Below are positions 1 to 64,000 of a DNA stretch of 64,000 nt, one piece after another. The stretch lies in the NCBI GenBank assembly GCA_021228405.1, contig JAJQRF010000002.1:186001-250000 (forward strand), written 5' to 3'. The notes beneath the pieces are model-generated. The model saw only the letters and a program-made list of their open reading frames with translations, had not been told where the DNA came from and did not search any database. Both the position numbers and the translations under genes were made by a program. Source of the stretch: Pyrinomonadaceae bacterium (GTDB lineage Bacteria; Acidobacteriota; Blastocatellia; Pyrinomonadales; Pyrinomonadaceae). The first letter of the stretch is position 1; the number at the start of each line of letters is the position of its first letter.

Positions 1-2
1 CG

Positions 3-482
3 GTCGTTTACGGTGAACTGCGCAAATTGGCGGCGAGTAAATTAAATGCCGAGCGCGACGACCATACGTTGCAAGCGACCGCGCTCGTTCACGAAGCTTA
101 TTTGCGTTTGATTAATCAGCATTCGGTCGATTGGCAAAATCGTGCCCATTTTTTCGGATTGGCGGCGGAAATGATGCGGCGGATTTTGGTCAATCACGCC
201 CTCGAACGCAAAAGATTAAAACGCGGCGGCGGTGAAACGCGGATTGCTCTGGATGAAGCCGTCACGTTTGCCGAAGAACGCGAGATCGATCTCGTCGAAC
301 TCGACGAAGCATTGAACGAACTGGTCAACTTCGCGCCGCGCCAATCGAAAATTATCGAACTGAAATTTTTCGGCGGTTTGACCAATGAAGAATCCGCTGA
401 AGCACTTGGGGTTTCTCCCGAAACCGTCAAACGCGACTGGCGCGTGGCGAAACTTTGGCTCCAGAATCGTCTAAGTAAGTAA
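3..482 (+). CDS. ECF RNA polymerase sigma factor (5' end outside window)
   Basis: The frame is open from the window edge, so the true start lies upstream; a TTG at 27 is only the first in-window start-like codon. The residues before it (VVYGELRKLAA) match the conserved region-2 start of the ECF subgroup that contains TALVHEAYLRL. Region 2 is followed by a region-4 helix-turn-helix (TNEESAEALGVSPETVKRDW, then RVAKLWL). The family recruits core RNA polymerase to specific promoters. The stop lies 3 bp before a serine/threonine kinase with TPRs, the usual partner in Acidobacteriota and Planctomycetes; the kinase probably tunes this sigma factor, which is inference. No anti-sigma gene is visible. 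Confidence 0.9.
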   Translation, partial: VVYGELRKLAASKLNAERDDHTLQATALVHEAYLRLINQHSVDWQNRAHFFGLAAEMMRRILVNHALERKRLKRGGGETRIALDEAVTFAEEREIDLVELDEALNELVNFAPRQSKIIELKFFGGLTNEESAEALGVSPETVKRDWRVAKLWLQNRLSK

Positions 483-485
483 AAT

Positions 486-3257
486 ATGAAAGAAAATCCG
501 TCCGAGCAGGAATGGTTGGAAATCAGCGATGTTTTTCATTCGATCGTCGAACTTTCAAAAAGCGAACGCGAAGCCGTTTTGTCTTCGATCACCGATGAAC
601 GAAAACGCGCCGAAATCGAAAAACTCCTGATCGCCAATGACGCAGAACAAAGTTTCCTGGAAAGTTCGCCGCTCAAAGCGATTCAATCTGAAGAAGTTTT
701 GCCGCAAATGCCCGAAAAGATCGGTCGCTACAAAATCCTCGAACAGATCGGTCGCGGAGGAATGGGCGCGGTTTATCTGGCGGAACGCGAAGATTTAAAG
801 AAAAAAGTCGCGCTCAAGATCATCAAACGCGGAATGGACACGGACGAGATTTTGCGCCGTTTTCAAACCGAACGCCAAATTCTCGCCAATCTCGAACACA
901 GTAATATCGCTCGTTTGCTCGACGGAGGCGTTTCCGAAGACGGCTTGCCGTTTATCGTGATGGAATATGTAGACGGCAAGGATTTGCTCGATTTCTGCGC
1001 CGAAAAAGATTTGTCCCTGAACGCCAAACTCGATCTTTTCCGCAAAATCTGCGCGGCGGTTTCCTACGCGCACCAAAATCTCGTCGTGCACCGTGACTTG
1101 AAACCGTCGAACATTTTAGTTAATAAAAACGGCGAACCGAAATTGTTAGATTTCGGGATTTCCAAACTTTTAACCAATGAAACCAACGAAACCGGAACGG
1201 CAACGTCGCTCGGGATGATGACACCGAATTATGCTTCGCCCGAACAATTTCGCGGCGAAACCGTTTCGACCGCGACCGATATTTACAGTCTGGGCGTGAT
1301 TCTTTTTGAACTTTTAACCGGAAATCTGCCCTATGAGATCCGCAGTAAACGCTTTGAAGAAGCCGCCCGAATCGTCGCCGAAACCGAACCGCGTAAACCG
1401 TCTTCGATAATTCAAGACTCAAAGTTTAAGATTCAAGATTCAAGTTCCGAAAACGGCTATAGATTTCAAACCGAAGATTCAAACGCGACGGACGATAAAT
1501 TAAAAACCAAAAACCAGAATCAAAACACGAATCCAAAATCCAAAATCTGGAATCCGAAATTCTTACGCGGCGATTTGGACAATATTATTTTAAAGGCTTT
1601 GCGGAAAGAACCGGAACGGCGTTATTCGTCGGTCGAACAATTTTCCGAAGATATTCGCCGTCACCAGATCGGGTTTCCTGTTACGGCGCGTCCCGACACT
1701 TTTTCTTACCGCGCTTCAAAATTCTTTCAGCGCAATCGCATCGGTGTCGTCAGCGCGGGTTTGATATTTTTGGCTTTGATCGGCGGCGTGATCGGAACTT
1801 CGTGGCAAGCCGTCCGTGCCGAACGCCAGCGCGCTCTCGCGGAAAAACGTTTCGGCGACGTTCGACAGCTCGCGAATAACGCGGTTTTTAAGTATTACGA
1901 ACAGATCAAGGATTTAGACGGCGCAACCGAAGCGCGTGAAACGCTCGTTAAGGACGCGACCGAATATCTCGATAAATTGGCGCAAGACGCAAAAGGCGAC
2001 GTTTCGCTTCAGAAAGATTTGGTCAAAGCGTATTTTCGGCTCGGCGACGTGCTCGGCGCACCGCACGCCAATGCAAACACGGGCGACACGGCGGGCGCGT
2101 TGGAAAACTACGGAAAAGCAGACAAAATCATTAACGATCTGCTTACCGAATCGCCGAATGAGATCGAATATTTGAACCTTAAACGTAATCTCCACACAAA
2201 GATCGGTGAAATCCGCCAACGCGAAGGAAATGCCGAAGAAACGCGCAAAAATTTTCTTGCCGCTGTCGAGATCAGTGAAAAAATCGTCGAAAAAGAGCCG
2301 AATGTTCCGAAAAATCTTTCCGCGCTCGGGCAAAGTTTCGTGCTTTACGGCGAAACTCTGCCGCTCGGTTTGGGCGAGAATGAAAGTATCGCGGTTGCCT
2401 CAAAAGGCTTTCCGCATCTTGAAAAGGCGTTGCAGATCGACGCGAACGATTCGCCTTCACTGCAACGCCTGAATATGGCGAACATCCGCATCGGTTTGCA
2501 GGTTTCGACACTTGCCCGCGAAGCCGAAAATCGTCAGGACGAAGCAAAAGCCCGCGAACTGTATAAACGCGCGGCGGAACTTTTCCGTAAAGCCGAAGAA
2601 ACGGCGCAGAAACTTGTCGTTTCGGATGGGAAAAATGCCGGATTTGCGCGGCGATTGTTCATTTCGAGATTTAACGAAAGTATGGCTCTGAGCGGTTTGG
2701 GACAACTCGATGAAGCCTTGAAAATCCAACAGGAAACGCTTGAGCAAACCGAAAAAGCCGCCGGCGAATCGGCGAATAACGAAGCCAAACTCGATCTGGC
2801 GCAAGCGACTTATGAGATCGGTCGGACTTTTTCGAGGAAAAAGGAATTTCCGTCGGCGATCGAAAAAATAAAAAAAGCGATTGCGCTTTACGACCAGATC
2901 ATCGCAAAAGACGCGCAGAACTCGGAAGTTCAGAAATTCAAATTTGAAGCGCAGATCGAACTCGGCAAAGTTTTTCTGGCGCAAGGAAATGAAAAAACGG
3001 CAATCGAAATATATCAAGCGGCTCTCGCGGAAGCAAAGACTGCGCCGAAATTGAAGAACACACCGTTCGTCGCCTTTGCCGAAGGAATCGTCCACGAAAA
3101 GCTCGGCGACATTTTTCAGGCTAAAAACGATCCGATGAATGCAAAAAACGAATATCAAAAATCGCTCGAAATCTGGCAAAAAACAGAATCTTCGCCTGAA
3201 AGTTTCGGCTATAGCGCGGAAATGCTCGCTTTTCTCAAGCAGAAAACCAATCAATAA
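486..3257 (+). CDS. Serine/threonine protein kinase, PknB type, with TM segment and TPR region
   Basis: A 923-residue membrane kinase. The kinase domain starts near residue 79, with the glycine loop IGRGGMGAVYLA, the HRDLKPSN catalytic loop (about 202) and DFG (about 222). The block LRGDLDNIILKALRKEPERR typical of this family closes it near residue 360. One TM helix (about 420-442) separates it from a long alpha-helical TPR-rich region reaching the C terminus, probably periplasmic. Residues about 307-359 are a low-complexity insert encoded by heptanucleotide repeats (1410-1560) at a variable loop of the kinase. The gene follows the sigma factor by 3 bp, so they are co-transcribed. The ATG has only a weak upstream ribosome site. 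Confidence 0.93.
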   Translation: MKENPSEQEWLEISDVFHSIVELSKSEREAVLSSITDERKRAEIEKLLIANDAEQSFLESSPLKAIQSEEVLPQMPEKIGRYKILEQIGRGGMGAVYLAEREDLKKKVALKIIKRGMDTDEILRRFQTERQILANLEHSNIARLLDGGVSEDGLPFIVMEYVDGKDLLDFCAEKDLSLNAKLDLFRKICAAVSYAHQNLVVHRDLKPSNILVNKNGEPKLLDFGISKLLTNETNETGTATSLGMMTPNYASPEQFRGETVSTATDIYSLGVILFELLTGNLPYEIRSKRFEEAARIVAETEPRKPSSIIQDSKFKIQDSSSENGYRFQTEDSNATDDKLKTKNQNQNTNPKSKIWNPKFLRGDLDNIILKALRKEPERRYSSVEQFSEDIRRHQIGFPVTARPDTFSYRASKFFQRNRIGVVSAGLIFLALIGGVIGTSWQAVRAERQRALAEKRFGDVRQLANNAVFKYYEQIKDLDGATEARETLVKDATEYLDKLAQDAKGDVSLQKDLVKAYFRLGDVLGAPHANANTGDTAGALENYGKADKIINDLLTESPNEIEYLNLKRNLHTKIGEIRQREGNAEETRKNFLAAVEISEKIVEKEPNVPKNLSALGQSFVLYGETLPLGLGENESIAVASKGFPHLEKALQIDANDSPSLQRLNMANIRIGLQVSTLAREAENRQDEAKARELYKRAAELFRKAEETAQKLVVSDGKNAGFARRLFISRFNESMALSGLGQLDEALKIQQETLEQTEKAAGESANNEAKLDLAQATYEIGRTFSRKKEFPSAIEKIKKAIALYDQIIAKDAQNSEVQKFKFEAQIELGKVFLAQGNEKTAIEIYQAALAEAKTAPKLKNTPFVAFAEGIVHEKLGDIFQAKNDPMNAKNEYQKSLEIWQKTESSPESFGYSAEMLAFLKQKTNQ
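1410..1560 (+). repeat. Heptanucleotide-repeat insert inside the kinase gene
   Basis: Two runs with a 7-bp period. One at 1410-1444 is built on ATTCAAG (five units, three exact); one at 1531-1558 is built on ATCCAAA (two exact, then ATCTGGA and ATCCGAA). The segment between also drifts with a 7-bp period. It is translated in frame into Lys/Gln/Asn/Ser-rich residues such as KFKIQDSS and NPKSKIWNPKF and falls in a variable loop. Confidence 0.85.
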
Positions 3258-3261
3258 AAAG

Positions 3262-3299
3262 AGGCTTGTCCGACATCAAAACTCCCTGCGGACAAGCCT
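3262..3299 (+). terminator. Intrinsic-type hairpin after the kinase gene
   Basis: AGGCTTGTCCG (3262-3272) pairs perfectly with CGGACAAGCCT (3289-3299) across a 16-nt loop. The hairpin is preceded by AAAAAG and followed by only a short T stretch. It sits 5 bp after the kinase stop and between convergent genes. Confidence 0.75.
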
Positions 3300-3306
3300 T
3301 TACAAA

Positions 3307-3336
3307 TCAAAGCGTGTTCACCCCGAAACGCTTTGA
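3307..3336. terminator. Second hairpin between convergent genes
   Basis: TCAAAGCGT (3307-3315) pairs with ACGCTTTGA (3328-3336) over a 12-nt loop. It lies between the kinase terminator and the end of the minus-strand secreted-protein gene. There is no clear T-run, so termination is inferred from position. Confidence 0.45.
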
Positions 3337-3350
3337 GAAACTGCTCTACA

Positions 3351-6300
3351 TTATCTTCTCTCAGCTGTGAAATTAACATCGCTGACATTTTCAGAAATGT
3401 TCAAAACTTGTATCGAATTAATGAAAGTAAATTTTTTACTGCTAACGGAAACTGTCACGGTTTGTCCTACCGCAACTTCATCAAATCGGTAATTTCCGAA
3501 TGAATTACTAACCGCAACCCGCGAATTTCCCTGTGCATCGGTGAAGATTATCCGAACATTGGCAATGCCGTTTCCTTCCGCGTTCAAAATTCTGCCGCTG
3601 ACCGAAACGTTTGCCGCGGTCGGCACAAAACAACTGCCGTTAAAAACCCAGTTTGCACCGTTATTACCAGAATTTGTGCCGTTGTAAACTGTAATTAGCG
3701 GCGTTCCCGCCTGACCGCTGACATCAACGTCCGTCATAAAGAAATAGCCCGTGCCGTTCCAATTTCGCTGGGTCGCATTGTTCGAGCGAAGCAGGATCGA
3801 ATCTGCCTGACAGCCTGCGCCATTCGCGTTCAAACGAATAATTCCGTCATTATTCACATCGCCGCTGAGTGTGATTGTGCCGCCGAATTCATTAATGAAA
3901 CTTGCCGACGACGAAACCGTCAGCGACGAAAACGCATGTGAAAATGCGCCGGTCTGAACAACATTTCCCGAAACTAAATTGAGCGGTACGAAAACTCCGC
4001 TTGCGCTTCTGCCGATATTTCCCGAAACCAAAAGATTAGTCGGTGCGGCAGGCGCGAAATTGTTTTCAGTGGATGAAACCGCGTTCGGCTTATTAACCGT
4101 CCATGTTCCGCCGAATGAGGAAAAACCGTCTTGATTCAAAAAGGTTTGATCGGTGCCTCCCGAAAAGATCACGTTGGTCGTTCCGCCCTGAAAACTTCCG
4201 CTGACAGCGGCGCGCAGAACATCGACGTTGCCTTTTGCGTCGATCGTTCCGCCGTTGAGCGTTCCGCTGCGTAAAGTCGCCGTGCCGTTGACCGTTAAAG
4301 TGTCGCCCGACGTAATGTTCGTCCCGTTGCCGGAATAAAAGGCAACATTGTAAAAAGTTTCGTTGCCGTTCACATCGATCGTTCCGTTAGTGCCGAAAAA
4401 TGTGCTGTAGAAATAAACGATTCCGGTGCCTTCGTTAAAATTACCGCTTGCCGTCGTATGCGTAAAATTTCCGTCGATAGTCATTGAAGGCGCGGCGTTG
4501 AAATCTCCGCCCGTGAGCGTGAAATTCGTGAAACTATTGAGCGAGCCGAAAGATTGACTGAAAGTGCCGCCATTGTAAACGCCGCCCGATTGATTGTAAT
4601 TACTCACCGTGACGCGTCCTGCACCCTGATTGAAAGTGCCTTGCCGTAAAGTTAGTGCAGGAACGAGCATCGAACCGTTCTCGGTCAATCCGGCATTGAC
4701 CGTAATATTCGGATTATTGACTAACATCGGCTGCGTGTCGAATTCTGGCGCACCGCCGCAGCTTCCCGCATCGCCGCACAAAGTAACCGTGCGCGTTGCC
4801 GTGTCTTCAAATTTGACGAGCGTCGTCGCGTTTCGGTATGCGCCGTAATTTTGATAAATGACATTGCCGTTTGCCGTGATCGAACCGCCGCTCACGCCGC
4901 GACCGTTGAACGTCAAATCTCCGTTGACGATCAAAGTATCGCCTGCTGCAATAATGTGATTGGCGTTATTGTAAGTGCCGTTAAACTTTAAATTATTAAA
5001 AGTTTCGGTCGTGTTGACATCGAATAACATTCCGTAAACACCCGGAATAACGGAAGTTTGCACCGTTCCCGATCCGGAATTGAACGTGCCGCCTGCCGTA
5101 TGTATAAATCCCGCAGAAATATCTAGAATGCCCGACGGCGCGTTAAATGTTCCGCCCGCGAGATTGAAATGCGAAACATTCATATTACCCTGCGTCGAAA
5201 ACGTGCCGCCCGTTTGTCCCCAACCGCCGCTGATAAGTCCCGTGCCGCCGTTAAACGTGCCGCCTGTTAAGATATTCCCGTTGATTCCGTTTGAAATATT
5301 AAGTTGAGCCGAACTTCCGTTGAAAATTCCGCCTGACTGTGTGTACCCCGGATAAGCAGAAAAATCCCAGACGGCGTTCGGCTGATTGAGCGTCCCGTTT
5401 GATAATGTCATTCCGACGAAATTAATCTTGCCCGTTCCTGAACTCGTCAAAGTCGAATTCACCGCGTTCATTTCAACCGGCATAAAATCGACCGTTGTCG
5501 TAGGATTGTTAATGACGAAATCAGCGTTCGGCGTGACATATTCGATGACCGAACTGCCACTGTAACCGAGATTGCTCGCGTCGATCGTCGTGGTGCCGAG
5601 CGGACGGATTCTGCCGCCTGCGATTCTTCCGTATGAGATGCGAAGATCGCCGTTGACGATTAGCGTATCGCCCGCCGAAATATAACGTTGATTACAAAAG
5701 GAATTGGCAATCGTCAGATTATTGAAAGTTTCGATTGCGGCGACATTGATGACGATCTGATTGCCGCAGTTAAACGTATTATAGCCCGTAAATTTGACTG
5801 TTCCCGTTCCGGGGTTAAATGTTCCCCCTACCGTATGCGACCAATCCGCCGAAATCGTCATCGTTCCGGACGGCGCGTTAAAAACTCCGCCTGACAAAGT
5901 AAAATAAGTCAGGTCAATGTCGCCGACGCTCGAAAATGTTCCGCCTGATTGATTAATTCCCGAACCGAATCCACCGGTCAATAAACCGCTTCCGCCGCTG
6001 AAAGTTCCACCTGTAATCTGTAAATTTCCACCGATCAAATTTAACTGTGAATTACTTCCCTGAAACGTGCCGTCAGACTGTATAAATGCACTGTTGATTG
6101 TCAGATTTACGCCTGCACCTTGCGAAACCGTTCCGCTGTAACCACTTTGAATCTGCAAAGTAGAAATTGTGAAAGTTTGATTAATTGCCGCGTTTTTTAC
6201 GCTGGTCGAATTGAAAATGACATCATCTGCACTCGTCGGAACTGAATCGCCCGACCAGTTAGCCGCTTCCGACCAGTTATTTGTCACACCGCCGCCATCC

Positions 6301-6398
6301 CAAGTGCGCGTTACCGCATTTGCCGTGAAGGCGAAAAGGCAGCAAATTGCTATTAGAAAAATTGTGTGAACGGTGATTTTTTTTCCAAAGTTTCTCAT
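3351..6398 (-). CDS. Large secreted repeat protein, beta-solenoid-like, with C-terminal carboxypeptidase-regulatory-like domain
   Basis: A 1015-residue exported protein. An N-terminal signal peptide ends near FTANA. The body is rich in Gly, Thr, Asn and Ser with many short GGTFN-type turns, as expected for stacked beta strands. Three long internal repeats can be traced, each ending in a block like ETFNNL then AGDTLIVNGDL. The last 85 residues (SVSGRILNAEGNGIANVRI onward) look like a carboxypeptidase-regulatory/CnaB-type beta-sandwich. There is no autotransporter barrel, PEP-CTERM or Por sorting tail that I can recognise. The function is unknown; adhesion or a surface layer is inference. The ATG start gives a good signal peptide although the ribosome site is weak. 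Confidence 0.8.
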   Translation of the reverse strand: MRNFGKKITVHTIFLIAICCLFAFTANAVTRTWDGGGVTNNWSEAANWSGDSVPTSADDVIFNSTSVKNAAINQTFTISTLQIQSGYSGTVSQGAGVNLTINSAFIQSDGTFQGSNSQLNLIGGNLQITGGTFSGGSGLLTGGFGSGINQSGGTFSSVGDIDLTYFTLSGGVFNAPSGTMTISADWSHTVGGTFNPGTGTVKFTGYNTFNCGNQIVINVAAIETFNNLTIANSFCNQRYISAGDTLIVNGDLRISYGRIAGGRIRPLGTTTIDASNLGYSGSSVIEYVTPNADFVINNPTTTVDFMPVEMNAVNSTLTSSGTGKINFVGMTLSNGTLNQPNAVWDFSAYPGYTQSGGIFNGSSAQLNISNGINGNILTGGTFNGGTGLISGGWGQTGGTFSTQGNMNVSHFNLAGGTFNAPSGILDISAGFIHTAGGTFNSGSGTVQTSVIPGVYGMLFDVNTTETFNNLKFNGTYNNANHIIAAGDTLIVNGDLTFNGRGVSGGSITANGNVIYQNYGAYRNATTLVKFEDTATRTVTLCGDAGSCGGAPEFDTQPMLVNNPNITVNAGLTENGSMLVPALTLRQGTFNQGAGRVTVSNYNQSGGVYNGGTFSQSFGSLNSFTNFTLTGGDFNAAPSMTIDGNFTHTTASGNFNEGTGIVYFYSTFFGTNGTIDVNGNETFYNVAFYSGNGTNITSGDTLTVNGTATLRSGTLNGGTIDAKGNVDVLRAAVSGSFQGGTTNVIFSGGTDQTFLNQDGFSSFGGTWTVNKPNAVSSTENNFAPAAPTNLLVSGNIGRSASGVFVPLNLVSGNVVQTGAFSHAFSSLTVSSSASFINEFGGTITLSGDVNNDGIIRLNANGAGCQADSILLRSNNATQRNWNGTGYFFMTDVDVSGQAGTPLITVYNGTNSGNNGANWVFNGSCFVPTAANVSVSGRILNAEGNGIANVRIIFTDAQGNSRVAVSNSFGNYRFDEVAVGQTVTVSVSSKKFTFINSIQVLNISENVSDVNFTAERR

Positions 6399-6484
6399 TT
6401 CTTTATTTAATCCTTAATTTTTCAGTTAAAATTACTGTCTGATATAAAACGCAATGATTAGACTTAAAAAGGAACATTAGAATT

Positions 6485-7348
6485 TTGGAAAAGACGGAAA
6501 AAATCTGGCAGACTTCGCAAAAACGATTCGATTACGGCAAAAAAACGCTCGTGATGGCGATATTGAACGTCACGCCCGATTCGTTTTCCGATGGCGGAAA
6601 ATTCTTTTCAATGGATGAAGCGTTAAGACAAGCCGAAAAAATGATCGAAGAAGGCGCGGATATTCTCGACATCGGCGGCGAATCGACGCGCCCGAATTCG
6701 GCGCGGGTTTCGGAAGAGGAAGAAATCCGGCGCACTTCGCCCGTGATCGAAGCGATCAGACAACGTTTCGATATTGCCGTTTCAATCGATACGAGCAAAG
6801 CGAAAGTTGCCGAAAATGCAGTAAATTCGGGCGCGGAAATTATAAACGACGTTTCGGGATTAAGATTCGATGAAGAAATCGGCAAAGTCGCGGCAAAACA
6901 TCGAACGGGATTAGTTCTGATGCACTTACGCGGCACTTTTGAAACGATGCACGAAAAACAGGAATCGGCGGACATTTGCGCGGAAGTTTCGGATGGATTT
7001 TGTTGGAGCATTGAAAAAGCGCGAAGTTTCGGCATTACAGACGAAACGATCGCGCTCGACATCGGAATCGGTTTCAGTAAAACCTTTGAGCAAAATTTAG
7101 AGATTTTGGCTAATCTGCAAAAGATTTGCGCGGAATTTTCAAGCTTCCCGGTGCTGGTCGGGGTTTCCCGCAAATCTTTTATCGGAAAGATTTTAGATAA
7201 TGCGCCGACGGAAAAAAGATTGAGCGGAACGTTGGCGGCAAATGCCGTTTCGGTTTGGAACGGCGCGAATATCATCCGCGTTCACGATGTCAGGGAAAAT
7301 ATCGAAATACTGAAAACCGTCGAAGCCATTAAACGCCATTCCGTTTGA
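6485..7348 (+). CDS. folP: Dihydropteroate synthase
   Basis: Condenses p-aminobenzoate with dihydropterin pyrophosphate in cytosolic folate synthesis. At 287 residues it has the family length and motifs: MAILNVTPDSFSDGG near the N terminus, DIGGESTRP (pterin loop), INDVSG, GIGFSKT and the C-terminal RVHDV. The start is TTG at 6485, supported by AAAAAGGA 12-19 bp upstream and by the need to include residues before the first motif. Its 3' end overlaps the convergent HNH-type gene by 20 bp. It is isolated from other folate genes in the window. Confidence 0.95.
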   Translation: MEKTEKIWQTSQKRFDYGKKTLVMAILNVTPDSFSDGGKFFSMDEALRQAEKMIEEGADILDIGGESTRPNSARVSEEEEIRRTSPVIEAIRQRFDIAVSIDTSKAKVAENAVNSGAEIINDVSGLRFDEEIGKVAAKHRTGLVLMHLRGTFETMHEKQESADICAEVSDGFCWSIEKARSFGITDETIALDIGIGFSKTFEQNLEILANLQKICAEFSSFPVLVGVSRKSFIGKILDNAPTEKRLSGTLAANAVSVWNGANIIRVHDVRENIEILKTVEAIKRHSV

Positions 7349-8207
7349 GCGATGCCGTGAACGGATGTTTGCCGAGCCTGACCAAAATTGCGCGAAGTTC
7401 GATCAAAGTCGGGCGGTTCATTTTTAATTCTTTGATCGTAGCACGACCTTTCGGCGTTAAACCGGAAAGCAAAGAATTGTCTTCGTTCCACGCAAAATGC
7501 TCCTTCCAGACATCTGTGCGCGGATTAAAAAACTCAACCGTTTCATTGCTTACCGCGTCGAAACCTTCCGTTTTCTTGTATTTGTGATTACTGCATCCCT
7601 GACAAACCAAAGCCAGATTGCGGGCTTCGAGCTTCCCGCCTTTCGATTGCGGAACGATCGTTTCGATCGAATAAGAAGCAAACGAATATTCGGCTTGATT
7701 GCGGCAATATTCGCAAAGCCCGCCGGAATTTTCAAAAATAAATGCCTTTGTTTCAGGATTTAGCAGAGTTTCAAATTGATTTTTGTTTTCAAAAGAAAAT
7801 GAATGTAATACTTCATCCAAATCCTTACTCTGCAAATCGGCAAGTTCGATGATGAGCAACAAACGATGATTGTTGATCCACTCAATATCATCGGAAATCT
7901 TCGCCAGCGTTTCGGCTTCGTTTGCCTCCAGAACTTCCATTCGCCGTTTGGTCAGAAAATCGTTGTAGATACGCCAAACTTCCGTGGATAGCCCTTGATT
8001 GATCTGCTTCAAAAGTTCCGCTTCCGAACTTTTAGGCAAGCTATCGCCAAACCCTGCATATTTTTTTTCACGCATTTTCGGGGCAATAATTTCTTCGTTT
8101 TTTGCTTTGATTTTGCCAAAAGACAAACTTAGATCATCGTCAATCGGAAAGTCGATATAGGCTAACATTTTACTCGGTTGTGGAAGATATTTATAGACTC
8201 GGTGCAA
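7329..8207 (-). CDS. HNH-endonuclease-family protein with altered catalytic motif
   Basis: A C-terminal HNH fold is visible with zinc-ribbon cysteines CEYC and CQGC followed by NHKYKKTEG. The position that normally reads (D/E)H in the beta-hairpin is ET (SIETIVPQSKGG), so the usual catalytic histidine is missing. The N-terminal 150 residues are helical and unassigned. The frame opens with TTG at 8207, but ATG at 8168 (MLAYIDFP) may be the true start; neither has a clear ribosome site. It overlaps folP convergently. The protein may bind DNA without cutting, or act through other residues; that is inference. Confidence 0.75.
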   Translation of the reverse strand: MHRVYKYLPQPSKMLAYIDFPIDDDLSLSFGKIKAKNEEIIAPKMREKKYAGFGDSLPKSSEAELLKQINQGLSTEVWRIYNDFLTKRRMEVLEANEAETLAKISDDIEWINNHRLLLIIELADLQSKDLDEVLHSFSFENKNQFETLLNPETKAFIFENSGGLCEYCRNQAEYSFASYSIETIVPQSKGGKLEARNLALVCQGCSNHKYKKTEGFDAVSNETVEFFNPRTDVWKEHFAWNEDNSLLSGLTPKGRATIKELKMNRPTLIELRAILVRLGKHPFTASLKRNGV

Positions 8208-8321
8208 TTAGAGGAAATTGCTATTTTAACTAAACGTGGGATAATAAATAAGTAGCATAATAATATTAAATTTGTCAATTTTTTATTACTGTTAAATCAC
8301 TGAAATTAAAACGTTTTCAAA

Positions 8322-8867
8322 ATGTATCGAATACTTATTGCTTTTGTGGTTTTTATCTTTGCTTCGGGCTTCACGGAATGTTATAAACCCGTCACCGAAA
8401 CGGGTTTGCCGAAAAATATTAAAAAGGTTGCGGTCCCTGCATTCCAGTTTGAAGCACGCGGCGCACGTTACCGCGTCGAGTCGCGTTTTACCGAAGCCGT
8501 TACGAAAGAGATCATCAAACGCGGGCGCGGGCTTCAGGTGCAAGGAACGCGCGACGGCGCGGATGCCGCCGTCGAGGGCACGATCCGCGATTTTAGCTTT
8601 ACGGGCGTTTTGCTCGACCGCGAAGGACGCGCCAGAGTTTACGAAGTAACGATCGTTGCCGCCGTTACGATCAGAGATCTGAAAAATAACACGATTTTAT
8701 ACGACAATCAAAATTTCGTTTTCCGCGATTCGTTCGAGTTTTCCGAAGACCCGCGCTCATTTTTTAACGAAGAAGACCCGGCAGTCGAACGAATCTCCCG
8801 CGCCTTTGCCGAATCCGTCGTTTCAACGATTGTCAACGGTTTCGGTGTGAAAGAAGAGAAGAAATAG
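8322..8867 (+). CDS. lptE: LPS-assembly protein LptE-like
   Basis: A 181-residue exported protein with the LptE-type layout: hydrophobic N terminus, then LPKNIKKVAVPAF, a YRVESRFTEAVTKEII segment and a C-terminal helix. In the family LptE plugs LptD and helps place lipopolysaccharide in the outer membrane. The candidate lipobox cysteine is preceded by F-T-E (GFTEC), which does not fit the usual L-A/S-G/A-C rule, so lipidation is doubtful. The next essential gene downstream is holA, but an inverted-repeat-bounded cassette starts 1 bp after the lptE stop and separates them. Confidence 0.8.
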   Translation: MYRILIAFVVFIFASGFTECYKPVTETGLPKNIKKVAVPAFQFEARGARYRVESRFTEAVTKEIIKRGRGLQVQGTRDGADAAVEGTIRDFSFTGVLLDREGRARVYEVTIVAAVTIRDLKNNTILYDNQNFVFRDSFEFSEDPRSFFNEEDPAVERISRAFAESVVSTIVNGFGVKEEKK

Positions 8868-8868
8868 A

Positions 8869-9356
8869 ATAGCCGCAAAAAGGCACAAAATTCATAAAAA
8901 ATTTTATGAGTTTGAGAGATTTTTTATTTGACGATTCGGATGAGAAATCCAAAATTTTCAAACTTTGCGATTTGATACGCGAAACGAGTTTTGCAATTCA
9001 CAGTTATCACAAACAAGGGCATTTGGAGAAAATATACGAAAATGCGCTTGCAAACAGATTGCGGAAACAAGGTTTGAAGGTCGAACAGCAGTTTCCGTTA
9101 AAAGTTTTAGATGAAGACGGCTCGGTTTTAGGGGAATATTTTGCGGATTTATTTATTGAAAATTGCTTGATAATTGAATTAAAAGCCTCTCAAACATTAT
9201 CCGATGAACACATCGCGCAAATTTTGGGTTATTTGCGTTCTTCAAGAATCGAACACGGGCTTTTAATTAATTTCGGCGCACCGAAACTTTAAATCAAAAA
9301 ATACGTTTTGAGCAAAGCATAGTTTTTTTGAAATTTTTGTGCCTTTTTGCGGCTAT
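8869..9356. mobile_element. Cassette bounded by 22-bp perfect inverted repeats carrying a GxxExxY gene
   Basis: The left end at 8869-8890 begins ATAGCCGCAAAAAGGC; the right end at 9335-9356 is its exact reverse complement over 22 bp. The left end starts 1 bp after the lptE stop and the right end finishes 4 bp before the holA ATG, so the element fills the lptE-holA spacer. It contains one gene (8906-9292). No transposase is present, so any movement would need an outside enzyme. I see no clear target-site duplication. Confidence 0.7.
8906..9292 (+). CDS. GxxExxY-family protein (PD-(D/E)XK nuclease-like)
   Basis: A 128-residue protein with the name-giving motif as GHLEKIY near residue 46, then NALANRLRKQGL, a GEYFADLFIEN strand and LIIELKAS. 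The spaced Asp, Glu and Lys (D in YFADLF, ExK in IELKAS) match a PD-(D/E)XK nuclease-like core. The biological role of the family is not established to my knowledge. The gene is richer in A+T than its neighbours and lies alone between inverted repeats, consistent with acquisition as a mobile cassette. Confidence 0.88.
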   Translation: MSLRDFLFDDSDEKSKIFKLCDLIRETSFAIHSYHKQGHLEKIYENALANRLRKQGLKVEQQFPLKVLDEDGSVLGEYFADLFIENCLIIELKASQTLSDEHIAQILGYLRSSRIEHGLLINFGAPKL

Positions 9357-9360
9357 AAAT

Positions 9361-10407
9361 ATGTCGGTTTTATCCAGAGAAGATTTAAGAAATCAATTAA
9401 AAAAGCGCGAGATCGCGCCTGTTTATCTGCTGTTCGGGGCGGAAACTTATCTGCGCGATCTGGCGGCGAAAACGATTGCCGATTTTGTTTTTACCGAAGG
9501 AAGTCTGCGCGATTTTAATGAAACGGAATTTTCGTTGAATCAAGCCGAAAATCTCTCATACGCGCTGGCTTCCGCCGAACAATTGCCGATGATGGCATCG
9601 AAACGTCTGATCCGCATCACGGACGTAAAAATCTCGGCAAGCGGCACGAAAGACAATCTCAAGGAAGATTACGAAGAACTTTTAACTTCTTACCTGAAAC
9701 GCCCGGCGGAAAGTTCGGTCGTCCTTTTTATCGCCGACGAGCTCGACAAACGGCGAAAAATGTCGAAACTTCTGATCGATAATTCGGTCGCGGTCGAATT
9801 TACCGAATTTGACGACGGGCGTTTGATGCTCTGGGCAAAGGACGAATTGAAAAAACACGGCGCACAGGCGGACGACAACGCTCTGCGTCATCTCATCGCG
9901 TTTGTCGGCAATAACGTCCGCAAACTGACGACCGAGATCGAAAAGCTCGTCACGGCTTCCCTGCCCGAAAAGATCATCACGTTTGAACTCGTTGAGGCAT
10001 TGGTTCCGAATTCGCGCGAGCTTTCAAATTTCGATCTGACCGATCATTTGATTGCCAAAAATAAAACGAAAGCCTTGCAGACATTAAAGAAAATTCTGGA
10101 CGATGGTGCGGAACCTTTGATGCTTCTGGGTTTGATCGGCTATAACTTTCACCGTCTTTTCACGGCAAAAGAACTGATGGTTCAAGGCGTTGACCGCAAG
10201 GAAGTTATCAGAATTATGAAGCTTCACCCGAAATATCACGAAGACTTTCTCGCCACTGCCAGACGCACCGATTCCGCCAGATTTTCGCGCATTATGCAAC
10301 GCATCGCCGAAACCGACATCGCCATCAAAACCTCGCAAGGCGGCGGCGGCGCGGTCGGTTCGCGTCTGCAAATCGAAATGCTCGTCTGCGAACTGGTAAG
10401 CAATTAA
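9361..10407 (+). CDS. holA: DNA polymerase III subunit delta
   Basis: The clamp-loader delta subunit opens the beta ring. The 348-residue product starts at ATG 9361 (MSVLSREDLRNQLKKREIAP); an upstream TTG at 9328 would translate the inverted repeat and is rejected. Typical features are PVYLLFGAETYLRD at the N terminus, a degenerate ATPase core, the SRELSNFDLTDHLI region and a helical collar domain ending LQIEMLVCEL. The family relation to lptE as upstream neighbour is common; here a GxxExxY cassette intervenes. The stop overlaps the convergent higA stop by 4 bp. Confidence 0.93.
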   Translation: MSVLSREDLRNQLKKREIAPVYLLFGAETYLRDLAAKTIADFVFTEGSLRDFNETEFSLNQAENLSYALASAEQLPMMASKRLIRITDVKISASGTKDNLKEDYEELLTSYLKRPAESSVVLFIADELDKRRKMSKLLIDNSVAVEFTEFDDGRLMLWAKDELKKHGAQADDNALRHLIAFVGNNVRKLTTEIEKLVTASLPEKIITFELVEALVPNSRELSNFDLTDHLIAKNKTKALQTLKKILDDGAEPLMLLGLIGYNFHRLFTAKELMVQGVDRKEVIRIMKLHPKYHEDFLATARRTDSARFSRIMQRIAETDIAIKTSQGGGGAVGSRLQIEMLVCELVSN

Positions 10408-10808
10408 ATAAAGAGTTCAATCGAAACCTTGAAAAATTCCGATAATTTTTTTGCCTGAGCTTTGCTAATCGAACGCTTGCCGTTAATTACTTCCGAAGCA
10501 ATACCGCTCGAACCGAAAATATGAAGTAAATCTTTTTGTTTAAGTTCGCGGTCTTCCAGCAAAAACTTCAAAACCTCATTCGGCGCAACTTCGGGCATCG
10601 GATAATGTTCATCTTCATAAGCCTCAACCAAAATAGCCAGCGTTTCTAACAATCTTTCTTCTTCGGCTGATAGAAACGCTTCGCCTCGGCTCATTAATTC
10701 GTCAATGTTTGCCAACATAATTTCATACTCTTTTTCATTTTGAATAGCTGTCGGCAAAACCTTTACAACAAGATCAGCGTAATTTTTATTTTCTAATATA
10801 GAAATCAT
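10404..10808 (-). CDS. higA: HigA-type antitoxin with helix-turn-helix
   Basis: A 134-residue protein: an acidic helical N-terminal part (EEERLLETLAILVEAYEDEHY) and a C-terminal XRE helix-turn-helix (LKQKDLLHIFGSSGIASEVINGKR). HigA antitoxins bind and neutralise HigB and repress their own operon. The gene starts 7 bp after the toxin stop, the toxin-first order typical of higBA. The strongly A+T-rich composition suggests horizontal acquisition. Confidence 0.88.
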   Translation of the reverse strand: MISILENKNYADLVVKVLPTAIQNEKEYEIMLANIDELMSRGEAFLSAEEERLLETLAILVEAYEDEHYPMPEVAPNEVLKFLLEDRELKQKDLLHIFGSSGIASEVINGKRSISKAQAKKLSEFFKVSIELFI

Positions 10809-10815
10809 TATATAC

Positions 10816-11115
10816 TCAGCAACGACAATCTACTTTCCATTTTTCTTGGTCATATTCCTTATGAGTCAAAATAAAACGGATATAAATAATCTTCGCTCTA
10901 AAATTTATCTTTGTAATCAAGCGATACTTATTCCCACCGATATTAAAAACGATACATTCCCCGACCAAATCTGCATGGGGAAAGGTCTGTTTTAATTCGG
11001 CTAAATTTTTCCAATCGGCTCTTTTACTATTTTTATACCAATCAAGAAGCGGAATTTCAGCAGAAGTATTCTTCAATGAAAACTCCAAAATTATTGGTTT
11101 TGCAATAATCCTCAT
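10816..11115 (-). CDS. higB: HigB-type mRNA interferase toxin
   Basis: A 99-residue RelE/HigB-fold toxin: MRIIAK at the start, RADWKNLAELKQTFPHADLVGECIVFNIGGNKYRL in the body (cited by its blocks ADWKNL, FPHADLV and FNIGGNKYRL) and ILTHKEYDQEKWK at the end. These are the signatures of the HigB family that cuts mRNA on the ribosome. ATG 11115 is preceded by AGAGGA at a suitable distance; a TTG one codon earlier is less likely. It forms an operon with higA. Confidence 0.9.
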   Translation of the reverse strand: MRIIAKPIILEFSLKNTSAEIPLLDWYKNSKRADWKNLAELKQTFPHADLVGECIVFNIGGNKYRLITKINFRAKIIYIRFILTHKEYDQEKWKVDCRC

Positions 11116-11215
11116 CAAATATTTTTCCTCTAACTCTATTATTTAATTTATTTGTGTTTTTCATTTATATTTTCTCCTGATTTTTTACGGTCTTAATTCG
11201 TTTCCATACTTTAAT

Positions 11216-11266
11216 CTCTCTTAATGAGAGCAAATACAATATCCCATTTTGAGAGATAATTGTCAA
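11216..11266 (-). promoter_or_regulatory. higBA promoter with candidate HigA operator
   Basis: On the minus strand TTGACA (11261-11266) and GATATT (11238-11243) are separated by 17 bp. Just downstream lies the inverted repeat CTCTC-TTAAT-GAGAG (11216-11230), and a matching half-site (GAGAGATAA) sits between the promoter hexamers at 11251. This is the layout of an autorepressed toxin-antitoxin promoter. Confidence 0.6.
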
Positions 11267-11279
11267 TATAAAACTTGCT

Positions 11280-11308
11280 TTGACCAAAATTCATCTAAGA
11301 TTTACCAT
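11280..11308 (+). promoter_or_regulatory. Candidate sigma-70 promoter for the helicase gene
   Basis: TTGACC (11280-11285) and TACCAT (11303-11308) with a 17-bp spacer, 20 bp before the helicase ATG. It is divergent from the higBA promoter. Confidence 0.4.
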
Positions 11309-11328
11309 TAAACTTTCGCTCAAAAATT

Positions 11329-13746
11329 ATGGAAATTTTAGCTTCTCTTAATCCGCAGCAGCGTGAAGCCGTGACGACGACGGAAGGTCCCGTTTTGATT
11401 TTAGCCGGCGCAGGTTCGGGCAAAACGCGTGTCATTACGGTTCGCATCGCTTATCTGATCTCCGAAAAAGAAGTCGCGCCTTACAACATTCTCGCCGTTA
11501 CTTTTACGAACAAAGCCGCCGGAGAAATGCGCGAACGCGTGACCGAACTGATGCGCGGACAACAATTGAAATCTGCGCCGCTCGTGACCACGTTTCACTC
11601 GCTTTGCGTCCGCATTTTGCGTCAGGACATCGAACATCTTCAGGAAGGCTACACGAAATCCTTCACAATCTACGACACGGACGATTCGATGAAAGTTATT
11701 AAAGCGTGCATAAAGGACATCGGTTTCGACGATAAACAGCTTCCGCCGCGCCAGGTTCAAAACGCGATTTCCGGCTCGAAAAATCGCGGCGAAGATTTTG
11801 AAATGTATGCTTCACGCGTCGAATACACCGACGAACGCCGCGCCGCGATCTCGCGCGTTTTCAAAATGTATGAAGAACGACTGAACAACGCGAACGCGCT
11901 CGATTTTGACGATCTGATGATAAAAACCGTCAGGCTTCTGCGCACGAATCAGGAAGTCCGCGACAAATACAACGAAAAATTCAAGTATATTCTCGTTGAC
12001 GAATATCAGGATACGAATGCTTTGCAGTTTGCTTTGATAAATTATCTGACCGAAAAACAGCAGAATATCTGCGTGGTCGGCGACGATGCACAATCGATTT
12101 ACAGCTTTCGAGGTGCCGATATTGCAAATATTCTGTCGTTTGAACAGCATTATCCGAAAGCGAAAACGATTATGCTCGAACAGAATTACCGTTCGACGCA
12201 GACAATTCTCGACGCGGCTGATGCGATCATCAAAAACAACGAAGGACGTAAGGAGAAAAAACTCTGGACATCGAACGAAGGCGGCGAAAAAATCTTTTAT
12301 TATCAAGCGTTTGACGGCGACGGCGAAGCGCGTTTCGTAGCTTCGCAGATCGATGAACACCGTCGTCGAAATCCGCAAAACCGGCTCGCGATTCTTTATC
12401 GAACGAACGCTCAGTCACGCGTCTTTGAAGAATCTCTGCGCCGTTACCGTATCGATTACAACATCGTCGGCGGCTTTTCGTTCTACGAACGCGCCGAAAT
12501 CAAAGACATTATTTCTTATCTGAAAGTCGCGCTCAATCCGTTTGACGACATCGCGCTTTTGCGCGTCATCAACACGCCGCCGCGCGGTTTCGGGAAAACT
12601 TCGCTCGACGAATTGGCGTTTCGCGCGAAAGATTTCGGCGTTTCGCTCTGGGAAACGATTGCGACCGTGATCGACCCGACTTACACCGGACAGCTTAATC
12701 TGACACCGCGTGCAAAGGATTCTTTGCGGAAATTCAAACAAACTATCGAGCATCTGCAAACAAAAGTTTCGGAAGCGGCGCAGAGCGACAAACCCGTTAC
12801 GGAAGTTGTCATTACGGCGATTGAAGAAACGGGCTACGCAAATATGTTGCGGACGGAAAATTCCGACGAATCGGCGGCGCGGCTCGAAAACTTGGAAGAA
12901 TTGGTCAACGCGGCGGTCGATTACGACAAGCAGGAAGAAAACGGTTTGCGCGATTTTATCGATCATTCCGCGCTCGTTTCCGATACCGACAAATTCGACC
13001 GCAACGCCGCCGTTACGATGATGACGGTTCACGCGGCAAAAGGTTTGGAATTTCCGATTGTTTTTCTCGTCGGTCTGGAAGACGGAATTTTTCCGCATTC
13101 GCGCTCGGTCAACGACGCGAAGGAATTGGAAGAAGAACGGCGGCTCGCGTATGTGGCGATCACGCGCGCCGAGAAAGTTTTGTATGTCACGCATTCGATG
13201 CGCCGCAGAGTTTACGGCGAAGAAATGGCGGCGGAACCCTCGCAGTTTTTAAATGAGCTTCCGCTCGAATTGATTCACGACCTGACGCGCGGCAGTTCGT
13301 GGCTCTCGTTCGCTAAAAGCAACAGCGTCAAATCGAGCAAATACGCGGCTTCGGCTCTGAAAGGCGAAACGCAGAAAGAAAAACCGAAAAACCTTTACAC
13401 GGGAAAAACCTACAACAGCACCGAAGCGATCGCCGAATTTTTTAAGAAAAAAGGCAGTTTCGGCAACAATGAAAGCAACACACCGAAACCGACAATTCAA
13501 AAACCGCTTTCGGGTTTTGACAAACTGAAATCACAGGCTTCGGACAATCAATCCAAAATCCAAAATCCAAAATCCAAAATCGATGCGGGTTTTGTGCCGG
13601 GTTCGCACGTCCGCCATCCGAAATACGGCAAAGGCTTGGTCTTACGCCGCGAAGGAACGGGCGACAATGTAAAACTGACGATCAGCTTTCCCGGTTTCGG
13701 ACAGAAAAAACTGATCGAAAAATTCGCTAATTTAGAGAAGGCTTAA
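11329..13746 (+). CDS. pcrA: ATP-dependent DNA helicase, PcrA/UvrD family
   Basis: A superfamily-1A 3'-5' helicase of 805 residues for nucleotide excision and mismatch repair and replication-fork clearing. Visible motifs are LNPQQREAV (Q motif), AGAGSGKT (Walker A, about 25-32), ILVDEYQDTNALQ (motif II), GDDAQSIYSFRGAD (III), QNYRST (IV), MTVHAAKGLEFPIVFLVGLE (V) and RRLAYVAITRAE (VI). The C-terminal PGSHVRHPKYGKGLV part matches the PcrA Tudor-like domain that contacts RNA polymerase. The linker before that domain carries a heptanucleotide-repeat insert (QSKIQNPKSKI). Confidence 0.95.
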   Translation: MEILASLNPQQREAVTTTEGPVLILAGAGSGKTRVITVRIAYLISEKEVAPYNILAVTFTNKAAGEMRERVTELMRGQQLKSAPLVTTFHSLCVRILRQDIEHLQEGYTKSFTIYDTDDSMKVIKACIKDIGFDDKQLPPRQVQNAISGSKNRGEDFEMYASRVEYTDERRAAISRVFKMYEERLNNANALDFDDLMIKTVRLLRTNQEVRDKYNEKFKYILVDEYQDTNALQFALINYLTEKQQNICVVGDDAQSIYSFRGADIANILSFEQHYPKAKTIMLEQNYRSTQTILDAADAIIKNNEGRKEKKLWTSNEGGEKIFYYQAFDGDGEARFVASQIDEHRRRNPQNRLAILYRTNAQSRVFEESLRRYRIDYNIVGGFSFYERAEIKDIISYLKVALNPFDDIALLRVINTPPRGFGKTSLDELAFRAKDFGVSLWETIATVIDPTYTGQLNLTPRAKDSLRKFKQTIEHLQTKVSEAAQSDKPVTEVVITAIEETGYANMLRTENSDESAARLENLEELVNAAVDYDKQEENGLRDFIDHSALVSDTDKFDRNAAVTMMTVHAAKGLEFPIVFLVGLEDGIFPHSRSVNDAKELEEERRLAYVAITRAEKVLYVTHSMRRRVYGEEMAAEPSQFLNELPLELIHDLTRGSSWLSFAKSNSVKSSKYAASALKGETQKEKPKNLYTGKTYNSTEAIAEFFKKKGSFGNNESNTPKPTIQKPLSGFDKLKSQASDNQSKIQNPKSKIDAGFVPGSHVRHPKYGKGLVLRREGTGDNVKLTISFPGFGQKKLIEKFANLEKA
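13551..13581 (+). repeat. Perfect ATCCAAA heptamer repeat in the helicase linker
   Basis: Four exact copies of ATCCAAA in a row (13551-13578) plus ATC. They are translated as SKIQNPKSKI within the flexible linker between the helicase core and the C-terminal domain. Confidence 0.95.
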
Positions 13747-13762
13747 AGCAAAAATGAATTTC

Positions 13763-13919
13763 GGGCTTTGCCCGACGATGTGCGGAAAGGCTGTGCCTTT
13801 CCGGTTTGCATTCCCTTGTTTTTCGAGGCTGTGCCTCGCGCTCAAACGGCTCAAGGCACAGCCTTTCGCCGAAGTCGGGAGTGTGAGCCTGACGGAAAGT
13901 TAGAAACTTTCCGCACATC
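13763..13919. repeat. Foldback element with nested palindromes; fills the 13747-14069 gap
   Basis: The outer arms GATGTGCGGAAAG (13777-13789) and CTTTCCGCACATC (13907-13919) are perfectly complementary. Inside lie smaller palindromes built on GGCTGTGCC: GGAAAGGCTGTGCCTTTCC (13784-13802), CGAGGCTGTGCCTCG (near 13824-13838) and AAGGCACAGCCTT (near 13853-13865). A small GGGCTTTGCCC hairpin lies at 13763-13773. No credible gene occupies this gap. It may be a REP- or MITE-like unit or a structured RNA. Confidence 0.7.
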
Positions 13920-14069
13920 AGACGGCAGAGCCGCGATTGTTAAATTTAATTTTCAGATTTTTATTAACTTCAAAATAGAAATTGAAGTATAAAAAATGTC
14001 TGTATAACAAAATTAGAATTCGGCTCAATATAGTGTTGGGTCACTTTGAGCGTAGGCATGGTGAAAATT

Positions 14070-14534
14070 ATGGCTAAATTAAGATGGGGAAATGGAGAAA
14101 CAAATACTGGCGAAAATCCTTATTTAACCGAAAGAGGTGCGAGTTCAGACTTAGAATCTTATGATAGAGTGAATATCAAAGATGGCAAACGAAAACCTCA
14201 CATCTCATTTGAAGAACTTGCAGATAAATTTCATACAGACTCTCAACATCTGCTAAATGCTCTCAAAAACCATGATGTGATTATTGAAAATCCCTCAGAT
14301 ATGTTAACCAAAGAAGAAGCAGAATTTATCTTGCATACATTCTCTTCGGCATATAAAGAAGATGCTAAAAAAGCAGACAGAGCTACGCGTGCAGAAGAAA
14401 GAAGAAAAATTGCAGAGGCTCGTGCTGAAAAAAACGCTGAGTTATCTGCGAATTGGCAAGCATTTTTTGGTAAGCCATTAACTCAGCAACAAATTGAAGA
14501 AAACAAAAAGAAATATAAGGATTTATTAGAATAA
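14070..14534 (+). CDS. Hypothetical protein, A+T-rich, weakly IF2-N-like helical segment
   Basis: About 154 residues. I do not recognise a named family. Residues about 45-85 (ISFEELADKFHTDSQHLLNA and a following LTKEEAEFI) resemble the small helical module seen at the N terminus of initiation factor IF2, a weak similarity. The C-terminal half is charged and helical (RAEERRKIAEARAEKNAEL) and ends in QQIEENKKKYKDLL. ATG 14070 has GGTGA 5 bp upstream; ATG 14058 and TTG 14046 are alternatives. Codon usage is clearly more A+T-rich than that of flanking genes, so it may be acquired. It lies between two repeat structures. Confidence 0.65.
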   Translation: MAKLRWGNGETNTGENPYLTERGASSDLESYDRVNIKDGKRKPHISFEELADKFHTDSQHLLNALKNHDVIIENPSDMLTKEEAEFILHTFSSAYKEDAKKADRATRAEERRKIAEARAEKNAELSANWQAFFGKPLTQQQIEENKKKYKDLLE

Positions 14535-14647
14535 TTCAATATATAGACTTGTCCCTAAACAATGGGAAGCATAAATGTTGAATGATTTTTCTATTGAAAA
14601 CGCGATGATTGCGGGCTTTTCGAGTGGTTCGGAAAGATTATAGTAAG

Positions 14648-14816
14648 GTTTTGCAGGCTTGCAGTTAGATTTTGCAGAGTTGCAGAGGCTTTCTGCAAGG
14701 TTGCAGAAGGGCATTGCAGGTTTGCAGAAAGGCTTTTGCAAGGTTGCAGAAGCGTGTTGCAGAGTTGCAGAAAGGGTTTGCAGAGGTGCAGAAGCCTCCT
14801 GCACCTCTGCAAAAGC
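14648..14816. repeat. 21-bp tandem array of TGCA-N4-TGCA units (8 units)
   Basis: Eight TGCA pairs, each pair 8 bp apart, begin at 14652, 14673, 14694, 14715, 14737, 14758, 14779 and 14800. The step is 21 bp throughout except one of 22. Sequence around the pairs is similar (TTGCAG, TTGCAGAA). In the best units (14691-14711 and 14733-14753) pairing extends to 7-8 bp around the 4-base centre. The array occupies the gap between two small genes (14535-14892). The ORFs it creates are artefacts of its period being divisible by 3. Confidence 0.9.
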
Positions 14817-14892
14817 GGCTGTTTTGGTTGCCTAATCCGCAATTAACGCCGCAAATTCGATAATCAAACAATAATTTACAGGAGGAAAATTT

Positions 14893-15258
14893 ATGGCAAG
14901 GGTCAATGTTAAAGAAATTGTAACGAGAGTGGCGAAAATGCTCGAAGCTTGGCGGCAGGGTGCGTCGGAAACAAAGTTTATGAATATCAGCCAGACGGAT
15001 TTTCAGGCTGATTATGATGAGATCGAAACCGAATTACAGGCAATCGCCAATGATGAAGCGGCACTCAAAATGCGAAAGGTCGCGGTTGCCGCGAAAGCCG
15101 CCGCTTTGCAGAAAAAATCGGTAAAAGTCCGCGAAGGCGTAGAAGGCGATCCGAATTACGGCAGCGACAGCCCACTTTACGCCGCGATGGGCTTTGTGAT
15201 CGACTCGCTCAGAAAATCCGGTTTGACGCGCAAAAAGGATAAACCGAACGCAATCTAA
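14893..15258 (+). CDS. Small helical hypothetical protein
   Basis: A 121-residue soluble protein that I do not recognise. The N-terminal half is helical (VKEIVTRVAKMLEAWRQGAS), followed by an acidic stretch and an Ala/Lys-rich helix (AVAAKAAALQKKSVKVREG). The C terminus is basic (SGLTRKKDKPNAI). The start is well supported by AGGAGG about 9 bp before the ATG. It sits between the 21-bp array and a hairpin-controlled lipoprotein gene. There is no signal peptide or TM helix. Confidence 0.75.
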   Translation: MARVNVKEIVTRVAKMLEAWRQGASETKFMNISQTDFQADYDEIETELQAIANDEAALKMRKVAVAAKAAALQKKSVKVREGVEGDPNYGSDSPLYAAMGFVIDSLRKSGLTRKKDKPNAI

Positions 15259-15306
15259 AATAAAGCGAAATTCAATTTTATAAATTAAAAGGCATAAGTC
15301 TTGCTG

Positions 15307-15356
15307 TCTCCGTTAATGTTGTATTGTTTTAAGACATAACATTAACGGAGATTTTT
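15307..15356 (+). promoter_or_regulatory. Hairpin with U-run that sequesters the ribosome site of the next gene
   Basis: TCTCCGTTAATGTT (15307-15320) pairs perfectly over 14 bp with AACATTAACGGAGA (15338-15351) across a 17-nt loop and is followed by TTTTT (15352-15356). The GGAG that serves as ribosome site for the ATG at 15360 lies inside the 3' arm. The same structure can therefore act as terminator for the upstream gene and as a translation block for the downstream gene. Confidence 0.75.
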
Positions 15357-15359
15357 AAG

Positions 15360-16268
15360 ATGCAGAGATTTGTTTTTTTTACGGCAGTTTTATTTTCAGT
15401 AATTTTGGCTTTTGCGGGCTGTCAGCCGCAGACGGGAAATATGAACGCGAATCTGGTCAATACCAACGCGAATGTTTCCAATTCGTTGACAAATACCGCT
15501 AACACTAATTCGACCAATACGAATGCGGTTTCATCCGTGACCATCGAAACAAAAGAACCCGAACAATATTCGGCGATGGTGATGCTGAAGCTCGAAGCGA
15601 CGGGCGAAAATAACACGGCACAGCTTCCCGCGATCGGTGCGAACGTCGCCCGCAACGGAACCGACCGACGGATGGAATTTTCGCTTCCGACGGGCGAAAA
15701 GATCATTTATCTCGATAAAAACGGAACCAATTACGCGATCTTTCCGAATCGGAAACAATACGCCGAGCTTAACCAGGAATCGCTCGGTTTGGAAGTTCGC
15801 CGGATGCTGATGCCCGAACAGATCGTCAATCAGGTCAAGAATATGCAGGGCGTGCAACGTGTCGGCGAAGAAAACGTCAACGGTCGTCAGGTTGTAAAAT
15901 ATGCTTACAGCGGAACGGCAAATACGCAGACGCAAGCCGGAAACGTGGCGACCGAATCGTTTATTTTGATCGATAAGGAAACGGGTTTACCGCTTCATTC
16001 GGAAACAGTTTCGCAGTCGCAGTCGGGCGGAAATGTGCAAGGATACAAAGGTTTAAGGCTTGTTACCGATATGTCCGACATCAAAACGACGGTCGACCCG
16101 TCGATATTTAACGCGCCGACCGATTATCAGAAGATCGATTCGGAACAGGTCAAAGCGCAGGCAAATCTGATCTTTAACGCGGTTGCGATGCTGATCGGTC
16201 AGGCAATGAAACAGGCTCAACCGAATCCGTCGCCGATGGCAAGTCCGAGCGGTTCGCCGACGATGTAA
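15360..16268 (+). CDS. Lipoprotein with LolA-like/outer-membrane carrier-type domain
   Basis: A 302-residue lipoprotein. The signal peptide ends in a lipobox LAFAGC (Cys about 20), followed by a Thr/Asn-rich linker (NTNSTNTNAV). The remainder (YSAMVMLKLEA, DRRMEFSLPTGEKIIYLDKN, RQVVKYAYSG, FILIDKETGLPLHSE) has the beta pattern of LolA/LolB-like or DUF4412-type proteins that bind lipid or measure a polymer. I cannot choose between them. The C terminus is Pro/Ser-rich. Expression is likely controlled by the hairpin over its ribosome site. Confidence 0.75.
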   Translation: MQRFVFFTAVLFSVILAFAGCQPQTGNMNANLVNTNANVSNSLTNTANTNSTNTNAVSSVTIETKEPEQYSAMVMLKLEATGENNTAQLPAIGANVARNGTDRRMEFSLPTGEKIIYLDKNGTNYAIFPNRKQYAELNQESLGLEVRRMLMPEQIVNQVKNMQGVQRVGEENVNGRQVVKYAYSGTANTQTQAGNVATESFILIDKETGLPLHSETVSQSQSGGNVQGYKGLRLVTDMSDIKTTVDPSIFNAPTDYQKIDSEQVKAQANLIFNAVAMLIGQAMKQAQPNPSPMASPSGSPTM

Positions 16269-16339
16269 AAGTTTTGAGTCCCGCTTTTAAGCGGCTTTTC
16301 GCGCAAGCTTTTGCCGCCTGAAGGCGGGACTCAAAACTT
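16269..16339. repeat. Foldback element with 16-bp perfect arms
   Basis: AAGTTTTGAGTCCCGC (16269-16284) pairs perfectly with GCGGGACTCAAAACTT (16324-16339). The interior has two further hairpins: CCGC-TTTTAA-GCGG (16281-16294) and CCGCC-TGAA-GGCGG (near 16315-16328), giving a cruciform-like fold with alternative pairings. It starts right after the lipoprotein stop and ends 23 bp before the next ATG. It may terminate transcription and resembles the element at 13.8 kb in architecture. Confidence 0.75.
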
Positions 16340-16362
16340 CTGAAACGAATTAGGATAAAATT

Positions 16363-17121
16363 ATGGGAAAATTTATTACCGGAACTTTGCTCGGTTTGGT
16401 CTTTGGCGGTGCACTCGTCTTTTATTTTTTCGGCGGTGTTCCCCGTGCTTCGCAGGTTCCCGGCGCGCCGATCCAAACTCCCGATCCGAACGGAGTTCCG
16501 GCGGGAACGGCGCAGATCGTTTTGCGCCAGGATTTTTTCAATCAGGTTTTGCAAACGATCTTCCGCGATATGAACGCACCTTCTTTTCCGCTCAATCTGA
16601 CGGGTGAAAATCGAGCGAACGATTCAAAAGCCGTCGGCTATGCTTTACAGCAAAATCAATGCGACGGGAAAATCACGCTTTTGCCGGAAGGGAGCGGCGT
16701 GCAGACTTCTTTAAGATTTGAAAACAACAAGATCGCCGCACCGCTCGCTTTCTCGGGAAGCACGAGCGTTTTGGGTCAATGTATTCAGTTCAAAGGCTGG
16801 GCACAGGCAAATCTGGAATTGCGTTTCGACGCATCACAGCAAAACGTTCTCGGACAAATCAACATTGAAACCGTCAATCTCGATGGCGTAAATCCGCTCA
16901 TCAGCGGTTTCGTCACGCCGATTGTCCAGACGACGATAAACAATCGCGTTAACCCGATTCAGATTTTGCAAGGTAAACAGATCGCTCTGAGCTTACCGAT
17001 CGCCGCGACAAACGGAAATTTGCAGGCAAACGTCAAAGACGTTCGCGCCGAAGTCAAAGACAATGCGCTGAATCTTTACGTCATTTACGATTTCGCGGGA
17101 AAAATGAAAACGGATAACTGA
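16363..17121 (+). CDS. Single-pass membrane-anchored hypothetical protein
   Basis: 252 residues. A Gly-rich N-terminal TM segment (FITGTLLGLVFGGALVFYFF) is followed by a Pro-rich linker and a beta-rich domain (QIVLRQDFFNQVLQTIF, LELRFDASQQNVLGQINIE, VTPIVQTTINNRVNP). The alternating pattern recalls lipid-binding tubular folds, but this is only an impression and no family is assigned. Two cysteines (in QCDGK and GQCIQF) might form a disulphide. The domain is probably periplasmic. It precedes another lipoprotein gene. Confidence 0.7.
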   Translation: MGKFITGTLLGLVFGGALVFYFFGGVPRASQVPGAPIQTPDPNGVPAGTAQIVLRQDFFNQVLQTIFRDMNAPSFPLNLTGENRANDSKAVGYALQQNQCDGKITLLPEGSGVQTSLRFENNKIAAPLAFSGSTSVLGQCIQFKGWAQANLELRFDASQQNVLGQINIETVNLDGVNPLISGFVTPIVQTTINNRVNPIQILQGKQIALSLPIAATNGNLQANVKDVRAEVKDNALNLYVIYDFAGKMKTDN

Positions 17122-17205
17122 TAATTGATAACCGACAACCGAAAACGGGTTGCGAAAAAGAATTTACTATTCGTTATTCGTTCTCAGTTGTCACTTGTTC
17201 TATTT
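17112..17205. repeat. Two facing heptamer-repeat runs
   Basis: 17112-17146 reads as five 7-bp units related to TGATAAC/CGACAAC, beginning within the end of the upstream gene. 17164-17205 reads as six units related to TCGTTAT/CAGTTGT. The second run is partly complementary to the first, giving an imperfect hairpin in the spacer. Confidence 0.75.
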
Positions 17206-17264
17206 TGTTTTCCGGCGATAATCGTCTATTATTTTTCACAGTTCACATCTTTTCGGTTATAAAT

Positions 17265-17675
17265 ATGAAAAATAAATTGACGATTTTAATGATTTCCCTG
17301 ATTCTGCTCGTTTTCGGACTTGGTTGCGGAATTACGGATAAAGTTCAGAAAGCGGTCGGTTCGGATAACTCGGCGGCGAATTCAAATAAAACCCTGACCG
17401 ATAAAGCCGTTGACATCACCGTCGGCGAAGAAAAGATCGGCGTTCCCGAATGCGATCAGATCATCGCGGACATCAAGGCGCAAGCCGACAATGCCGAGGA
17501 CGATTACGTGACGAAAGCCGCCAAACAGTTCGCTATCAACAAGATCACCGAAAGTTTGAAAAAAAGTCTTGTGGAAAACAAAAACAACCCGACGCAATTA
17601 GCCAAAGATTGTCGGGATTTCCGCGCTCAAATGGATAAATTCAAGAGTGAAGAACAACAAAAGAAACAAAAATAA
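17265..17675 (+). CDS. Small lipoprotein
   Basis: 136 residues from ATG 17265 (MKNKLTILMISLIL). The lipobox is LVFGLGC, so the mature protein begins at Cys with GITDKVQKAVGS. The rest is charged and helical with two further cysteines (PECDQII and KDCRDF) that may pair. The C terminus is Lys/Gln-rich. An upstream in-frame TTG at 17205 would bury the signal peptide and is rejected. The function is unknown. Confidence 0.8.
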   Translation: MKNKLTILMISLILLVFGLGCGITDKVQKAVGSDNSAANSNKTLTDKAVDITVGEEKIGVPECDQIIADIKAQADNAEDDYVTKAAKQFAINKITESLKKSLVENKNNPTQLAKDCRDFRAQMDKFKSEEQQKKQK

Positions 17676-17690
17676 ATCTGCCCTGAAATA

Positions 17691-17728
17691 AAAACGGAAA
17701 ATAAATTTTATAAACTCATTTTCCGTTT
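17691..17728. terminator. Hairpin between convergent genes
   Basis: AAAACGGAAAAT (17691-17702) pairs with ATTTTCCGTTT (17718-17728) across a 15-nt loop. It lies between the ends of a plus-strand lipoprotein gene and a minus-strand exported-protein gene, so it can serve both. Confidence 0.6.
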
Positions 17729-17751
17729 CATGCTTTCAGTTTTCCTTTAAA

Positions 17752-20433
17752 TTATTGCGGTTCTTCCGAGAGTTTTCGTGTCCATTCGCTGTTCGGATAA
17801 CGCGTTTTCAGCAGTTGGGCGATCTGTTCGTGCAGTTCCATATTATTTCCGCAACTATATTTTTTCCACCCGTTCGCTTCCCACACGATATATAAACTTT
17901 CAGGAATCCGGCGGTCGGTCGGCGCACGTTTTTGCCATTCGAGAACCCTGTTTGCCAGGAATTTCGGCGCATCGTCCAAATCTTTCAGCTTTTTGCGTTC
18001 GCCTTGCGCGGTATTGCTCTGCTCGGCGGTCAAAAACTTCGGACGCGGCGGCGGTTTGGAGGCGACCTCCTCACCCGTCGTTTCGTCATATTCCACATCA
18101 TACGGCGCACACCACCAATCATTTGAATCGAACGAACCCGTTTCGTTATCGCCTTTGCCCATACTATCTTCGATAAAAGGACTCAAGATCGGATTTTTCA
18201 AAATGAAATAAAGATACGCGTCTTTTTTCTGCGCCGCAGTTTTCGCCAGATTTACTTTGTCGATCTCCGCCTGAAATTCGGGATGATATTTAACGAAATC
18301 AGGTTCGACCTTTTTAACGGTCGCGTAATCTTCCAGAATGACGGCTTTCGTCCAAATCGCCATTACGAAAGATTCTTTCAGATAATCGGGCAGAGCTTCG
18401 GATTTGACGGCTTCGAGCATCACCGAAAGCGGGAAATGCTGGTTGATAAGATTGATCGTGTCCGAATCGAACATTGAGCGGTCTTGCCAGAGTTTTTCAT
18501 CCTTGAATCGCTCTTCGATTTCCTTTTCGTATTCTTCGCGCGATTTTTCTTCATATTTCGGGTCATACCACGTTTTCTGCTCGGCAATAAAATCCTCGAT
18601 CGTTCCGGTTTGTCCGTCCATATCGAACGCGAAAGGTTTGCGAAGCGAATATTTGAAAAACTCATCCATCGTTTCGGCTAACTTTACGCGCAGATCGAGA
18701 AACTGATTGACGGTCGAGATCGGCAGATCGGACGAGGAATTTAGCATTTCATCCAATAATTTCCGGGCTTCGGCATTTTTTCCGAGTTCGAGATAAAGAC
18801 GCGAAAGATGATATGCGATAGTCGGATACGAAGCCGAAGAACGGTTTGCGCGTCCGGCGGCTTCGAGCAGATTTTTGAGTTCCGTCGAATTTTTATCGGC
18901 TTTCGAGAGTGCCGTCATCAGCCACAATTCCGAGTTTGACTGGCGATATTTTGAAAGCGCGTGAAGATATGATTCGGGATTATCTATCTGGTAAGCGAAA
19001 AGCCAGTCGGTCAATTCGTCGCGGCGCAGAAATTCCGGCACGAACGAAAGCGATCTTTCGACACTGCCGTAATAACCGCCTTCGTATTCGCTCTGACGAT
19101 TTGACGTGAACCGATTTTGATACGCACTTTGACGCGCCTCACGAACGCGTTTTCTCATTTCCTCGGTCAAAGGTGCACCGACGACCTTTTCGGCTTCGGC
19201 AACCGCTTCCTCGTCGGTCGCATCCTTATCGACGAAAAACGTCCAGTTTCTTTGATAATCGTCCGAGTAAAGATAAATTTGCAGATCGTCTTCGTTCTTT
19301 TTCGTTCCGCTCGAAAGCGTATTGGCGGAAGCCGTGTTTGTCGGGATCGAAGTATTTGCCACGTTTGCCACTGAATCTGTTTCGGGGTCTTTCGGTTTTT
19401 CGGCTTCGCGGCGTTTTTCTTCGGTTTCGAGTCCTTCCTTCTCGAATTTATCCAGCAACCACGTGTAATCGATCAAATCCTGCCGAAAATTTGCGTTTCC
19501 GCTCTGATAGGAAAGTTTTTGACCGAGTTCGACGGCACGTTCCTGCGGACGTAGACGATATTTGACAAGTCCGAGCAACCGTTCGGCGGAATCGGCAAAT
19601 TTATGTCCGGAAGCAAGATTTTGCAGTTTTTGTTCGGCTTCCGCATAAAACTCGTTGGCTTTTTCCGGCGATTTTGCGAGGCTTGCCTGACGGATCAGCG
19701 TTCGCCCGACGAGATATTCCGCCGTTTCGCGCCAGGGCGATTGGAAATCCTGTGCGATCTCCGAAAAGCGGCGTTTTGCTTCCTCATAGTTCAAAGAATA
19801 AAATTCCGCCGCCGCCAGCTGATAAGCACGATCTTTTTGAAGCCATTCGGACATTTCCGCGCTCGCTTCGGCAGGAAGTTGCCGTCCGCTCGCACAGTTT
19901 GTAAAAACCTGATCCTGCGCCTTTACCCAATCTTTGACGTTTTTATCGTCGGCACCGTTTGAAGCGATGCGGTCGGCAAGCGTTGCGGTCGCGGTTTCAA
20001 ACGAACTCGTCGTGCAATTCGGGAAAAAATCATAACCGCCGTATTCGCGTTCGACATAGATTTGCGGCGTTTTTTCTTCCTTGCCGACAACATCTTTGCG
20101 TTTTTCCACCCATTTTTTCACCGCTTCCGCCGTGTCGTCGGTGTCGTAACTTTTGTTATTAAAATCAGCCTGCCACACATCGACCAGGGCTTTTTGTTCC
20201 TCAGCCGAAAAGCTTCCGCCGTTCACATAACGAAAAGCCGTAAACAAAACCGAGCGGTTATATGTGTTTTTAATAATGCCGATGCGACCTGCCGCAAAAT
20301 TCTCGAACGGGTCTTCGGGAGCTTTTTTGTAATCGAAAACCGGCATCAGATACGCCGGACCGCAGGGTAAGGCGTTGATAATGAAAGTGAAAATCAGGAG
20401 AAAAACGGTGAATAGGCGGAAAAATATTTTCAT
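17752..20433 (-). CDS. Large exported helical-repeat (TPR-like) protein
   Basis: 893 residues with a signal peptide (FRLFTVFLLIFTFIINALPC). The mature protein is helical, with spaced TPR-like segments such as YSLNYEEAKRRFSEIAQDF, SWRETAEYLVGRTLIRQASL-type repeats and LSRLYLELGKNAEARKLLDE. A Thr/Ser/Asn-rich linker (TSIPTNTASANT) divides it near residue 360. A Cys pair (PNCTTS and TNCASG) lies in the N-terminal part. I do not recognise a specific family. It lies downstream of frr but beyond a terminator, so it is probably a separate unit. The high count of charged residues suggests a soluble periplasmic or surface protein. Confidence 0.75.
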   Translation of the reverse strand: MKIFFRLFTVFLLIFTFIINALPCGPAYLMPVFDYKKAPEDPFENFAAGRIGIIKNTYNRSVLFTAFRYVNGGSFSAEEQKALVDVWQADFNNKSYDTDDTAEAVKKWVEKRKDVVGKEEKTPQIYVEREYGGYDFFPNCTTSSFETATATLADRIASNGADDKNVKDWVKAQDQVFTNCASGRQLPAEASAEMSEWLQKDRAYQLAAAEFYSLNYEEAKRRFSEIAQDFQSPWRETAEYLVGRTLIRQASLAKSPEKANEFYAEAEQKLQNLASGHKFADSAERLLGLVKYRLRPQERAVELGQKLSYQSGNANFRQDLIDYTWLLDKFEKEGLETEEKRREAEKPKDPETDSVANVANTSIPTNTASANTLSSGTKKNEDDLQIYLYSDDYQRNWTFFVDKDATDEEAVAEAEKVVGAPLTEEMRKRVREARQSAYQNRFTSNRQSEYEGGYYGSVERSLSFVPEFLRRDELTDWLFAYQIDNPESYLHALSKYRQSNSELWLMTALSKADKNSTELKNLLEAAGRANRSSASYPTIAYHLSRLYLELGKNAEARKLLDEMLNSSSDLPISTVNQFLDLRVKLAETMDEFFKYSLRKPFAFDMDGQTGTIEDFIAEQKTWYDPKYEEKSREEYEKEIEERFKDEKLWQDRSMFDSDTINLINQHFPLSVMLEAVKSEALPDYLKESFVMAIWTKAVILEDYATVKKVEPDFVKYHPEFQAEIDKVNLAKTAAQKKDAYLYFILKNPILSPFIEDSMGKGDNETGSFDSNDWWCAPYDVEYDETTGEEVASKPPPRPKFLTAEQSNTAQGERKKLKDLDDAPKFLANRVLEWQKRAPTDRRIPESLYIVWEANGWKKYSCGNNMELHEQIAQLLKTRYPNSEWTRKLSEEPQ

Positions 20434-20497
20434 ATTGGAAAAACGGCGAAAATCTTTCGTCCGAATTGAAACAAATATACTCTAATGCGAAGGTTTG

Positions 20498-20534
20498 AGC
20501 AAAAAAAATCCCTGCTTTTAGCAAACAGAGATTT
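20498..20534 (-). terminator. Intrinsic terminator after frr
   Basis: Read on the minus strand, AAATCTCTGTT pairs with AGCAGGGATTT (plus-strand arms 20524-20534 and 20506-20516), allowing G-U pairs, and is followed by an uninterrupted T-run (the A-run at 20501-20508 on the plus strand). It ends the rplM-to-frr unit. Confidence 0.75.
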
Positions 20535-20562
20535 TATAAAAATTATTAATTCAGAAAACCGA

Positions 20563-21123
20563 TCAAACGTGCATAATTTCCTGTTCTTTGTGTTTGGCAA
20601 GTTCGTCAACTTTACCGACGAAAGTGTTGGTCAGTTTTTGAACTTCATCCAATCCGTAACGTTCGTCGTCTTCGGAAATCGCTTTGTCTTTCAGCATTTT
20701 CTTCAGGTTGTCGTTTGAAGAATGCCGGACGTTGCGGATTGCAATTTTGTGATCTTCGGCGATTTCGTGAACTTGTTTGGCAAGCTGGCGGCGGCGTTCT
20801 TCGTTCAGAGCCGGAATCGGAAGGCGAATCATTTTTCCGTCGTTTGAAGGATTAAATCCCAGATTTGCCTGATTGATGGCTTTTTCGATCGAACTGATCT
20901 GCGTTGCATCCCAGGGTTGAACCGTCAGCATTTGCGGTTCGGGAACGGCAACCGAAGCCATTTGATTAAGCGGTGTCGGAACTCCGTAATAATCAACCAT
21001 AATGCCGTCAAGCAATCCAACCGTTGCACGTCCGGTACGAACATTTGAAAGTTTTCGCTTTAAATCTTCGATCACGCCTTCCATTTTCGGTTTTGTTTCC
21101 TTTAAAACACTATCTACGCTCAT
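20563..21123 (-). CDS. frr: Ribosome recycling factor
   Basis: With EF-G, this protein splits post-termination ribosomes. The 186 residues are the standard length, with the family blocks EDLKRKLSNVRTGRA, YYGVPTPLNQMASV, LTVQPWDATQISSIEKAI, GKMIRLPIPALNEERRRQLA and RNVRHSSNDNLKK. It follows pyrH by 30 bp in the conserved order rpsB-tsf-pyrH-frr. AGGAG is visible upstream of the ATG on the minus strand. Confidence 0.97.
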   Translation of the reverse strand: MSVDSVLKETKPKMEGVIEDLKRKLSNVRTGRATVGLLDGIMVDYYGVPTPLNQMASVAVPEPQMLTVQPWDATQISSIEKAINQANLGFNPSNDGKMIRLPIPALNEERRRQLAKQVHEIAEDHKIAIRNVRHSSNDNLKKMLKDKAISEDDERYGLDEVQKLTNTFVGKVDELAKHKEQEIMHV

Positions 21124-21153
21124 ATTCTCCTCAAAAAATTTAGATTTTAATTT

Positions 21154-21891
21154 TTATGCAGTTTGCGTTTTCCCGTTGACGGTCACAATCGTGCCGATAC
21201 TCAGATCGCCGCAAACGGCTTTGATGATATTTCCCTGTTGCTTCATATTGAAAACCATAATCGGCAGATTATTGTCCATACAAAGCGAAATTGCCGACGA
21301 ATCCATTACTTTCAGATGCTTTTCCAAAACTTCCTGATAAGTGATCGTGTCGTATTTTTCGGCTTGCGCATCGATCATCGGATCAGCCGAATAAATTCCG
21401 TCAACCTTCGTCGCCTTCATAATGACTTCGGCTTTAACTTCCAAAGCCCGAAGCGCGGCGGCTGAATCGGTCGTAAAATACGGATTTCCCGTTCCGGCGG
21501 CGAAAATCACGACGCGTCCTTTTTCAAGATGCCGCTCGGCGCGACGGCGGATAAACGGTTCGGCAAGTTGCGGAATGTCGATCGCCGACATCACCCGCGT
21601 AAAAACATTAAGTTTCTCAAGCGCATCCTGTAAAACGACGGCGTTCATCACGGTCGCCAGCATCCCGATGTAATCGGCACTGCCTCGGTCCATATTTCCC
21701 GCAGATTTTGAAACGCCGCGAAAAATATTGCCGCCGCCGACCACGATGGCGACTTCGACACCGAGCTGCTGAACGGATTTGATCTGTTCGGCAACCGATT
21801 CGGCAATTTTCGTGTCAATGCCGTAATTTTGTTCGCCCATTAACGCTTCGCCGGAAAGCTTGAGCAGAATGCGTTTGAATACAGGTTTCAT
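21154..21891 (-). CDS. pyrH: UMP kinase
   Basis: Phosphorylates UMP to UDP; hexameric amino-acid-kinase fold. The 245 residues show [41 protein letters not shown] (blocks [12 protein letters not shown]), [22 protein letters not shown] and [12 protein letters not shown]-like [13 protein letters not shown], then TKVDGIY and [11 protein letters not shown]. All fit bacterial PyrH. It lies between tsf and frr. The spacer before it contains a heptamer-repeat hairpin. Confidence 0.97.
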
Positions 21892-21901
21892 TTGTTTAAA
21901 A

Positions 21902-21960
21902 AGTAGATAGTAGAAAGTAGCCGAGTAGATAAATTTACTATCTCCTTTCTACTATCTACT
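21902..21960. repeat. Heptamer-repeat hairpin between tsf and pyrH
   Basis: The left run AGTAGAT-AGTAGAA-AGTAGCC (from 21902) is mirrored on the right: AGTAGATAGTAGAAAG (21902-21917) pairs perfectly with CTTTCTACTATCTACT (21945-21960). It fills the 76-bp spacer inside an otherwise compact essential operon. Confidence 0.85.
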
Positions 21961-21967
21961 CTGAAAA

Positions 21968-22630
21968 TTAACCGACCATTGAAGCGACTTCAGCGGCGAA
22001 ATCATCTTGTTTCTTCTCGATTCCTTCGCCCATTTTGAAACGTGCGAAACGGCGAACCGAGATGTTTTCCTTGATCGAAGCAACTTTTTCAGTGACCAGT
22101 TCGCCGATGGTTTTCGACGGGTCTTTGACGAACGGCTGATCGAGCAGAACATTGTCCTCGTAGAATTTATTCAAACGACCTTCGATGATCTTATTCAAAA
22201 CGTCTTCCGGTTTATTTGCATTTTTCGGATCGTTTTTGAGTTGTTCCATCAAAATTTCGCGTTCTTTGTCGAGTTCGGTTGCGGGAACTTCTTCACGTCT
22301 GACAAAACGCGGATCGGAAGCGGCGATGTGCATCGCCACATCTTTCACGAGTTGTTGAAATTCTTCACCGCGCGAAACGAAATCGCTTTCGCAATTGACT
22401 TCGACCAAAACGCCGACTTTTCCGCCCATATGGATGTATGAACCGACTGCGCCTTCCGCCGTGACACGACCTGCTTTCTTTTCTGCGCCGGTTTTTCCTT
22501 TCACACGAAGGATTTCGATCGCCTGCGCTTCGTCGCCGTTTGCTTCGGTCAAAGCCGCTTTACATTCCATCATTCCCGCGCCGGTTTTTTCGCGCAGGGA
22601 TTTAACTGCACTTGCTGTAATATCTGCCAT
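21968..22630 (-). CDS. tsf: Elongation factor Ts
   Basis: Guanine-nucleotide exchange factor for EF-Tu. The 220 residues start at ATG 22630 ([19 protein letters not shown]) with GGAG 7 bp upstream. Conserved blocks are the UBA-like N-terminal helix with [11 protein letters not shown], then [29 protein letters not shown] and [14 protein letters not shown]. The C terminus ([21 protein letters not shown]) is typical. It is downstream of rpsB beyond an internal terminator. Confidence 0.97.
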
Positions 22631-22668
22631 AATTAACTCCAAATAAGATTATTTCTAAAAATATCTAT

Positions 22669-22713
22669 AAAAAAGCGTAGCCCGTTTAAATCTAAAACGA
22701 ATAAGAGCTACGC
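22669..22713 (-). terminator. Terminator-like hairpin between rpsB and tsf
   Basis: On the minus strand GCGTAGC pairs with GCTACGC (plus-strand arms 22707-22713 and 22675-22681), with an inner CGTTT/AAACG pairing, and is followed directly by TTTTTT. It is placed to limit read-through from rpsB into tsf. Confidence 0.7.
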
Positions 22714-22736
22714 ATCGAAAAATGTAAAATTAAAAT

Positions 22737-23648
22737 TTATTTAGCGGTTGCTTCGGTTGTTTCTTCCTGCGCTTGCTCATCTTCGGCTTTCACGGGTGCT
22801 TCCGTTTCGGCTTTTTCTTCGGACGAAACCACATCTGCCGTTAAATCCTCGTCGTCTTCTTCGGTTTTCAAAGTTTTGTCAACGGGAATAACTGCCGCCG
22901 TATCGATAACTTCGTCTTCTTCGACCGTCGCAGGAAGCGCGGCAACGCCGCCTTCCGTTCCGATCTGCTGACCTTCGAGGATCGCATCCGAAATGCGCGA
23001 AGCGAAAAGCCGAATCGCGCGAAGTGCATCATCGTTGCCCGGAATGACGTGCGAAACGCCTTCGGGCGAACAGTTCGTATCGACGACTGCGACGATCGGA
23101 ATACCCAGACGGTTTGCTTCCTTGACGGCAATATCTTCTTTGCGAACGTCAATGATAAAGATCATATCCGGCAAACCTTTCATATCCTTGATGCCGGCAA
23201 GGTTTTTATTTAACCCTTCGAGCTCGCGGTCAAGCCCGAGCCGCTCTTTTTTCGTCAACATTTCAAAGCGACCGTCTTCTTTCATCGCTTCGATGTCTTT
23301 TAGTTTTTTGATCGATTTCTGAACGGTTTGATAATTTGTCAAAAGTCCGCCCAACCAGCGATTATTGACATAATATTGTCCGGCGCGTTCCGCTTCTTCT
23401 TTGATCGCTTCCTGCGCTTGACGCTTCGTGCCGACGAACAAAACCTTCATATTCGGCTTTTCTGCCAATGCTTCCGTGACATAAGCCAACGCATCGCGGA
23501 AAAGTTTCTGGGTTTTCTGTAAGTCAATAATATAAATGCCGTTTCTTTCACCGAAAATGTATTCTTTCATTTTCGGATTCCAGCGGCGAACTTGGTGTCC
23601 AAAGTGAACTCCTGCCTCGAGGAGTTCTTTCATGGTAACTGTAGCCAA
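22737..23648 (-). CDS. rpsB: 30S ribosomal protein S2 with long acidic C-terminal tail
   Basis: The start is set at TTG 23648 ([19 protein letters not shown]): GGAG lies 9 bp upstream and the sequence then matches family N termini. An earlier in-frame start at 23687 has no ribosome site. Conserved blocks: [72 protein letters not shown] and [27 protein letters not shown] (in short blocks). The last 70 residues or so are very rich in Glu, Asp and Ala ([22 protein letters not shown]), longer than in most S2 proteins. Total 303 residues. Confidence 0.96.
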
Positions 23649-23733
23649 AGCTTTAAATCTCCTTAACTTATTGGTTTTTGTACTCACTGCAAATCAGGCT
23701 TCAACCAATAATTTGCAGTAATGGTCTAATTCA

Positions 23734-23799
23734 TTGAACATTTATCATTTATCATTTTTGAAAAACCTTGAGTGAAAATGACAAATGATAAATGTTCAA
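23734..23799. repeat. Heptamer-repeat hairpin between rpsI and rpsB
   Basis: The left arm 23734-23758 (TTGAACA then TTTATCA units) pairs with the right arm 23775-23799 at 24 of 25 positions, with a 16-nt loop. The repeat unit is a 7-mer related to TTTATCA/AAATGAT. Similar units also occur at 32.4-32.5 kb. Confidence 0.9.
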
Positions 23800-23810
23800 T
23801 GATAAATGAA

Positions 23811-24203
23811 TTAACGTTTCGAGAACTGGAAGCGTTTGCGTGCGCCTTTCTGACCGTATTTTTTACGTTCTTTCTGACGCGGATCGCGTGTTACGAGTCC
23901 TGCTTTCTTCAACGCCGGACGAAGGTCTCCGTTAAATTCCATCAAAGCACGCGTGATTCCGTGACGAACCGCGCCCGCTTGTCCTGCCGTTCCGCCGCCT
24001 TTGACATTAACTAAAATGTCGAATTTTCCGGCTGTATCGGTCAGACGAAGCGGCTGACGAATGATCATTCTCAATGCTTCATTTGGAAAATAGCTGTCGA
24101 ACGAACGACGATTAACGGTGATTTCGCCTTTTCCGGGACGAAGATAAACACGAGCCGTAGATGTTTTTCTGCGACCGGTTCCGTAATATTGAATATCTGC
24201 CAT
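23811..24203 (-). CDS. rpsI: 30S ribosomal protein S9
   Basis: 130 residues of the standard length: [19 protein letters not shown] at the N terminus, [33 protein letters not shown] and the basic C terminus [18 protein letters not shown]. The final KR is in the ribosomal decoding region. The gene is second in the rplM-rpsI unit. A heptamer-repeat spacer lies on either side. Confidence 0.97.
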
Positions 24204-24212
24204 AATTCTAAA

Positions 24213-24282
24213 AGTGGTCAGTGGTCAGTGGTCAGTGGTCAGTTAGCAGTTTTTACTACTAACTACTGACTACTAACTACTG
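24213..24282. repeat. Heptamer repeats AGTGGTC and ACTACTA/ACTACTG between rplM and rpsI
   Basis: Four exact copies of AGTGGTC (24213-24240) are followed after a short gap by ACTACTA, ACTACTG, ACTACTA, ACTACTG (24255-24282). The two runs are near-complementary with G-U pairs, so the transcript could fold. They lie in the spacer between two ribosomal-protein genes. Confidence 0.95.
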
Positions 24283-24286
24283 AATT

Positions 24287-24730
24287 CTATTTTGTTTCAA
24301 TCTCAACCGTTTCAGGTTTCTGTGCCGTATGACGATGATCGCCATCCGCATAAACTTTCAGTTTTTTCGCCATCGCTTTGCCGAGTTTGGTCTTCGGAAG
24401 CATACCTTTCACCGCGAGTTCGATAATTCTTTCGGGTGTCGTGTTATACATTTCCTTGACCGTTTTTTCGCGCAAACCGCCCGGATAGAGCGTATGATGA
24501 CGATAAACTTTTTGATCGTTTTTCGAGCCTTTGAAAACTGCGTGACGTGCATTGATGACCACGACGTGATCGCCCATATCGAGAAACGGAGTCCAATCGG
24601 GGTTATTTTTACCCGACAAAATTCTTGCAACTTCCGTTGCCAGACGACCGACCGTTTTACCTTTGGCATCGACGACAAACCACTTACGGTTTTCAGCTAA
24701 GCCCTTTCCGCTTGGAAAATAAGTACTCAT
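24287..24730 (-). CDS. rplM: 50S ribosomal protein L13
   Basis: 147 residues from ATG 24730 ([20 protein letters not shown]); upstream in-frame codons to 24802 overlap the promoter and are rejected. Family blocks: [66 protein letters not shown] and [17 protein letters not shown]. It is the first gene of the rplM-rpsI-rpsB-tsf-pyrH-frr array. Confidence 0.97.
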
Positions 24731-24773
24731 ATTGCCTACTCTATTAGGAATTTTCGCCAAAAAGCGAACCGAT

Positions 24774-24802
24774 AGAATATCGAAAATCCGTTTTTCCGTC
24801 AA
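24774..24802 (-). promoter_or_regulatory. Sigma-70 promoter of the rplM operon
   Basis: On the minus strand TTGACG (24797-24802) and TATTCT (24774-24779) are separated by exactly 17 bp, about 44 bp before the rplM ATG. Confidence 0.7.
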
Positions 24803-24862
24803 GCCTTGTTTGATTTTTCTTCACTTTCGGCAATTTCGATTGAATAAGCTGTCGAAAATTTA

Positions 24863-24953
24863 GAACGCGAATTTTGCGGATTAGGCAGATTTATCGAATC
24901 AACTTTAAATAAACAAATTCGTAAAATTCGTCTAATCTGCAAAATCCGCGTTC
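24863..24953. repeat. Foldback in the rplM / nadM divergent spacer
   Basis: The left arm 24863-24892 (GAACGCGAATTTTGCGG and on) and right arm 24924-24953 are complementary at most of 30 positions. Both arms also show a loose 7-bp period. The same opening GAACGCG occurs in the foldback at 27.6 kb. Apart from this and the rplM promoter I see nothing in 24731-25072. Confidence 0.75.
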
Positions 24954-25072
24954 AAAAAATTCTCAAAAATATTTTGAACGGATTTGCCAAAACAAACGTA
25001 AAGCGTTATGTTGAAAGCGTAGCCGTTCAGGAAGAACGGCGAAAATTTAGAACACGGAGAGTGTTGTTAAAA

Positions 25073-26113
25073 ATGAATAGAAAATACGATTTCGGAATCG
25101 TCATCGGACGTTTCCAACCATTCCATTTAGCACATCTTGATTTAATCCGATACAGCTTAAAATTAGCCGAAAAGGTCGTTATCGTTCTTGGTTCGGCGCG
25201 AAGCGCGTCTGACGTGAAAAATCCTTTTACGCCCGTAATGCGCGAAGAAATTATCCGCGCCTGTTTTCCGAAAGACGAAAAACGCCTGATCTTTCGTGCT
25301 GTCCGCGATTACCCATATAACGACCACGTCTGGACGACCGAAGTGCAGAACGTAGTCAACGAAACGGTCGAAACGGATGATGCGAAAACCTCGATAGTCG
25401 GCTTTTTCAAAGACAAAAGCTCTTATTACTTAAATCTTTTTCCCCAATGGAGTTTTGAAGAATTTTACTGCCCGGACAAAAAACTTTTGAGTCTGAATGC
25501 GACGCAAATCCGCGAAAAATTCTTTTCCGAAACTGAAGATTGGAAGGATTTTCTGCCGCCGCAAGTCGCAACCGCACTTGAAGTTTTCAAACAGACGGAA
25601 ACTTTTGCGAATCTGCAAAAGGAATTTCAGTATTTGCAGAAATATCGCGCCGACACGCGTTTCGTCGGTGTTCCGTTCGAGCCGACTTTTATCACGACAG
25701 ATGCGGTTGTCGTGCAAAGCGGACACGTTCTCGTCATTCGTCGCGGACATCAGCCGGGTAAAGGTCTGCTTGCGCTTCCGGGCGGATTTCTGGCAAGCGG
25801 AGCAACTTTGGAAGAAAACGCGATCAAAGAATTAAAAGAAGAAACGCAGATCAAAGTTTCCGTGCAGGTCTTACGCGGAAGCATAAAATCTTCGCACGTT
25901 TTCGATTATCCCGAACGCTCGAATCGCGGACGAACCGTCACACACGCTTATTTCATCGAGCTTGAACCGAACTTAAAAGAAGGTTTACCGCGCGTCAAAG
26001 GCGGCGACGATGCCGCCAAAGCCTTCTGGCTTCCGCTTTCCGCACTCGGTGAAAAGGAAGAAGAATTTTTCGAGGATCATCTCTCGATTATCAGATATTT
26101 TTTAGGAATGTAG
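25073..26113 (+). CDS. nadM: Bifunctional nicotinamide-nucleotide adenylyltransferase / Nudix hydrolase
   Basis: 346 residues from ATG 25073 (MNRKYDFGIVIGRFQPFHLA); an upstream in-frame start at 24974 is rejected. The N-terminal nucleotidyltransferase has GRFQPFHLAH (an H-x-G-H variant with Ala), KNPFTPVMREE, and LNATQIREKFF matching the ISxTxxR motif. The C-terminal Nudix domain has GGFLASGATLEENAIKEL and KEETQI, a relaxed Nudix box like that of cyanobacterial NadM-Nudix proteins. It makes NAD from NMN and probably hydrolyses ADP-ribose. It is followed by a nicotinamide phosphoribosyltransferase gene, forming an NAD salvage pair. Confidence 0.92.
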   Translation: MNRKYDFGIVIGRFQPFHLAHLDLIRYSLKLAEKVVIVLGSARSASDVKNPFTPVMREEIIRACFPKDEKRLIFRAVRDYPYNDHVWTTEVQNVVNETVETDDAKTSIVGFFKDKSSYYLNLFPQWSFEEFYCPDKKLLSLNATQIREKFFSETEDWKDFLPPQVATALEVFKQTETFANLQKEFQYLQKYRADTRFVGVPFEPTFITTDAVVVQSGHVLVIRRGHQPGKGLLALPGGFLASGATLEENAIKELKEETQIKVSVQVLRGSIKSSHVFDYPERSNRGRTVTHAYFIELEPNLKEGLPRVKGGDDAAKAFWLPLSALGEKEEEFFEDHLSIIRYFLGM

Positions 26114-26165
26114 AAATAAAAATTAGGTTTTCAGGGAGAAAACCGAAAATTGGAGAAATAAAAAT

Positions 26166-27557
26166 ATGTTTGAAATTAACAGAATAATTGACACGGACAG
26201 TTACAAATCATCGCATTGGCTTCAATACCCGCCAAATACGACGCGGGCGTTTTTCTATCTCGAATCGCGCGGTTCGGATCGGGATTGGAATGAAACGGTG
26301 TTTTTCGGTTTGCAGTATTTGCTGAAAAATTATTTTCTCGCGCCGCTGACGCAAGGTATGGTCGAAGAAGCGCGTGAAGTCATTACCGCGCACGGACTTC
26401 CGTTTAATTATGAAGGCTGGACGAATTTGATTAACAAGCATCAAGGCAAATTGCCTTTGCGGATTCGCGCCGTCGCGGAAGGAACGGTCGTGCCGCTGCA
26501 CAATGTTTTGATGACGGTTGAAACGACCGACGACGAATTCGCGTGGGTTGGAAGTTGGTTTGAAACTCAGCTTTTGCGCGTTTGGTATTCGATCACGGTG
26601 GCGACGCAATCGTTTCAGATCAAAAAAGACGTTTACAAATATTTGAGTGAAACGGCGGACGATGCCGACGCGGAAATCGCATTCAAGGTTCACGATTTCG
26701 GCGCGCGCGGCGTTTCAAGTCAGGAAACGGCGGCAATCGGCGGCGCGGCGCACCTCGTCAATTTTATGGGAACCGACACGATGGCATCCTTACTTTTACA
26801 CCGCAAATTTTATCACGCTGAAATGGCAGGTTTTTCGATTCCGGCGGCGGAACATTCGACGATCACGAGCTGGGGACGCGAAAACGAAGTCGAAGCTTAT
26901 CGAAATATGCTGAAAAATTTTGCGAAACCGGATTCCCTCGTCGCGGTCGTTTCCGATTCGTGGAATATTTTTAACGCCGTCGAAAAAATCTGGGGTGAAC
27001 AGCTAAAACAGGAAGTTGTCGATTCGGGCGCGACGGTCGTGATTCGTCCCGATTCGGGCGAACCGATCGAAGTTGTTTCCAAAGTCGCTCAACTTTTGAG
27101 CGAAAAATTCGGTTACGAGATCAATTCAAAAGGTTACAAAGTCTTGAAAAACGTCCGCATTATCCAGGGCGACGGCGTAAATCAGGATTCGATCAAAGCG
27201 ATTTTGGAAAGATTAAAATCGGAAGGATTTTCCGCATCGAACATCGCTTTCGGCATCGGCGGCAGTCTTTTGCAAAAGGTAAACCGCGACACTTTGAAGT
27301 TTGCTTATAAATGTTCGGCAATCATCACAAACGGCGAATTGCGCGAAGTTTACAAACAGCCGATCACAGATTCGGGTAAAAACTCGAAACGCGGAAGGTT
27401 GGATTTGATAAAAGACGAAAATGGCGAATTTAAGACCGTAAAGATTGAAACGAAAGACGACATCAGTATTGAAAATTCACAGCTTCGCACTGTTTTTGAA
27501 AACGGCGAATTGCTGACAGATGATAATTTAGAGGCGATTCGCGAGAGAGCAAAGTAA
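26166..27557 (+). CDS. nadV: Nicotinamide phosphoribosyltransferase
   Basis: 463 residues, the length of NadV/NAMPT. It converts nicotinamide and PRPP to NMN, the substrate of NadM just upstream. Visible family blocks are IDTDSYKSSHWLQYPPNT at the N terminus, FYLESRG, HDFGARGVSSQETAAIGGAA, GTDTMASL, IPAAEHSTITSWGRE, VVIRPDSGEP, and RIIQGDGVN with GIGGSLLQKVNRDT. The gene starts 52 bp after nadM, so they are likely co-transcribed. No deamidase gene is nearby, so this organism can salvage nicotinamide directly. Confidence 0.94.
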   Translation: MFEINRIIDTDSYKSSHWLQYPPNTTRAFFYLESRGSDRDWNETVFFGLQYLLKNYFLAPLTQGMVEEAREVITAHGLPFNYEGWTNLINKHQGKLPLRIRAVAEGTVVPLHNVLMTVETTDDEFAWVGSWFETQLLRVWYSITVATQSFQIKKDVYKYLSETADDADAEIAFKVHDFGARGVSSQETAAIGGAAHLVNFMGTDTMASLLLHRKFYHAEMAGFSIPAAEHSTITSWGRENEVEAYRNMLKNFAKPDSLVAVVSDSWNIFNAVEKIWGEQLKQEVVDSGATVVIRPDSGEPIEVVSKVAQLLSEKFGYEINSKGYKVLKNVRIIQGDGVNQDSIKAILERLKSEGFSASNIAFGIGGSLLQKVNRDTLKFAYKCSAIITNGELREVYKQPITDSGKNSKRGRLDLIKDENGEFKTVKIETKDDISIENSQLRTVFENGELLTDDNLEAIRERAK

Positions 27558-27567
27558 TCGAAAATAA

Positions 27568-27649
27568 GAACGCGGATCGGGCGGATTTTTCGGACAAACT
27601 TTATAAATAAAATCCGTTTTTATCTGCCGAATCCGTCCGACCCGCGTTC
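27568..27649. repeat. Foldback between convergent genes, GAACGCGG family
   Basis: The left arm 27568-27596 (GAACGCGGATCGGGCGGATT and on) is largely complementary to the right arm 27621-27649. It lies between the nadV stop and the convergent alkyltransferase-like gene and probably works as a terminator for both. Confidence 0.7.
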
Positions 27650-27658
27650 AAATTTCTT

Positions 27659-28021
27659 TCACCCAAAAAGACTCGGCTGATCGTCCGGTTTTTCCTCAAA
27701 ACCTTCGGGAAACCAACGGTATTTTTCCAGATCGCATTTGCCTTTGTCGTTGAAAATCACGCCTTCTTCTTCGAGAATTTTCTGCTGTATGTTGTGCGGA
27801 AGCAGTAATTTATCGGTCGAACATTTCCCTTGCGAATTTATCACGCGCTGCCACGGAACATTTTCCGAATCAGCCGCGTGCATCACATATCCGACCGTTC
27901 GCGCCGTATAGCCTTCTCCCAAAATTCCGGCGATCTGTCCGTAGGTCATCACACGCGCCGACGGGATTTTGCGGACAATTTCATAAACTTTCTCACGGTA
28001 AGTTCTATCATCAACATTCAT
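27659..28021 (-). CDS. atl: Alkyltransferase-like (ATL) DNA-binding protein
   Basis: 120 residues of the MGMT C-terminal fold: VRKIPSARVMTYGQIAGILG (helix-turn-helix) and GYVMHAADSENVPWQRVINS. The active-site PCHRV of real methyltransferases reads PWQRV, with Trp in place of the acceptor Cys, the hallmark of ATL proteins. ATLs bind O6-alkylguanine and hand it to nucleotide excision repair. It starts 5 bp after the AAA+ ATPase gene stop, so it rides the 28-36 kb transcript or a sub-operon. Confidence 0.92.
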   Translation of the reverse strand: MNVDDRTYREKVYEIVRKIPSARVMTYGQIAGILGEGYTARTVGYVMHAADSENVPWQRVINSQGKCSTDKLLLPHNIQQKILEEEGVIFNDKGKCDLEKYRWFPEGFEEKPDDQPSLFG

Positions 28022-28026
28022 AAAAA

Positions 28027-29904
28027 CTATCTTCGATTTCCGACCGAAAATCTGAGAGTTTCGAGTTTTTGCTGGAGGTCGTCAGCCGACAATTCGGCAT
28101 ATTTTTCGGGTAAAAGTTTACGATTGGAACACTCGAAAACGGCGAGATGTTCCATAAACTCGAGCATTGTCGTGTCGCGGCTCGGAAAATAATCGGCAAA
28201 TGCGGTTTGCAGGTTTTCGGCAGTTATCAACGGATTTTCCTCGGAAGCTTTTGCCGCATTTTCGCCCGCCAAAAGTAAAACGGCTTCGATGTCCGCCGCG
28301 CTGTAGCCGACCATTTTTTCCCAGATGTCGCTTTCATCCAGCACATTTTCGGCGACATTCAGTTTATTTTTCCTGGCGACGGCTTTTCCGATGGCGAAAA
28401 CTTCCGTGACCGTTTGCGGGTAGAAAAACGGGATTTTTCGGTCGAGCCGTCCGGCACGTTTGAGATCGATGTCGATCTGATCGGGACGATTCGACATCAA
28501 AATGAACAAAACCCGTCCGCGATTCGACGTGTCGGACATAAATTCCTTCATTTTCGCAATAATGCGCGAAGAAGTCCCGTCGTCGCCTTCGGATTCGCCG
28601 CCGTTGCCGAAACTGCGGTCGGCTTCATCGATAATCACGATAACCTGCCCGATCGCTTTGATGACGCTCAAAACTTTTTCGAGATTTCCTTCGGTCGCGC
28701 CGACCCATTTCGAGCGGATATTTTTCAATTTGACCGCCGTCATTTTCGCCTCGCCTGCAAAAGCCGTCGCGAAAAACGTTTTTCCGGTTCCCTGCGCACC
28801 CGTGAAAAGCAAACCCATCGGAACGCGGTTATAAAAACCGTCGCGCATATTTTTGGCAATAAAACGTAAATCTTCCTTGATCGCTTCCTGTCCGCCGACG
28901 ACCTCGAAACCGAATTTCGGTTCGATAAATTCGAGCAAACCGAAACATTCTCGTTCGATGATCTCGCGTTTGCGCTGAAAGATCAGCCGGTCGCGTTCCT
29001 GCGCGGCTTTTTCCTGTAAGTCCTTCGCCGTTTGATCGGCTGAATCTTTTCTTTCCGGCGCGAGAAGTTTAACTATTTCTTCATTTGTCTTTTCGAGCGT
29101 AAGTTGTGCCAACTCTTTCGCACGAGACTGAACGTCCTCGGTTCCGCCGAGCAGTCCCGCGATAAATTGAGTTCTTTCTTCCAGACTCGCGCCTTCGCTC
29201 TGATGCGGCGTGAGAATCGAAGTGATCTGCAAAAGCTTCAAGCCCGCCGTGATTTCCGCGTAACGATTTTGCGCGTTCTCGGTCATCGAATTGTCCGTTA
29301 AGGCAATTGCCCGTTTCCGCGTTTCGGTGTCGGGCAATGGCACTTCGATTGCCGCAACTCGCGGATTTGCAATAATTTTCGGCGAAAGTTCGGATAAATT
29401 TTCGGTCATTATAATGACGATATTATCCTTCTGATGAATGTTCGGCAGAAACGACCAGCGATGAAGCGTGACGATGGCGGCGCGGTCGGTATCCGCCTGA
29501 AACGAAGGATCGCCCGCCGGTGCAAGCGTTTCCGAATATTCCAGAATCAGCGCATTGCGCGAAGAAGTTAAAATATTCGTGCCCGTCAGCAAAATTTCCA
29601 GAGCTTCGAGCCATTGCGTTTTTGAATGCGCGTTCGTCAAATCTTCCAAAACGCCGAGCGCGTCTTTTCTGCCGTCATCGTAATTATTACGATAAGCCGT
29701 GCGGAAACCTTGCGAAATGTTGAAAACTCCGACCAAATCCTTGTTCGACTTTAAAACTTCGTTGACGAGAAAATCGGTCAGTGAAAGCAATTTCCCGTTG
29801 TGCAGAATCGTGTCGTAAACATTGCCGAAAAGCACGAAAACCGATGCTTCGCCGCGCAGATAACGGCGTTTCAACTCATTTGTCCATTCAGGTAATTGGC
29901 TCAT
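28027..29904 (-). CDS. AAA+ ATPase with degenerate N-terminal AAA-like half
   Basis: 625 residues. The C-terminal half is an active AAA+ module: GAQGTGKT Walker A (about 369-376), VIVIIDEADRS Walker B (about 420), LFILMSNRPDQIDIDLKRAGRLDRKIPF with arginine fingers (blocks LMSNRP and RAGRLDRKI) and GYSAADIEAVLLLAGE. The N-terminal 330 residues retain AAA-like shape (DNIVIIMTENLSELSPKI, PLPDTETRKRAI) but lack Walker motifs, recalling the two-part layout of Ycf46-like ATPases. A coiled stretch (about 275-320) joins the halves. It is the last large gene of the PspA/ABC cluster. A remodelling role on PspA or the membrane complex is inference. Confidence 0.85.
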   Translation of the reverse strand: MSQLPEWTNELKRRYLRGEASVFVLFGNVYDTILHNGKLLSLTDFLVNEVLKSNKDLVGVFNISQGFRTAYRNNYDDGRKDALGVLEDLTNAHSKTQWLEALEILLTGTNILTSSRNALILEYSETLAPAGDPSFQADTDRAAIVTLHRWSFLPNIHQKDNIVIIMTENLSELSPKIIANPRVAAIEVPLPDTETRKRAIALTDNSMTENAQNRYAEITAGLKLLQITSILTPHQSEGASLEERTQFIAGLLGGTEDVQSRAKELAQLTLEKTNEEIVKLLAPERKDSADQTAKDLQEKAAQERDRLIFQRKREIIERECFGLLEFIEPKFGFEVVGGQEAIKEDLRFIAKNMRDGFYNRVPMGLLFTGAQGTGKTFFATAFAGEAKMTAVKLKNIRSKWVGATEGNLEKVLSVIKAIGQVIVIIDEADRSFGNGGESEGDDGTSSRIIAKMKEFMSDTSNRGRVLFILMSNRPDQIDIDLKRAGRLDRKIPFFYPQTVTEVFAIGKAVARKNKLNVAENVLDESDIWEKMVGYSAADIEAVLLLAGENAAKASEENPLITAENLQTAFADYFPSRDTTMLEFMEHLAVFECSNRKLLPEKYAELSADDLQQKLETLRFSVGNRR

Positions 29905-29968
29905 TGACTGATTTCATCGTCGGTTCATTTTCAACGAAAATAACGAATAAATGCACCGGCGGCTAAAT

Positions 29969-30730
29969 TTATTTATTTCCTTCCGTGACGGGATTCGGCT
30001 GACCTTCGAGAAGCGGCACGATGATTTCCGCCAAACGCTGTTCTTCCGCCACGCGGCGCGCCGCAAAAGATTCGGCTTGACGCTTCATTTCGGCGGTTTC
30101 GGTTCGTAAAGCGTCCATCTCGGCATTTTTCCGTTCGAGATACTGCTTTACTTCTTCGTTGATCTGCTGAATCATCTGCGAATTGTTCGCTTCGGTTTGC
30201 TGTGCGCGGTCGTTGAGCATTTTTTGATACGCATCCAGAGCGCGGTCGCGTTTGACGGCATCGTTTACGGGCACGTCGGGCGTGACGTTTTGCGCTTTCA
30301 GAGCCATTTTTACAACGAGTGCCTTCGTGCTCATCGGCTGATCCTTGAGCGTTGCGTCCTGTAAAAGTTCGTTGAGTTTATCGACCGTAAAAGCCGATTC
30401 GTCAACGCCGGCTTCGGCATAAATATCGGCAAAATTTTTGCCCGACATATCGTCGCCGCTCAATTCAAACTCGGGTGACGGTTCGCTTTCCGCCATTTCA
30501 GCGACCGTGTTCGGGGTCGGCGGCGGCACATCGTAATGCTCGGGTTCTTCCTCAACTTTTGAAATAAAAAATCCGCCGATGGATTTCAAAAACGACGAAC
30601 CGCCGCTCGGTTTTGCCGATTCTTCATCGACGGGTTCAGGGACGACATCTTCCGTCGGCGCGTAATTTGAACCGCTCGTTAAATCGTCAACTTCGCGTAA
30701 AAGTTTATCTAAATCCGGGTTTCTAGCCAT
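29969..30730 (-). CDS. Acidic linker and coiled-coil hypothetical protein of the PspA/ABC cluster
   Basis: 253 residues. No family recognised. The N-terminal 110 residues are acidic and Pro-rich (DVVPEPVDEES, DVPPPTPNTVAEMAESEPSPE), probably disordered, with a short hydrophobic patch (SFLKSIGGFFISKVEEE). Residues about 110-170 form a helical module. The C-terminal 80 residues are a long coiled coil (INEEVKQYLERKNAEMDALR, TETAEMKRQAESFAARR). AGGA stands before the ATG. It sits between the two-TM protein and the AAA+ ATPase, so an adaptor role is plausible. Confidence 0.75.
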   Translation of the reverse strand: MARNPDLDKLLREVDDLTSGSNYAPTEDVVPEPVDEESAKPSGGSSFLKSIGGFFISKVEEEPEHYDVPPPTPNTVAEMAESEPSPEFELSGDDMSGKNFADIYAEAGVDESAFTVDKLNELLQDATLKDQPMSTKALVVKMALKAQNVTPDVPVNDAVKRDRALDAYQKMLNDRAQQTEANNSQMIQQINEEVKQYLERKNAEMDALRTETAEMKRQAESFAARRVAEEQRLAEIIVPLLEGQPNPVTEGNK

Positions 30731-30747
30731 TTTTTCCTCTTAATAAA

Positions 30748-31596
30748 TTATTTGATTCTTCTCAAATTTGATTGCCTTTTGGCTTGTGAATTCGTTTTCT
30801 GCGAAAGCGGCGCGGGAATCGAACTTTCATTTGAATCGCCTAAAACGTCTTCATAAGTCGCCTTCAATTCTTCGTCGATGTTGAGCGTCAGTAATAGATT
30901 ATCGACCTGCGACGAAACATTCGCGGGATCGGCAACCGTGTAAACTTCATCGTGCAAAAGATTCAGCGAATTTTTCACAACTGAAAGCCGTGCCGCCAGA
31001 AGTCTTAACAGATCGCTCAACTGCATCGTTCTTTGCAAACGCTGTTTGATGATTCGCACGTTTTGCGCCAAAACTTCGCGGACTTTCGGCGATTTTTCTT
31101 TTTCCAGAGCGGCTTCGTTATGCTGTAATTCGCTTTGCAATCTTTGCGTTAAATTTACAACGTTTCGGCTCGATGAAAGATGATGCGCCTGCAACATTCT
31201 GACATATTCAAAACGAAACGTGCCGAGCTTGTTTATCAGGTCGGACATCAAAAAATTGCCCGTATTTCCTTGAGTTTTCCAACGATTTTCGATTTCTTCG
31301 CAAAGATATTTGACACTCTCAAAATCGTTCTGGTATTCCATCGGAAGACTTGCAACGATTTCCTGTTCGCGGATTTTGATGTTTTCCTTATCGTCTATCT
31401 GCGCCTTCAATCTGATGTAATGCTGAACGATCGGCATTTGCGCCAGAAGAAAAGCGGCGACTTGTCCGCCTAAAAGCAATGCCCCAAAGCCGATGAAATT
31501 GATCGTCACCATCAGCAGAAACATAATGCCGATGAAACCCAAATTCCATTGACTCAAAAAGACTTCCTTAACGTAATTCGGCTCATTCTGTGCCAT
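30748..31596 (-). CDS. Two-TM coiled-coil membrane protein of the PspA/ABC cluster
   Basis: 282 residues. Two adjacent TM helices lie near residues 19-55 (LGFIGIMFLLMVTINFIGF and LLLGGQVAAFLLAQMPI). A long cytosolic helical region follows, with segments such as SRNVVNLTQRLQSELQHNEA, EVLAQNVRIIKQRLQ and LSDLLRLLAARLSVVKNSL. The C terminus is basic (QAKRQSNLRRIK). No family is recognised. It starts 6 bp after the ABC ATPase stop, so it is tightly coupled to the transporter genes and could be an extra membrane subunit. Confidence 0.78.
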   Translation of the reverse strand: MAQNEPNYVKEVFLSQWNLGFIGIMFLLMVTINFIGFGALLLGGQVAAFLLAQMPIVQHYIRLKAQIDDKENIKIREQEIVASLPMEYQNDFESVKYLCEEIENRWKTQGNTGNFLMSDLINKLGTFRFEYVRMLQAHHLSSSRNVVNLTQRLQSELQHNEAALEKEKSPKVREVLAQNVRIIKQRLQRTMQLSDLLRLLAARLSVVKNSLNLLHDEVYTVADPANVSSQVDNLLLTLNIDEELKATYEDVLGDSNESSIPAPLSQKTNSQAKRQSNLRRIK

Positions 31597-31602
31597 AAAT
31601 CT

Positions 31603-32424
31603 TTAGTTTCGCGCAATCACCAAACGCGGGAAATGAACATATTTTATCTCTTTTTTGATTTCGAGAAAACGCGGCAAATCTTCAATATCAGGTTGATAAG
31701 CCAAACCTTCGGCGATCATATCGTATTCTTTGACGAAATATGCGCCGCCTTTTTCTTCCGTATCGTTCGGCTTTCCGAGCAGATGAACGTGATCGGAAAT
31801 TATCATTGCCGAGGTCACGTCGTGCGTCACGATGATAAAAGTATTGTCCGTATGCTGTTCCGCCGTGTGTGTTAATAAATTGATGACTTTCTGAATATTG
31901 TTCGGATCGAGTCCCGAAAACGGTTCGTCCAAAATCACATACCGACGCTCCTGAATAAGCTGTTGCGCGATCGCCACGCGCTGACGCTGACCGCCGGAAA
32001 GCTGCATCGGATATGAATCCGCCTGTCTGACAAGTTCAAATTCTTCGAGATATTTTAACGCTTTCGCTTTTGCTTCCTGCGCCGACAAACCGCCGTTTTT
32101 GGCAGGTTCGACCAGATTGTTCAGCACGGTTTGATCGTCAAAAAGCGGATAACGCTGGAAAACTACGCCGATGTCTCCGATCTTGACTTCACGCATCGAG
32201 CCGTCTTTGATAATTACTCTGCCCGAATCGGGCTTATCCAATCCGGCTAAAATTCTCAACAAAGTAGTTTTCCCGCCGCCCGAAGGTCCCAAAATGCTCA
32301 GAATCTGCGGTTTTTCGGGAATGTTCAAAATCCTCAAATTTACATCCGACAAAACCTGCAAAGTCTTGCCGTCATTGAGCGGAAAACTTTTCGAGACATT
32401 ATCGATGTTTAGTAACTCTTCCAT
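31603..32424 (-). CDS. ABC transporter ATP-binding protein, nitrate/sulfonate/taurine-type
   Basis: 273 residues with Walker A GPSGGGKTTLLR, Q-loop FQRYPLFDDQTV, signature LSGGQRQRVAIAQQL, Walker B YVILDEPFSGLD and the H-loop VTHDVTSAM. The closest layout is that of the SsuB/TauB/NrtD group. The C-terminal 60 residues (KGGAYFVKEYDMIAEGLAYQ and on) extend past the usual domain. It pairs with the permease upstream and shares a transcript with the downstream two-TM protein. The substrate is unknown. Confidence 0.92.
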   Translation of the reverse strand: MEELLNIDNVSKSFPLNDGKTLQVLSDVNLRILNIPEKPQILSILGPSGGGKTTLLRILAGLDKPDSGRVIIKDGSMREVKIGDIGVVFQRYPLFDDQTVLNNLVEPAKNGGLSAQEAKAKALKYLEEFELVRQADSYPMQLSGGQRQRVAIAQQLIQERRYVILDEPFSGLDPNNIQKVINLLTHTAEQHTDNTFIIVTHDVTSAMIISDHVHLLGKPNDTEEKGGAYFVKEYDMIAEGLAYQPDIEDLPRFLEIKKEIKYVHFPRLVIARN

Positions 32425-32428
32425 AATT

Positions 32429-32526
32429 CATTTATCATTCATCATTTATCATTTATCAACTTTCAAATTTTAATTGTCGCTGTGATTTTCACATTTCGAC
32501 AGATGTTAAATGATGAATGATAAATG
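32429..32526. repeat. Heptamer-repeat hairpin between permease and ABC ATPase genes
   Basis: CATTTATCATTCATCATTT (32429-32447) pairs perfectly with its complement at 32508-32526. Repeat units are TTTATCA/AAATGAT 7-mers, the same family as at 23.7 kb. The hairpin fills the spacer between two genes that should be co-expressed. Confidence 0.9.
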
Positions 32527-32534
32527 ATAAATGT

Positions 32535-33377
32535 TTACGCTCTTTCGGAAATTGTCGTGTAGGGAAACAAGATTCGTTTCAGCCAATAAAAAAACTGATC
32601 TTCAAGAATAGCGATAATACCGATAATTATCAGATAAACATAAACTTCGGCTTTCTGGTTAGTCGATGAATATGAATAGATCGCCGCGCCGATTCCGCCT
32701 TCGGTGCGGTTAAAGGTTTCGATGGCGACGATCATCACCCAACCCATCGCCGCACTCTGCGCGACAATATCGATCATCGCGGGCAAAGTCGGACGCAGAA
32801 CGACCGTCCAGAAAACCTTAAAATCGCCGTAATTCAAAACCCGTGCTAGTTCGTATTTCAACTTCGGAATTTGTGCGATTTCCGCCGTCATCGAAGTTAT
32901 CAAAAAGAACGCCATTCCCGTTGACAGCATCGCGACCTTCATCGACCAGCCGATCGTGAAGATCGAAAGAAATACCAAGTTAAACGCAACAATCGGCAAA
33001 TATCTGAACCATTGCAGAATCTGGTTGAGCGGCTGAAGAATCGGCAAAACGCTGAAATATGCAATGAGAAGCGAAACCACCGAAGCAAAAAACAACCCGA
33101 CAATGTTGAGTTTCAGCGTCGTCCACGTGTTGTAAACGAGATTGCTCGTGTCGTTTGCTTCGGACGCGAACATTCTCTGAAATGCCGCCAAAACCTCGCT
33201 CGGATACGGGATTCCCTGAATCGGCGTAAACATCCAGAACAGAAACAGAATCACGATCCAGATGACGAAAAGATTTGCCCGCATAAAACGCGCAGGCTCA
33301 CCGCAAAAACGAAACGTTTCGCTGAAAATATTTTGACGCGAAGCGGATTGATTATTTTTCTCGACTTGTGTAACCAT
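32535..33377 (-). CDS. ABC transporter permease, nitrate/sulfonate/taurine-type
   Basis: 280 residues from ATG 33377 (MVTQVEKNNQSASRQN); a TTG at 33389 is an alternative. About six TM helices are visible (for example LFVIWIVILFLFWMF, IVGLFFASVVSLLIAYFSV, LSTGMAFFLITSMTAEIA, VYVYLIIIGIIAILEDQFFY). The coupling-loop region ELARVLNYGDFKVFWTVVLR and PTLPAMI fits the SsuC/TauC family, although the EAA motif is altered. The partner binding protein is encoded upstream, separated by one oppositely oriented gene. Confidence 0.88.
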   Translation of the reverse strand: MVTQVEKNNQSASRQNIFSETFRFCGEPARFMRANLFVIWIVILFLFWMFTPIQGIPYPSEVLAAFQRMFASEANDTSNLVYNTWTTLKLNIVGLFFASVVSLLIAYFSVLPILQPLNQILQWFRYLPIVAFNLVFLSIFTIGWSMKVAMLSTGMAFFLITSMTAEIAQIPKLKYELARVLNYGDFKVFWTVVLRPTLPAMIDIVAQSAAMGWVMIVAIETFNRTEGGIGAAIYSYSSTNQKAEVYVYLIIIGIIAILEDQFFYWLKRILFPYTTISERA

Positions 33378-33427
33378 AAATGCGGACAAGCTTTAACAAT
33401 TTAAAATAAAAAATTAAGGAGAATTTT

Positions 33428-33808
33428 ATGTCGCAAATTGCAGATCAAGAACACGGAAAATTCAAAGTTTTTGCCGGAAAACTCGGTGCAAACAATGAAC
33501 TCGGCGAACTCGCCGATAAAGTTTCGGCTTTCGCCGCCGAAAATAAAATCGCCGCTAAAAGCATCGGCGTAGAATATTTGGAATCATCCGAAAGTCTAAT
33601 TATCACATTAGGTTATCGTGATGACGAGGAACATTATCCGATCAAACTCGAAACCGTGAATCTCGGAAAAATGGACATCGGACAAGATTTTTCCGCTCTC
33701 GAACAAAAAATGTCGGACGCAAGCGGCTCAGTCAATAAAATTATCTGTCACGAACTTTTTGTCACCGAAGACAAAGATTTTTTGATGGTCTTTATGACGC
33801 ATCAATAA
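33428..33808 (+). CDS. Unknown 126-residue protein, opposite strand inside the PspA/ABC cluster
   Basis: A soluble acidic protein that I do not recognise (FKVFAGKLGANNELGELADK, AAKSIGVEYLESSESLIITL, NKIICHELFVTEDKDFLMVF). It has a strong ribosome site (AAGGAG 6 bp before ATG). It is transcribed against the surrounding genes: divergent from the permease (50 bp between starts) and convergent with the OmpA-fused binding protein. A short alpha/beta fold is likely. Its placement suggests a linked but separately expressed role. Confidence 0.8.
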   Translation: MSQIADQEHGKFKVFAGKLGANNELGELADKVSAFAAENKIAAKSIGVEYLESSESLIITLGYRDDEEHYPIKLETVNLGKMDIGQDFSALEQKMSDASGSVNKIICHELFVTEDKDFLMVFMTHQ

Positions 33809-33822
33809 AACCAATCAAACAA

Positions 33823-33885
33823 ACGGAAACGGAAAATGGAAAATCGTAAAGTATGAATTTCCATTTTCCGTTTTGCGTTCTGCGT
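33823..33885. repeat. Heptamer-repeat foldback between convergent genes
   Basis: Nine 7-bp units: ACGGAAA, CGGAAAA, TGGAAAA, TCGTAAA, GTATGAA, TTTCCAT, TTTCCGT, TTTGCGT, TCTGCGT. The outer ones are complementary, giving a hairpin around 33852. It separates the ends of the 126-residue gene and the OmpA-fused gene and can serve as a terminator. Confidence 0.85.
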
Positions 33886-35666
33886 TATTTAAGAACGATC
33901 GTCACGCGGCGATTTTTTGCTTTTTCTTCGCTCGTCTGCGCGTCCTTAGTTCCGGCAACCGGGTTCAGCGAACCGTAACCATCAACCGAAATAATGCGCT
34001 GATCGTTGATGTTTACGCGCGATTCGTCCGAAGCCTTGAGCCACGTCCAAACCGATTGCGCGCGCGCTTTCGACAATTCGATATTCTTGCCCGCATCGCC
34101 CGTATTGTCCGTGTGACCTTCGACGATAATTTTCGTATTCGACGCACGAATCAGCAAACTGCGGATTTCATTGAGTTTGGCGATTTCCGAAGGTTTCAGT
34201 TCCGACGAACCCGGATCGAAATTAATGTCAAAGTTGGCTTTAACGACCGTATTTCCGCTGTTGACCTGCGACGAATTTCCCGTTTCGGTCTTGACTTCGC
34301 CGACTTCGTCCGACATCTTTTTCACAAAAGTCAGATCGACAACCTGATCGACGGGCGTAAAACTCGGCATTCTTTCGGGCAAAAGTTTTTGCAAACGTTT
34401 GCCGTGTTCGTTATAAGAAATCCCGAAAACGCTGTCTGCCAACGGCTTATTGCTTCCGACACCGAAAAGATGGCGGTTATCGGCAATATCATTAACACGC
34501 GAACCGCCGAGCCTGACACCGTTATCTTCGACAATATCGTAATATTTCGCCCAGAAGCTCGGACCTTTGCCTTCCATATTGAAAACCTGCGCGTTCAAAG
34601 CGGCAACACGCGTTTTAAAGTAATTCGGATCGGATTTGATCTTCGCACCGGCACGCGCCAGACAACGCAAAAGCGTTTCAATATATTCGGGATGTTTTTT
34701 GATGAAATCTTCGGTCGTAAACAAAATATTCGGCATCATCGCCGAATATTGTTCGGTCGAGATGATTTTCTGTAATTTCTCGGTTTTATCTTTGTAAATC
34801 ACCGAACTGCGTCCCTGCGCCGCCATCACGTCGCCCGGAGTCCACGTCGAAACGCCGTCGATACTGCGGTCTTCCGTCTGCCCGGTTTTCACGTTTTTCA
34901 GCGAAACCTTCGCGTTTGCAATAAATTTCTGCGCCGCTTCGATGTGATCGGTCGCGTTGACGAAATTGATCGCGTCGGGATTGTAAACTTTTTCATCAGG
35001 GTTTACGGGAATTTTATTGTCCGCCGCCCAATTTACGACCACGTTGAAATCGCAATACGGAACCGCCGTCACGATCAACGCGCCTTTCGCGCTTTGCGGG
35101 TCTTTTTTCCAGGATTCGGGTCCCATCAAAGCATCTTCGCCCGAAGAATAACCGCCGCTCCAGACGACTTTTGCCTTCGGTCCGCGAAGGAGTTTGTTTG
35201 CGCCCGCAATATCGACCGCCGACTGATCGCCCGTCGTCGTCACGAACTGAATGTTGTTTGAAGCCAACATTTCGACTTGCTTGGAAGTGTCGTTTTCGAC
35301 GATCAGCTTCGTGTTTTTAATGCCCGCCTGATAAAGCAAACTGTCGGGATGATCGCCCGATTTTCCGGTTCCGCCGACAGCGTCGATCAGCGCGCTTTGC
35401 GCTTGCCACGTCCAGATTCCGATCGTTACTTCAGGATCATCCGTAGTCGGCTTGGGCGGCTTCACGTCCGTCACGGGAAGATTTTCGCGTTTAATGTCTT
35501 CCGTCCGCTCAAGTGTCTGCTCGGTTTTGCTGACATCGGTTTTCGGCGAAAGTTTTTCCCAAATTCCGAACTGCCGCGCCGCTACATATAAACATCCGCC
35601 CAGAACCGCGACCGCGAGAAGAATCGCGCCCGGTCCGAGTTGGTAATTGCCAATTCTGATTGCCAT
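33885..35666 (-). CDS. ABC solute-binding protein fused to a C-terminal OmpA peptidoglycan-binding domain
   Basis: 593 residues from ATG 35666 (MAIRIGNYQLGPGAILLAVA). An N-terminal TM anchor (about 10-32) leads into a NMT1/SsuA-like periplasmic binding domain (about 65-430: VTIGIWTWQAQSALIDAVGG, NNIQFVTTTGDQSAVDIAG, GALIVTAVPYCDFNVVVNW, FIKKHPEYIETLLRCLARAG). A linker follows, then an OmpA-like domain (about 475-593) with INFDPGSSELKP, VEGHTDNTGDAGKNIELSKA and NRRVTI. A GTG at 35714 would add a repeat-encoded extension (NPKSEIRNPKF). The fusion could sense a ligand while holding the cell wall. It is upstream of the ABC permease and downstream of pspA. Confidence 0.9.
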   Translation of the reverse strand: MAIRIGNYQLGPGAILLAVAVLGGCLYVAARQFGIWEKLSPKTDVSKTEQTLERTEDIKRENLPVTDVKPPKPTTDDPEVTIGIWTWQAQSALIDAVGGTGKSGDHPDSLLYQAGIKNTKLIVENDTSKQVEMLASNNIQFVTTTGDQSAVDIAGANKLLRGPKAKVVWSGGYSSGEDALMGPESWKKDPQSAKGALIVTAVPYCDFNVVVNWAADNKIPVNPDEKVYNPDAINFVNATDHIEAAQKFIANAKVSLKNVKTGQTEDRSIDGVSTWTPGDVMAAQGRSSVIYKDKTEKLQKIISTEQYSAMMPNILFTTEDFIKKHPEYIETLLRCLARAGAKIKSDPNYFKTRVAALNAQVFNMEGKGPSFWAKYYDIVEDNGVRLGGSRVNDIADNRHLFGVGSNKPLADSVFGISYNEHGKRLQKLLPERMPSFTPVDQVVDLTFVKKMSDEVGEVKTETGNSSQVNSGNTVVKANFDINFDPGSSELKPSEIAKLNEIRSLLIRASNTKIIVEGHTDNTGDAGKNIELSKARAQSVWTWLKASDESRVNINDQRIISVDGYGSLNPVAGTKDAQTSEEKAKNRRVTIVLK

Positions 35667-35672
35667 ATAGTT

Positions 35673-35828
35673 GAATTTTGGATTTCGGATTTCGGATTTC
35701 GGATTTTTGTCCACAATCGAAAATCGAATCCTTTTTTATCGTGAATAAACTGAATTTGAAACACAGTGGATAAGATTTCGGATTCAAAAATAAATCCAAA
35801 ATCCAAAATCTAAAATCCAAGATCAAAT
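35673..35828. repeat. Heptamer-repeat runs GGATTTC and ATCCAAA between pspA and the binding-protein gene
   Basis: 35680-35700 holds three exact GGATTTC copies (plus GGATTTT), and 35794-35828 holds ATCCAAA, ATCCAAA, ATCTAAA, ATCCAAG, ATCAAAT. The two runs are roughly complementary and can pair across about 90 bp. Confidence 0.9.
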
Positions 35829-36530
35829 TTACATTGTTTTGTTCGTGCCCTGCTGACCTTGCTGGGCGGCAACGTGCTGTTTGCGAAGCTCTTCAAACTT
35901 GCTTTTCGCCTGCACGTTTCCGACCTGCGATTTGATCTTTTCGAGCCGCGCATCGAGCGAACTTTCGTTCAATTCCTTGCCCAGATTCGCCGCCGCGACA
36001 CGATTTTTAATATGTGTGCGAACGTTATCCAGAGCCTTCACGTCACTGTCCATCGAAAGCCCGTCGAGCTGTTCCTGAACTTTGATTCGCGCGTCCGCAC
36101 TGGCAAGTTTCGCCATCATCCGATCTTTTTCGGCAACGAGCTTGTTGCGTTCGGATTGAATTCGCAAAAGCGCGGATTTCACATCGTCCGCATCTTTTTT
36201 GCCCTGTTCGTATTCGACATTAAGATCGGCGACTTCTGCCTGCAATGCTTCGAGTTTTTCAACCAAGAGCGTGCCGATCTCTTCATCGCCGTTTTGCACG
36301 GCAACTTGCAATTGTGCTTCAATGTCTTTCAACTCGCGTGTTTTCGTTTCATAGCGGTCTTCGAGTTCATCCCGACGGCGAATGATCGCCGCCGCCGCAT
36401 TGCGCAATTGCACGGCTTTCGTCGTGATCGCGTCGATCGAATTCTGGTAAACAATTTCGGGGTGTTCGGTTTCGACTTTAGAAACAAAAAGCGAGAAAAA
36501 ACCTTTAATGACATTCCACAAGCGTCCCAT
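35829..36530 (-). CDS. pspA: PspA/IM30 (phage shock protein A) family protein
   Basis: 233 residues, nearly all alpha-helical coiled coil, as in ESCRT-III-like PspA. The N-terminal amphipathic helix (LWNVIKGFFSLFVSKVETE) binds membranes; then IVYQNSIDAITTKAVQLRNA and long heptads follow (RRRDELEDRYETKTRELKDI, ALQAEVADLNVEYEQG). The C terminus (AAQQGQQGTNKTM) is short. AAAGGAG lies before the ATG and a clear sigma-70 promoter upstream. It heads the minus-strand cluster. No pspBC or PspF gene is nearby. Confidence 0.9.
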   Translation of the reverse strand: MGRLWNVIKGFFSLFVSKVETEHPEIVYQNSIDAITTKAVQLRNAAAAIIRRRDELEDRYETKTRELKDIEAQLQVAVQNGDEEIGTLLVEKLEALQAEVADLNVEYEQGKKDADDVKSALLRIQSERNKLVAEKDRMMAKLASADARIKVQEQLDGLSMDSDVKALDNVRTHIKNRVAAANLGKELNESSLDARLEKIKSQVGNVQAKSKFEELRKQHVAAQQGQQGTNKTM

Positions 36531-36605
36531 CGTTTTCTCCTTTGGTTTAGTGTTAGAAACGCTAATTCCAGCTAAAAATAAAAAAAAATTCGCTAAAACC
36601 TAAAC

Positions 36606-36635
36606 AGTATAGGTTAAAAACAAATTTTTCGTCAA
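36606..36635 (-). promoter_or_regulatory. Sigma-70 promoter of the pspA cluster
   Basis: On the minus strand TTGACG (36630-36635) and TATACT (36606-36611) with an 18-bp spacer, about 75 bp before the pspA ATG. No sigma-54 GG-GC element is visible, unlike enterobacterial psp. Confidence 0.65.
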
Positions 36636-36718
36636 AATATTTAATGATTTATGGTTTTTTGAGCATTTTACTCACACCGGAGAATTATACGCCGAAACCG
36701 AATTTCGTGTTCCGAAAA

Positions 36719-36967
36719 TCAATTAAATCTTTTCTTAAATTTTCCTTCACGCGCTTTTACCCATTCGCGCCATTCTTCGATGGCTTTTTCCCTTGCTTCC
36801 TGCGAACTCGCAGGTTGAAAATTCAATCAGGTCGAAGTCGCATCGCGCAGACACATTTCCGCCAGAAAACGAACCTGCAACTCTTCGCTCGCCAATAGAT
36901 CGATCAAGTCGTTAATCGAATTTTTCGACATTTTCCGCCGCAATTCGGCAAATTCCTTTCGTTTCAT
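36719..36967 (-). pseudogene. Small ORF split by an in-frame TGA
   Basis: From ATG 36967 the frame encodes MKRKEFAELRRKMSKNSIND and on, a charged helical protein. At codon 47 a TGA (36827-36829) interrupts it; the same frame then continues coherently (FQPASSQEAREKAIEEWREW and on) to a second TGA at 36719. The downstream part resembles the acidobacterial tail in which residues like EAREKAIEEWREWV end HEAT-type proteins. It starts 7 bp after kptA. It is most likely a nonsense-inactivated gene, a read-through case or a sequencing error. Confidence 0.6.
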
Positions 36968-36973
36968 ACTTTT

Positions 36974-37519
36974 TCACAATAACTTCAAAAATCTCGGCGG
37001 CACTTCGTCCGTCAGCCAAACGCCGTTTGCCGAAACAAAAAACTCGTGGTTTTCCGCAAGCATCGCCTTTGTGTTAACTTCAAGAAGCACAGGCTTTCCG
37101 TATCTTGCGCCGACTCTTCGTGCGGTTTCCGTATCTGCCGAAAGATGAACGTGATGACGTTTCATTTTCTGCAAACCGCTCGAAAAGATCACGCCGACAT
37201 TTCTTTCAGCCGTTCCGTGATAAAGAATTTCAGGCGGCGTTTTTCGTTCAAATTCAATTTCGACATTTATCGAATGACCTTGACTCGCACGAATTTTCGT
37301 CTTTGTTTCGTCGAAAGCAAAACGCTTTTTGTCGTTCGCCGCAACAACTTCTTCGAGTTCCGCAACCGTGAAAGATTTTCCGTGTGCGGCACAGGCTTTT
37401 CTTAAATCTTCTATTTTTAACCAACCGTTTTCGTCTAAACTCAGCCCGACCGTTTCGGGCGCGTGGCGCAAAACGAGGCTTAAAAATTTGCTGATCTTTG
37501 TTTTTCGCTTTTCGTCCAT
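36974..37519 (-). CDS. kptA: RNA 2'-phosphotransferase (Tpt1/KptA family)
   Basis: 181 residues matching KptA: KFLSLVLRHAPETVGLSLDENGW at the N terminus (KFLSLVLRH, GLSLDENGW), IRASQGHSINV, PPEILYHGTAERN, MKRHHVHLSADTETARRVGARYG and VWLTDEVPPRFL. The family transfers the 2'-phosphate of spliced RNA to NAD, giving ADP-ribose 1'',2''-cyclic phosphate; the bacterial substrate is uncertain. Catalytic Arg, His, Arg, Arg positions appear present. The ATG overlaps the stop of the upstream oxidoreductase gene (TAATG), so translation is coupled. Confidence 0.95.
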   Translation of the reverse strand: MDEKRKTKISKFLSLVLRHAPETVGLSLDENGWLKIEDLRKACAAHGKSFTVAELEEVVAANDKKRFAFDETKTKIRASQGHSINVEIEFERKTPPEILYHGTAERNVGVIFSSGLQKMKRHHVHLSADTETARRVGARYGKPVLLEVNTKAMLAENHEFFVSANGVWLTDEVPPRFLKLL

Positions 37520-38034
37520 TATTGAATTTTCTTCACTTTCAGCGAAACGATCTGACGCGCCCAGCGTCCGTGTTTTTTATCGTCGGGCACGATCAATTGC
37601 CACGTGCCGTCGTTTTCGTCGAGCGGTTTTCCGTCGCGGGTGTCGGCAAGTAAAATTACTTTGTCGGTATATTCGGGAGCGATTTCGGCGATTGCAAAAG
37701 CGACCTTGTAACCGTCGGCGGCTTCGACCAAAAGATAGGCGGCAAGTTCCTTGCCGCGCATTTCGCCTTTGCCGATTTTTGCTCCCGCATCGAGCAAAAC
37801 GTCGCTCAGATTAAAGCCCGAATAAAAGGCTTCCTTTTCGTCGTGGGGCATTTTCGCTTTGATTTCGCGGCGTGTGAATTTTGCCAAATCTTTAATCTTC
37901 AAAGACAAAGTTTTTCCGCCTTCCACTTCGATCTTTAAGGTCGGGTCGGCTTTTATTGCGGGTTTCGTTGCATTTTGAGCCGAAACCGTAAAAGTAAAAA
38001 GTGAAAATAAAATTGCCAGATTGATGATTTTCAT
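37519..38034 (-). CDS. Exported molybdopterin-dependent-oxidoreductase-like protein
   Basis: 171 residues from ATG 38034 with a signal peptide (FSLFTFTVSAQNA). The mature part (YSGFNLSDVLLDAGAKIG, GYKVAFAIAEIAPEYTDKVILLADTRDG, WQLIVPDDKKHGRWARQIVSLKV in short blocks SLKVKKIQ) resembles the compact sulfite-oxidase-type domain without a molybdopterin-binding Cys. Enzyme activity is therefore uncertain; such proteins may be structural. It overlaps kptA and follows the cyclase-like gene. Confidence 0.8.
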   Translation of the reverse strand: MKIINLAILFSLFTFTVSAQNATKPAIKADPTLKIEVEGGKTLSLKIKDLAKFTRREIKAKMPHDEKEAFYSGFNLSDVLLDAGAKIGKGEMRGKELAAYLLVEAADGYKVAFAIAEIAPEYTDKVILLADTRDGKPLDENDGTWQLIVPDDKKHGRWARQIVSLKVKKIQ

Positions 38035-38073
38035 AATGCTTTCTTTTTCTAAAGTCACGTTTTCCGCCTTTGC

Positions 38074-38724
38074 CTATGCGCGGACTTCTGATTTTTTCCT
38101 TAAAATCGTCCGCGCCGGCGCGCCTTCGCCTTTGCCGCCGATGTATTTTAGCGGGAGGCAGATCAATTCATAAGTTCCGCCCGAAACTTCGCGCAAATCC
38201 AGACCTTCCAGAATTATTACTTCATTTTTCAGTAAGGTAAGATGCGTTAAAAAATCGTCCGAGCCGAATTTTTCGACCGAAAGATAATCAATCCCGACAA
38301 GCCTGACACCTTTTTCGACCAGAATTTGCGCGGCTTCGGGCGTGATGTATGTAAAATCGGTGCGAAAACCTTTTTCGGGTTCGTTCCAAAATGCCGAATT
38401 ACGCGTTTTGAAAAGAAGTCTTTCAGTATTCTCAATAGTTTCGACGTGTTGCGTATCAATCGCCGAAATGTTTTCGTTAATTTCAATGACCGAACATTCG
38501 CCGATCAGCACGTTCAGATCGAGTTCGTGCACGCGTTTCGTGCCTTCGATAAAATGATTCGGCGCGTCAACGTGCGTTGCCGTGTGCACTCCGCAACAGA
38601 TTTGCGAAACGTTTGCCGCGTCGCCGTTTTCGAGCGAATTGACCGTTTTTATTTCGGCTTCCGGGTCGCCTTCGTAAATCGGCGTTTCTGCCGAGATCGG
38701 AAACGTCACGTCATAAATTTTCAT
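38074..38724 (-). CDS. Cyclase-family metallo-hydrolase (kynurenine-formamidase-like)
   Basis: 216 residues. The signature HTATHVDAPNHF is the HxxTHxDxPxH-type metal site of the family that includes KynB and isatin hydrolase. Further conserved blocks are VTFPISAETPIYEGDPE, LVGIDYLSVEKFGSDDFLTH and ICLPLKYIGGKGEGAPART. The substrate is not predictable: no other kynurenine gene is near. It is first in the cyclase-oxidoreductase-kptA group, divergent from the GNAT gene. Confidence 0.88.
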   Translation of the reverse strand: MKIYDVTFPISAETPIYEGDPEAEIKTVNSLENGDAANVSQICCGVHTATHVDAPNHFIEGTKRVHELDLNVLIGECSVIEINENISAIDTQHVETIENTERLLFKTRNSAFWNEPEKGFRTDFTYITPEAAQILVEKGVRLVGIDYLSVEKFGSDDFLTHLTLLKNEVIILEGLDLREVSGGTYELICLPLKYIGGKGEGAPARTILRKKSEVRA

Positions 38725-38803
38725 ATTTTTCGAGCATAATAGAAAATAAATTTTGAAACAAGATTTGCGTCAAAACAAAGTTTCTTTGTAGGCTAAAGGC
38801 AGT

Positions 38804-39088
38804 ATGAAAATCAAAAAGCAGGAACATAACAAAAAAGGTGCGTTCTTCATCGAGGAAGACGGCGAATGGATCGCCGAAATGACCTATTACAGAGAAGGAA
38901 TGCGTAAGCTCGTCATCGACCACACGGAAGTTTCCGAAAAACTGAAAGGCAAAGGCATTGCAACCAAATTAGTGCAGGCGGCGGTCAAATATGCGCGTGA
39001 AAGAAATCTTCTGATTAAACCAGTCTGCCCGTTTGCGAAAAAGGTTCTCGAATCTTCCGAAGAATACGAAGACGTTTTAACGAGGTAA
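38804..39088 (+). CDS. GNAT-like acetyltransferase, YjdJ/GCN5-related short family
   Basis: 94 residues, the short single-domain acyltransferase family: GAFFIEEDGEWIAEMTY, IDHTEVSEKLKGKGIATKLV (acetyl-CoA loop with KGKGIA) and KPVCPFAKKVLE at the end. Substrates of this family are usually unknown. The stop codon directly abuts the ATG of mqnA, so the two are co-translated. Confidence 0.93.
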   Translation: MKIKKQEHNKKGAFFIEEDGEWIAEMTYYREGMRKLVIDHTEVSEKLKGKGIATKLVQAAVKYARERNLLIKPVCPFAKKVLESSEEYEDVLTR

Positions 39089-39949
39089 ATGAACGTTTCA
39101 CCGCGTATTTCAGCTTCGAGTTATTCAAATACCGCGCCGCTCGTCTGGTCGTTTCTCTACGGACAAAATCGCGGAAAATACGAACTCATTATGGACAATG
39201 CGCCCGCACGTTCGGCGGAACTGCTCGCGCAAAACCGTATCGATGCCGCACTCGTTCCCGTTATAGCCTATCAATTGATCGAAAATATCCGGCTTATTCC
39301 GCACGTCTGCGTCGGCGCACGGGAGAAAGTCCGTAGTGTCTGTCTGGTCACGAAAGGCGAAGATTTGGAACAAGTAAGAACCGTCGCGCTCGACGTTTCA
39401 TCGAAGACTTCGGTCGCGCTGACAAAGATCATTTTCCGCGAATTCTTAGGCTTTGAACCGAAGTTTGAAAACGCCGCACCGAACGCCGAAGAAATGCTCA
39501 AAACTGCCGATTGCGCCCTTTTGATCGGCGATCCGGCACTTATGATCTCGGATTCCGGATTTCGGATTTCGGATTTGAATGAAAATTCCAATGTCCAACG
39601 TCCAGCGTCCAACGTCCAGTTCCGAAAATTCGACCTTGTTGAACTTTGGCGGCAATTTACGAATTTCGGCTTTGTTTTTGCGATGTGGATGGCAAACGAA
39701 GAAAAGCTTGCAACCGCCGGGAAAATAGATTTCGCCGCCGCCCGCGACGAAGGAATCGCGCACGTTGACGAAATTATTTCAAACTACGAAAGCCAGATAA
39801 CCCTCACGCGCGAAGATTTCAAAAAATATCTCACCGAAAACATTTCTTATTCGATCAGCGATTCGATGCAAAAGGGTTTGGAGCTTTATTTTAAGCTTGC
39901 CTGCAAACATAGTTTGTGCGAAACCGAAAAGCAATTGAAATTTATTTAA
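39089..39949 (+). CDS. mqnA: Chorismate dehydratase (futalosine pathway)
   Basis: MqnA turns chorismate into 3-enolpyruvylbenzoate, the first step of the futalosine route to menaquinone. Visible blocks: ASSYSNTAPLVWSFLYG (active-site region), APARSAELLAQNRIDAALVP, SVCLVTKGE, SSKTSVALTKII, ALLIGDPAL and FDLVELWRQFTNFGFVFAMW. The 286 residues include an extra stretch of about 23 residues after GDPAL, encoded by heptamer repeats (39550-39619). No other mqn genes are in the window. The insertion lies in a loop between conserved blocks, so activity is probably retained. Confidence 0.92.
   Translation: MNVSPRISASSYSNTAPLVWSFLYGQNRGKYELIMDNAPARSAELLAQNRIDAALVPVIAYQLIENIRLIPHVCVGAREKVRSVCLVTKGEDLEQVRTVALDVSSKTSVALTKIIFREFLGFEPKFENAAPNAEEMLKTADCALLIGDPALMISDSGFRISDLNENSNVQRPASNVQFRKFDLVELWRQFTNFGFVFAMWMANEEKLATAGKIDFAAARDEGIAHVDEIISNYESQITLTREDFKKYLTENISYSISDSMQKGLELYFKLACKHSLCETEKQLKFI
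39550..39619 (+). repeat. Heptamer-repeat insertion within mqnA
   Basis: Ten 7-bp units: GGATTCC, GGATTTC, GGATTTC, GGATTTG, AATGAAA, ATTCCAA, TGTCCAA, CGTCCAG, CGTCCAA, CGTCCAG. Two different repeat words are joined. They are translated as SDSGFRISDLNENSNVQRPA and the next few residues. Confidence 0.92.
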
Positions 39950-40022
39950 ATTCATCTGCAAGAAAGTTTTTTTACGCGCGTTCCCAGAATGCTTTTAATT
40001 AGTATTTTGGAAACTGAAATGT

Positions 40023-40229
40023 ATGAAAAACTTCTTTCTTTTATGTGTTCAATTGGGTTTTATTTTTTTCGGCTTGGCAACGATCATGGCTTTTCTGAAC
40101 TATCTGACGGGTTGGAAGATCGGCATCAAAGGAACGGCAATTCCGGGCGATCCGGTCGCGGCGATCGCATTTTTGATAGTGGCGTTGATCTGCGGCGGAA
40201 TTTCTTTTTTTATTACGCGAAAAAATTGA
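40023..40229 (+). CDS. Small two-TM membrane protein
   Basis: 68 residues with two TM helices (FLLCVQLGFIFFGLATIMAF and AAIAFLIVALICGGISFFI) joined by a short polar loop (TGWKIGIKGTAIPGDPVAA). No family is recognised. It sits alone between mqnA and a structured terminator. A good start context is lacking (only GGAA upstream), but the residue pattern makes it a likely gene. Confidence 0.65.
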   Translation: MKNFFLLCVQLGFIFFGLATIMAFLNYLTGWKIGIKGTAIPGDPVAAIAFLIVALICGGISFFITRKN

Positions 40230-40230
40230 G

Positions 40231-40320
40231 ATTTCAAAATAAAGATCGAAATCGTTCGGCGGGTTGGAAATGCTTTTCAGTTTTGCGTCTGATTTTTCCG
40301 ACCCGGTCTTTATTTGAGAT
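40231..40320. terminator. Long hairpin between convergent genes
   Basis: ATTTCAAAATAAAGA (40231-40245) pairs with TCTTTATTTGAGAT (40307-40320), and inner GGGTTGG/CCGACCC segments can also pair. The right arm overlaps the 3' end of the MFS gene (stop at 40310), so this may serve as a shared terminator. Confidence 0.55.
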
Positions 40321-41488
40321 TCGGGCTTTTTCTAAAATTCAAACCGACCTGTAAAACGATCAAGACCAGAACGCTTCCCAGAAGCACAAACATTCCCGAG
40401 CGCAGATCGTTTTCGTAGGCGTTTGAAATATAGCCGATGAGCCACGTCGTAAAGGTCGCGCCGAGCGTTCCGCAGATAAAAAAAGGCGTTGCGCGGCGGG
40501 TTGACGAAGCCCCGAAAATCTTCGTAAACCGCGAAATATTTGTCGGAAAAATCCAGGATGTTCCGAAGCCCGAAATCGACGCGCCGAGGCTTAAAAACGC
40601 CACGCTTTCCGCCGAAAGCAAAATTATCATTCCGAACAGGATCGTCAAAAGTCCGAGCATCAGCATTTTATTTTCGTTCAAATACCGAAACAAGATCGGC
40701 GCAACGGCGCGACCGATGACGAAAAATAAAAAATACAGAAAAATCGGCGGAAACCAGACTGAAACGCCTTCCAATCTTTGCGTATAGGTTTTCAGCCAGC
40801 CGCCCATCGCGCTTTCAAACCCGACGTGAATAAAATTGAAAAGCGCGATCGTCCACGCGAGCGGTCGCGTCCAGATCGGAATTTCAAAATCTTCCGGTGC
40901 GCTTTCATCGGTAACGGGTCGTTGCTCGACTCCCGGCGGCTGAAATATAATTCCCGCGCCGATAATGAAGAAAAACGCCCCAAGCATTAAGGTCGGCGTA
41001 AAAATATTTGTCCCGCGTGCGAAAAAATCGACGAAAGGCTGACTGCTGATCGCACCGAGTCCCCAGAAAAAATTCAGCACACTGAGCGCAGAACCGGCGC
41101 GTTCCGTGTTGAGTTCGAGAATCAGCATATTGATCGAAGGAAGCGTCAAACCGATGCCGATGCCCGTGAAAAAGAATGCGAAAAGACATAAGCGATACGA
41201 ATCGGCATTCATCGAAACGATACCGAACGCCATGAGAAAACAACCGACAATCGCGGCAAAGATAAATTTATTTTGTTTTCCGAGCCGATTCGTCGCAAAA
41301 GTCCCGAGCAGAGAACCCGAAAATTGCCACGTAAAAAAATAACTCGATTGTGCATCGTTAAGCGTGAGCTTTTCCGCGAGAATCGGCAAAACCTGCCCGA
41401 TCCAAACCGTCGCAATGCCCGAAGCAAAAAATCCGAGATGCAGTAACGTTATCAAAAATTTAGGTTTTTCTTTCCGTTCGGGCGACAT
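40310..41488 (-). CDS. MFS transporter
   Basis: 392 residues from ATG 41488 (MSPERKEKPKFLITLLHLGF); in-frame codons up to 41620 are non-hydrophobic and rejected. About twelve TM helices are visible with the usual six-six split around the acidic loop (PVTDESAPEDFEIPIW). Motifs include FFTGIGIGLTLPSINML and GTFATNRLGKQNKF, the A-like motif between TM2 and TM3. The best overall shape is a fucose/glucose-type or drug-type MFS member, but the substrate cannot be assigned. Confidence 0.85.
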   Translation of the reverse strand: MSPERKEKPKFLITLLHLGFFASGIATVWIGQVLPILAEKLTLNDAQSSYFFTWQFSGSLLGTFATNRLGKQNKFIFAAIVGCFLMAFGIVSMNADSYRLCLFAFFFTGIGIGLTLPSINMLILELNTERAGSALSVLNFFWGLGAISSQPFVDFFARGTNIFTPTLMLGAFFFIIGAGIIFQPPGVEQRPVTDESAPEDFEIPIWTRPLAWTIALFNFIHVGFESAMGGWLKTYTQRLEGVSVWFPPIFLYFLFFVIGRAVAPILFRYLNENKMLMLGLLTILFGMIILLSAESVAFLSLGASISGFGTSWIFPTNISRFTKIFGASSTRRATPFFICGTLGATFTTWLIGYISNAYENDLRSGMFVLLGSVLVLIVLQVGLNFRKSPNLK

Positions 41489-41544
41489 AGAAAAATTATT
41501 GTGGCAATTTGCGCGAATAAAGACAAAGTTTAAAATAAAAATAC

Positions 41545-42687
41545 TTACTGATTTCTCAAATTTTCGAGCGGTTTTACGCGGCTGGCACGAAATGCCGGAT
41601 AAACCGTCGCCGCCAGACATAATAAAAAAGCAGCCGCGACAATCTGCAAAATATTTACCGGATCAGGTCGTAGAGGAATGTAATTTAACGAATACACTTC
41701 CGCCGAAATACTCACGAGTTTGAAATAATTTGCGGCAAAACAGGCAACCAAACCAAGCAAAACACCGCTGAAAATCCCGATCGCCCCTGAAATAAATCCT
41801 TCGATCAAAAAAATTAAGATCAAACTTTTCGTGCGTGCACCGCACGTTCGCAAAACGGATATGTCGAGTTTTCTCTCATTAACAAGCAAAGCGAGCGTCG
41901 TCGTAATATTCAAGACCGCGATAAAAATTATCAGCGAAATGACGGCGAACGAAGCCTTTTTTTCCAAACTCAACGCCGCAAAAAGCGGACGATTCGCTTC
42001 CTGCCAATCGAGGATTTTGTAGTTTTCGCCCAATATTTCAGAGATTTTCCGTGCCGTTTCAGCGGTTTTATAAATGTCCTTCACGGAAACGCTCAAATGC
42101 GTCGGCGTGAAATCGCTTTCCTTGTGAAGCCGCGCAAAGCCTTCAGGCGTGAGCGTCACCAACGTCGAATCATACTCGTAAAGACCGCTCGAAAAGGTTT
42201 CGGCAATTCGCACACGCGTCGGCGTTTGATTTTCGAGCGTGACGAGTTCGGCAATATCATTCGCTTTCAGATTCAGTTTTTCCGCCAAAATATTTCCGAT
42301 AATCGCTTCGTTCGGACTTTGGACTTTGGACTTTGGACTTTGGACTTTAATAATCGCGTAACTCGATTCGGTTTCGCCGATCAGCAAAGCGTTTTCAAGA
42401 GCGGTCGGCGTTATATTTTGGACATTTTCGACCGATTCGAGTTTCGTTTTGATATTTTCCCAATCCGAAATTTTGCCGCCGTTCTTTTGAAAGATTGAAA
42501 TATGCGCCGTGTTTGCGAGGATTTTTTCGCGCATTTCGTCTTGAAATCCGCTTGCGAGCGACTGTGCAATAATCAGGCTCGCCACGCCGACCGTGATTCC
42601 CAGAATCGCCACGGCGGAAGTAAAGCGCGCCAGAGATTTTCGTTTTGCGCGGAAATATTTAAAGGCAAGCTTGAATTCAAACGGCAT
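41545..42687 (-). CDS. lolC: Lipoprotein-releasing-type ABC permease (LolC/LolE family)
   Basis: 380 residues. One TM helix near the N terminus (FTSAVAILGITVGVASLIIA), a large periplasmic MacB-like domain, and three C-terminal TMs (FAVISLIIFIAVLNITTTLA, LILIFLIEGFISGAIGIF, ILQIVAAAFLLCLAATVYPA). The blocks ALLVNERKLDISVLRTCGAR and YPAFRASRVKPLENLRNQ fit LolC/LolE, which extract lipoproteins from the inner membrane for LolA. No LolD ATPase is adjacent. The periplasmic domain carries a heptamer-repeat insert (KVQSPKSKVQSPNEA). Confidence 0.9.
   Translation of the reverse strand: MPFEFKLAFKYFRAKRKSLARFTSAVAILGITVGVASLIIAQSLASGFQDEMREKILANTAHISIFQKNGGKISDWENIKTKLESVENVQNITPTALENALLIGETESSYAIIKVQSPKSKVQSPNEAIIGNILAEKLNLKANDIAELVTLENQTPTRVRIAETFSSGLYEYDSTLVTLTPEGFARLHKESDFTPTHLSVSVKDIYKTAETARKISEILGENYKILDWQEANRPLFAALSLEKKASFAVISLIIFIAVLNITTTLALLVNERKLDISVLRTCGARTKSLILIFLIEGFISGAIGIFSGVLLGLVACFAANYFKLVSISAEVYSLNYIPLRPDPVNILQIVAAAFLLCLAATVYPAFRASRVKPLENLRNQ
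42314..42348 (-). repeat. GGACTTT heptamer repeat within the lolC-like gene
   Basis: Five exact copies of GGACTTT on the plus strand (42314-42348). Read on the coding strand they give VQSPKSKVQSPNE. They fall in the periplasmic domain, between conserved blocks. Confidence 0.95.
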
Positions 42688-42690
42688 CGG

Positions 42691-42725
42691 CTAATTGTAA
42701 ATGGTTAATTGTTAATTGTTAATCG
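42691..42725. repeat. Heptamer repeat TTAATTG upstream of lolC and ribB
   Basis: Units CTAATTG, TAAATGG, TTAATTG, TTAATTG, TTAATCG fill 42691-42725 in the divergent spacer between the lolC-like and RibBX-like genes. Nothing else is evident there. Confidence 0.9.
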
Positions 42726-42829
42726 TTTTTTCGTTCGCCAAAGTATTTTCTTTTCGTTAGAATTTACTTTTATAAAAAGATTCAGCGCGAAACCGCAAAT
42801 CGAAAATTTTAAAGTCGCAAATCGAATTG

Positions 42830-43957
42830 ATGCCATTAGCCACGATTGAAGAAGCCGTCGAAGACATAAAAAACGGCAAAATGATTATTATTGTTGACGA
42901 CGAAGACCGCGAAAACGAAGGCGATCTCGTCTGCGCCGCCGAAAAGGTCACGCCCGAAATAATTAGTTTTATGGCGATTCACGGTCGCGGCTTGATCTGT
43001 TTACCTTTAACCGAAGAAAGATGCGACGAACTGCAACTTTTGCCGCAAACCGCCGATAACACTTCAAGTATGGGAACGGCTTTTACCGTTTCGATCGAAG
43101 CCAAAACGGGCGTAACGACCGGAATCTCGGCGGCTGACCGCGCAAAAACGATTCTGACGGCGGTCGATCCGAACTCGAAAGCGAACGATCTGGCGCGTCC
43201 GGGACATATTTTTCCGCTTCGCGCAAAACGTGGCGGTGTGCTTGTCCGCGTCGGGCAAACCGAAGCCAGCGTTGACATTGCCAGAATTGCCGGACTTAAT
43301 CCGTCCGCCGTTATCTGCGAAATTATGAACGACGACGGCACGATGTCGCGAATGCCCGAACTCGAAGTTTTCGCGGAAAAGCACGATCTGAAAATTATTT
43401 CCGTCGCGGATTTGGTTCGTTACCGGATTCATAAGGAAACGTTGGTCAGAAAGATCGTCGAAACCGATCTGCCGACCGATTATGGAAATTTCCGCGCCGG
43501 TGTTTATGAAAATATCATTAACGGCGAAACGCATCTGGCGATGGCGATGGGAGATTTTTCGCAGACAACCGAACCTGTTTTGGTGCGCGTCCAAACGGAG
43601 AATATTACCTTTGCGATGTTCGGGTCTAAACTCGGCGAAGCCTCGCAGGCGATGCAATCTTCGTTAAAAAAAATAGCCGAAGCAGGAAAAGGAGTGATAC
43701 TCTATTTACGCCAGAATGAACATAATCTTGATTTGATTCATCAACTGCAAACGTATGCGCTGATGCAGGAAAAAAATCTCGATTTTCAAACGGCGCGGCG
43801 CGAAACAGGTTACGGCAGACTTCGCGATTACGGGATCGGGGCGCAGATTTTGCACGATCTCGGCGTGAGAAAGATTCGGCTTTTGTCGAATCATCCGCCG
43901 AAAGTAAACGCGCTCGAAGGTTTTAATTTGGAAATTATCGAAACCGTTCCCCTTTAG
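42830..43957 (+). CDS. ribB: 3,4-dihydroxy-2-butanone-4-phosphate synthase with degenerate GTP-cyclohydrolase-II domain (RibBX-like)
   Basis: 375 residues from ATG 42830. The N-terminal DHBP synthase is intact: [32 protein letters not shown] and [10 protein letters not shown]. The C-terminal half keeps the fold of GTP cyclohydrolase II ([53 protein letters not shown]) but lacks the zinc-binding cysteines and the CDCGEQ-like block. It therefore should supply the butanone phosphate for riboflavin but not perform the GTP step. Such hybrids are known as RibBX. A separate RibA must be elsewhere in the genome. Confidence 0.9.
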
Positions 43958-44033
43958 AATTTCGATAAATATTTTGATTTTATAAATACACAAAACGATT
44001 TTGATAAGGTTTTCAGTTTTCGTGATTCTTTTC

Positions 44034-44068
44034 CCCAAATCCGAAATCCCAAATCCGAAATCCCAAAT
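44034..44068 (+). repeat. Alternating CCCAAAT/CCGAAAT heptamers before tamB
   Basis: Five units: CCCAAAT, CCGAAAT, CCCAAAT, CCGAAAT, CCCAAAT at 44034-44068, in the spacer before the tamB ribosome site. The alternation of two words is exact. Confidence 0.95.
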
Positions 44069-44094
44069 CGTTTCTCTCTTCAAGGTGGGATTTG

Positions 44095-47000
44095 ATGTCA
44101 GAAGAAAATAGTCAGATTGAAGAAACCGAACCGCTTGAAACGGAACGGGAAGAAAACAACGCGCTCCCGAAACGCCGTTTTTTCTCGCGGCGCAATCTGC
44201 TTTTCAGTTTCGGTTTTATCGCCGTTTTAGCTCTTTTCGTCACAATTGCGGTCGTCGTTTCGTATCGTTACGGCGTTTTCGATAATTACATTAAAACGCA
44301 ATTCGTCGCGAAAATGAACGACATCGGTATTGTTTTCGATGCCGACGTTCTGCGCGTGACGGTCAATCCGTTAAAACTCGAACTCAGGAACGCGACCTTT
44401 AACGACAAGGTTTCGGGCGAAAAATTATTTTTCGTGCGCGAAGCCAATCTCGGCTTAACCGTCCAAAATCTTTATGCGTGGCAACTTTCGCGTGATATTT
44501 CCCTCGATTCGACCGACATCAACGGTGCGGAAGTTTGGGTAAAATTTGACGAAAACGGCAAATCCAATTTTTCAAATCTCAACATTGTCGAAGACGAAAG
44601 CGGTTCGCGCGTAAACTTCAAATACGATTCGCTGAAATTTACGCTCAACGACGGGCTTGTTCATTTCGGCGATGCCCAACACAAGCTCGCGGGAAACGCG
44701 AAAAACATCATTTTCAGTTTTTCGCCGACGACTTACGCTGTTCCCGACGAGCAAAAACGCTATAATTTCGATCTGACTTCGACCGATTCAAATTTTACTT
44801 ACGACCAAAGCACACTCGAAAAGATCGACGTTCGCGCGATCGGAATCGCCGACAACAAAGGTGCGGAAATCTCCGAATTCAGACTGACGACACCGATCGG
44901 CGAATCGACCCTGAACGGAACTTTAACCGATTGGGAACGTCTGCAATACAATTTCAAAATAAATTCGACCGTCGATCTGACGCAGACTTCGACGATCTTT
45001 CCGCTCGGAACGCCGTTGCGCGGAGTCGGAAATTTTGCGGGAGAGGTTTCGGGCGAAGGAGATAAATACAAGGTCGAAGGCGAGATTTCAAGCGATGCGC
45101 TCTCGGCTTCAAACGTTTATCTGAAAGGTTTGAACGTTGCCGCGACGGTTCAGGGGACGAATTCGATGTATGAAGCGAACGGCACGGCAATCGCCGAATT
45201 GCTCACGTTTGAAGATTTTCGCATCGATTTTCCGAAAATCGTCGGCAACGTGCGCGGCACGGGAACGGATTTTAAATGGATCGGCGAGCTTCAAGCCGTC
45301 GCCGCCAAATCGCCGTCGTTAAGTTTAGGCGGACTTTTTATTTCCGACGCAGTTGCCGAATACAAGGAAGAAAGATTCGGCATTACCGCAGGAAATGCCC
45401 GCGCCGCTTCTTTTATCATCGGCGGCGAAACCGAATTTCAAAATCTGCGGACAAGTAATTTGAAGGTTTCCAAAAACGGCGACGAGCTTGAAATCAGCGC
45501 GCCGAATGCCCGCACCGATTCGTTCAAAACCGAAGATTTCAAAATAAACGGCGTGACGGGAAAAAACGTGCGCGTGAAAGACCGTCCGCAAGATACAGTT
45601 GTCAAAGTCGATAACCTGACGGCGGAAAGCGCGGACGTTGAAAAAAATCGTCTGAAAAATCTGAAAGCCGATGGGTTCGAGTTCAAAAAAGAAGGCGAAA
45701 ACATCGATCTGTCGGCAAAAAATCTGCGCGCCGACGGGTTGGACGCAGACGGTGCGCAGATCACGGGATTGGACGCTTCAAACGTTACGTTGAAGGACGT
45801 TGCGGCGGAAACCGTTATTTTTTCCGACAATCTGCGCGTTGCCAGAATCACGACCGATGCCGCAGTTCTCGGAAGTTTGAACATCGCAGGAGTTCGTTTG
45901 ACGATTCGCGAAGGGCGCGTCGAGGGAACTTCAAATAATTTCGATGCTGGAAATGTTGCACTGACGAAAAGCAATTCATTACCGCAGGGCGGAAACCTCG
46001 AAAACGTCAAAGTTGCAAAGCCGGTTTTCATTCTCGAACCTTCGGGACGTTACCGCGCTTCGGCTGATATGAGTTTGGGCGGGGGCGTTCTCGGAAGCGT
46101 TTCGCTCGGCGCGGCGCGTGCGTCGGTCGTTGCGGAAAACGATCAGGTCGCGCTGACTAATCTGACCGCCGACGTGATGCAGGGAAAAGTGAACGGCAAC
46201 GCGACGATTGCGCTCGTCAACAGCCGTAAATCGCAGATCAATGCTGATTTTTCCAATCTCGACGTTGCTAAACTTCTCGCTTTGCAAGGCGGACAGATTC
46301 TGCCCGTCGAAGGTCAAACGACGGGAAATGTCGATCTTTCCTTTAACAGCACAAACTTTAAAACCGCAAGCGGAACCATAAATGCAGATATTACGGCAAA
46401 CGCCGGAACGGTCGAACGCGGTTTCGTTCCCGTCAACGGGCGGCTTGAACTCGTGGCGACCGACGGACTTTTTAACGTCAATGTCGCTCGTTTGAATACC
46501 GAAAAAAGCGAATTGAACGCGAACGGCAGATTCGACCTCGGCGGCGACGATTCGGATTTAACGGTTTCGCTCAATTCGTCCGACGCTTCGGAGATCGAAC
46601 GCGTGATCCGCGTTTTGAGTCTTTCGCCCGAACTTCAGCAACGCGCCGAAGAATTGAATTTACAGTTCGCGGGAAACTTTACCTTTAACGGAAATTTGCG
46701 CGGGAATCTGAGCAATCCGACGGTCGAAGGTCGCGCCGAGCTTGCTTCGCTCGTTTTGAGCGGGCGCGATGTCGGCTCGATCGGACTCGGAGTTTTTGTT
46801 TCGCCCGAACTCATCGCTCTGCGCGATGCACGCTTTCAGGAGCGCGGCGGCGGAAGTGTCGCTTTCAGTTTGGACGTGCCGCGCATAGGCACGAACAATA
46901 TTTCGCTTCAAGCAACCGTCGATAAAGTCAACACGGGAACTTTGCTGTCGTTCTTGCCCGTCAGTTTGCCCGCGACGGTGCAGAATTTGAATGCAAAAGC

Positions 47001-49233
47001 GTCGGGAACTTTGAAACTTAACGGGTTGCCGAAGGAAATGACGGGCGAAGCGAATATTTCGTCGGGCGCGGGAACCCTGAACGGCGAACCTTTCGACGGT
47101 TTCGATTCGCGGGTTTTATTTGCGGGCGATCTGGTAACTATCGAAAAATTCACGGCGAAATTCGGCGACGGAACGCTTAATGCGAACGGAACTTACAACA
47201 CGAGTTCGACGCTCTTCGATTTTACCGTGACAGGTCAGAACGTTCTGCTTTCGCGCGTTCGCCCGTTCATTCCGAATAGTCAAAATCTGCCCGACATAAA
47301 CGGAACAGTCGATCTGACCGCGAAAGCGACGGGCGAAGGTAGTAATTCTGCAACCTATAACGTCAATTTCAGTGGAAACGGGCGCAACGTGACGGTTAAT
47401 AATCGTTCGGTCGGCGAAGTCACCTTTAACGGAACGACGGAAAATCAGCAATTTAACGCGAATCTAACCGCCGATTTTAACGGACAGCCGCAAACGATCA
47501 CGGCAAACGTCAATTTTGCCGACCCGAACCTGCCGTTCCGCGCCGAAACGAATTTTAATAATTCCGAGCTTTCGCCGTTTATTTCATTGATTCGCGAACA
47601 AGGCGAAAACGATGTCGAAATCACGGGAACGGCGACGGGCAAGGTTTTTCTGGCGGGAAATCTTTCATCCACCGACGCAGAAGGAAAACGCGTATTTTCG
47701 ACCGATAATCTGAGCGGTTCGGCTAATTTCAGCCAGCTTGCCTTACAAATCGGCGAAACGCCTCTAACTGCGGTCGAGCCTGTTTCGGTCAGGTTCAATA
47801 CGAGCGAAGTCGTCGTCGAAAACGCCAAATTTGCGGGCGGCGGTTCAAACATCGTCGTCAGCGGAACAAAGGCTCTGACCGAAAACGGCATCAATAATTT
47901 GACGGTTGACGGTAGCATCAATTTAAGTATTTTCAACGCGCTTTCGAGAAACACGTTCTTTGCCGGAATCGCGACGGTTTCGGTACGTCTAACAGGCGTA
48001 AATAAGACGGCGCGTTTGAACGGCACGGCGGATCTGAAAAACAGTTCGGTCGCGGCGTTTATCGGCGCGGAACGAATCACCTTCGAGCGTTTGAACGGAC
48101 GGATTTTCTTTACGTCGAATCAGGCGCAGATCGACGAACTGACCGGATTTTTAGGCGGCGGACGCATCACGGCAAGCGGCGGCGCATCGGTCGAAGGTTT
48201 GCAGTTACAGCGTTTTCGTTTCAATGTGAGCGGAAACAACATCACCGCACCGCTTCCCGAAGGATTTGTCACGACCGGCGATGCAAACATCGAATTTACG
48301 GGTTATCGGGAAGGAACCGTGATGAATTCGCTGATTCGCGGCGAAATTTTTGCGCGGCGCAGTGTTTATACGAAAGACATCGATCTGGCGGATGTCGTCA
48401 GCGGACGTTCGAGCGGCTCGCTTTCGGAAGGAAGTTCTTCCGATTCGGATTCGTTTATCGGCACGCCGAAACTCGACATCAGCATCGAAGGACGCGACGC
48501 TTTGACCGTTCGCAACAATGTCGCCGAACTGACGGCTTCGGCAAGTTTGCGCGTGACGGGTGATACCGAATTTCCGCAGGTCACGGGCAGAATCACGGCA
48601 AACAGCGGAACGGTTTTCTTTCGCAACGACCGTTACGAAGTTCAGCGCGGCGAGCTTACCTTCCCGCCGAACACGAACATCGAACCGTATATCAATCTGC
48701 AAGCCGAAACCGAAATTCGCGGTTATCAGATCATCGTCAATCTCGTCGGCGATCTGACGAACACGGACTCTTTGAGCGCGAACGTGCGCTCGAATCCGGC
48801 GTTGCCGCAAGCCGACGTGATCTCGCTCATCACGACCGGAAATCTGGCGAATACCGAAGCCGGAATCCCGACGCTGGCGCAATCGGGCATCAATACGGCG
48901 GCGGAAATTTTGACCGATTCGCTTATCAATAATCCGGCGCGGAAAGCGACCGACCGGCTGTTCGGTTTGAACGTTTTCGAGATCGACCCGATCATTTCGG
49001 GACAAAGATTGAACGCGTCGGCGCGTCTGACGGTCGGCAGACAGATCAACAAAAATCTTCTGGCGACTTATTCGACGAATCTTTCGCAAGACCAGAATCA
49101 GGTTTTGGCGTTGGAATACCGCGTTTCAAATCGCCTGTCGTTCGTGGCTCAATATCAACAGCGTTCCCTGAGCAACGTCACGCAAAGAAATAACAGTTTT
49201 AGTTTTGAAATCCGCTTACGGAAGAGATTTTAA
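44095..49233 (+). CDS. tamB: Translocation and assembly module TamB-like protein
   Basis: 1712 residues. A cytosolic Glu-rich start, one TM anchor (LLFSFGFIAVLALFVTIAVV, about 38-60), then a very long, mostly beta periplasmic rod of the AsmA/TamB/DUF490 class. Lipid-transport-type repeats of length about 80-120 can be followed throughout. The C-terminal DUF490 part (SGRITANSGTVFFRNDRYEV-type, PNTNIEPYINLQAETEIRGY) ends in phenylalanine (RLRKRF). AAGGTGG lies 8 bp before the ATG. The stop overlaps the next gene's ATG, forming a tamB-bamA unit. The family carries phospholipids, or helps insert proteins, across the envelope. Confidence 0.93.
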   Translation: MSEENSQIEETEPLETEREENNALPKRRFFSRRNLLFSFGFIAVLALFVTIAVVVSYRYGVFDNYIKTQFVAKMNDIGIVFDADVLRVTVNPLKLELRNATFNDKVSGEKLFFVREANLGLTVQNLYAWQLSRDISLDSTDINGAEVWVKFDENGKSNFSNLNIVEDESGSRVNFKYDSLKFTLNDGLVHFGDAQHKLAGNAKNIIFSFSPTTYAVPDEQKRYNFDLTSTDSNFTYDQSTLEKIDVRAIGIADNKGAEISEFRLTTPIGESTLNGTLTDWERLQYNFKINSTVDLTQTSTIFPLGTPLRGVGNFAGEVSGEGDKYKVEGEISSDALSASNVYLKGLNVAATVQGTNSMYEANGTAIAELLTFEDFRIDFPKIVGNVRGTGTDFKWIGELQAVAAKSPSLSLGGLFISDAVAEYKEERFGITAGNARAASFIIGGETEFQNLRTSNLKVSKNGDELEISAPNARTDSFKTEDFKINGVTGKNVRVKDRPQDTVVKVDNLTAESADVEKNRLKNLKADGFEFKKEGENIDLSAKNLRADGLDADGAQITGLDASNVTLKDVAAETVIFSDNLRVARITTDAAVLGSLNIAGVRLTIREGRVEGTSNNFDAGNVALTKSNSLPQGGNLENVKVAKPVFILEPSGRYRASADMSLGGGVLGSVSLGAARASVVAENDQVALTNLTADVMQGKVNGNATIALVNSRKSQINADFSNLDVAKLLALQGGQILPVEGQTTGNVDLSFNSTNFKTASGTINADITANAGTVERGFVPVNGRLELVATDGLFNVNVARLNTEKSELNANGRFDLGGDDSDLTVSLNSSDASEIERVIRVLSLSPELQQRAEELNLQFAGNFTFNGNLRGNLSNPTVEGRAELASLVLSGRDVGSIGLGVFVSPELIALRDARFQERGGGSVAFSLDVPRIGTNNISLQATVDKVNTGTLLSFLPVSLPATVQNLNAKASGTLKLNGLPKEMTGEANISSGAGTLNGEPFDGFDSRVLFAGDLVTIEKFTAKFGDGTLNANGTYNTSSTLFDFTVTGQNVLLSRVRPFIPNSQNLPDINGTVDLTAKATGEGSNSATYNVNFSGNGRNVTVNNRSVGEVTFNGTTENQQFNANLTADFNGQPQTITANVNFADPNLPFRAETNFNNSELSPFISLIREQGENDVEITGTATGKVFLAGNLSSTDAEGKRVFSTDNLSGSANFSQLALQIGETPLTAVEPVSVRFNTSEVVVENAKFAGGGSNIVVSGTKALTENGINNLTVDGSINLSIFNALSRNTFFAGIATVSVRLTGVNKTARLNGTADLKNSSVAAFIGAERITFERLNGRIFFTSNQAQIDELTGFLGGGRITASGGASVEGLQLQRFRFNVSGNNITAPLPEGFVTTGDANIEFTGYREGTVMNSLIRGEIFARRSVYTKDIDLADVVSGRSSGSLSEGSSSDSDSFIGTPKLDISIEGRDALTVRNNVAELTASASLRVTGDTEFPQVTGRITANSGTVFFRNDRYEVQRGELTFPPNTNIEPYINLQAETEIRGYQIIVNLVGDLTNTDSLSANVRSNPALPQADVISLITTGNLANTEAGIPTLAQSGINTAAEILTDSLINNPARKATDRLFGLNVFEIDPIISGQRLNASARLTVGRQINKNLLATYSTNLSQDQNQVLALEYRVSNRLSFVAQYQQRSLSNVTQRNNSFSFEIRLRKRF

Positions 49234-52200
49234 TGTTTTTGAATCAAAGGGTAGTTTCTGAAAATTTTTCACACAAAAGCCGCACGCTTCACCGCACGGC
49301 GGATACTTTTCCATATTTTTTCCGGTTTGCGTTTGTCTGCATCTTGTTTCTGCTGTTTTCATTGACCGCATTTCCGCAAAGCAAATTTGAAGACCGCCGG
49401 ATTTCAAACGTCATCATCAGCTTTGAAGGAACCGACCGCAGTACTTCGTCCGCCGCCGAATTTGAAGTCATCGCCCGCAATGCGCTCGGCAACACCTATT
49501 CAGCCGTGAGAGTTCGGAATGCGCTCGCGGCTCTTTTCCAGACGAACAACATCGTCAACGCGTCGGTCGAAGCGAGGGAAACGGCAAACAATTCGGTCGA
49601 TCTGCGCTTTATCATCAAACGAAAGACCCGCGCCGACCGAATTTTGATCGAAGTCGGAAACGCAATCGGCGAAAAGGACGTAACCGAGCAGGAACTTCTT
49701 TTGCGCGTCAACATTCTCAATTCGGGAACCGCGATCACCGAACAAACTCTGCGTGACAACGCCGATCTGATTCTCGATTATTTGCGCGACCGCGGATTTT
49801 TCAACGCCGAAGTCACCTACAAACAACAGCCTTTGCGCGTCGAAACCCAGGTTGCCGTCACTTTTAACGTCAATCCGAACACGCAGGCGAAGGTTGAAAA
49901 ATTCGACATCAACATCGAAGGCTTCGACGCGTCGAAATTGCGCGAAGATTTGAAATTAAAACCCGGCGAATTTTATTCACGCGAAAAACTGAACGAAGAT
50001 GTCGAGAAAATTAAGGAAGCACTTCGCAAGGAAAATTTTCTCGCGCCTGAACTCGACGAACCGCGCATCGTTCTGGACGATAATCAGCGCAATTTAATCA
50101 GCATCGAACTATCTGGAAAAGTCGGCGCGACCGTCAACGTTTCGGTCGAAACCGCCAATCCCGAAAACAAAAAGGAAGCGGACGAGGTGGAGATCGGCAA
50201 CAAAAAGCAAACCGAACTTTTGCCGATCAAGCGCGAAGGCACGGTCGATTTCGCCGCGATCATCGAAGGCGAACGCCGTCTGAAAAATTACTACCAGGAA
50301 CAAGGCTACTTTTTTGCGAACGTGACCTCGGTTTGCTCGGTCACGCCGCCGTTTACCGAAGCCGAGGCAAGCGTGACGCTGAACGAAACGCAATCCTTGT
50401 GTTCCGCGCTCGGCGGTGCCGAACTTGCGGGAAGAACCGTTGCCGTCAAATACCGCGTCGATCTCAACCGCCAGCTGAAGCTGACCGACATCCGCATCGA
50501 AGGAACGAGCCAGTTTACCGTCGAGGAAGTGCAGAGCGTCCTCGATTCGCAGGAAGCGAACATTCTCGGCTTTATTCCGCTTTTCGGTTACGGGCGCGGC
50601 TACACGAGCGAGGAATTGATCCGTCAGGATCAAACGACGATCGCATCCTTGATGCGCGAACTCGGTTTCCGCAATGCGAGCGTTTCGGTCAGACGCGGGG
50701 TTTCGATCACGGGCGAAGAATTGATTTTAACTTTCGTGGTTGACGAAGGCGTTCCGACGCGCATCAACAACGTCAAGATCGAAGGCAACAAGGAAATTTC
50801 CGAAGCGACTCTGCAATCGGTTCTCCCGAACCTTACGGGTAAGAATTTTTCCCGCGCACGGGCGCGCAACGGCGTGAAAAGCCTTGCCGAATATTATTCC
50901 AATCAGGGCTATTACGACGCGCGAATCACTTACGCAGTCGAAGAATTGCCCGACGACGGAAACACGCAGGAAGACCTCGTAAACGTCGTTTACAAGGTCG
51001 ATAACGAAGGCAAAAAGGTTTTCGTCAACCGCGTTTTCGTAAACGGCAACGAAATGACGAAAGATGCGGCGATCCTGAAAACGGCGACCATCAAACCCGA
51101 CCGCGTTCTGCGCGCCGCCGATATTTTTTCGACCGAGCAGAATCTTTATTCGACGAGCGCGTTCAAACGCGTCGAAGTCCGCCCGGAACCCGCCGGAACG
51201 CGTAGCGACGGAAACCGTCAAACCGATGTCATCATCAACGTCGAAGAAGAAAAACCGCGCTTGATAACCTACGGCGGCGGTTTTTCGACCGATGAAGGTC
51301 CGTTCGGATTTTTCGACATTCGCCATTACAACCTGTTCGGAAATCTGTTTCAGGGCGGCGCACGCGTCCGCATCGGCAGACGGCAACAGCTTGCACAGAT
51401 CGATTTTCTGAATCCGCGTTTCTGGCGCGACGGCACTAACAAAGACGGCTCCTTCCGCTATTCGCCGCTCACTTTTACGGCGCAATATCAGCGCGATTCG
51501 ACCGTCACGCGGTTTTTCCGTTCGACCTTCGATAAAGGAACTTTCGGCATCGTTCAGCGCGTTGACGAAAACGGCAATCCGATCGACGAATTCGGTGCAA
51601 AGACGGGTTCGCCGACGATCAACCGCCTGACGCTTTCGGCGGAAACGAGCCGCACGATCAGCCAGAAAAACCGCAGTATTCTCTTTGCGCGTTACCGTTT
51701 CGAGGACGTTCGGCTTTACAACATCAACAGCCTTTTAATCAAGGATTTGCTTTTGCCCGACGCGAAAATCCGCATTTCGGGATTCGGCGCGACCTTTGTG
51801 CGCGATACGCGCGAAAACTGCAATATCAAATATTCGGTTTTAGACATTATCGCCAAAGGCGAACCGGGCGAACCGTGCCGCTACAACGCGGGCGACCCGA
51901 CGCGCGGCGATTACCTGACGGCGGAATACAACGTTTCGCTTCCCGCGCTCGGCGCAAACATCGGTTTCAGCAAATTTCAGGCTTCGTATAATTACTATTA
52001 CACGCTTCCGCAATTCAAGAACACGACCTTTGCCGGACGCGCGATCTTAGGATTGGCAAACGTTTTCTCGAAAGGACAGCGTTTTTCGTCGGCGCAATTC
52101 CCCGATCTCGACGGCATTCTGCCGATCAGCGAAAGATTTTTCGCGGGCGGTTCGACGACTTTGCGCGGTTTTGAATTTGAATCAGCCGGACCGCGTGTCG

Positions 52201-52628
52201 TCATCGTTCCGCAGGGATTTTTCCGCAACAGCAAAGGCGATCCCGTATTTCTGCAACCGTTTTCGATTCCGTTCGGCGGAAACGCGTTAGCGATCGTCAA
52301 TCTCGAAGCGCGGGTGCCTTTGACGAAATCCGTCCGCGCCGTGCCGTTTTACGACGGCGGCAACGTTTTCCGCAAAGTCGGCGATATTTTCAATCCGCCC
52401 GACGTTCCCGACAGCGACGTTTTCCGCCGTAATCTGCGCGCGCTCTGGTCGCACACGGTCGGACTCGGCTTCCGCATCAAAACGCCGGTCGGCGGCGAAT
52501 TCGGAGTCGATTACGGCTATCTGCTCAATCCGCCGCGATTCTTGATTCCGCAACCGAATAACGCGCCGAACGCGATTTTCCAAGTCCGTCAAGGTCAGGT
52601 TCATTTCAGATTTTCACAGGCATTTTAA
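49233..52628 (+). CDS. bamA: BamA/TamA-family outer-membrane protein with long POTRA region
   Basis: 1131 residues. A signal peptide (FAFVCILFLLFSLTAFPQS) precedes a long periplasmic region of POTRA-like modules (about 50-690, for example FDINIEGFDASKLREDLKL, LTDIRIEGTSQFTVEEVQSV, RINNVKIEGNKEISEATLQS, VFVNRVFVNGNEMTKDAAIL). The last 440 residues are a 16-strand barrel with RFFAGGSTTLRGFEFESAGP, the LRGF lid motif, and a C-terminal Phe. It folds and inserts outer-membrane proteins. Its direct pairing with tamB makes TamA-like service also possible. ATG 49233 overlaps the tamB stop. Confidence 0.93.
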   Translation: MFLNQRVVSENFSHKSRTLHRTADTFPYFFRFAFVCILFLLFSLTAFPQSKFEDRRISNVIISFEGTDRSTSSAAEFEVIARNALGNTYSAVRVRNALAALFQTNNIVNASVEARETANNSVDLRFIIKRKTRADRILIEVGNAIGEKDVTEQELLLRVNILNSGTAITEQTLRDNADLILDYLRDRGFFNAEVTYKQQPLRVETQVAVTFNVNPNTQAKVEKFDINIEGFDASKLREDLKLKPGEFYSREKLNEDVEKIKEALRKENFLAPELDEPRIVLDDNQRNLISIELSGKVGATVNVSVETANPENKKEADEVEIGNKKQTELLPIKREGTVDFAAIIEGERRLKNYYQEQGYFFANVTSVCSVTPPFTEAEASVTLNETQSLCSALGGAELAGRTVAVKYRVDLNRQLKLTDIRIEGTSQFTVEEVQSVLDSQEANILGFIPLFGYGRGYTSEELIRQDQTTIASLMRELGFRNASVSVRRGVSITGEELILTFVVDEGVPTRINNVKIEGNKEISEATLQSVLPNLTGKNFSRARARNGVKSLAEYYSNQGYYDARITYAVEELPDDGNTQEDLVNVVYKVDNEGKKVFVNRVFVNGNEMTKDAAILKTATIKPDRVLRAADIFSTEQNLYSTSAFKRVEVRPEPAGTRSDGNRQTDVIINVEEEKPRLITYGGGFSTDEGPFGFFDIRHYNLFGNLFQGGARVRIGRRQQLAQIDFLNPRFWRDGTNKDGSFRYSPLTFTAQYQRDSTVTRFFRSTFDKGTFGIVQRVDENGNPIDEFGAKTGSPTINRLTLSAETSRTISQKNRSILFARYRFEDVRLYNINSLLIKDLLLPDAKIRISGFGATFVRDTRENCNIKYSVLDIIAKGEPGEPCRYNAGDPTRGDYLTAEYNVSLPALGANIGFSKFQASYNYYYTLPQFKNTTFAGRAILGLANVFSKGQRFSSAQFPDLDGILPISERFFAGGSTTLRGFEFESAGPRVVIVPQGFFRNSKGDPVFLQPFSIPFGGNALAIVNLEARVPLTKSVRAVPFYDGGNVFRKVGDIFNPPDVPDSDVFRRNLRALWSHTVGLGFRIKTPVGGEFGVDYGYLLNPPRFLIPQPNNAPNAIFQVRQGQVHFRFSQAF

Positions 52629-52645
52629 GCCGTCGGATTCGGCGG

Positions 52646-52918
52646 AAATTTCTTTGGAATTTACGTTTGATTCTCATGAATCGGTGAAAGACTCTCAAGA
52701 GATTTACTCAAACTCCGGGGAGTCTTTCGCACATTATCAAGAGTCTGCCTTTAATTCCTAAGAGTTTTTCAATCATTCGTGAGAGTCTTTTGCAGATGCT
52801 TCGGAGTGTTCCGAAAATTCCTCGGAATCCTCGCGGAATTCTTGAGAATCACGCCAAGATTCCGAGGAATCGGCGAAAGATTCTCAGGAATCAGGCACGA
52901 TTCCCCAAAAAATGAGTT
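52646..52918. repeat. 21-bp tandem array of ATTC-N4-GAAT hairpin units (12-13 units)
   Basis: Starting at 52646, each 21-bp unit has arms at positions 4-7 and 12-15 with a 4-base centre. In eight of twelve units (52667, 52709, 52751, 52772, 52814, 52835, 52856, 52877) the arms pair fully, for example ATTC-TCAT-GAAT, ACTC-CGGG-GAGT and, with G-U, ATTC-CTAA-GAGT. The remaining four keep three of four pairs. The array occupies the gap between the bamA stop and its terminator (52629-53042). Confidence 0.93.
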
Positions 52919-52976
52919 TTTTTTGCCCTAAAACGTATCATAATAATACATCTTTTGCCGATTTTGCCGTTTCACT

Positions 52977-53024
52977 AAAAAAGAACGCACTTTGTTTTTT
53001 AAAGACAAAGTGCGTTCTTTTTTA
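52977..53024. terminator. Bidirectional intrinsic terminator after bamA
   Basis: AAGAACGCACTTTG (52981-52994) pairs perfectly with CAAAGTGCGTTCTT (53006-53019) over an 11-nt loop, with an A-run on the left and a T-run on the right. It lies between convergent bamA and the HD-GYP/GGDEF gene. Confidence 0.93.
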
Positions 53025-53042
53025 CGGGGTTGCTGCGTTTGT

Positions 53043-55649
53043 TTAGTTTATCGCGGAAGAGATGATGTGACTTTCATCGACTTCGACGATGAAATGTTCT
53101 TCGACCGATTCGTTGATGAGATCGTGTTCCGTCAGCTCGTGAATCAACGGTTTCTCGACCTTCGGCGGAAGTTTGAACAATTCGACCGGGTGCGCTTGGT
53201 CGGTGTAGGGTTTGGGCATCGGCGGCGGTTCCTGCAATTTCTGTTTGCGAATCGCTTTGACCGCATACATCGCTTTGTCGGCGGCGATCACGACCTGATC
53301 GAAACTTTCGCCGTTTTGCGGATAACTCGCCACGCCGAGGCTCACGCCGACGCGGGCAAATTCGACTTCGTTGATCGGCAGTTTGAATTCCTTCACCGCT
53401 CTTTCCAAACGCTGGCACAATTCCTGAATCGCATTCTTGTCGGTTTCGGGAATGATCGCCACAAATTCGTCGCCCGCATAACGCGAGAGAAAATCGTAAT
53501 CGCGGAGTTGTTCGCGCATCGCCTTGGAGATGCCCTTCAACAGCGCGTCGCCCGCTTTGTGCCCGTAGGTGTCGTTGACGGCTTTGAAACCGTCGAGATC
53601 GAGCATTAAAACCTGGAAACTGCTTCCGTTGCGGCTGGCGCGCGCGACTTCCTTCTCAAACTGCATCTGCAAACTGCGCGCGTTCGGCAAGCCCGTCATC
53701 GGGTCGGTCAAAGCGCGTGTTTCGGTTTCGGCGTGCTGAAGCGATTTGAAGATCGCGTCCGCCGCAATGCGCGAAACGGTTTCGAGCAGACGCAGATGCT
53801 CTTCTTCGTAGGTGTCGAGTTCGCACGAGTAAAGCGAAACCGCGCCGATCAGTTTTTCGGTCGTGATGAGCGGTAAAGCCGCCATCGAAGCGTATTCCTG
53901 GGCAAATTCGAGTTGCGAAAATGAAAAATCGAGTCCGGGATTGATGTTCTGCACCGATTGACGTTTTTTCAAAACATATCCCGTCGCGCCTTCGCCGATC
54001 TTCACGCGTTTATTTTTTAAGGCTTTGCTGTTTTTGCCTTCCGCATAAACGGCGACCGCCTGTTCCTGCGTTTCATCCAAAAGATAAATGGCGCAGGTGT
54101 CGAACGGCACGAATTCGGAAATCTTCTTCGTAAACAACGACAAAGTGTCGTAAAGATTCAAGGACGAGCTGAAAATTCTCGCCAGTTCGTAAAGCGTGAA
54201 AACTTCGCGGTTGGCACGTTTGATCTGTTCGACGTAACTCTGATCGGCACTGTTTTCCAGGTTCAAAACGCCGATTCCCTTATCGTCCGCATCGTAAATA
54301 TAAGACAATCCCTGCGCGTCGACTTCGATCTCGAATTTTCGCAGATTTCGCAGAAAAACATCGACGATCTTCGGGTCAAACTGCGTTCCCGCGCCGTTCA
54401 GCAAAAGTTTCCGTGCTTCCTCACGCGAAACCGCCGCCCGGTAAGGACGCGCCCCGCGCAGTGCGTCGTAAGCATCCGCGACCGCCAAAATTCTCGCCGT
54501 TAAAGGAATTTCATTTCCCTTCAAGCCTTCCGGATAACCTGTTCCGTCCCAGCTTTCGTGGTGATATTTGACCGTCGGCACGACCGGATAGGAAAACCCG
54601 ACCTTTTCAAGAATCGCCGCTCCGACCGGCGCGTGAATCTTGGTTTTTTCCATTTCCGCCGGGGTCAGTCTGCCGGGTTTGTTCAAAATATGATCGGGAA
54701 CCGCGAGCTTGCCGATGTCGTGAAGCAGTGCGCCCGTCCGCAAAGCGTTGATCTCGTCCTCGGACAATCCGAGATTTCTGCCGATTCCGATAGCGTATAT
54801 CTGCGTGCGGCGGACGTGCCCCATCCCGACCTGATCGCGCGCGTCGATGGCTGTCGCCAGGGCTTCGACCGTCGCCATATGGATGCGGCTGGCTTCGGAA
54901 ATCTCTTTCGTTTTCTGCTCCAAACTGTGAATGTGAATGCGGTAGGCAAGATGCCCGATGATCGACAAAGGCAGTAAAACCAAGCCGAAGGCAAGACCGA
55001 AATGTAGAAAACTGAAATGAATAATGAGGGTCGTCGCAATCACGGAAACGCAAACGAGCGTGATCTTGGCAAAGTTTTCACGCCCCAGTTTCAGGATCGA
55101 ATCCTCACTCTCGAATTTCAGATAAAGCGAATAAATAAGCGAATTGAAAATATAGTGAACCGCCGCCGAAGCACTAACGGCGACGACCACATATAAAAAA
55201 TTTATGTCGTTTTCGGCAAGTATGTTCCCTTCAAATCCGGCAAAAAGCTTGAGAATAAAGTAAAAAACCGTCGAGGAAACAAACGCCGTATTGATGTTTG
55301 AAAAGACCGAAAAAACAAAATGTTTCGTGTCTTTCTCCGTTACGAAAAATCTCGCTAAAACTGCCCCCGCCGCCAAAAATACCGCTCCCGGCAACCCGAG
55401 CCAGATCGTCCCCCAGAATACGAAAAACTCCTTGACGGAAAGATTTGTCTTTGTTCCCGGGATTCTTAACTTATGCTGATTTACGAGCGCGGAAATAAAC
55501 AAAGCCGTGCCCAAAGCGGCAACCTGTGAAATTGAAAACGACAAAGCTCCGAACACGGCAAAACCAAGCGACGGAAGGCTTAACACGCCCAATGTCCACC
55601 ATAAAATCTTTGTTTGCCAATTGTATTGGGAGAGGTCGAAATTTTTCAT
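53043..55649 (-). CDS. Membrane HD-GYP/GAF/GGDEF cyclic-di-GMP sensor
   Basis: 868 residues from ATG 55649 (MKNFDLSQYNWQTKILWW) with GGAG upstream; longer starts to 55760 are rejected. About seven TM helices occupy residues 1-260. Next is an HD-GYP domain (HDIGK about 310, HHESWDGTGYPEGLKGNE, ADAYDALR), which hydrolyses cyclic-di-GMP. Then a GAF domain (about 505-650) and a GGDEF domain with AGDEF (about 725) plus an RDYD inhibitory-site motif five residues before it. So one protein has both a making and a breaking domain. The C-terminal 80 residues are acidic and unassigned. Confidence 0.93.
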   Translation of the reverse strand: MKNFDLSQYNWQTKILWWTLGVLSLPSLGFAVFGALSFSISQVAALGTALFISALVNQHKLRIPGTKTNLSVKEFFVFWGTIWLGLPGAVFLAAGAVLARFFVTEKDTKHFVFSVFSNINTAFVSSTVFYFILKLFAGFEGNILAENDINFLYVVVAVSASAAVHYIFNSLIYSLYLKFESEDSILKLGRENFAKITLVCVSVIATTLIIHFSFLHFGLAFGLVLLPLSIIGHLAYRIHIHSLEQKTKEISEASRIHMATVEALATAIDARDQVGMGHVRRTQIYAIGIGRNLGLSEDEINALRTGALLHDIGKLAVPDHILNKPGRLTPAEMEKTKIHAPVGAAILEKVGFSYPVVPTVKYHHESWDGTGYPEGLKGNEIPLTARILAVADAYDALRGARPYRAAVSREEARKLLLNGAGTQFDPKIVDVFLRNLRKFEIEVDAQGLSYIYDADDKGIGVLNLENSADQSYVEQIKRANREVFTLYELARIFSSSLNLYDTLSLFTKKISEFVPFDTCAIYLLDETQEQAVAVYAEGKNSKALKNKRVKIGEGATGYVLKKRQSVQNINPGLDFSFSQLEFAQEYASMAALPLITTEKLIGAVSLYSCELDTYEEEHLRLLETVSRIAADAIFKSLQHAETETRALTDPMTGLPNARSLQMQFEKEVARASRNGSSFQVLMLDLDGFKAVNDTYGHKAGDALLKGISKAMREQLRDYDFLSRYAGDEFVAIIPETDKNAIQELCQRLERAVKEFKLPINEVEFARVGVSLGVASYPQNGESFDQVVIAADKAMYAVKAIRKQKLQEPPPMPKPYTDQAHPVELFKLPPKVEKPLIHELTEHDLINESVEEHFIVEVDESHIISSAIN

Positions 55650-55868
55650 CTGCTGATCTCCAAAACCGAAACACCTGAGGCTTGATTCCAAAAAGGATTC
55701 AAAGAGGTCGAAGGTCGTATATTTTCTTTTGCTAAAATCCTTTTCATCGACTGCAAACAACCCGGTAAACCGGGCGGCAGAAAATATTAAACAAGTTTTG
55801 TGCCAAAAACCTTGATTTCAAAACCGATTTCATTATTTCGAGTTACGCATTTCGTCAGATAAAAGACA

Positions 55869-55914
55869 GACCGGGTTCGGTCAGATTGACGCATCAATCT
55901 GACCGAACCTGGTC
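55869..55914. promoter_or_regulatory. 20-bp hairpin in the 55.6-56.2 kb gene-free stretch
   Basis: GACCGGGTTCGGTCAGATTG (55869-55888) pairs along its whole length with 55895-55914, with one G-U pair, around the 6-nt loop ACGCAT. It has no T-run, so it may be an RNA element or regulatory site rather than a terminator. Elsewhere in 55650-56224 I see only minor hairpins (CCCGGTAAACCGGG near 55768 and one near 56017) and no gene. Confidence 0.6.
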
Positions 55915-56224
55915 AAACTGAATGAGTCGAATCAATTGTGATATGACGATAAGTTTTGAACTTTTCCCTTGAACTGTTTAATTTCGGTGTTTGAGAAACG
56001 AAAATAAAGCTTGAGGCACAAGCCTGCTACATAATAATAAACCATCAAAACCCCGAAAATCAATAATTTGTTTTAACATAAGGAAACAATTGTTTACAAA
56101 TTTGCCGTTCTTTTCCGAAAAAACTCACAAATCAGCGAAATTCAGTGCAAAAATTTTACGTTTTTTCTATAATTTTCTTACAGCCTTTTCCGGTTCAGCA
56201 GATATTACGAACAGCAGTAAAAAA

Positions 56225-57241
56225 ATGAAAAATATTTCGCCGGTCGATAAATTCAAAAATTTTATTCTCTCCTTTTCTCAAACTTCGTTTCCAGTCTTTT
56301 TCTGTTTAATTCTCTTCAGTTGTTTGTTTTTCCAGGTCAAAGCCCAAAAGCCGGACGACGTAATCAAAGTCGATACGGACTTAATCCCTTTTGAAATAAC
56401 GGTTACGGATAAATCGGGAAAGCCCGTGCGAGGCTTGAAAGCCGAAGATTTTCGCGTTTATGAAAATGGCGTGGAACGCAAAATAGATTTTTTTGAGCCT
56501 TTGAAAAGACAGAACGACTCGCGCCCGCTCTCGATAGTTTTCGCGCTCGACGTTTCGGGAAGTATGACTGTCGAGGAAATGCAGAAATTGCGTGATTCTT
56601 TGCGAAATTTCGTTAAAAGTCTGGCTGATTACGACACATATTTTGCCGTGATGACCTTCGGAATGGAAGTAAAAACATTGCAGTCTTTTACCAATCGGCA
56701 GGAAAAGCTCGAAAAAACGTTCGATAAATTATTAAAGGATCAGGACGGGCTTTCGACTCACGCTTATGACGCGGTTGACGAAGCGGTTCGTCTTTTACGA
56801 AAAAAATCGCCTTCGAGCGTCAGGAACCAGATTCCGAAACGCGCTGTGATCTTAATCACGGACGGTTTTCCGGTCGGCGACATCGTTTCGCCGAAAACCG
56901 TGATCGAACGCGCAAACGAAGCCGAAACAAGTGTTTACACAATTCTTCTTCCTTCTTTCTCGCGGCTTCAAGGTACCAAAAAACCGCTTTTGACTCCACT
57001 AGAAGCAAGCGGATTGATCGAAAAAACCGGCGGCAAAAATTTTTATGCCACACAGAAAAGCTACGAACCGCTTTTCAAAGCTTTAGCGGAAGAAATTACG
57101 TCGTCGTATGTGCTGGCTTTTTACCCGGGCGATGAAAATCAGGCAAGCGGAAAGTTTTATGAAGTGCGCATCGAGGGTTTGCCGAATTTGACGATTAAAC
57201 AAAACCGCAACGGTTATCAATTAAAGAAAATCGAAAAGTGA
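56225..57241 (+). CDS. Exported VWA-domain protein, acidobacterial type
   Basis: 338 residues from ATG 56225 (MKNISPVDKFKNFILSF). A signal peptide or membrane anchor (FPVFFCLILFSCLFFQVKAQ) precedes an N-terminal beta domain (VIKVDTDLIPFEITVTDKSG, LKAEDFRVYENGVERKIDFF) and a von Willebrand A domain with MIDAS DVSGSMT (about 109), AVMTFG and ITDGFPVGD. This two-part layout is typical of the VWA family abundant in Acidobacteria. Metal-dependent protein binding at the surface is expected. A TTG at 56090 is rejected because it would precede the signal peptide by 45 residues. Confidence 0.88.
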   Translation: MKNISPVDKFKNFILSFSQTSFPVFFCLILFSCLFFQVKAQKPDDVIKVDTDLIPFEITVTDKSGKPVRGLKAEDFRVYENGVERKIDFFEPLKRQNDSRPLSIVFALDVSGSMTVEEMQKLRDSLRNFVKSLADYDTYFAVMTFGMEVKTLQSFTNRQEKLEKTFDKLLKDQDGLSTHAYDAVDEAVRLLRKKSPSSVRNQIPKRAVILITDGFPVGDIVSPKTVIERANEAETSVYTILLPSFSRLQGTKKPLLTPLEASGLIEKTGGKNFYATQKSYEPLFKALAEEITSSYVLAFYPGDENQASGKFYEVRIEGLPNLTIKQNRNGYQLKKIEK

Positions 57242-57264
57242 AAAAGCGTTCGACTGAGAAACGC
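57240..57264 (-). terminator. Terminator of the LysW-like gene
   Basis: On the minus strand AGCGTT pairs with AACGCT (plus-strand arms 57259-57264 and 57245-57250) and is followed by TTTTC. It overlaps the end of the plus-strand VWA gene. Confidence 0.5.
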
Positions 57265-57300
57265 TCTTCCACTTTTCCTAGGATTTTATCAGGTTAATTT

Positions 57301-57513
57301 CTAGTAGCGGTCGTCGTCGTAAGCGTAATCGTCGAGATCGTCATCGCCGAAATCGTCCGAATCTTTTTCGATGTATAAATCGAGTTCGATCGGGTCGAGT
57401 CCAACGACTTCCAAATCGGCACCGCACTCATCACAAGACACCACATCGCCTTGTTCCGATTCGGCATCAACGTAAACTTCTTCACTACATTCGGGACAAA
57501 TTGTTGTCGGCAT
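57301..57513 (-). CDS. LysW-like zinc-ribbon protein with acidic tail
   Basis: 70 residues. CPEC and CDEC form a zinc ribbon as in the amino-group carrier LysW (ICPECSEEVYVDAESEQGDV and ADLEVVGLDPIELDLY). The usual LysW C terminus EDWGE, whose final Glu carries the substrate, is replaced by an Asp/Tyr tail (DDDLDDYAYDDDRY). No lysine or arginine synthesis gene is near, so a carrier role is doubtful. The gene is divergent from a PfkB kinase and ends at a small terminator. Confidence 0.8.
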   Translation of the reverse strand: MPTTICPECSEEVYVDAESEQGDVVSCDECGADLEVVGLDPIELDLYIEKDSDDFGDDDLDDYAYDDDRY

Positions 57514-57684
57514 TTCTTTAATTCTCCAATCAAAAAATTATTATTACTGCGCTCACTTAAAAAACAAGTGAAAAATATATATGCTAGTCAATCTGACTTT
57601 ATATAAGAACATTTTGGCAAGCGTTTTTTGCCGAAACGTTTCTTAAAATTCTATTGATTAAAATTAAATTTGACAATTTTTAAA

Positions 57685-58623
57685 ATGCAATTTCCTTTCA
57701 AATTAACGAAAAACAAAGAGTTCGATGCGGTCGGCTTCGGCACGAACGCGGTTGATTATTTGATCCAAGTGCCCGAATATCCGAAATTCAGTTTCAAGAT
57801 CGAGCTCGACACATACACACAGCTTGCGGGCGGCGAGATCGCTTCGACAATGGCTGGCTTGAAGCGTCTGGGAATGAAAACGGCTTACATCGGGCGTTTC
57901 GGTGCGGATTCGGCAGGCGATTTCGGTCTGCAAACATTGGTCGAAGAAGGCGTAAATGTGGAATTTGCACAACAAATTCCGGGTGCGCAAACGCAGATCG
58001 CTTTTATCCTGATCGATGCGCGAAACGGCGAACGAACCGTCATCTGGAAACGTGACGAAAAACTTTCGTATTCGTCCGAAGAAGCTCCGCTTCAATTAAT
58101 GCAAAAAACGAAAATCTTTCACGCCACGCCGCACGACGCACCTGCCTGTGCAAGATTGGCGCGCGAAGCCAAAGCGAACGGCGCGATAATTTCGATCGAC
58201 ATCGATAACGTTTTCGACGGCATACTGGAAATGATTCCGCTCGTCGATGTTTTTATGTCGTCTGCCGAATTTCCCGAAAAATTGTTGGGAATCAGCGACC
58301 GTAAAGAAGGTTTGAAGGAAATAAAACGGCGGTTCGGATGCCCGTTTGTCGGGATGACTCTAGGTGAAAAAGGCTCGCTCGTTTTGTTTGAAGACCAGTT
58401 TATCAAAACGAAAGGTTTTGCGGTTCCCGGCGGATGTAAAGACACGACCGGCGCAGGCGATGCGTTTCGGGTCGGACTTTTATACGGAATTCTGCAAGGA
58501 AAATCGGTCGAAGAAACGATGCGAACGGCAAACGCCGTTGCCGCCCTGAAATGCCGCGCAGTCGGTGCACGCACCTCCCTGCCTTCCGAAAACGAATTGA
58601 AAGATTTGTTAAGTCAAAAATAA
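57685..58623 (+). CDS. PfkB-family sugar kinase
   Basis: 312 residues from ATG 57685 (MQFPFKLTKNKEFDAVGFGT); a TTG at 57670 is an alternative. Family signatures: LAGGEIASTMAGLKRLGMKT (PfkB signature 1 region), GRFGADSAGDFG, IDIDNVFDG, GMTLGEKGS and the C-terminal DTTGAGDAFRVGLLYG with the anion hole and catalytic Asp. The substrate (ribose, fructose phosphate or a nucleoside) cannot be told. The gene stands alone between divergent and convergent neighbours. Confidence 0.92.
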   Translation: MQFPFKLTKNKEFDAVGFGTNAVDYLIQVPEYPKFSFKIELDTYTQLAGGEIASTMAGLKRLGMKTAYIGRFGADSAGDFGLQTLVEEGVNVEFAQQIPGAQTQIAFILIDARNGERTVIWKRDEKLSYSSEEAPLQLMQKTKIFHATPHDAPACARLAREAKANGAIISIDIDNVFDGILEMIPLVDVFMSSAEFPEKLLGISDRKEGLKEIKRRFGCPFVGMTLGEKGSLVLFEDQFIKTKGFAVPGGCKDTTGAGDAFRVGLLYGILQGKSVEETMRTANAVAALKCRAVGARTSLPSENELKDLLSQK

Positions 58624-58630
58624 AAGAATT

Positions 58631-58725
58631 TGCCTGCGAAAGAAACGAAAGGAACGAAAAGTTAGAAACAAATTTCAATTGAAGTTTTCGCTTTAATTTC
58701 GTTATTTTCGTTTCTTTCGCAGGCA
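58631..58725. repeat. Foldback between convergent genes
   Basis: TGCCTGCGAAAGAAACGAAA and on (58631-58660) pairs with 58697-58725, which ends CTTTCGCAGGCA and is followed by GTTTTT. The arms are about 28 bp, mostly matched. Arm units are GAAAGAA/ACGAAAG-like with a near-7-bp period. It probably terminates both the PfkB and dienelactone hydrolase genes. Confidence 0.75.
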
Positions 58726-58732
58726 GTTTTTC

Positions 58733-59404
58733 TTAAAGATTTTTTCTAAAAAATTCCAAAACTCTGCGCCAGGCATCTTTCGCGGCTTCCTCGTCGTAAA
58801 CTTCGGGACGCGTGTCGTTGAAAAACGCATGATCGGCATCATAAGCGACCGATTCGACAGGCAGTAGATTTGCCTTTGCAATCCTTTGGAGTTCGGCAAC
58901 TTTTTCGGGATTGATCCAACCGTCCTTTTTGCCTGAAATAAACAAAACCGGGCATTTCAAGCCTTTCAGAGTAAATTCGTCGGGCGTGTCGCCGTAAAAA
59001 GGCGCGGCGGCGTGAATATTTTCGAGCTTGCAGGCGGCTTGCAGAGCGTAAGTTCCGCCCATACAATATCCCGTAATTCCGAATTCCTTCTTGCCGTATT
59101 TTTCGCTCGCCGTCTTGATCGCTTCGTCAATCGTTCCCAAGCCGTCTTCAAGCTGCAATTCCTGCATATACTTTCCGGCTTCCTGCGGATTCGTCGCCAA
59201 TTTTCCGCGATAAAGATCGGGCGCGACGGCAATAAAACCTTCATCGGCGTAACGCGTGGCAATGTCTTTGATGTGATCGTTCAACCCCCACCATTCCTGC
59301 ACGAGAATGACGGCTTTGGTTTCTTCCGTAACTTCGTCGGGCATTGCGACAAAAGCGGTCGTCGCGCCGTTTGCGGTATTAAAATTTAAAGTTTCGGTTT
59401 TCAT
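58733..59404 (-). CDS. Dienelactone hydrolase family protein
   Basis: 223 residues with the alpha/beta-hydrolase triad expected of the family: Cys in GITGYCMGGTYAL, Asp in SGKKDGW and His in YDADHAFFN. The N-terminal part (TAFVAMPDEVTEETKAVILV, VQEWWGLNDHIKDIATRYAD) is typical. The natural substrate is not predictable. It starts at ATG 59404 with AGGAATTTT upstream and is followed downstream by the foldback. Confidence 0.93.
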   Translation of the reverse strand: MKTETLNFNTANGATTAFVAMPDEVTEETKAVILVQEWWGLNDHIKDIATRYADEGFIAVAPDLYRGKLATNPQEAGKYMQELQLEDGLGTIDEAIKTASEKYGKKEFGITGYCMGGTYALQAACKLENIHAAAPFYGDTPDEFTLKGLKCPVLFISGKKDGWINPEKVAELQRIAKANLLPVESVAYDADHAFFNDTRPEVYDEEAAKDAWRRVLEFFRKNL

Positions 59405-59463
59405 AAAATTCCTCCAAAAAATTTATTGATTAATCGATTATAAACAAATTTCGGAGAGAAAAC

Positions 59464-60387
59464 CTACTTTTTCTTTACCTGAATGAACGGCGCATTTCTG
59501 TTTTCGCTCGTCGCAAAGATCGATTTTCCGTCCGCCGCATAAGTTACGGCTTCGCCGATCTCACGTTCGCCGAGCTCGACGATCTGCGGTTTCTGCGTCC
59601 AGATTTCATCGAAACTTTTCGCCTTTTCGGGTAAAACAAGCTCGTAAGCGTTGAAATAATCGCAGATAATGACGCGTCTTCCGTCGGGCGAAATATCTCC
59701 GCCAGTCAAAAATCCGTTGGGGATCGCGGGAACGGTAAAATCGGTTATTTTTTCGAGCGTGTTCGTTTTATCCGGATCGAAATCGCTTTTGAGTTTGTAA
59801 ACCGCCGACGCTCCGCTCATCCGCTTCGTCAAAATATAAATGTCGCCTGAAACGGGATGAATCATGAGAGTTTCGGCATCGTGACGCATTTCGGGATAAG
59901 TAATCTTGATCGACTGCGCCGTTTCGGTCGCCGAACTGCCGCCGTTTATTTTCGGTTCTTTAACGCGGTAAATCGTTAATTCGCCTCGTGTTCGTGTGTT
60001 ATTGCCGATGTCGCCGACATACAGAAAACACTCGCCGTTTTTGTCTTTGAAAAGCGAAATGTCTTCCCAATCTTTACTTTCCGCGCCCGAAACCGTCCAT
60101 TTTCCCAGAGATTTTCCTTTTTCATCGAGCGCGAAGATTTCATTCTTGTGTCCCGAATCGTTGTGTGTCCAGAAAACGTTCGCCTGACAGCGCGAGGCGG
60201 CAAGCCCACTGCTTTCGGAAATCTCCTTTGATTCGATCTTGCCGACGACGACGGGTTTTTCGTAATCGGCGGAAGATTCGCCGTTCAAGTTTTTTTGTTT
60301 ATCGCTCGAAGAAACCGGATGACACCCTGAAAAGAGGCTTAAAGATATGACAATCGCGCAAAATTTCGCTATAGTTTTCAGCAACAT
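59464..60387 (-). CDS. Lipoprotein, beta-propeller-like
   Basis: 307 residues from ATG 60387 with signal peptide and lipobox SLSLFSGC; longer starts to 60525 overlap the divergent speD gene. The mature protein has regularly spaced strands (SGLAASRCQANVFWTHNDSG, FALDEKGKSLGKWTVSGA, YVGDIGNNTRTRGELTIYRV, GDIYILTKRMSGASAVYKLK) as in a WD40/phytase-like propeller. The GDIGNN and HNDSG motifs recall esterase-like phytase family members. Surface or periplasmic location is expected. Confidence 0.78.
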   Translation of the reverse strand: MLLKTIAKFCAIVISLSLFSGCHPVSSSDKQKNLNGESSADYEKPVVVGKIESKEISESSGLAASRCQANVFWTHNDSGHKNEIFALDEKGKSLGKWTVSGAESKDWEDISLFKDKNGECFLYVGDIGNNTRTRGELTIYRVKEPKINGGSSATETAQSIKITYPEMRHDAETLMIHPVSGDIYILTKRMSGASAVYKLKSDFDPDKTNTLEKITDFTVPAIPNGFLTGGDISPDGRRVIICDYFNAYELVLPEKAKSFDEIWTQKPQIVELGEREIGEAVTYAADGKSIFATSENRNAPFIQVKKK

Positions 60388-60481
60388 AACTTCACTGTGG
60401 ATTATAACGCAGTTGCGCTTGACGTTGTTCAAAACTTTTTCTAAAAGTAAATCGTAGAGATATTGTAGGTTTGCTCCAAAG

Positions 60482-60877
60482 ATGATTGTCGGAACTGAAT
60501 GGTTAATCGAAGCCTTTGATTGCAAAGCGGAAAAATTGCGCGAGCCTTCCGTTTTGCAAGATATTTTCGCGCGTGTTGTCAGCGATCTGGGTTTGAAAAC
60601 TTTAGGCGAACCGCTCTGGCATAAATTCGGCGGCGAAGCGGGCGTGACCGGACTTTTGATGCTGACCGAATCGCATCTTGCCTGCCATACTTATCCCGAA
60701 TATCAGACTGCGACTTTCAATCTTTATTGCTGCCGTACACGTCCCGAATGGGATTGGGAACAAAATTTAAGGGAAATTCTTGGCGCAAACGAGGTAAAGA
60801 TCACGAAAATTGAACGCGGAAATCCAAAATCCGAAACCCAAAATCCAAAATCCAAAATTGTTGGAGGTGAAGTTTGA
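60482..60877 (+). CDS. speD: S-adenosylmethionine decarboxylase proenzyme
   Basis: 131 residues. The pyruvoyl site is TESHLACHTYPE: cleavage at Glu-Ser gives the pyruvate group, and His and Cys of HLACHTYPE match the prokaryotic SpeD family. IVGTEWLIEAFDC at the N terminus is also typical. The last 19 residues are repeat-encoded (GNPKSETQNPKSKIVGGEV) and extend past the usual end. The gene starts a cluster with DUF4178, DUF350 and a spermidine-synthase-like protein, rather than lying with a classical speE. Confidence 0.93.
   Translation: MIVGTEWLIEAFDCKAEKLREPSVLQDIFARVVSDLGLKTLGEPLWHKFGGEAGVTGLLMLTESHLACHTYPEYQTATFNLYCCRTRPEWDWEQNLREILGANEVKITKIERGNPKSETQNPKSKIVGGEV
60822..60856 (+). repeat. 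ATCCAAA heptamer repeat at the 3' end of speD
   Basis: Units ATCCAAA, ATCCGAA, ACCCAAA, ATCCAAA, ATCCAAA at 60822-60856, translated as the C-terminal tail of SpeD. Confidence 0.93.
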
Positions 60878-62793
60878 GCGTTTTAAAGGCAAATTGCCCT
60901 TCGTGCGCCGCGCCGATCGAGTTTCAAAAAGGCTCGACGATCGTTCTTGTTTGCCCGTTTTGCCGTTCAGCCGTGGCGCGAACCGATCGCGGTTTGGACG
61001 ATCTCGGCAAGGTGGCGGAAATCGCCGACACACAATCGCCTTTGAAATTGGGATTAAAAGGAACGTTTCAAAATCATCGTTTTGAACTGACGGGACGCGC
61101 CCAGCTTCGCCACGAACTCGGCGGGTTTTGGGATGAATGGTATGCGACCTTTTCAAACGGTTGGGTCGGCTGGCTGGCGGAAGCACAAGGCAAATTTTAT
61201 CTGACTTTTTACCAGCCCGTTCAGAAAGGCTTTTCGCTTCCTTCGTTTGAACAGCTTCAATTAGGTCAAACCGTTCACGAAATTCCGAGCCAAACGCCGC
61301 TTATCGTGACCGAAAAAGGAACGGCAACATCGGTCGCCGCCGACGGTGAGATTCCATACAAACTGGAACCGAACGAGATCAGCAATTACGCCGATCTCTC
61401 GGGGGCGAACAATGCTTTCGGCACGATCGATTACAGTATGAATCCGCCGTGGACGTTTGTCGGAACGCAAGTGTCGCTTGCCGACATCGGACTTGCCGAC
61501 GCAAAACCCGTCACGCGTGAAGCGCAGAGAGTTTCGACGCAGGGAATGGGTTGTCCGAACTGCGGCGGACCGTTGACGCTGAACGCGCCCGATAAGACCG
61601 AACGCGTTACTTGCCCGTATTGCAACTCGCTTTTAGACGTTAATCAGGGAAATCTGACGTGGCTGAAATCGTTGAAACCGAAGCCTGATTCGCCCGAATT
61701 CGTTTTGCCGATCGGCGCGGAAGGCACTTTTAAGAACGACGTAAAATTCAAGATCATCGGCGCAATGGTCAGAAGCGTATCGATCGACGGCGTGAAATAT
61801 TACTGGCACGAATATCTGCTTTACAACCCGATGATCGGTTTCCGTTGGCTCGCGCATTCCGACAATCACTGGAACTTTGTCGAACCGATCAACGCAGCGG
61901 ACGTTTACGAATCGGGCAATACGGTCACATATAACGGGAAAAACTACAAAATTTTTCAGGACGCGGGCGCGGTGGTCGAGTATGTCATCGGCGAATTTTA
62001 CTGGCGCGTCAGTCAGGGCGAAGCGGTTCAGGCGGTCGATTACGTCAACGCGCCGCTGATGATCTCGAAAGAACGCGGAACGAATGAGATCAATTGGTCG
62101 ATCGGCGTTTATATGACCAATGCCGAGATTGAAAAAGCCTTTAACGTCAGCGATTTGCCGAAACCCTGGTCGGTTGCGCCGAATCAGCCTTTTACGGGTT
62201 CTTTTTATTATACCTGGGGATTGATTCCGCTCGCGCTTTTATTCGTCGTGGCGATATTTATGATTCCGTTCAGCGGATTCGGCTCAACGCCTTTGAATCA
62301 GCAGATAATTTTGCCGCCGCTCGTAAATTCGACTACGCCGCAAGCCGTTTTCAGTCAGCCTTTTGAGATAAAAGCAAACCGAAATGTAAGAATTACGGCA
62401 AATGCGCCCGTTTCAAATGCGTGGGCTGAACTGGATGTCGATCTCATTAACGAACAAAACAACGAAGTTGAATCGGTCAATATTCCGATCGAATATTATT
62501 CGGGTTCAGACAGCGACGGCTCTTGGACGGAAGGTTCGCAAACGCAGGACGCAACGCTTTCTTCGCTTCCCGCCGGAAAATATACTCTGCGCGTTGAGGG
62601 AACGTGGCAAAACTGGCAGCAGTCGATTCCCGTCAATGTCAAAGTCGAGCAAAACGTCACCCGCGGCGTAAACTTCTGTTGTGCGTTTTTTATTTTGCTG
62701 ATCGTCCCGATTTTGGCTCTGTTCCGCCGATTCGCGTTTGAATCGCGCCGTTGGAGCGAAAGTATGTTCGGCGGGTCGAGTTCGGGAGAATAA
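60874..62793 (+). CDS. DUF4178 double-module membrane protein with zinc ribbons
   Basis: 639 residues. The start is TTG 60874, with GGAGG 6 bp upstream; the codon overlaps the speD stop. Two zinc ribbons (CPSCAAP with CPFCRS, and CPNCGG with CPYCNS) each precede a DUF4178 module (WDEWYATFSNGWVGWLAEAQ and YYWHEYLLYNPMIGFRWLAH). Two TM helices follow near 455-480 (LIPLALLFVVAIFMIPFSG) and at the C-terminal end (FILLIVPILALFRRF), with a beta domain between them. This protein type is known next to SpeD, DUF350 and PspA-like genes in other bacteria, as I recall. It is likely part of an envelope-stress complex. Confidence 0.9.
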   Translation: MSVLKANCPSCAAPIEFQKGSTIVLVCPFCRSAVARTDRGLDDLGKVAEIADTQSPLKLGLKGTFQNHRFELTGRAQLRHELGGFWDEWYATFSNGWVGWLAEAQGKFYLTFYQPVQKGFSLPSFEQLQLGQTVHEIPSQTPLIVTEKGTATSVAADGEIPYKLEPNEISNYADLSGANNAFGTIDYSMNPPWTFVGTQVSLADIGLADAKPVTREAQRVSTQGMGCPNCGGPLTLNAPDKTERVTCPYCNSLLDVNQGNLTWLKSLKPKPDSPEFVLPIGAEGTFKNDVKFKIIGAMVRSVSIDGVKYYWHEYLLYNPMIGFRWLAHSDNHWNFVEPINAADVYESGNTVTYNGKNYKIFQDAGAVVEYVIGEFYWRVSQGEAVQAVDYVNAPLMISKERGTNEINWSIGVYMTNAEIEKAFNVSDLPKPWSVAPNQPFTGSFYYTWGLIPLALLFVVAIFMIPFSGFGSTPLNQQIILPPLVNSTTPQAVFSQPFEIKANRNVRITANAPVSNAWAELDVDLINEQNNEVESVNIPIEYYSGSDSDGSWTEGSQTQDATLSSLPAGKYTLRVEGTWQNWQQSIPVNVKVEQNVTRGVNFCCAFFILLIVPILALFRRFAFESRRWSESMFGGSSSGE

Positions 62794-62801
62794 CCAAATT
62801 T

Positions 62802-62951
62802 ATGCTTAAAAAATTATATTTGCTTTTCGGTATCGGGGTTTTGCTGGTGTATTCTTCCGCCGCCTGGTTTGGGTGGGAATTTGCCAATTCGGGAAGCAAT
62901 TCAAGACTTGGAATGCCGTTCATTTACGGCGGATTTCGTGGAGGAAAATAA
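62802..62951 (+). CDS. Small membrane protein in the speD-DUF4178 operon
   Basis: 49 residues from ATG 62802 (MLKKLYLLFGIGVLLVYSSA), with a single TM helix and then a Gly/Phe-rich tail (GMPFIYGGFRGGK). It starts 8 bp after the DUF4178 stop and ends 3 bp before the DUF350 ATG, which supports a real gene. Too short for a family call. Confidence 0.75.
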   Translation: MLKKLYLLFGIGVLLVYSSAAWFGWEFANSGSNSRLGMPFIYGGFRGGK

Positions 62952-62954
62952 TAA

Positions 62955-63215
62955 ATGTCGAATCTTTTATCAGGCTTGATGCCGTTGGCTTTTATCGTTA
63001 AGCTCGAAGAACTTTTGCCCGTTCTGATAACGACCGTAGTTTTTGTCGGCATCGGTTTACTCGTTTTCGCAGTCGCCTTTTTCATCGTCGTTAAAGTTGC
63101 GCCTTTTTCGGTCAAAAAAGAGATCGAAGAAGACCAGAACACCTCGTTGGCGATCATTATCGGCGCGATCATTATCGGCGTGGCGATCATTATCGCCTCG
63201 GCGATCAACGGCTGA
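62955..63215 (+). CDS. DUF350 membrane protein
   Basis: 86 residues with two TM helices (LITTVVFVGIGLLVFAVAFF and IIIGAIIIGVAIIIASAI) around an acidic loop (KKEIEEDQNTS), the DUF350/YjfL pattern. The function is unknown; members occur with PspA-like and SpeD/SpeE-like genes. GAGGAAA upstream supports the ATG. Confidence 0.88.
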   Translation: MSNLLSGLMPLAFIVKLEELLPVLITTVVFVGIGLLVFAVAFFIVVKVAPFSVKKEIEEDQNTSLAIIIGAIIIGVAIIIASAING

Positions 63216-63227
63216 AATTTTAGAAAA

Positions 63228-63304
63228 ACGGAAAGTGGAAAATGAAAAATGACCGCATTTTGTTTCGTTTTTCGTTTTCCGTTTTGTATTTTCCGTTTTC
63301 CAAA
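63228..63304. repeat. Heptamer-repeat foldback before the SpeE-like gene
   Basis: Eleven 7-bp units: ACGGAAA, GTGGAAA, ATGAAAA, ATGACCG, CATTTTG, TTTCGTT, TTTCGTT, TTCCGTT, TTGTATT, TTCCGTT, TTCCAAA. The left and right sides are complementary. It is related to the 33.8 kb element and lies directly against the next ATG. Confidence 0.9.
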
Positions 63305-64000
63305 TGAACAAAACTCCGCTTCTTTTTCTAAACGTCATCATCATCGCCACCTGCGGTTTGATCTACGAACTGCTCGCCGCCACCGTTTCCTCATACGTGC
63401 TTGGCGATTCGGTCACACAATTTTCATTGGTGATCGGCATATATCTTTCGGCGATGGGAGTCGGTTCGTGGCTTTCAGGTTTTTTAGACAATAATTTAGC
63501 CAAACGCTTTGTCGAGATCGAGCTTGCCGTTGCCGTTGTCGGCGGATTTTCCGCGCCGCTTCTCTTTCTTACCTTCGCCAACGTTTCCTATTTCAACATC
63601 ATTCTTTACGCGATGGTTTTCGTTATCGGCGCGCTCGTCGGTTTGGAAATTCCGCTGTTGATGCGGATTTTGAAGGACGAGATCGACTTTAAAAACCTCG
63701 TCGCCAGAGTTTTGGCATTGGATTATGCGGGCGCACTTGTCGCTTCACTGCTTTTCCCGATCTTTCTCGTCCCGAAATTGGGTTTGACGCGCACGAGCCT
63801 GATCTTCGGGCTTTTAAACGCCGGAGTCGGACTCTGGGGAACGTGGCTTCTGGAAAATCTGATTAAACCGCGTGACACCAACATTTTACGCGTCAAAGGA
63901 TTTATCATCGCGGTTCTTCTGATTATCGCTTTCATCAAAGCCGATGCGCTGACTTCGCTTGCCGAAGATGCACTTTTTGTCGATAACATAATTTACGCGA
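63304..64000 (+). CDS. Spermidine-synthase-like protein, membrane N-terminal part (cut by window end)
   Basis: 232 codons from ATG 63304 remain open to the window edge. The hallmark is a multi-TM block with [56 protein letters not shown] and [19 protein letters not shown], as in membrane-bound aminopropyltransferase-like proteins. The catalytic spermidine-synthase domain should follow outside the window. It completes the SpeD/DUF4178/DUF350 operon, whose SpeD would supply decarboxylated AdoMet to it. Confidence 0.92.

Follow-up and report, generated by a model that had tools for sequence, protein, structure and literature searches.

A conserved gene cluster joining PspA and a double AAA+ ATPase to a wall-bound solute-binding protein, with a betaproteobacterial variant lacking the ABC genes

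We describe a gene cluster within a 64,000-nucleotide stretch of a Pyrinomonadaceae genome (the window) that encodes PspA, a solute-binding protein fused to an OmpA-like domain (SBP-OmpA), an ABC permease and ATPase, a two-TM coiled-coil protein (TMcc), an acidic protein and a double AAA+ ATPase. Its gene content, domain make-up and conservation are established here, as is the swap, in one lineage, of the ABC input for a wall-bound binding protein. The set recurs in several bacterial phyla. The exchange of its transporter part in one lineage hints at wall sensing followed by membrane remodelling, and with a confidence slightly short of even we propose that the cluster is a wall-anchored, ligand-responsive membrane-maintenance machine. 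To our knowledge, the control of where and when PspA acts, and of the disassembly of PspA polymers, is unsettled outside the PspF/PspBC and Lia models; a conserved locus coupling PspA, a CDC48-like motor and wall-bound binding proteins provides named genes for this question.

Organization of the locus

All seven genes are transcribed from the minus strand, as the initial annotation had placed them, and the 6 bp spacing that it gave between the ATPase and two-TM protein genes is confirmed. The run is interrupted, though, by a plus-strand gene (33428..33808) between the SBP-OmpA and permease genes. This open reading frame has a good ribosome-binding site and codes for a 126-residue protein whose function has no assignment; homologues that are 61-67% identical lie co-directionally within the same gene run at loci L035 and L038, which marks it as a genuine gene.

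The product of pspA (35829..36530, minus strand) is a 233-residue PspA/IM30 homologue of the ESCRT-III superfamily. The PspA_IM30 domain (Pfam PF04012, E 2.8e-17, 63.5 bits with the cut-off at 33.9) occupies residues 3-216, and thus most of the protein as in PspA/IM30 members generally, and a profile built from 30 relatives matches solved PspA/Vipp1 structures (best E 8e-28). The best promoter-like site of the region, TTGACG-18-TATACT (36606..36635, minus strand), is 76 bp before pspA, but the match is weak since ten such sites are observed in the region where 10.5 are expected by chance.

SBP-OmpA (33885..35714, minus strand) is a membrane-anchored binding protein of the TauA/SsuA/NMT1 type with a TM segment at its N-terminus and a C-terminal OmpA-like peptidoglycan-binding domain (PF00691, E 1.2e-16). 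Its Pfam match to NMT1 falls below the cut-off, and its profile matches solved structures of proteins that bind taurine or sulfonates, at E 3.7e-11 for the best. Alignment with homologues makes the ATG at 35666 a more likely start than position 35714. The cysteine of a lipobox-like LGGC is absent from the three closest homologues, and in a plasmid search with this protein the best 15 of 198 matches align to the OmpA end only. The NitT/TauT-like permease gene (32535..33389, minus strand; likely start ATG 33377) matches BPD_transp_1 (PF00528) at 28.8 bits against a cut-off of 26.4, with SaoP and NtrB as top NCBIfam matches, each under its cut-off. The ATPase (31603..32424, minus strand; PF00005, E 4.3e-27) contains Walker A, LSGGQ and Walker B sequences. 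The ABC pair looks intact in sequence, and permease, ATPase and binding domain all match those of NitT/TauT importers.

TMcc (30748..31596, minus strand; 282 residues) is predicted to begin with a TM hairpin (helices 16-31 and 34-52) and to continue into long helices that form a coiled coil, presumably cytosolic (model pLDDT 84, pTM 0.72). It matches no Pfam family. TMcc is at most a tentative candidate for an ESCRT-III protein, akin to the Snf7 proteins with a TM segment of Ravi et al.; a TM hairpin and a coiled coil are both there, and neither hhalign, Pfam searches of 51 members, a PDB profile search nor fold searches confirm the assignment. Alignment with PspA by hhalign gives a probability of 2.4%, no detectable relation, and Snf7 is absent from the 25 of 33 Pfam families listed for the 51 members (E up to 0.1). 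Fold searches return BAR-like proteins and designed helical bundles; a CdvB2 filament appears once (Foldseek rank 32, probability 0.82), and PspA/Vipp1 is absent among the best 50 matches of each of two lists.

The acidic protein (29969..30730, minus strand; 253 residues, net charge -23) is adaptor-like; in its predicted model (pLDDT 79, pTM 0.51) a short N-terminal helix and a disordered linker precede a small helical domain and a 92-residue helix. No Pfam family scores above cut-off, a fold search gives no match at E up to 0.001, and comparison with PspA finds no relation.

The AAA+ gene (28027..29904, minus strand) encodes a double AAA+ ATPase with a CDC48/VAT-like second half, which matches AAA (PF00004) at residues 365-493 (E 1.2e-27). 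The only Walker A is at residue 369, and the N-terminal half is therefore degenerate. The best-scoring solved relatives are VAT/CDC48, with two matched stretches, and the CDC48 model covers residues 164-605 at a score far under its cut-off. Pfam, searched to E 1, detects neither of the domains that mark Vps4, an N-terminal MIT and the Vps4 C-terminal domain.

Five bp past the AAA+ gene starts a gene (27659..28021, minus strand) for an alkyltransferase-like protein of MGMT fold (PF01035, E 1.9e-19), with the motif PWQRV at the place of what we take to be PCHRV in MGMT. It is perhaps the final gene of the transcription unit and is probably outside the machine; such a protein (group u28) follows the AAA+ gene in three of 80 loci, these being the best 80 of at least 480. 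No Rfam families were found in 27000-38000. The cluster was also considered as a defence system and this was rejected, the PADLOC matches being generic AAA, ABC and OmpA similarities.

Conservation of the gene set

Among the best 80 of at least 480 confirmed AAA+ loci, 60 have at least 6 kb upstream, the other 20 (less than 6 kb) being left out, and all six partners are present in 40 of the 60, a partner being counted when anywhere within the fetched locus. The full set is found in Acidobacteriota, Myxococcota, Pseudomonadota and one member of the Geobacteraceae. In a phylum panel of 247 genomes, the 25 with a strong SBP-OmpA all have TMcc and 24 have the double AAA+ protein; pairwise Fisher tests give p from 1.6e-15 to 1.7e-22, figures that ignore relatedness. 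The association is far beyond chance, and the suggestion that these genes form a conserved unit is thus borne out. These counts exclude G192, whose TMcc match is at E 5e-4, as well as G060 and G152, whose AAA+ matches are weak, and leave SBP matches under 370 bits uncounted; weaker SBP-OmpA-like fusions lie beside TMcc or AAA+ in G005, G012, G016, G021 and G198.

The initial annotation had asked whether the coiled-coil proteins mostly occur without pspA or ABC genes. For TMcc the answer is divided: in 38 loci surveyed, from 46 matches other than the window, pspA is in the fetched stretch of 30 and the full trio of SBP-OmpA, permease and ATPase in 16, so that TMcc is usually alongside PspA and often without ABC genes. 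The acidic protein, present in 19 of the 247 panel genomes, is always accompanied by TMcc and AAA+ (19/19).

The genes of the window differ in their affinities. For PspA and AAA+ the nearest loci belong to one set, for the remaining genes to another; the closest relatives of the window's SBP, TMcc and acidic protein are in L035, L037 and L038, where the fetched 20-kb stretches contain no PspA or AAA+ and both are encoded elsewhere in the genome. In the panel, the window's family is represented by 16 further genomes; TMcc is present in every one of them, this AAA+ and a strong SBP-OmpA match in none, which leaves the cluster in one of 17. A further arrangement is seen in L180-L182, where genes for two SBP-OmpA-like proteins accompany those for a single permease, an ATPase, a PspA-like protein and AAA+.

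A betaproteobacterial variant without ABC genes

In 13 of the 60 AAA+ loci (again from the best 80 of at least 480) the operon has lost SBP-OmpA, permease and ATPase. All 13 are in Betaproteobacteria, mostly Comamonadaceae where named. The replacements are a membrane-anchored TM-Sel1-like protein, whose Sel1 matches are under the Pfam cut-off, and a PotF/SpuD-like protein with two N-terminal PG_binding_1 domains; the gene for the latter is present in 15 of the 80 loci. Operon contents were read in five of these 15 and Pfam domains in two, and the PDB search was of one protein (L149), whose binding domain matches the polyamine-transport protein 3ttk (E 6e-62) as well as PotF and PotD structures. 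Three aspartates are conserved in 15/15 PotF-like proteins at positions that we presume to be those of the polyamine pocket. By sequence, with the family match made on the one protein, the variant protein thus has the family and the acidic pocket residues of the PotF type. A search of 150 genomes from the Hydrogenophaga family detects the PG-binding part in three (E up to 1e-20), each time in this operon.

In the AAA+ tree the variant forms one group (support 99) nested in the ABC form and adjoining ABC-bearing loci; the tree is by a quick method with a midpoint root, and the window row is on a long branch. No full-length SBP-OmpA was found in the 13 variant genomes, the best match being 135 bits without the N-terminal part. 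The 370-bit level is that of Acidobacteriota, and the yardstick for the proteobacterial/Geobacteraceae branch that holds the variant is 177-213 bits, as scored by SBP-OmpA of eight ABC-form relatives from profile position 5-8 on; the absence holds, with a smaller margin against the latter level.

The absence of a permease rests on several lines of evidence because the permease profile, being NitT/TauT-specific, overlooked a permease-like ORF upstream in L139. These are the ABC ATPase profile (15 loci), the contents read (5/15), a 126-gene-free run in L194 and the PF00528 matches listed for four genomes. ABC ATPases lie outside the operon in three of the 15 variant loci (upstream in L139 and L145; downstream on the opposite strand in L146), and L162 has one weak ABC ATPase match. 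Permease-domain matches elsewhere number at least 50-66 in each of the four genomes, and the PotF-like protein could supply a permease encoded elsewhere.

An SBP-OmpA profile iterated over the variant loci also matches the TM-Sel1 proteins (153-175 residues), through the shared anchor, and their identification as SBP-OmpA is rejected. The SBP-OmpA profile predating the variant loci matches two of 13 at E 0.02 and 0.04 and leaves the rest unmatched; the likeness is therefore drawn from direct anchor comparison, in which up to 22 of 34 residues are common; for 102 control proteins the maximum is 13. Anchors were selected by an LTPxxK-like motif (41/44 SBP-OmpA and 13/13 Sel1). More than 13 residues are shared by 21 of the 41 SBP-OmpA anchors; the other 20, mainly of the Acidobacteriota type, are no nearer a Sel1 anchor than is the best control.

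Possible function

A plausible scenario is that the solute-binding domain would be held between the inner membrane, by its N-terminal TM anchor, and the peptidoglycan, by its OmpA domain, and that SBP-OmpA and the ABC pair would inform TMcc of ligand or of membrane-to-wall stretch. The TMcc coiled coil would extend into the cytoplasm and act alongside PspA polymerized at the inner leaflet, the acidic protein would be a likely adaptor, and the CDC48-like double AAA+ would use ATP to extract subunits from the PspA polymer or complex, much as Vps4 does on ESCRT-III. All of these physical contacts are inferred, as are the way in which the signal travels and any AAA+ activity towards PspA or TMcc. 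PspA alone is reported to be a weak ATPase that remodels membranes in vitro (PMC11746142), so AAA+ would not be required as a motor for PspA. Other points weigh against the scenario: the ABC genes were lost in one evolutionary event, the window's own ABC pair looks intact, TMcc has no detectable relation to PspA, PspA and AAA+ are missing from the stretches fetched around L035, L037 and L038, the 16 other panel genomes of the family have TMcc and neither this AAA+ nor a strong SBP-OmpA match, and about half of the SBP-OmpA anchors are no nearer the Sel1 anchor than controls.

It is possible, if rather improbable, that the cluster instead simply imports a solute resembling a sulfonate, nitrate or phosphate, through a transporter whose binding protein is tethered to the wall by happenstance; PspA, TMcc and AAA+ would then protect that transporter's surrounding membrane or assemble it. 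Of the readings considered, this is the nearest to Ravi et al. 2024 (PMC11237479). Both permease and ATPase come from ordinary importer families with intact motifs, the SBP is of the TauA/SsuA type, and the paired SBP-OmpA-like proteins of L180-L182 suit a multi-ligand importer, yet the nested betaproteobacterial operons, without permease or ATPase, keep a binding protein that is likewise wall-bound but belongs to a different family. This retention where the transporter is gone speaks for, but does not prove, a ligand sensor that is anchored in the wall and controls PspA/AAA+ remodelling, rather than a plain importer. The initial annotation had similarly suggested that the set may respond to ligand or wall strain instead of importing, and the ABC-less variant backs this; the ABC ATPase retains its usual motifs, however, so the window's pair could still import. 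The transporter-less lineage makes 'sensor or importer' testable in cultivated Betaproteobacteria.

A mechanical tether or strain gauge, in which the OmpA or PG-binding domain links wall to membrane while the binding of a ligand has been lost or plays a minor part, is unlikely. An N-terminal membrane anchor and a wall-binding end recall MotB and ZorB (PADLOC ZorB matches are confined to the OmpA end), and wall binding is retained in both variants through unrelated domains; both variants also retain a solute-binding domain, needless for a pure tether, and the polyamine type retains its pocket aspartates. The patchy distribution in the window's family and the split affinities of its genes, by which the parts are exchangeable, might suggest a loose neighbourhood of independently useful genes co-carried by horizontal transfer, but tight co-occurrence and gene order over several phyla make this very improbable.

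Returning to the ligand-responsive machine, a more specific form of it is doubtful enough that we offer it only tentatively: a bacterial ESCRT-III/AAA+ remodeller gated from outside, in which exchangeable peptidoglycan-anchored binding proteins would switch a PspA-TMcc polymer that the CDC48-like motor dismantles, the window's ABC pair being a signal transducer and not an importer. The exchangeable inputs would be a sulfonate/nitrate-type protein with an ABC pair or a polyamine-type protein without a linked transporter.

Relationship to known systems

The initial annotation could not assign this exact combination to any published system, but Ravi et al. 2024 (PMC11237479) describe one, with PspA, a TM-Snf7 protein, a double AAA+ protein whose N-terminal copy is inactive, ABC genes and a solute-binding/OmpA (PBPB-OmpA) protein; OGG56892.1 is an example. 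The window has this gene set in common (PspA, TM protein, AAA+, ABC ATPase, permease and solute-binding/OmpA protein), including a two-AAA protein with an inactive N-terminal copy and the three transporter-related genes in one locus. In the main text of that report 'TerB', 'Sel1' and 'PG_binding' are absent and peptidoglycan appears twice, both times for the OmpA fusion; the ABC-less form, the acidic partner and the 126-residue gene are unmentioned in the part available. What this analysis adds to the published set is the operon that lacks ABC genes and encodes a PotF-like protein with PG-binding domains.

The permease, ATPase and binding-domain families are those of the NitT/TauT importers (TauABC, SsuABC, NrtABCD), from which the window differs in that the binding protein is fused to a membrane anchor and OmpA and is linked to PspA, TMcc and AAA+. 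Likewise the variant binding domain (L149) resembles the polyamine-binding proteins PotF and SpuD, unlike which the variant protein carries two N-terminal PG_binding_1 domains in an operon without permease or ATPase. The AAA+ differs from Vps4 in its double CDC48/VAT-like architecture, of which the first half is degenerate, and in having no Pfam MIT or Vps4 C-terminal domain, yet the cluster shares with ESCRT-III/Vps4 (CdvB/CdvC in archaea) a PspA/ESCRT-III-superfamily protein encoded together with an AAA+ unfoldase, for which ATP-driven subunit removal is proposed.

Gene organization and protein features

All seven genes of the initial annotation lie on the minus strand (28027-36530), and their names agree with domain searches: PspA, a membrane-anchored solute-binding protein with an OmpA end (SBP-OmpA), an ABC permease and ATPase, a 282-residue transmembrane-hairpin and coiled-coil protein (TMcc), a 253-residue acidic protein, and a double AAA+ ATPase with a degenerate first half. 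The proposed single-strand cluster holds for these seven but not for the interval between the binding-protein and permease genes, which carries a plus-strand gene for a 126-residue protein (33428-33808) with a clear ribosome-binding site; its homologues at two related loci, L035 and L038, are co-directional within the same gene run. The binding-protein gene most likely starts at 35666, because homologues align from there. Short imperfect repeats (GATTTTGGATT and AAATCCGAAATCC) occupy the gap between pspA and this gene (35667-35828) and, read as an open reading frame, give a false N-terminus. An alkyltransferase-like gene (27659-28021, minus strand) starts 5 bp past the AAA+ gene and has PWQRV where the motif PCHRV is expected; a similar protein follows the AAA+ in three of the best 80 AAA+ loci (of at least 480 confirmed). 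A KptA/Tpt1 RNA 2'-phosphotransferase gene, identified by domain search, also adjoins the cluster (36974-37519).

The binding protein has one N-terminal transmembrane segment, a TauA/SsuA-type domain and the OmpA end. An LGGC sequence resembles a lipobox, but a membrane anchor is likelier since the cysteine is missing from the three closest homologues. The permease and ATPase are an ordinary pair. TMcc is predicted (pLDDT 84) to form a transmembrane hairpin with long helices after it; the predicted acidic protein includes a disordered linker as well as a helix of 92 residues. The AAA+ protein resembles VAT/CDC48 and has a single Walker A motif, located in its second half; a Pfam search found no MIT domain in it.

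Composite relationships of the cluster

PspA (about 52%) and the AAA+ (about 55%) are nearest to the common Acidobacteriota form, whereas SBP-OmpA, the permease, the ATPase, TMcc and the acidic protein are nearest to L035, L037 and L038, and the 126-residue protein to L035 and L038 only (43-67% for all six). Neither PspA nor AAA+ is present within the fetched 20-kb stretches of these three loci, and both occur elsewhere in those genomes. The input part is thus separable from the core. The window's own genome has a single AAA+ of this kind (E up to 1e-35) and, on another contig, a second PspA-TMcc pair with no AAA+ nearby (L034:9813-11504), the form seen in fetched loci of the other genomes of the window's family.

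Conservation of the gene set

Among 38 of the 46 TMcc matches other than the window, PspA lies in the fetched stretch at 30 and the complete SBP-OmpA, permease and ATPase trio at 16. The upstream sequence reaches 6 kb or more at 60 of the best 80 AAA+ loci. Within this set PspA is present at 56, TMcc at 54 and the acidic protein at 54; 40 loci have all six partners and three have none. A TerB-like gene, so assigned from a Pfam run on one member, is present in 43 of the 80 (e.g. L147:11807-12268); it directly follows the AAA+ in 42, and in L176 it precedes the AAA+. TerB is not named in the main text of PMC11237479. Nine loci carry a protein of about 290 residues (e.g. L138:8223-9095), before PspA in eight and after the AAA+ in L161, and the single member searched gave no Pfam match.

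In a panel of 247 Acidobacteriota genomes, SBP-OmpA matches strongly (370 bits or more) in 25, and TMcc is found in 49, the AAA+ in 38 and the acidic protein in 19. TMcc accompanies the strong SBP-OmpA match in all 25; the AAA+ is present in 24 of them and the acidic protein in 16. Every acidic-protein genome (19/19) has both TMcc and the AAA+. Weaker SBP-OmpA-like fusions in five genomes (G005, G012, G016, G021 and G198) are also beside TMcc or the AAA+. One argument against a tight unit is that this AAA+ is missing from 17 of the 49 genomes with TMcc, a number that includes every one of the 16 further panel members from the window's family.

A third form, present in four Acidobacteriota genomes (L180-L183), gives no TMcc match; its AAA+ is more distant and is accompanied by a PspA-like protein. 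L180-L182 encode a permease, an ATPase, two SBP-OmpA-like proteins and one more protein that matches weakly, and L183, cut by a contig end, one SBP-OmpA-like protein and a fragment; some of the OmpA matches are under Pfam's cut-off.

A variant lacking the ABC genes

At 13 of the 60 AAA+ loci, two other genes take the place of those for SBP-OmpA, permease and ATPase. One encodes a Sel1-like protein (its Sel1 match is under Pfam's cut-off) with an N-terminal transmembrane anchor; the product of the other looks secreted and combines two PG_binding_1 domains with one of PotF/SpuD type. The acidic protein, TMcc, PspA and AAA+ keep their order. The gene for the PG-binding protein is found in 15 of the best 80 loci. 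These 15 form a single betaproteobacterial group, and those with a name are mostly Comamonadaceae. A quick tree with midpoint root nests this group inside the ABC form, adjoining ABC-bearing Rubrivivax and Comamonadaceae loci, and the ABC loss is a single event. The Sel1-like anchor resembles that of proteobacterial SBP-OmpA, sharing up to 22 of 34 residues; 21 of 41 SBP-OmpA anchors exceed the control maximum of 13.

No full-length SBP-OmpA match was found elsewhere in the 13 variant genomes (best 135 bits), compared with 177-213 bits in all eight ABC-form relatives used as controls. Permease-domain matches elsewhere number 50-66 in four of the variant genomes. There are exceptions nearby: the Hydrogenophaga loci L139 (behind a permease-like ORF) and L145 have an ABC ATPase gene upstream of the operon, and L146 has one downstream of it on the opposite strand. 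The PG-binding part is present in three of 150 Hydrogenophaga-family genomes (E up to 1e-20), each time at this operon.

Comparison with known systems

The gene set is real and conserved, and the association is already in print, the ABC form being described in one paragraph by Ravi et al. 2024 (PMC11237479). Among the matches listed in literature searches combining its parts, for which most subscription journals were outside coverage, there was neither a functional study of the locus nor the ABC-less form. What is new is this variant, which separates sensing from import, together with the acidic and 126-residue members and the co-occurrence counts. The wall-held solute-binding domain is the part that outlasts loss of the linked transporter, and the simplest reading is a wall-anchored ligand sensor. 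A polyamine as the variant's putative ligand agrees with a comment made independently by Ravi et al. (PMC11237479), that polyamine genes occur in other PspA operons. PspA builds rods, remodels membranes and has a weak ATPase activity of its own (PMC11746142), and ESCRT-III subunits are removed and unfolded by Vps4; by analogy, the AAA+ protein would recycle polymers of PspA or TMcc.
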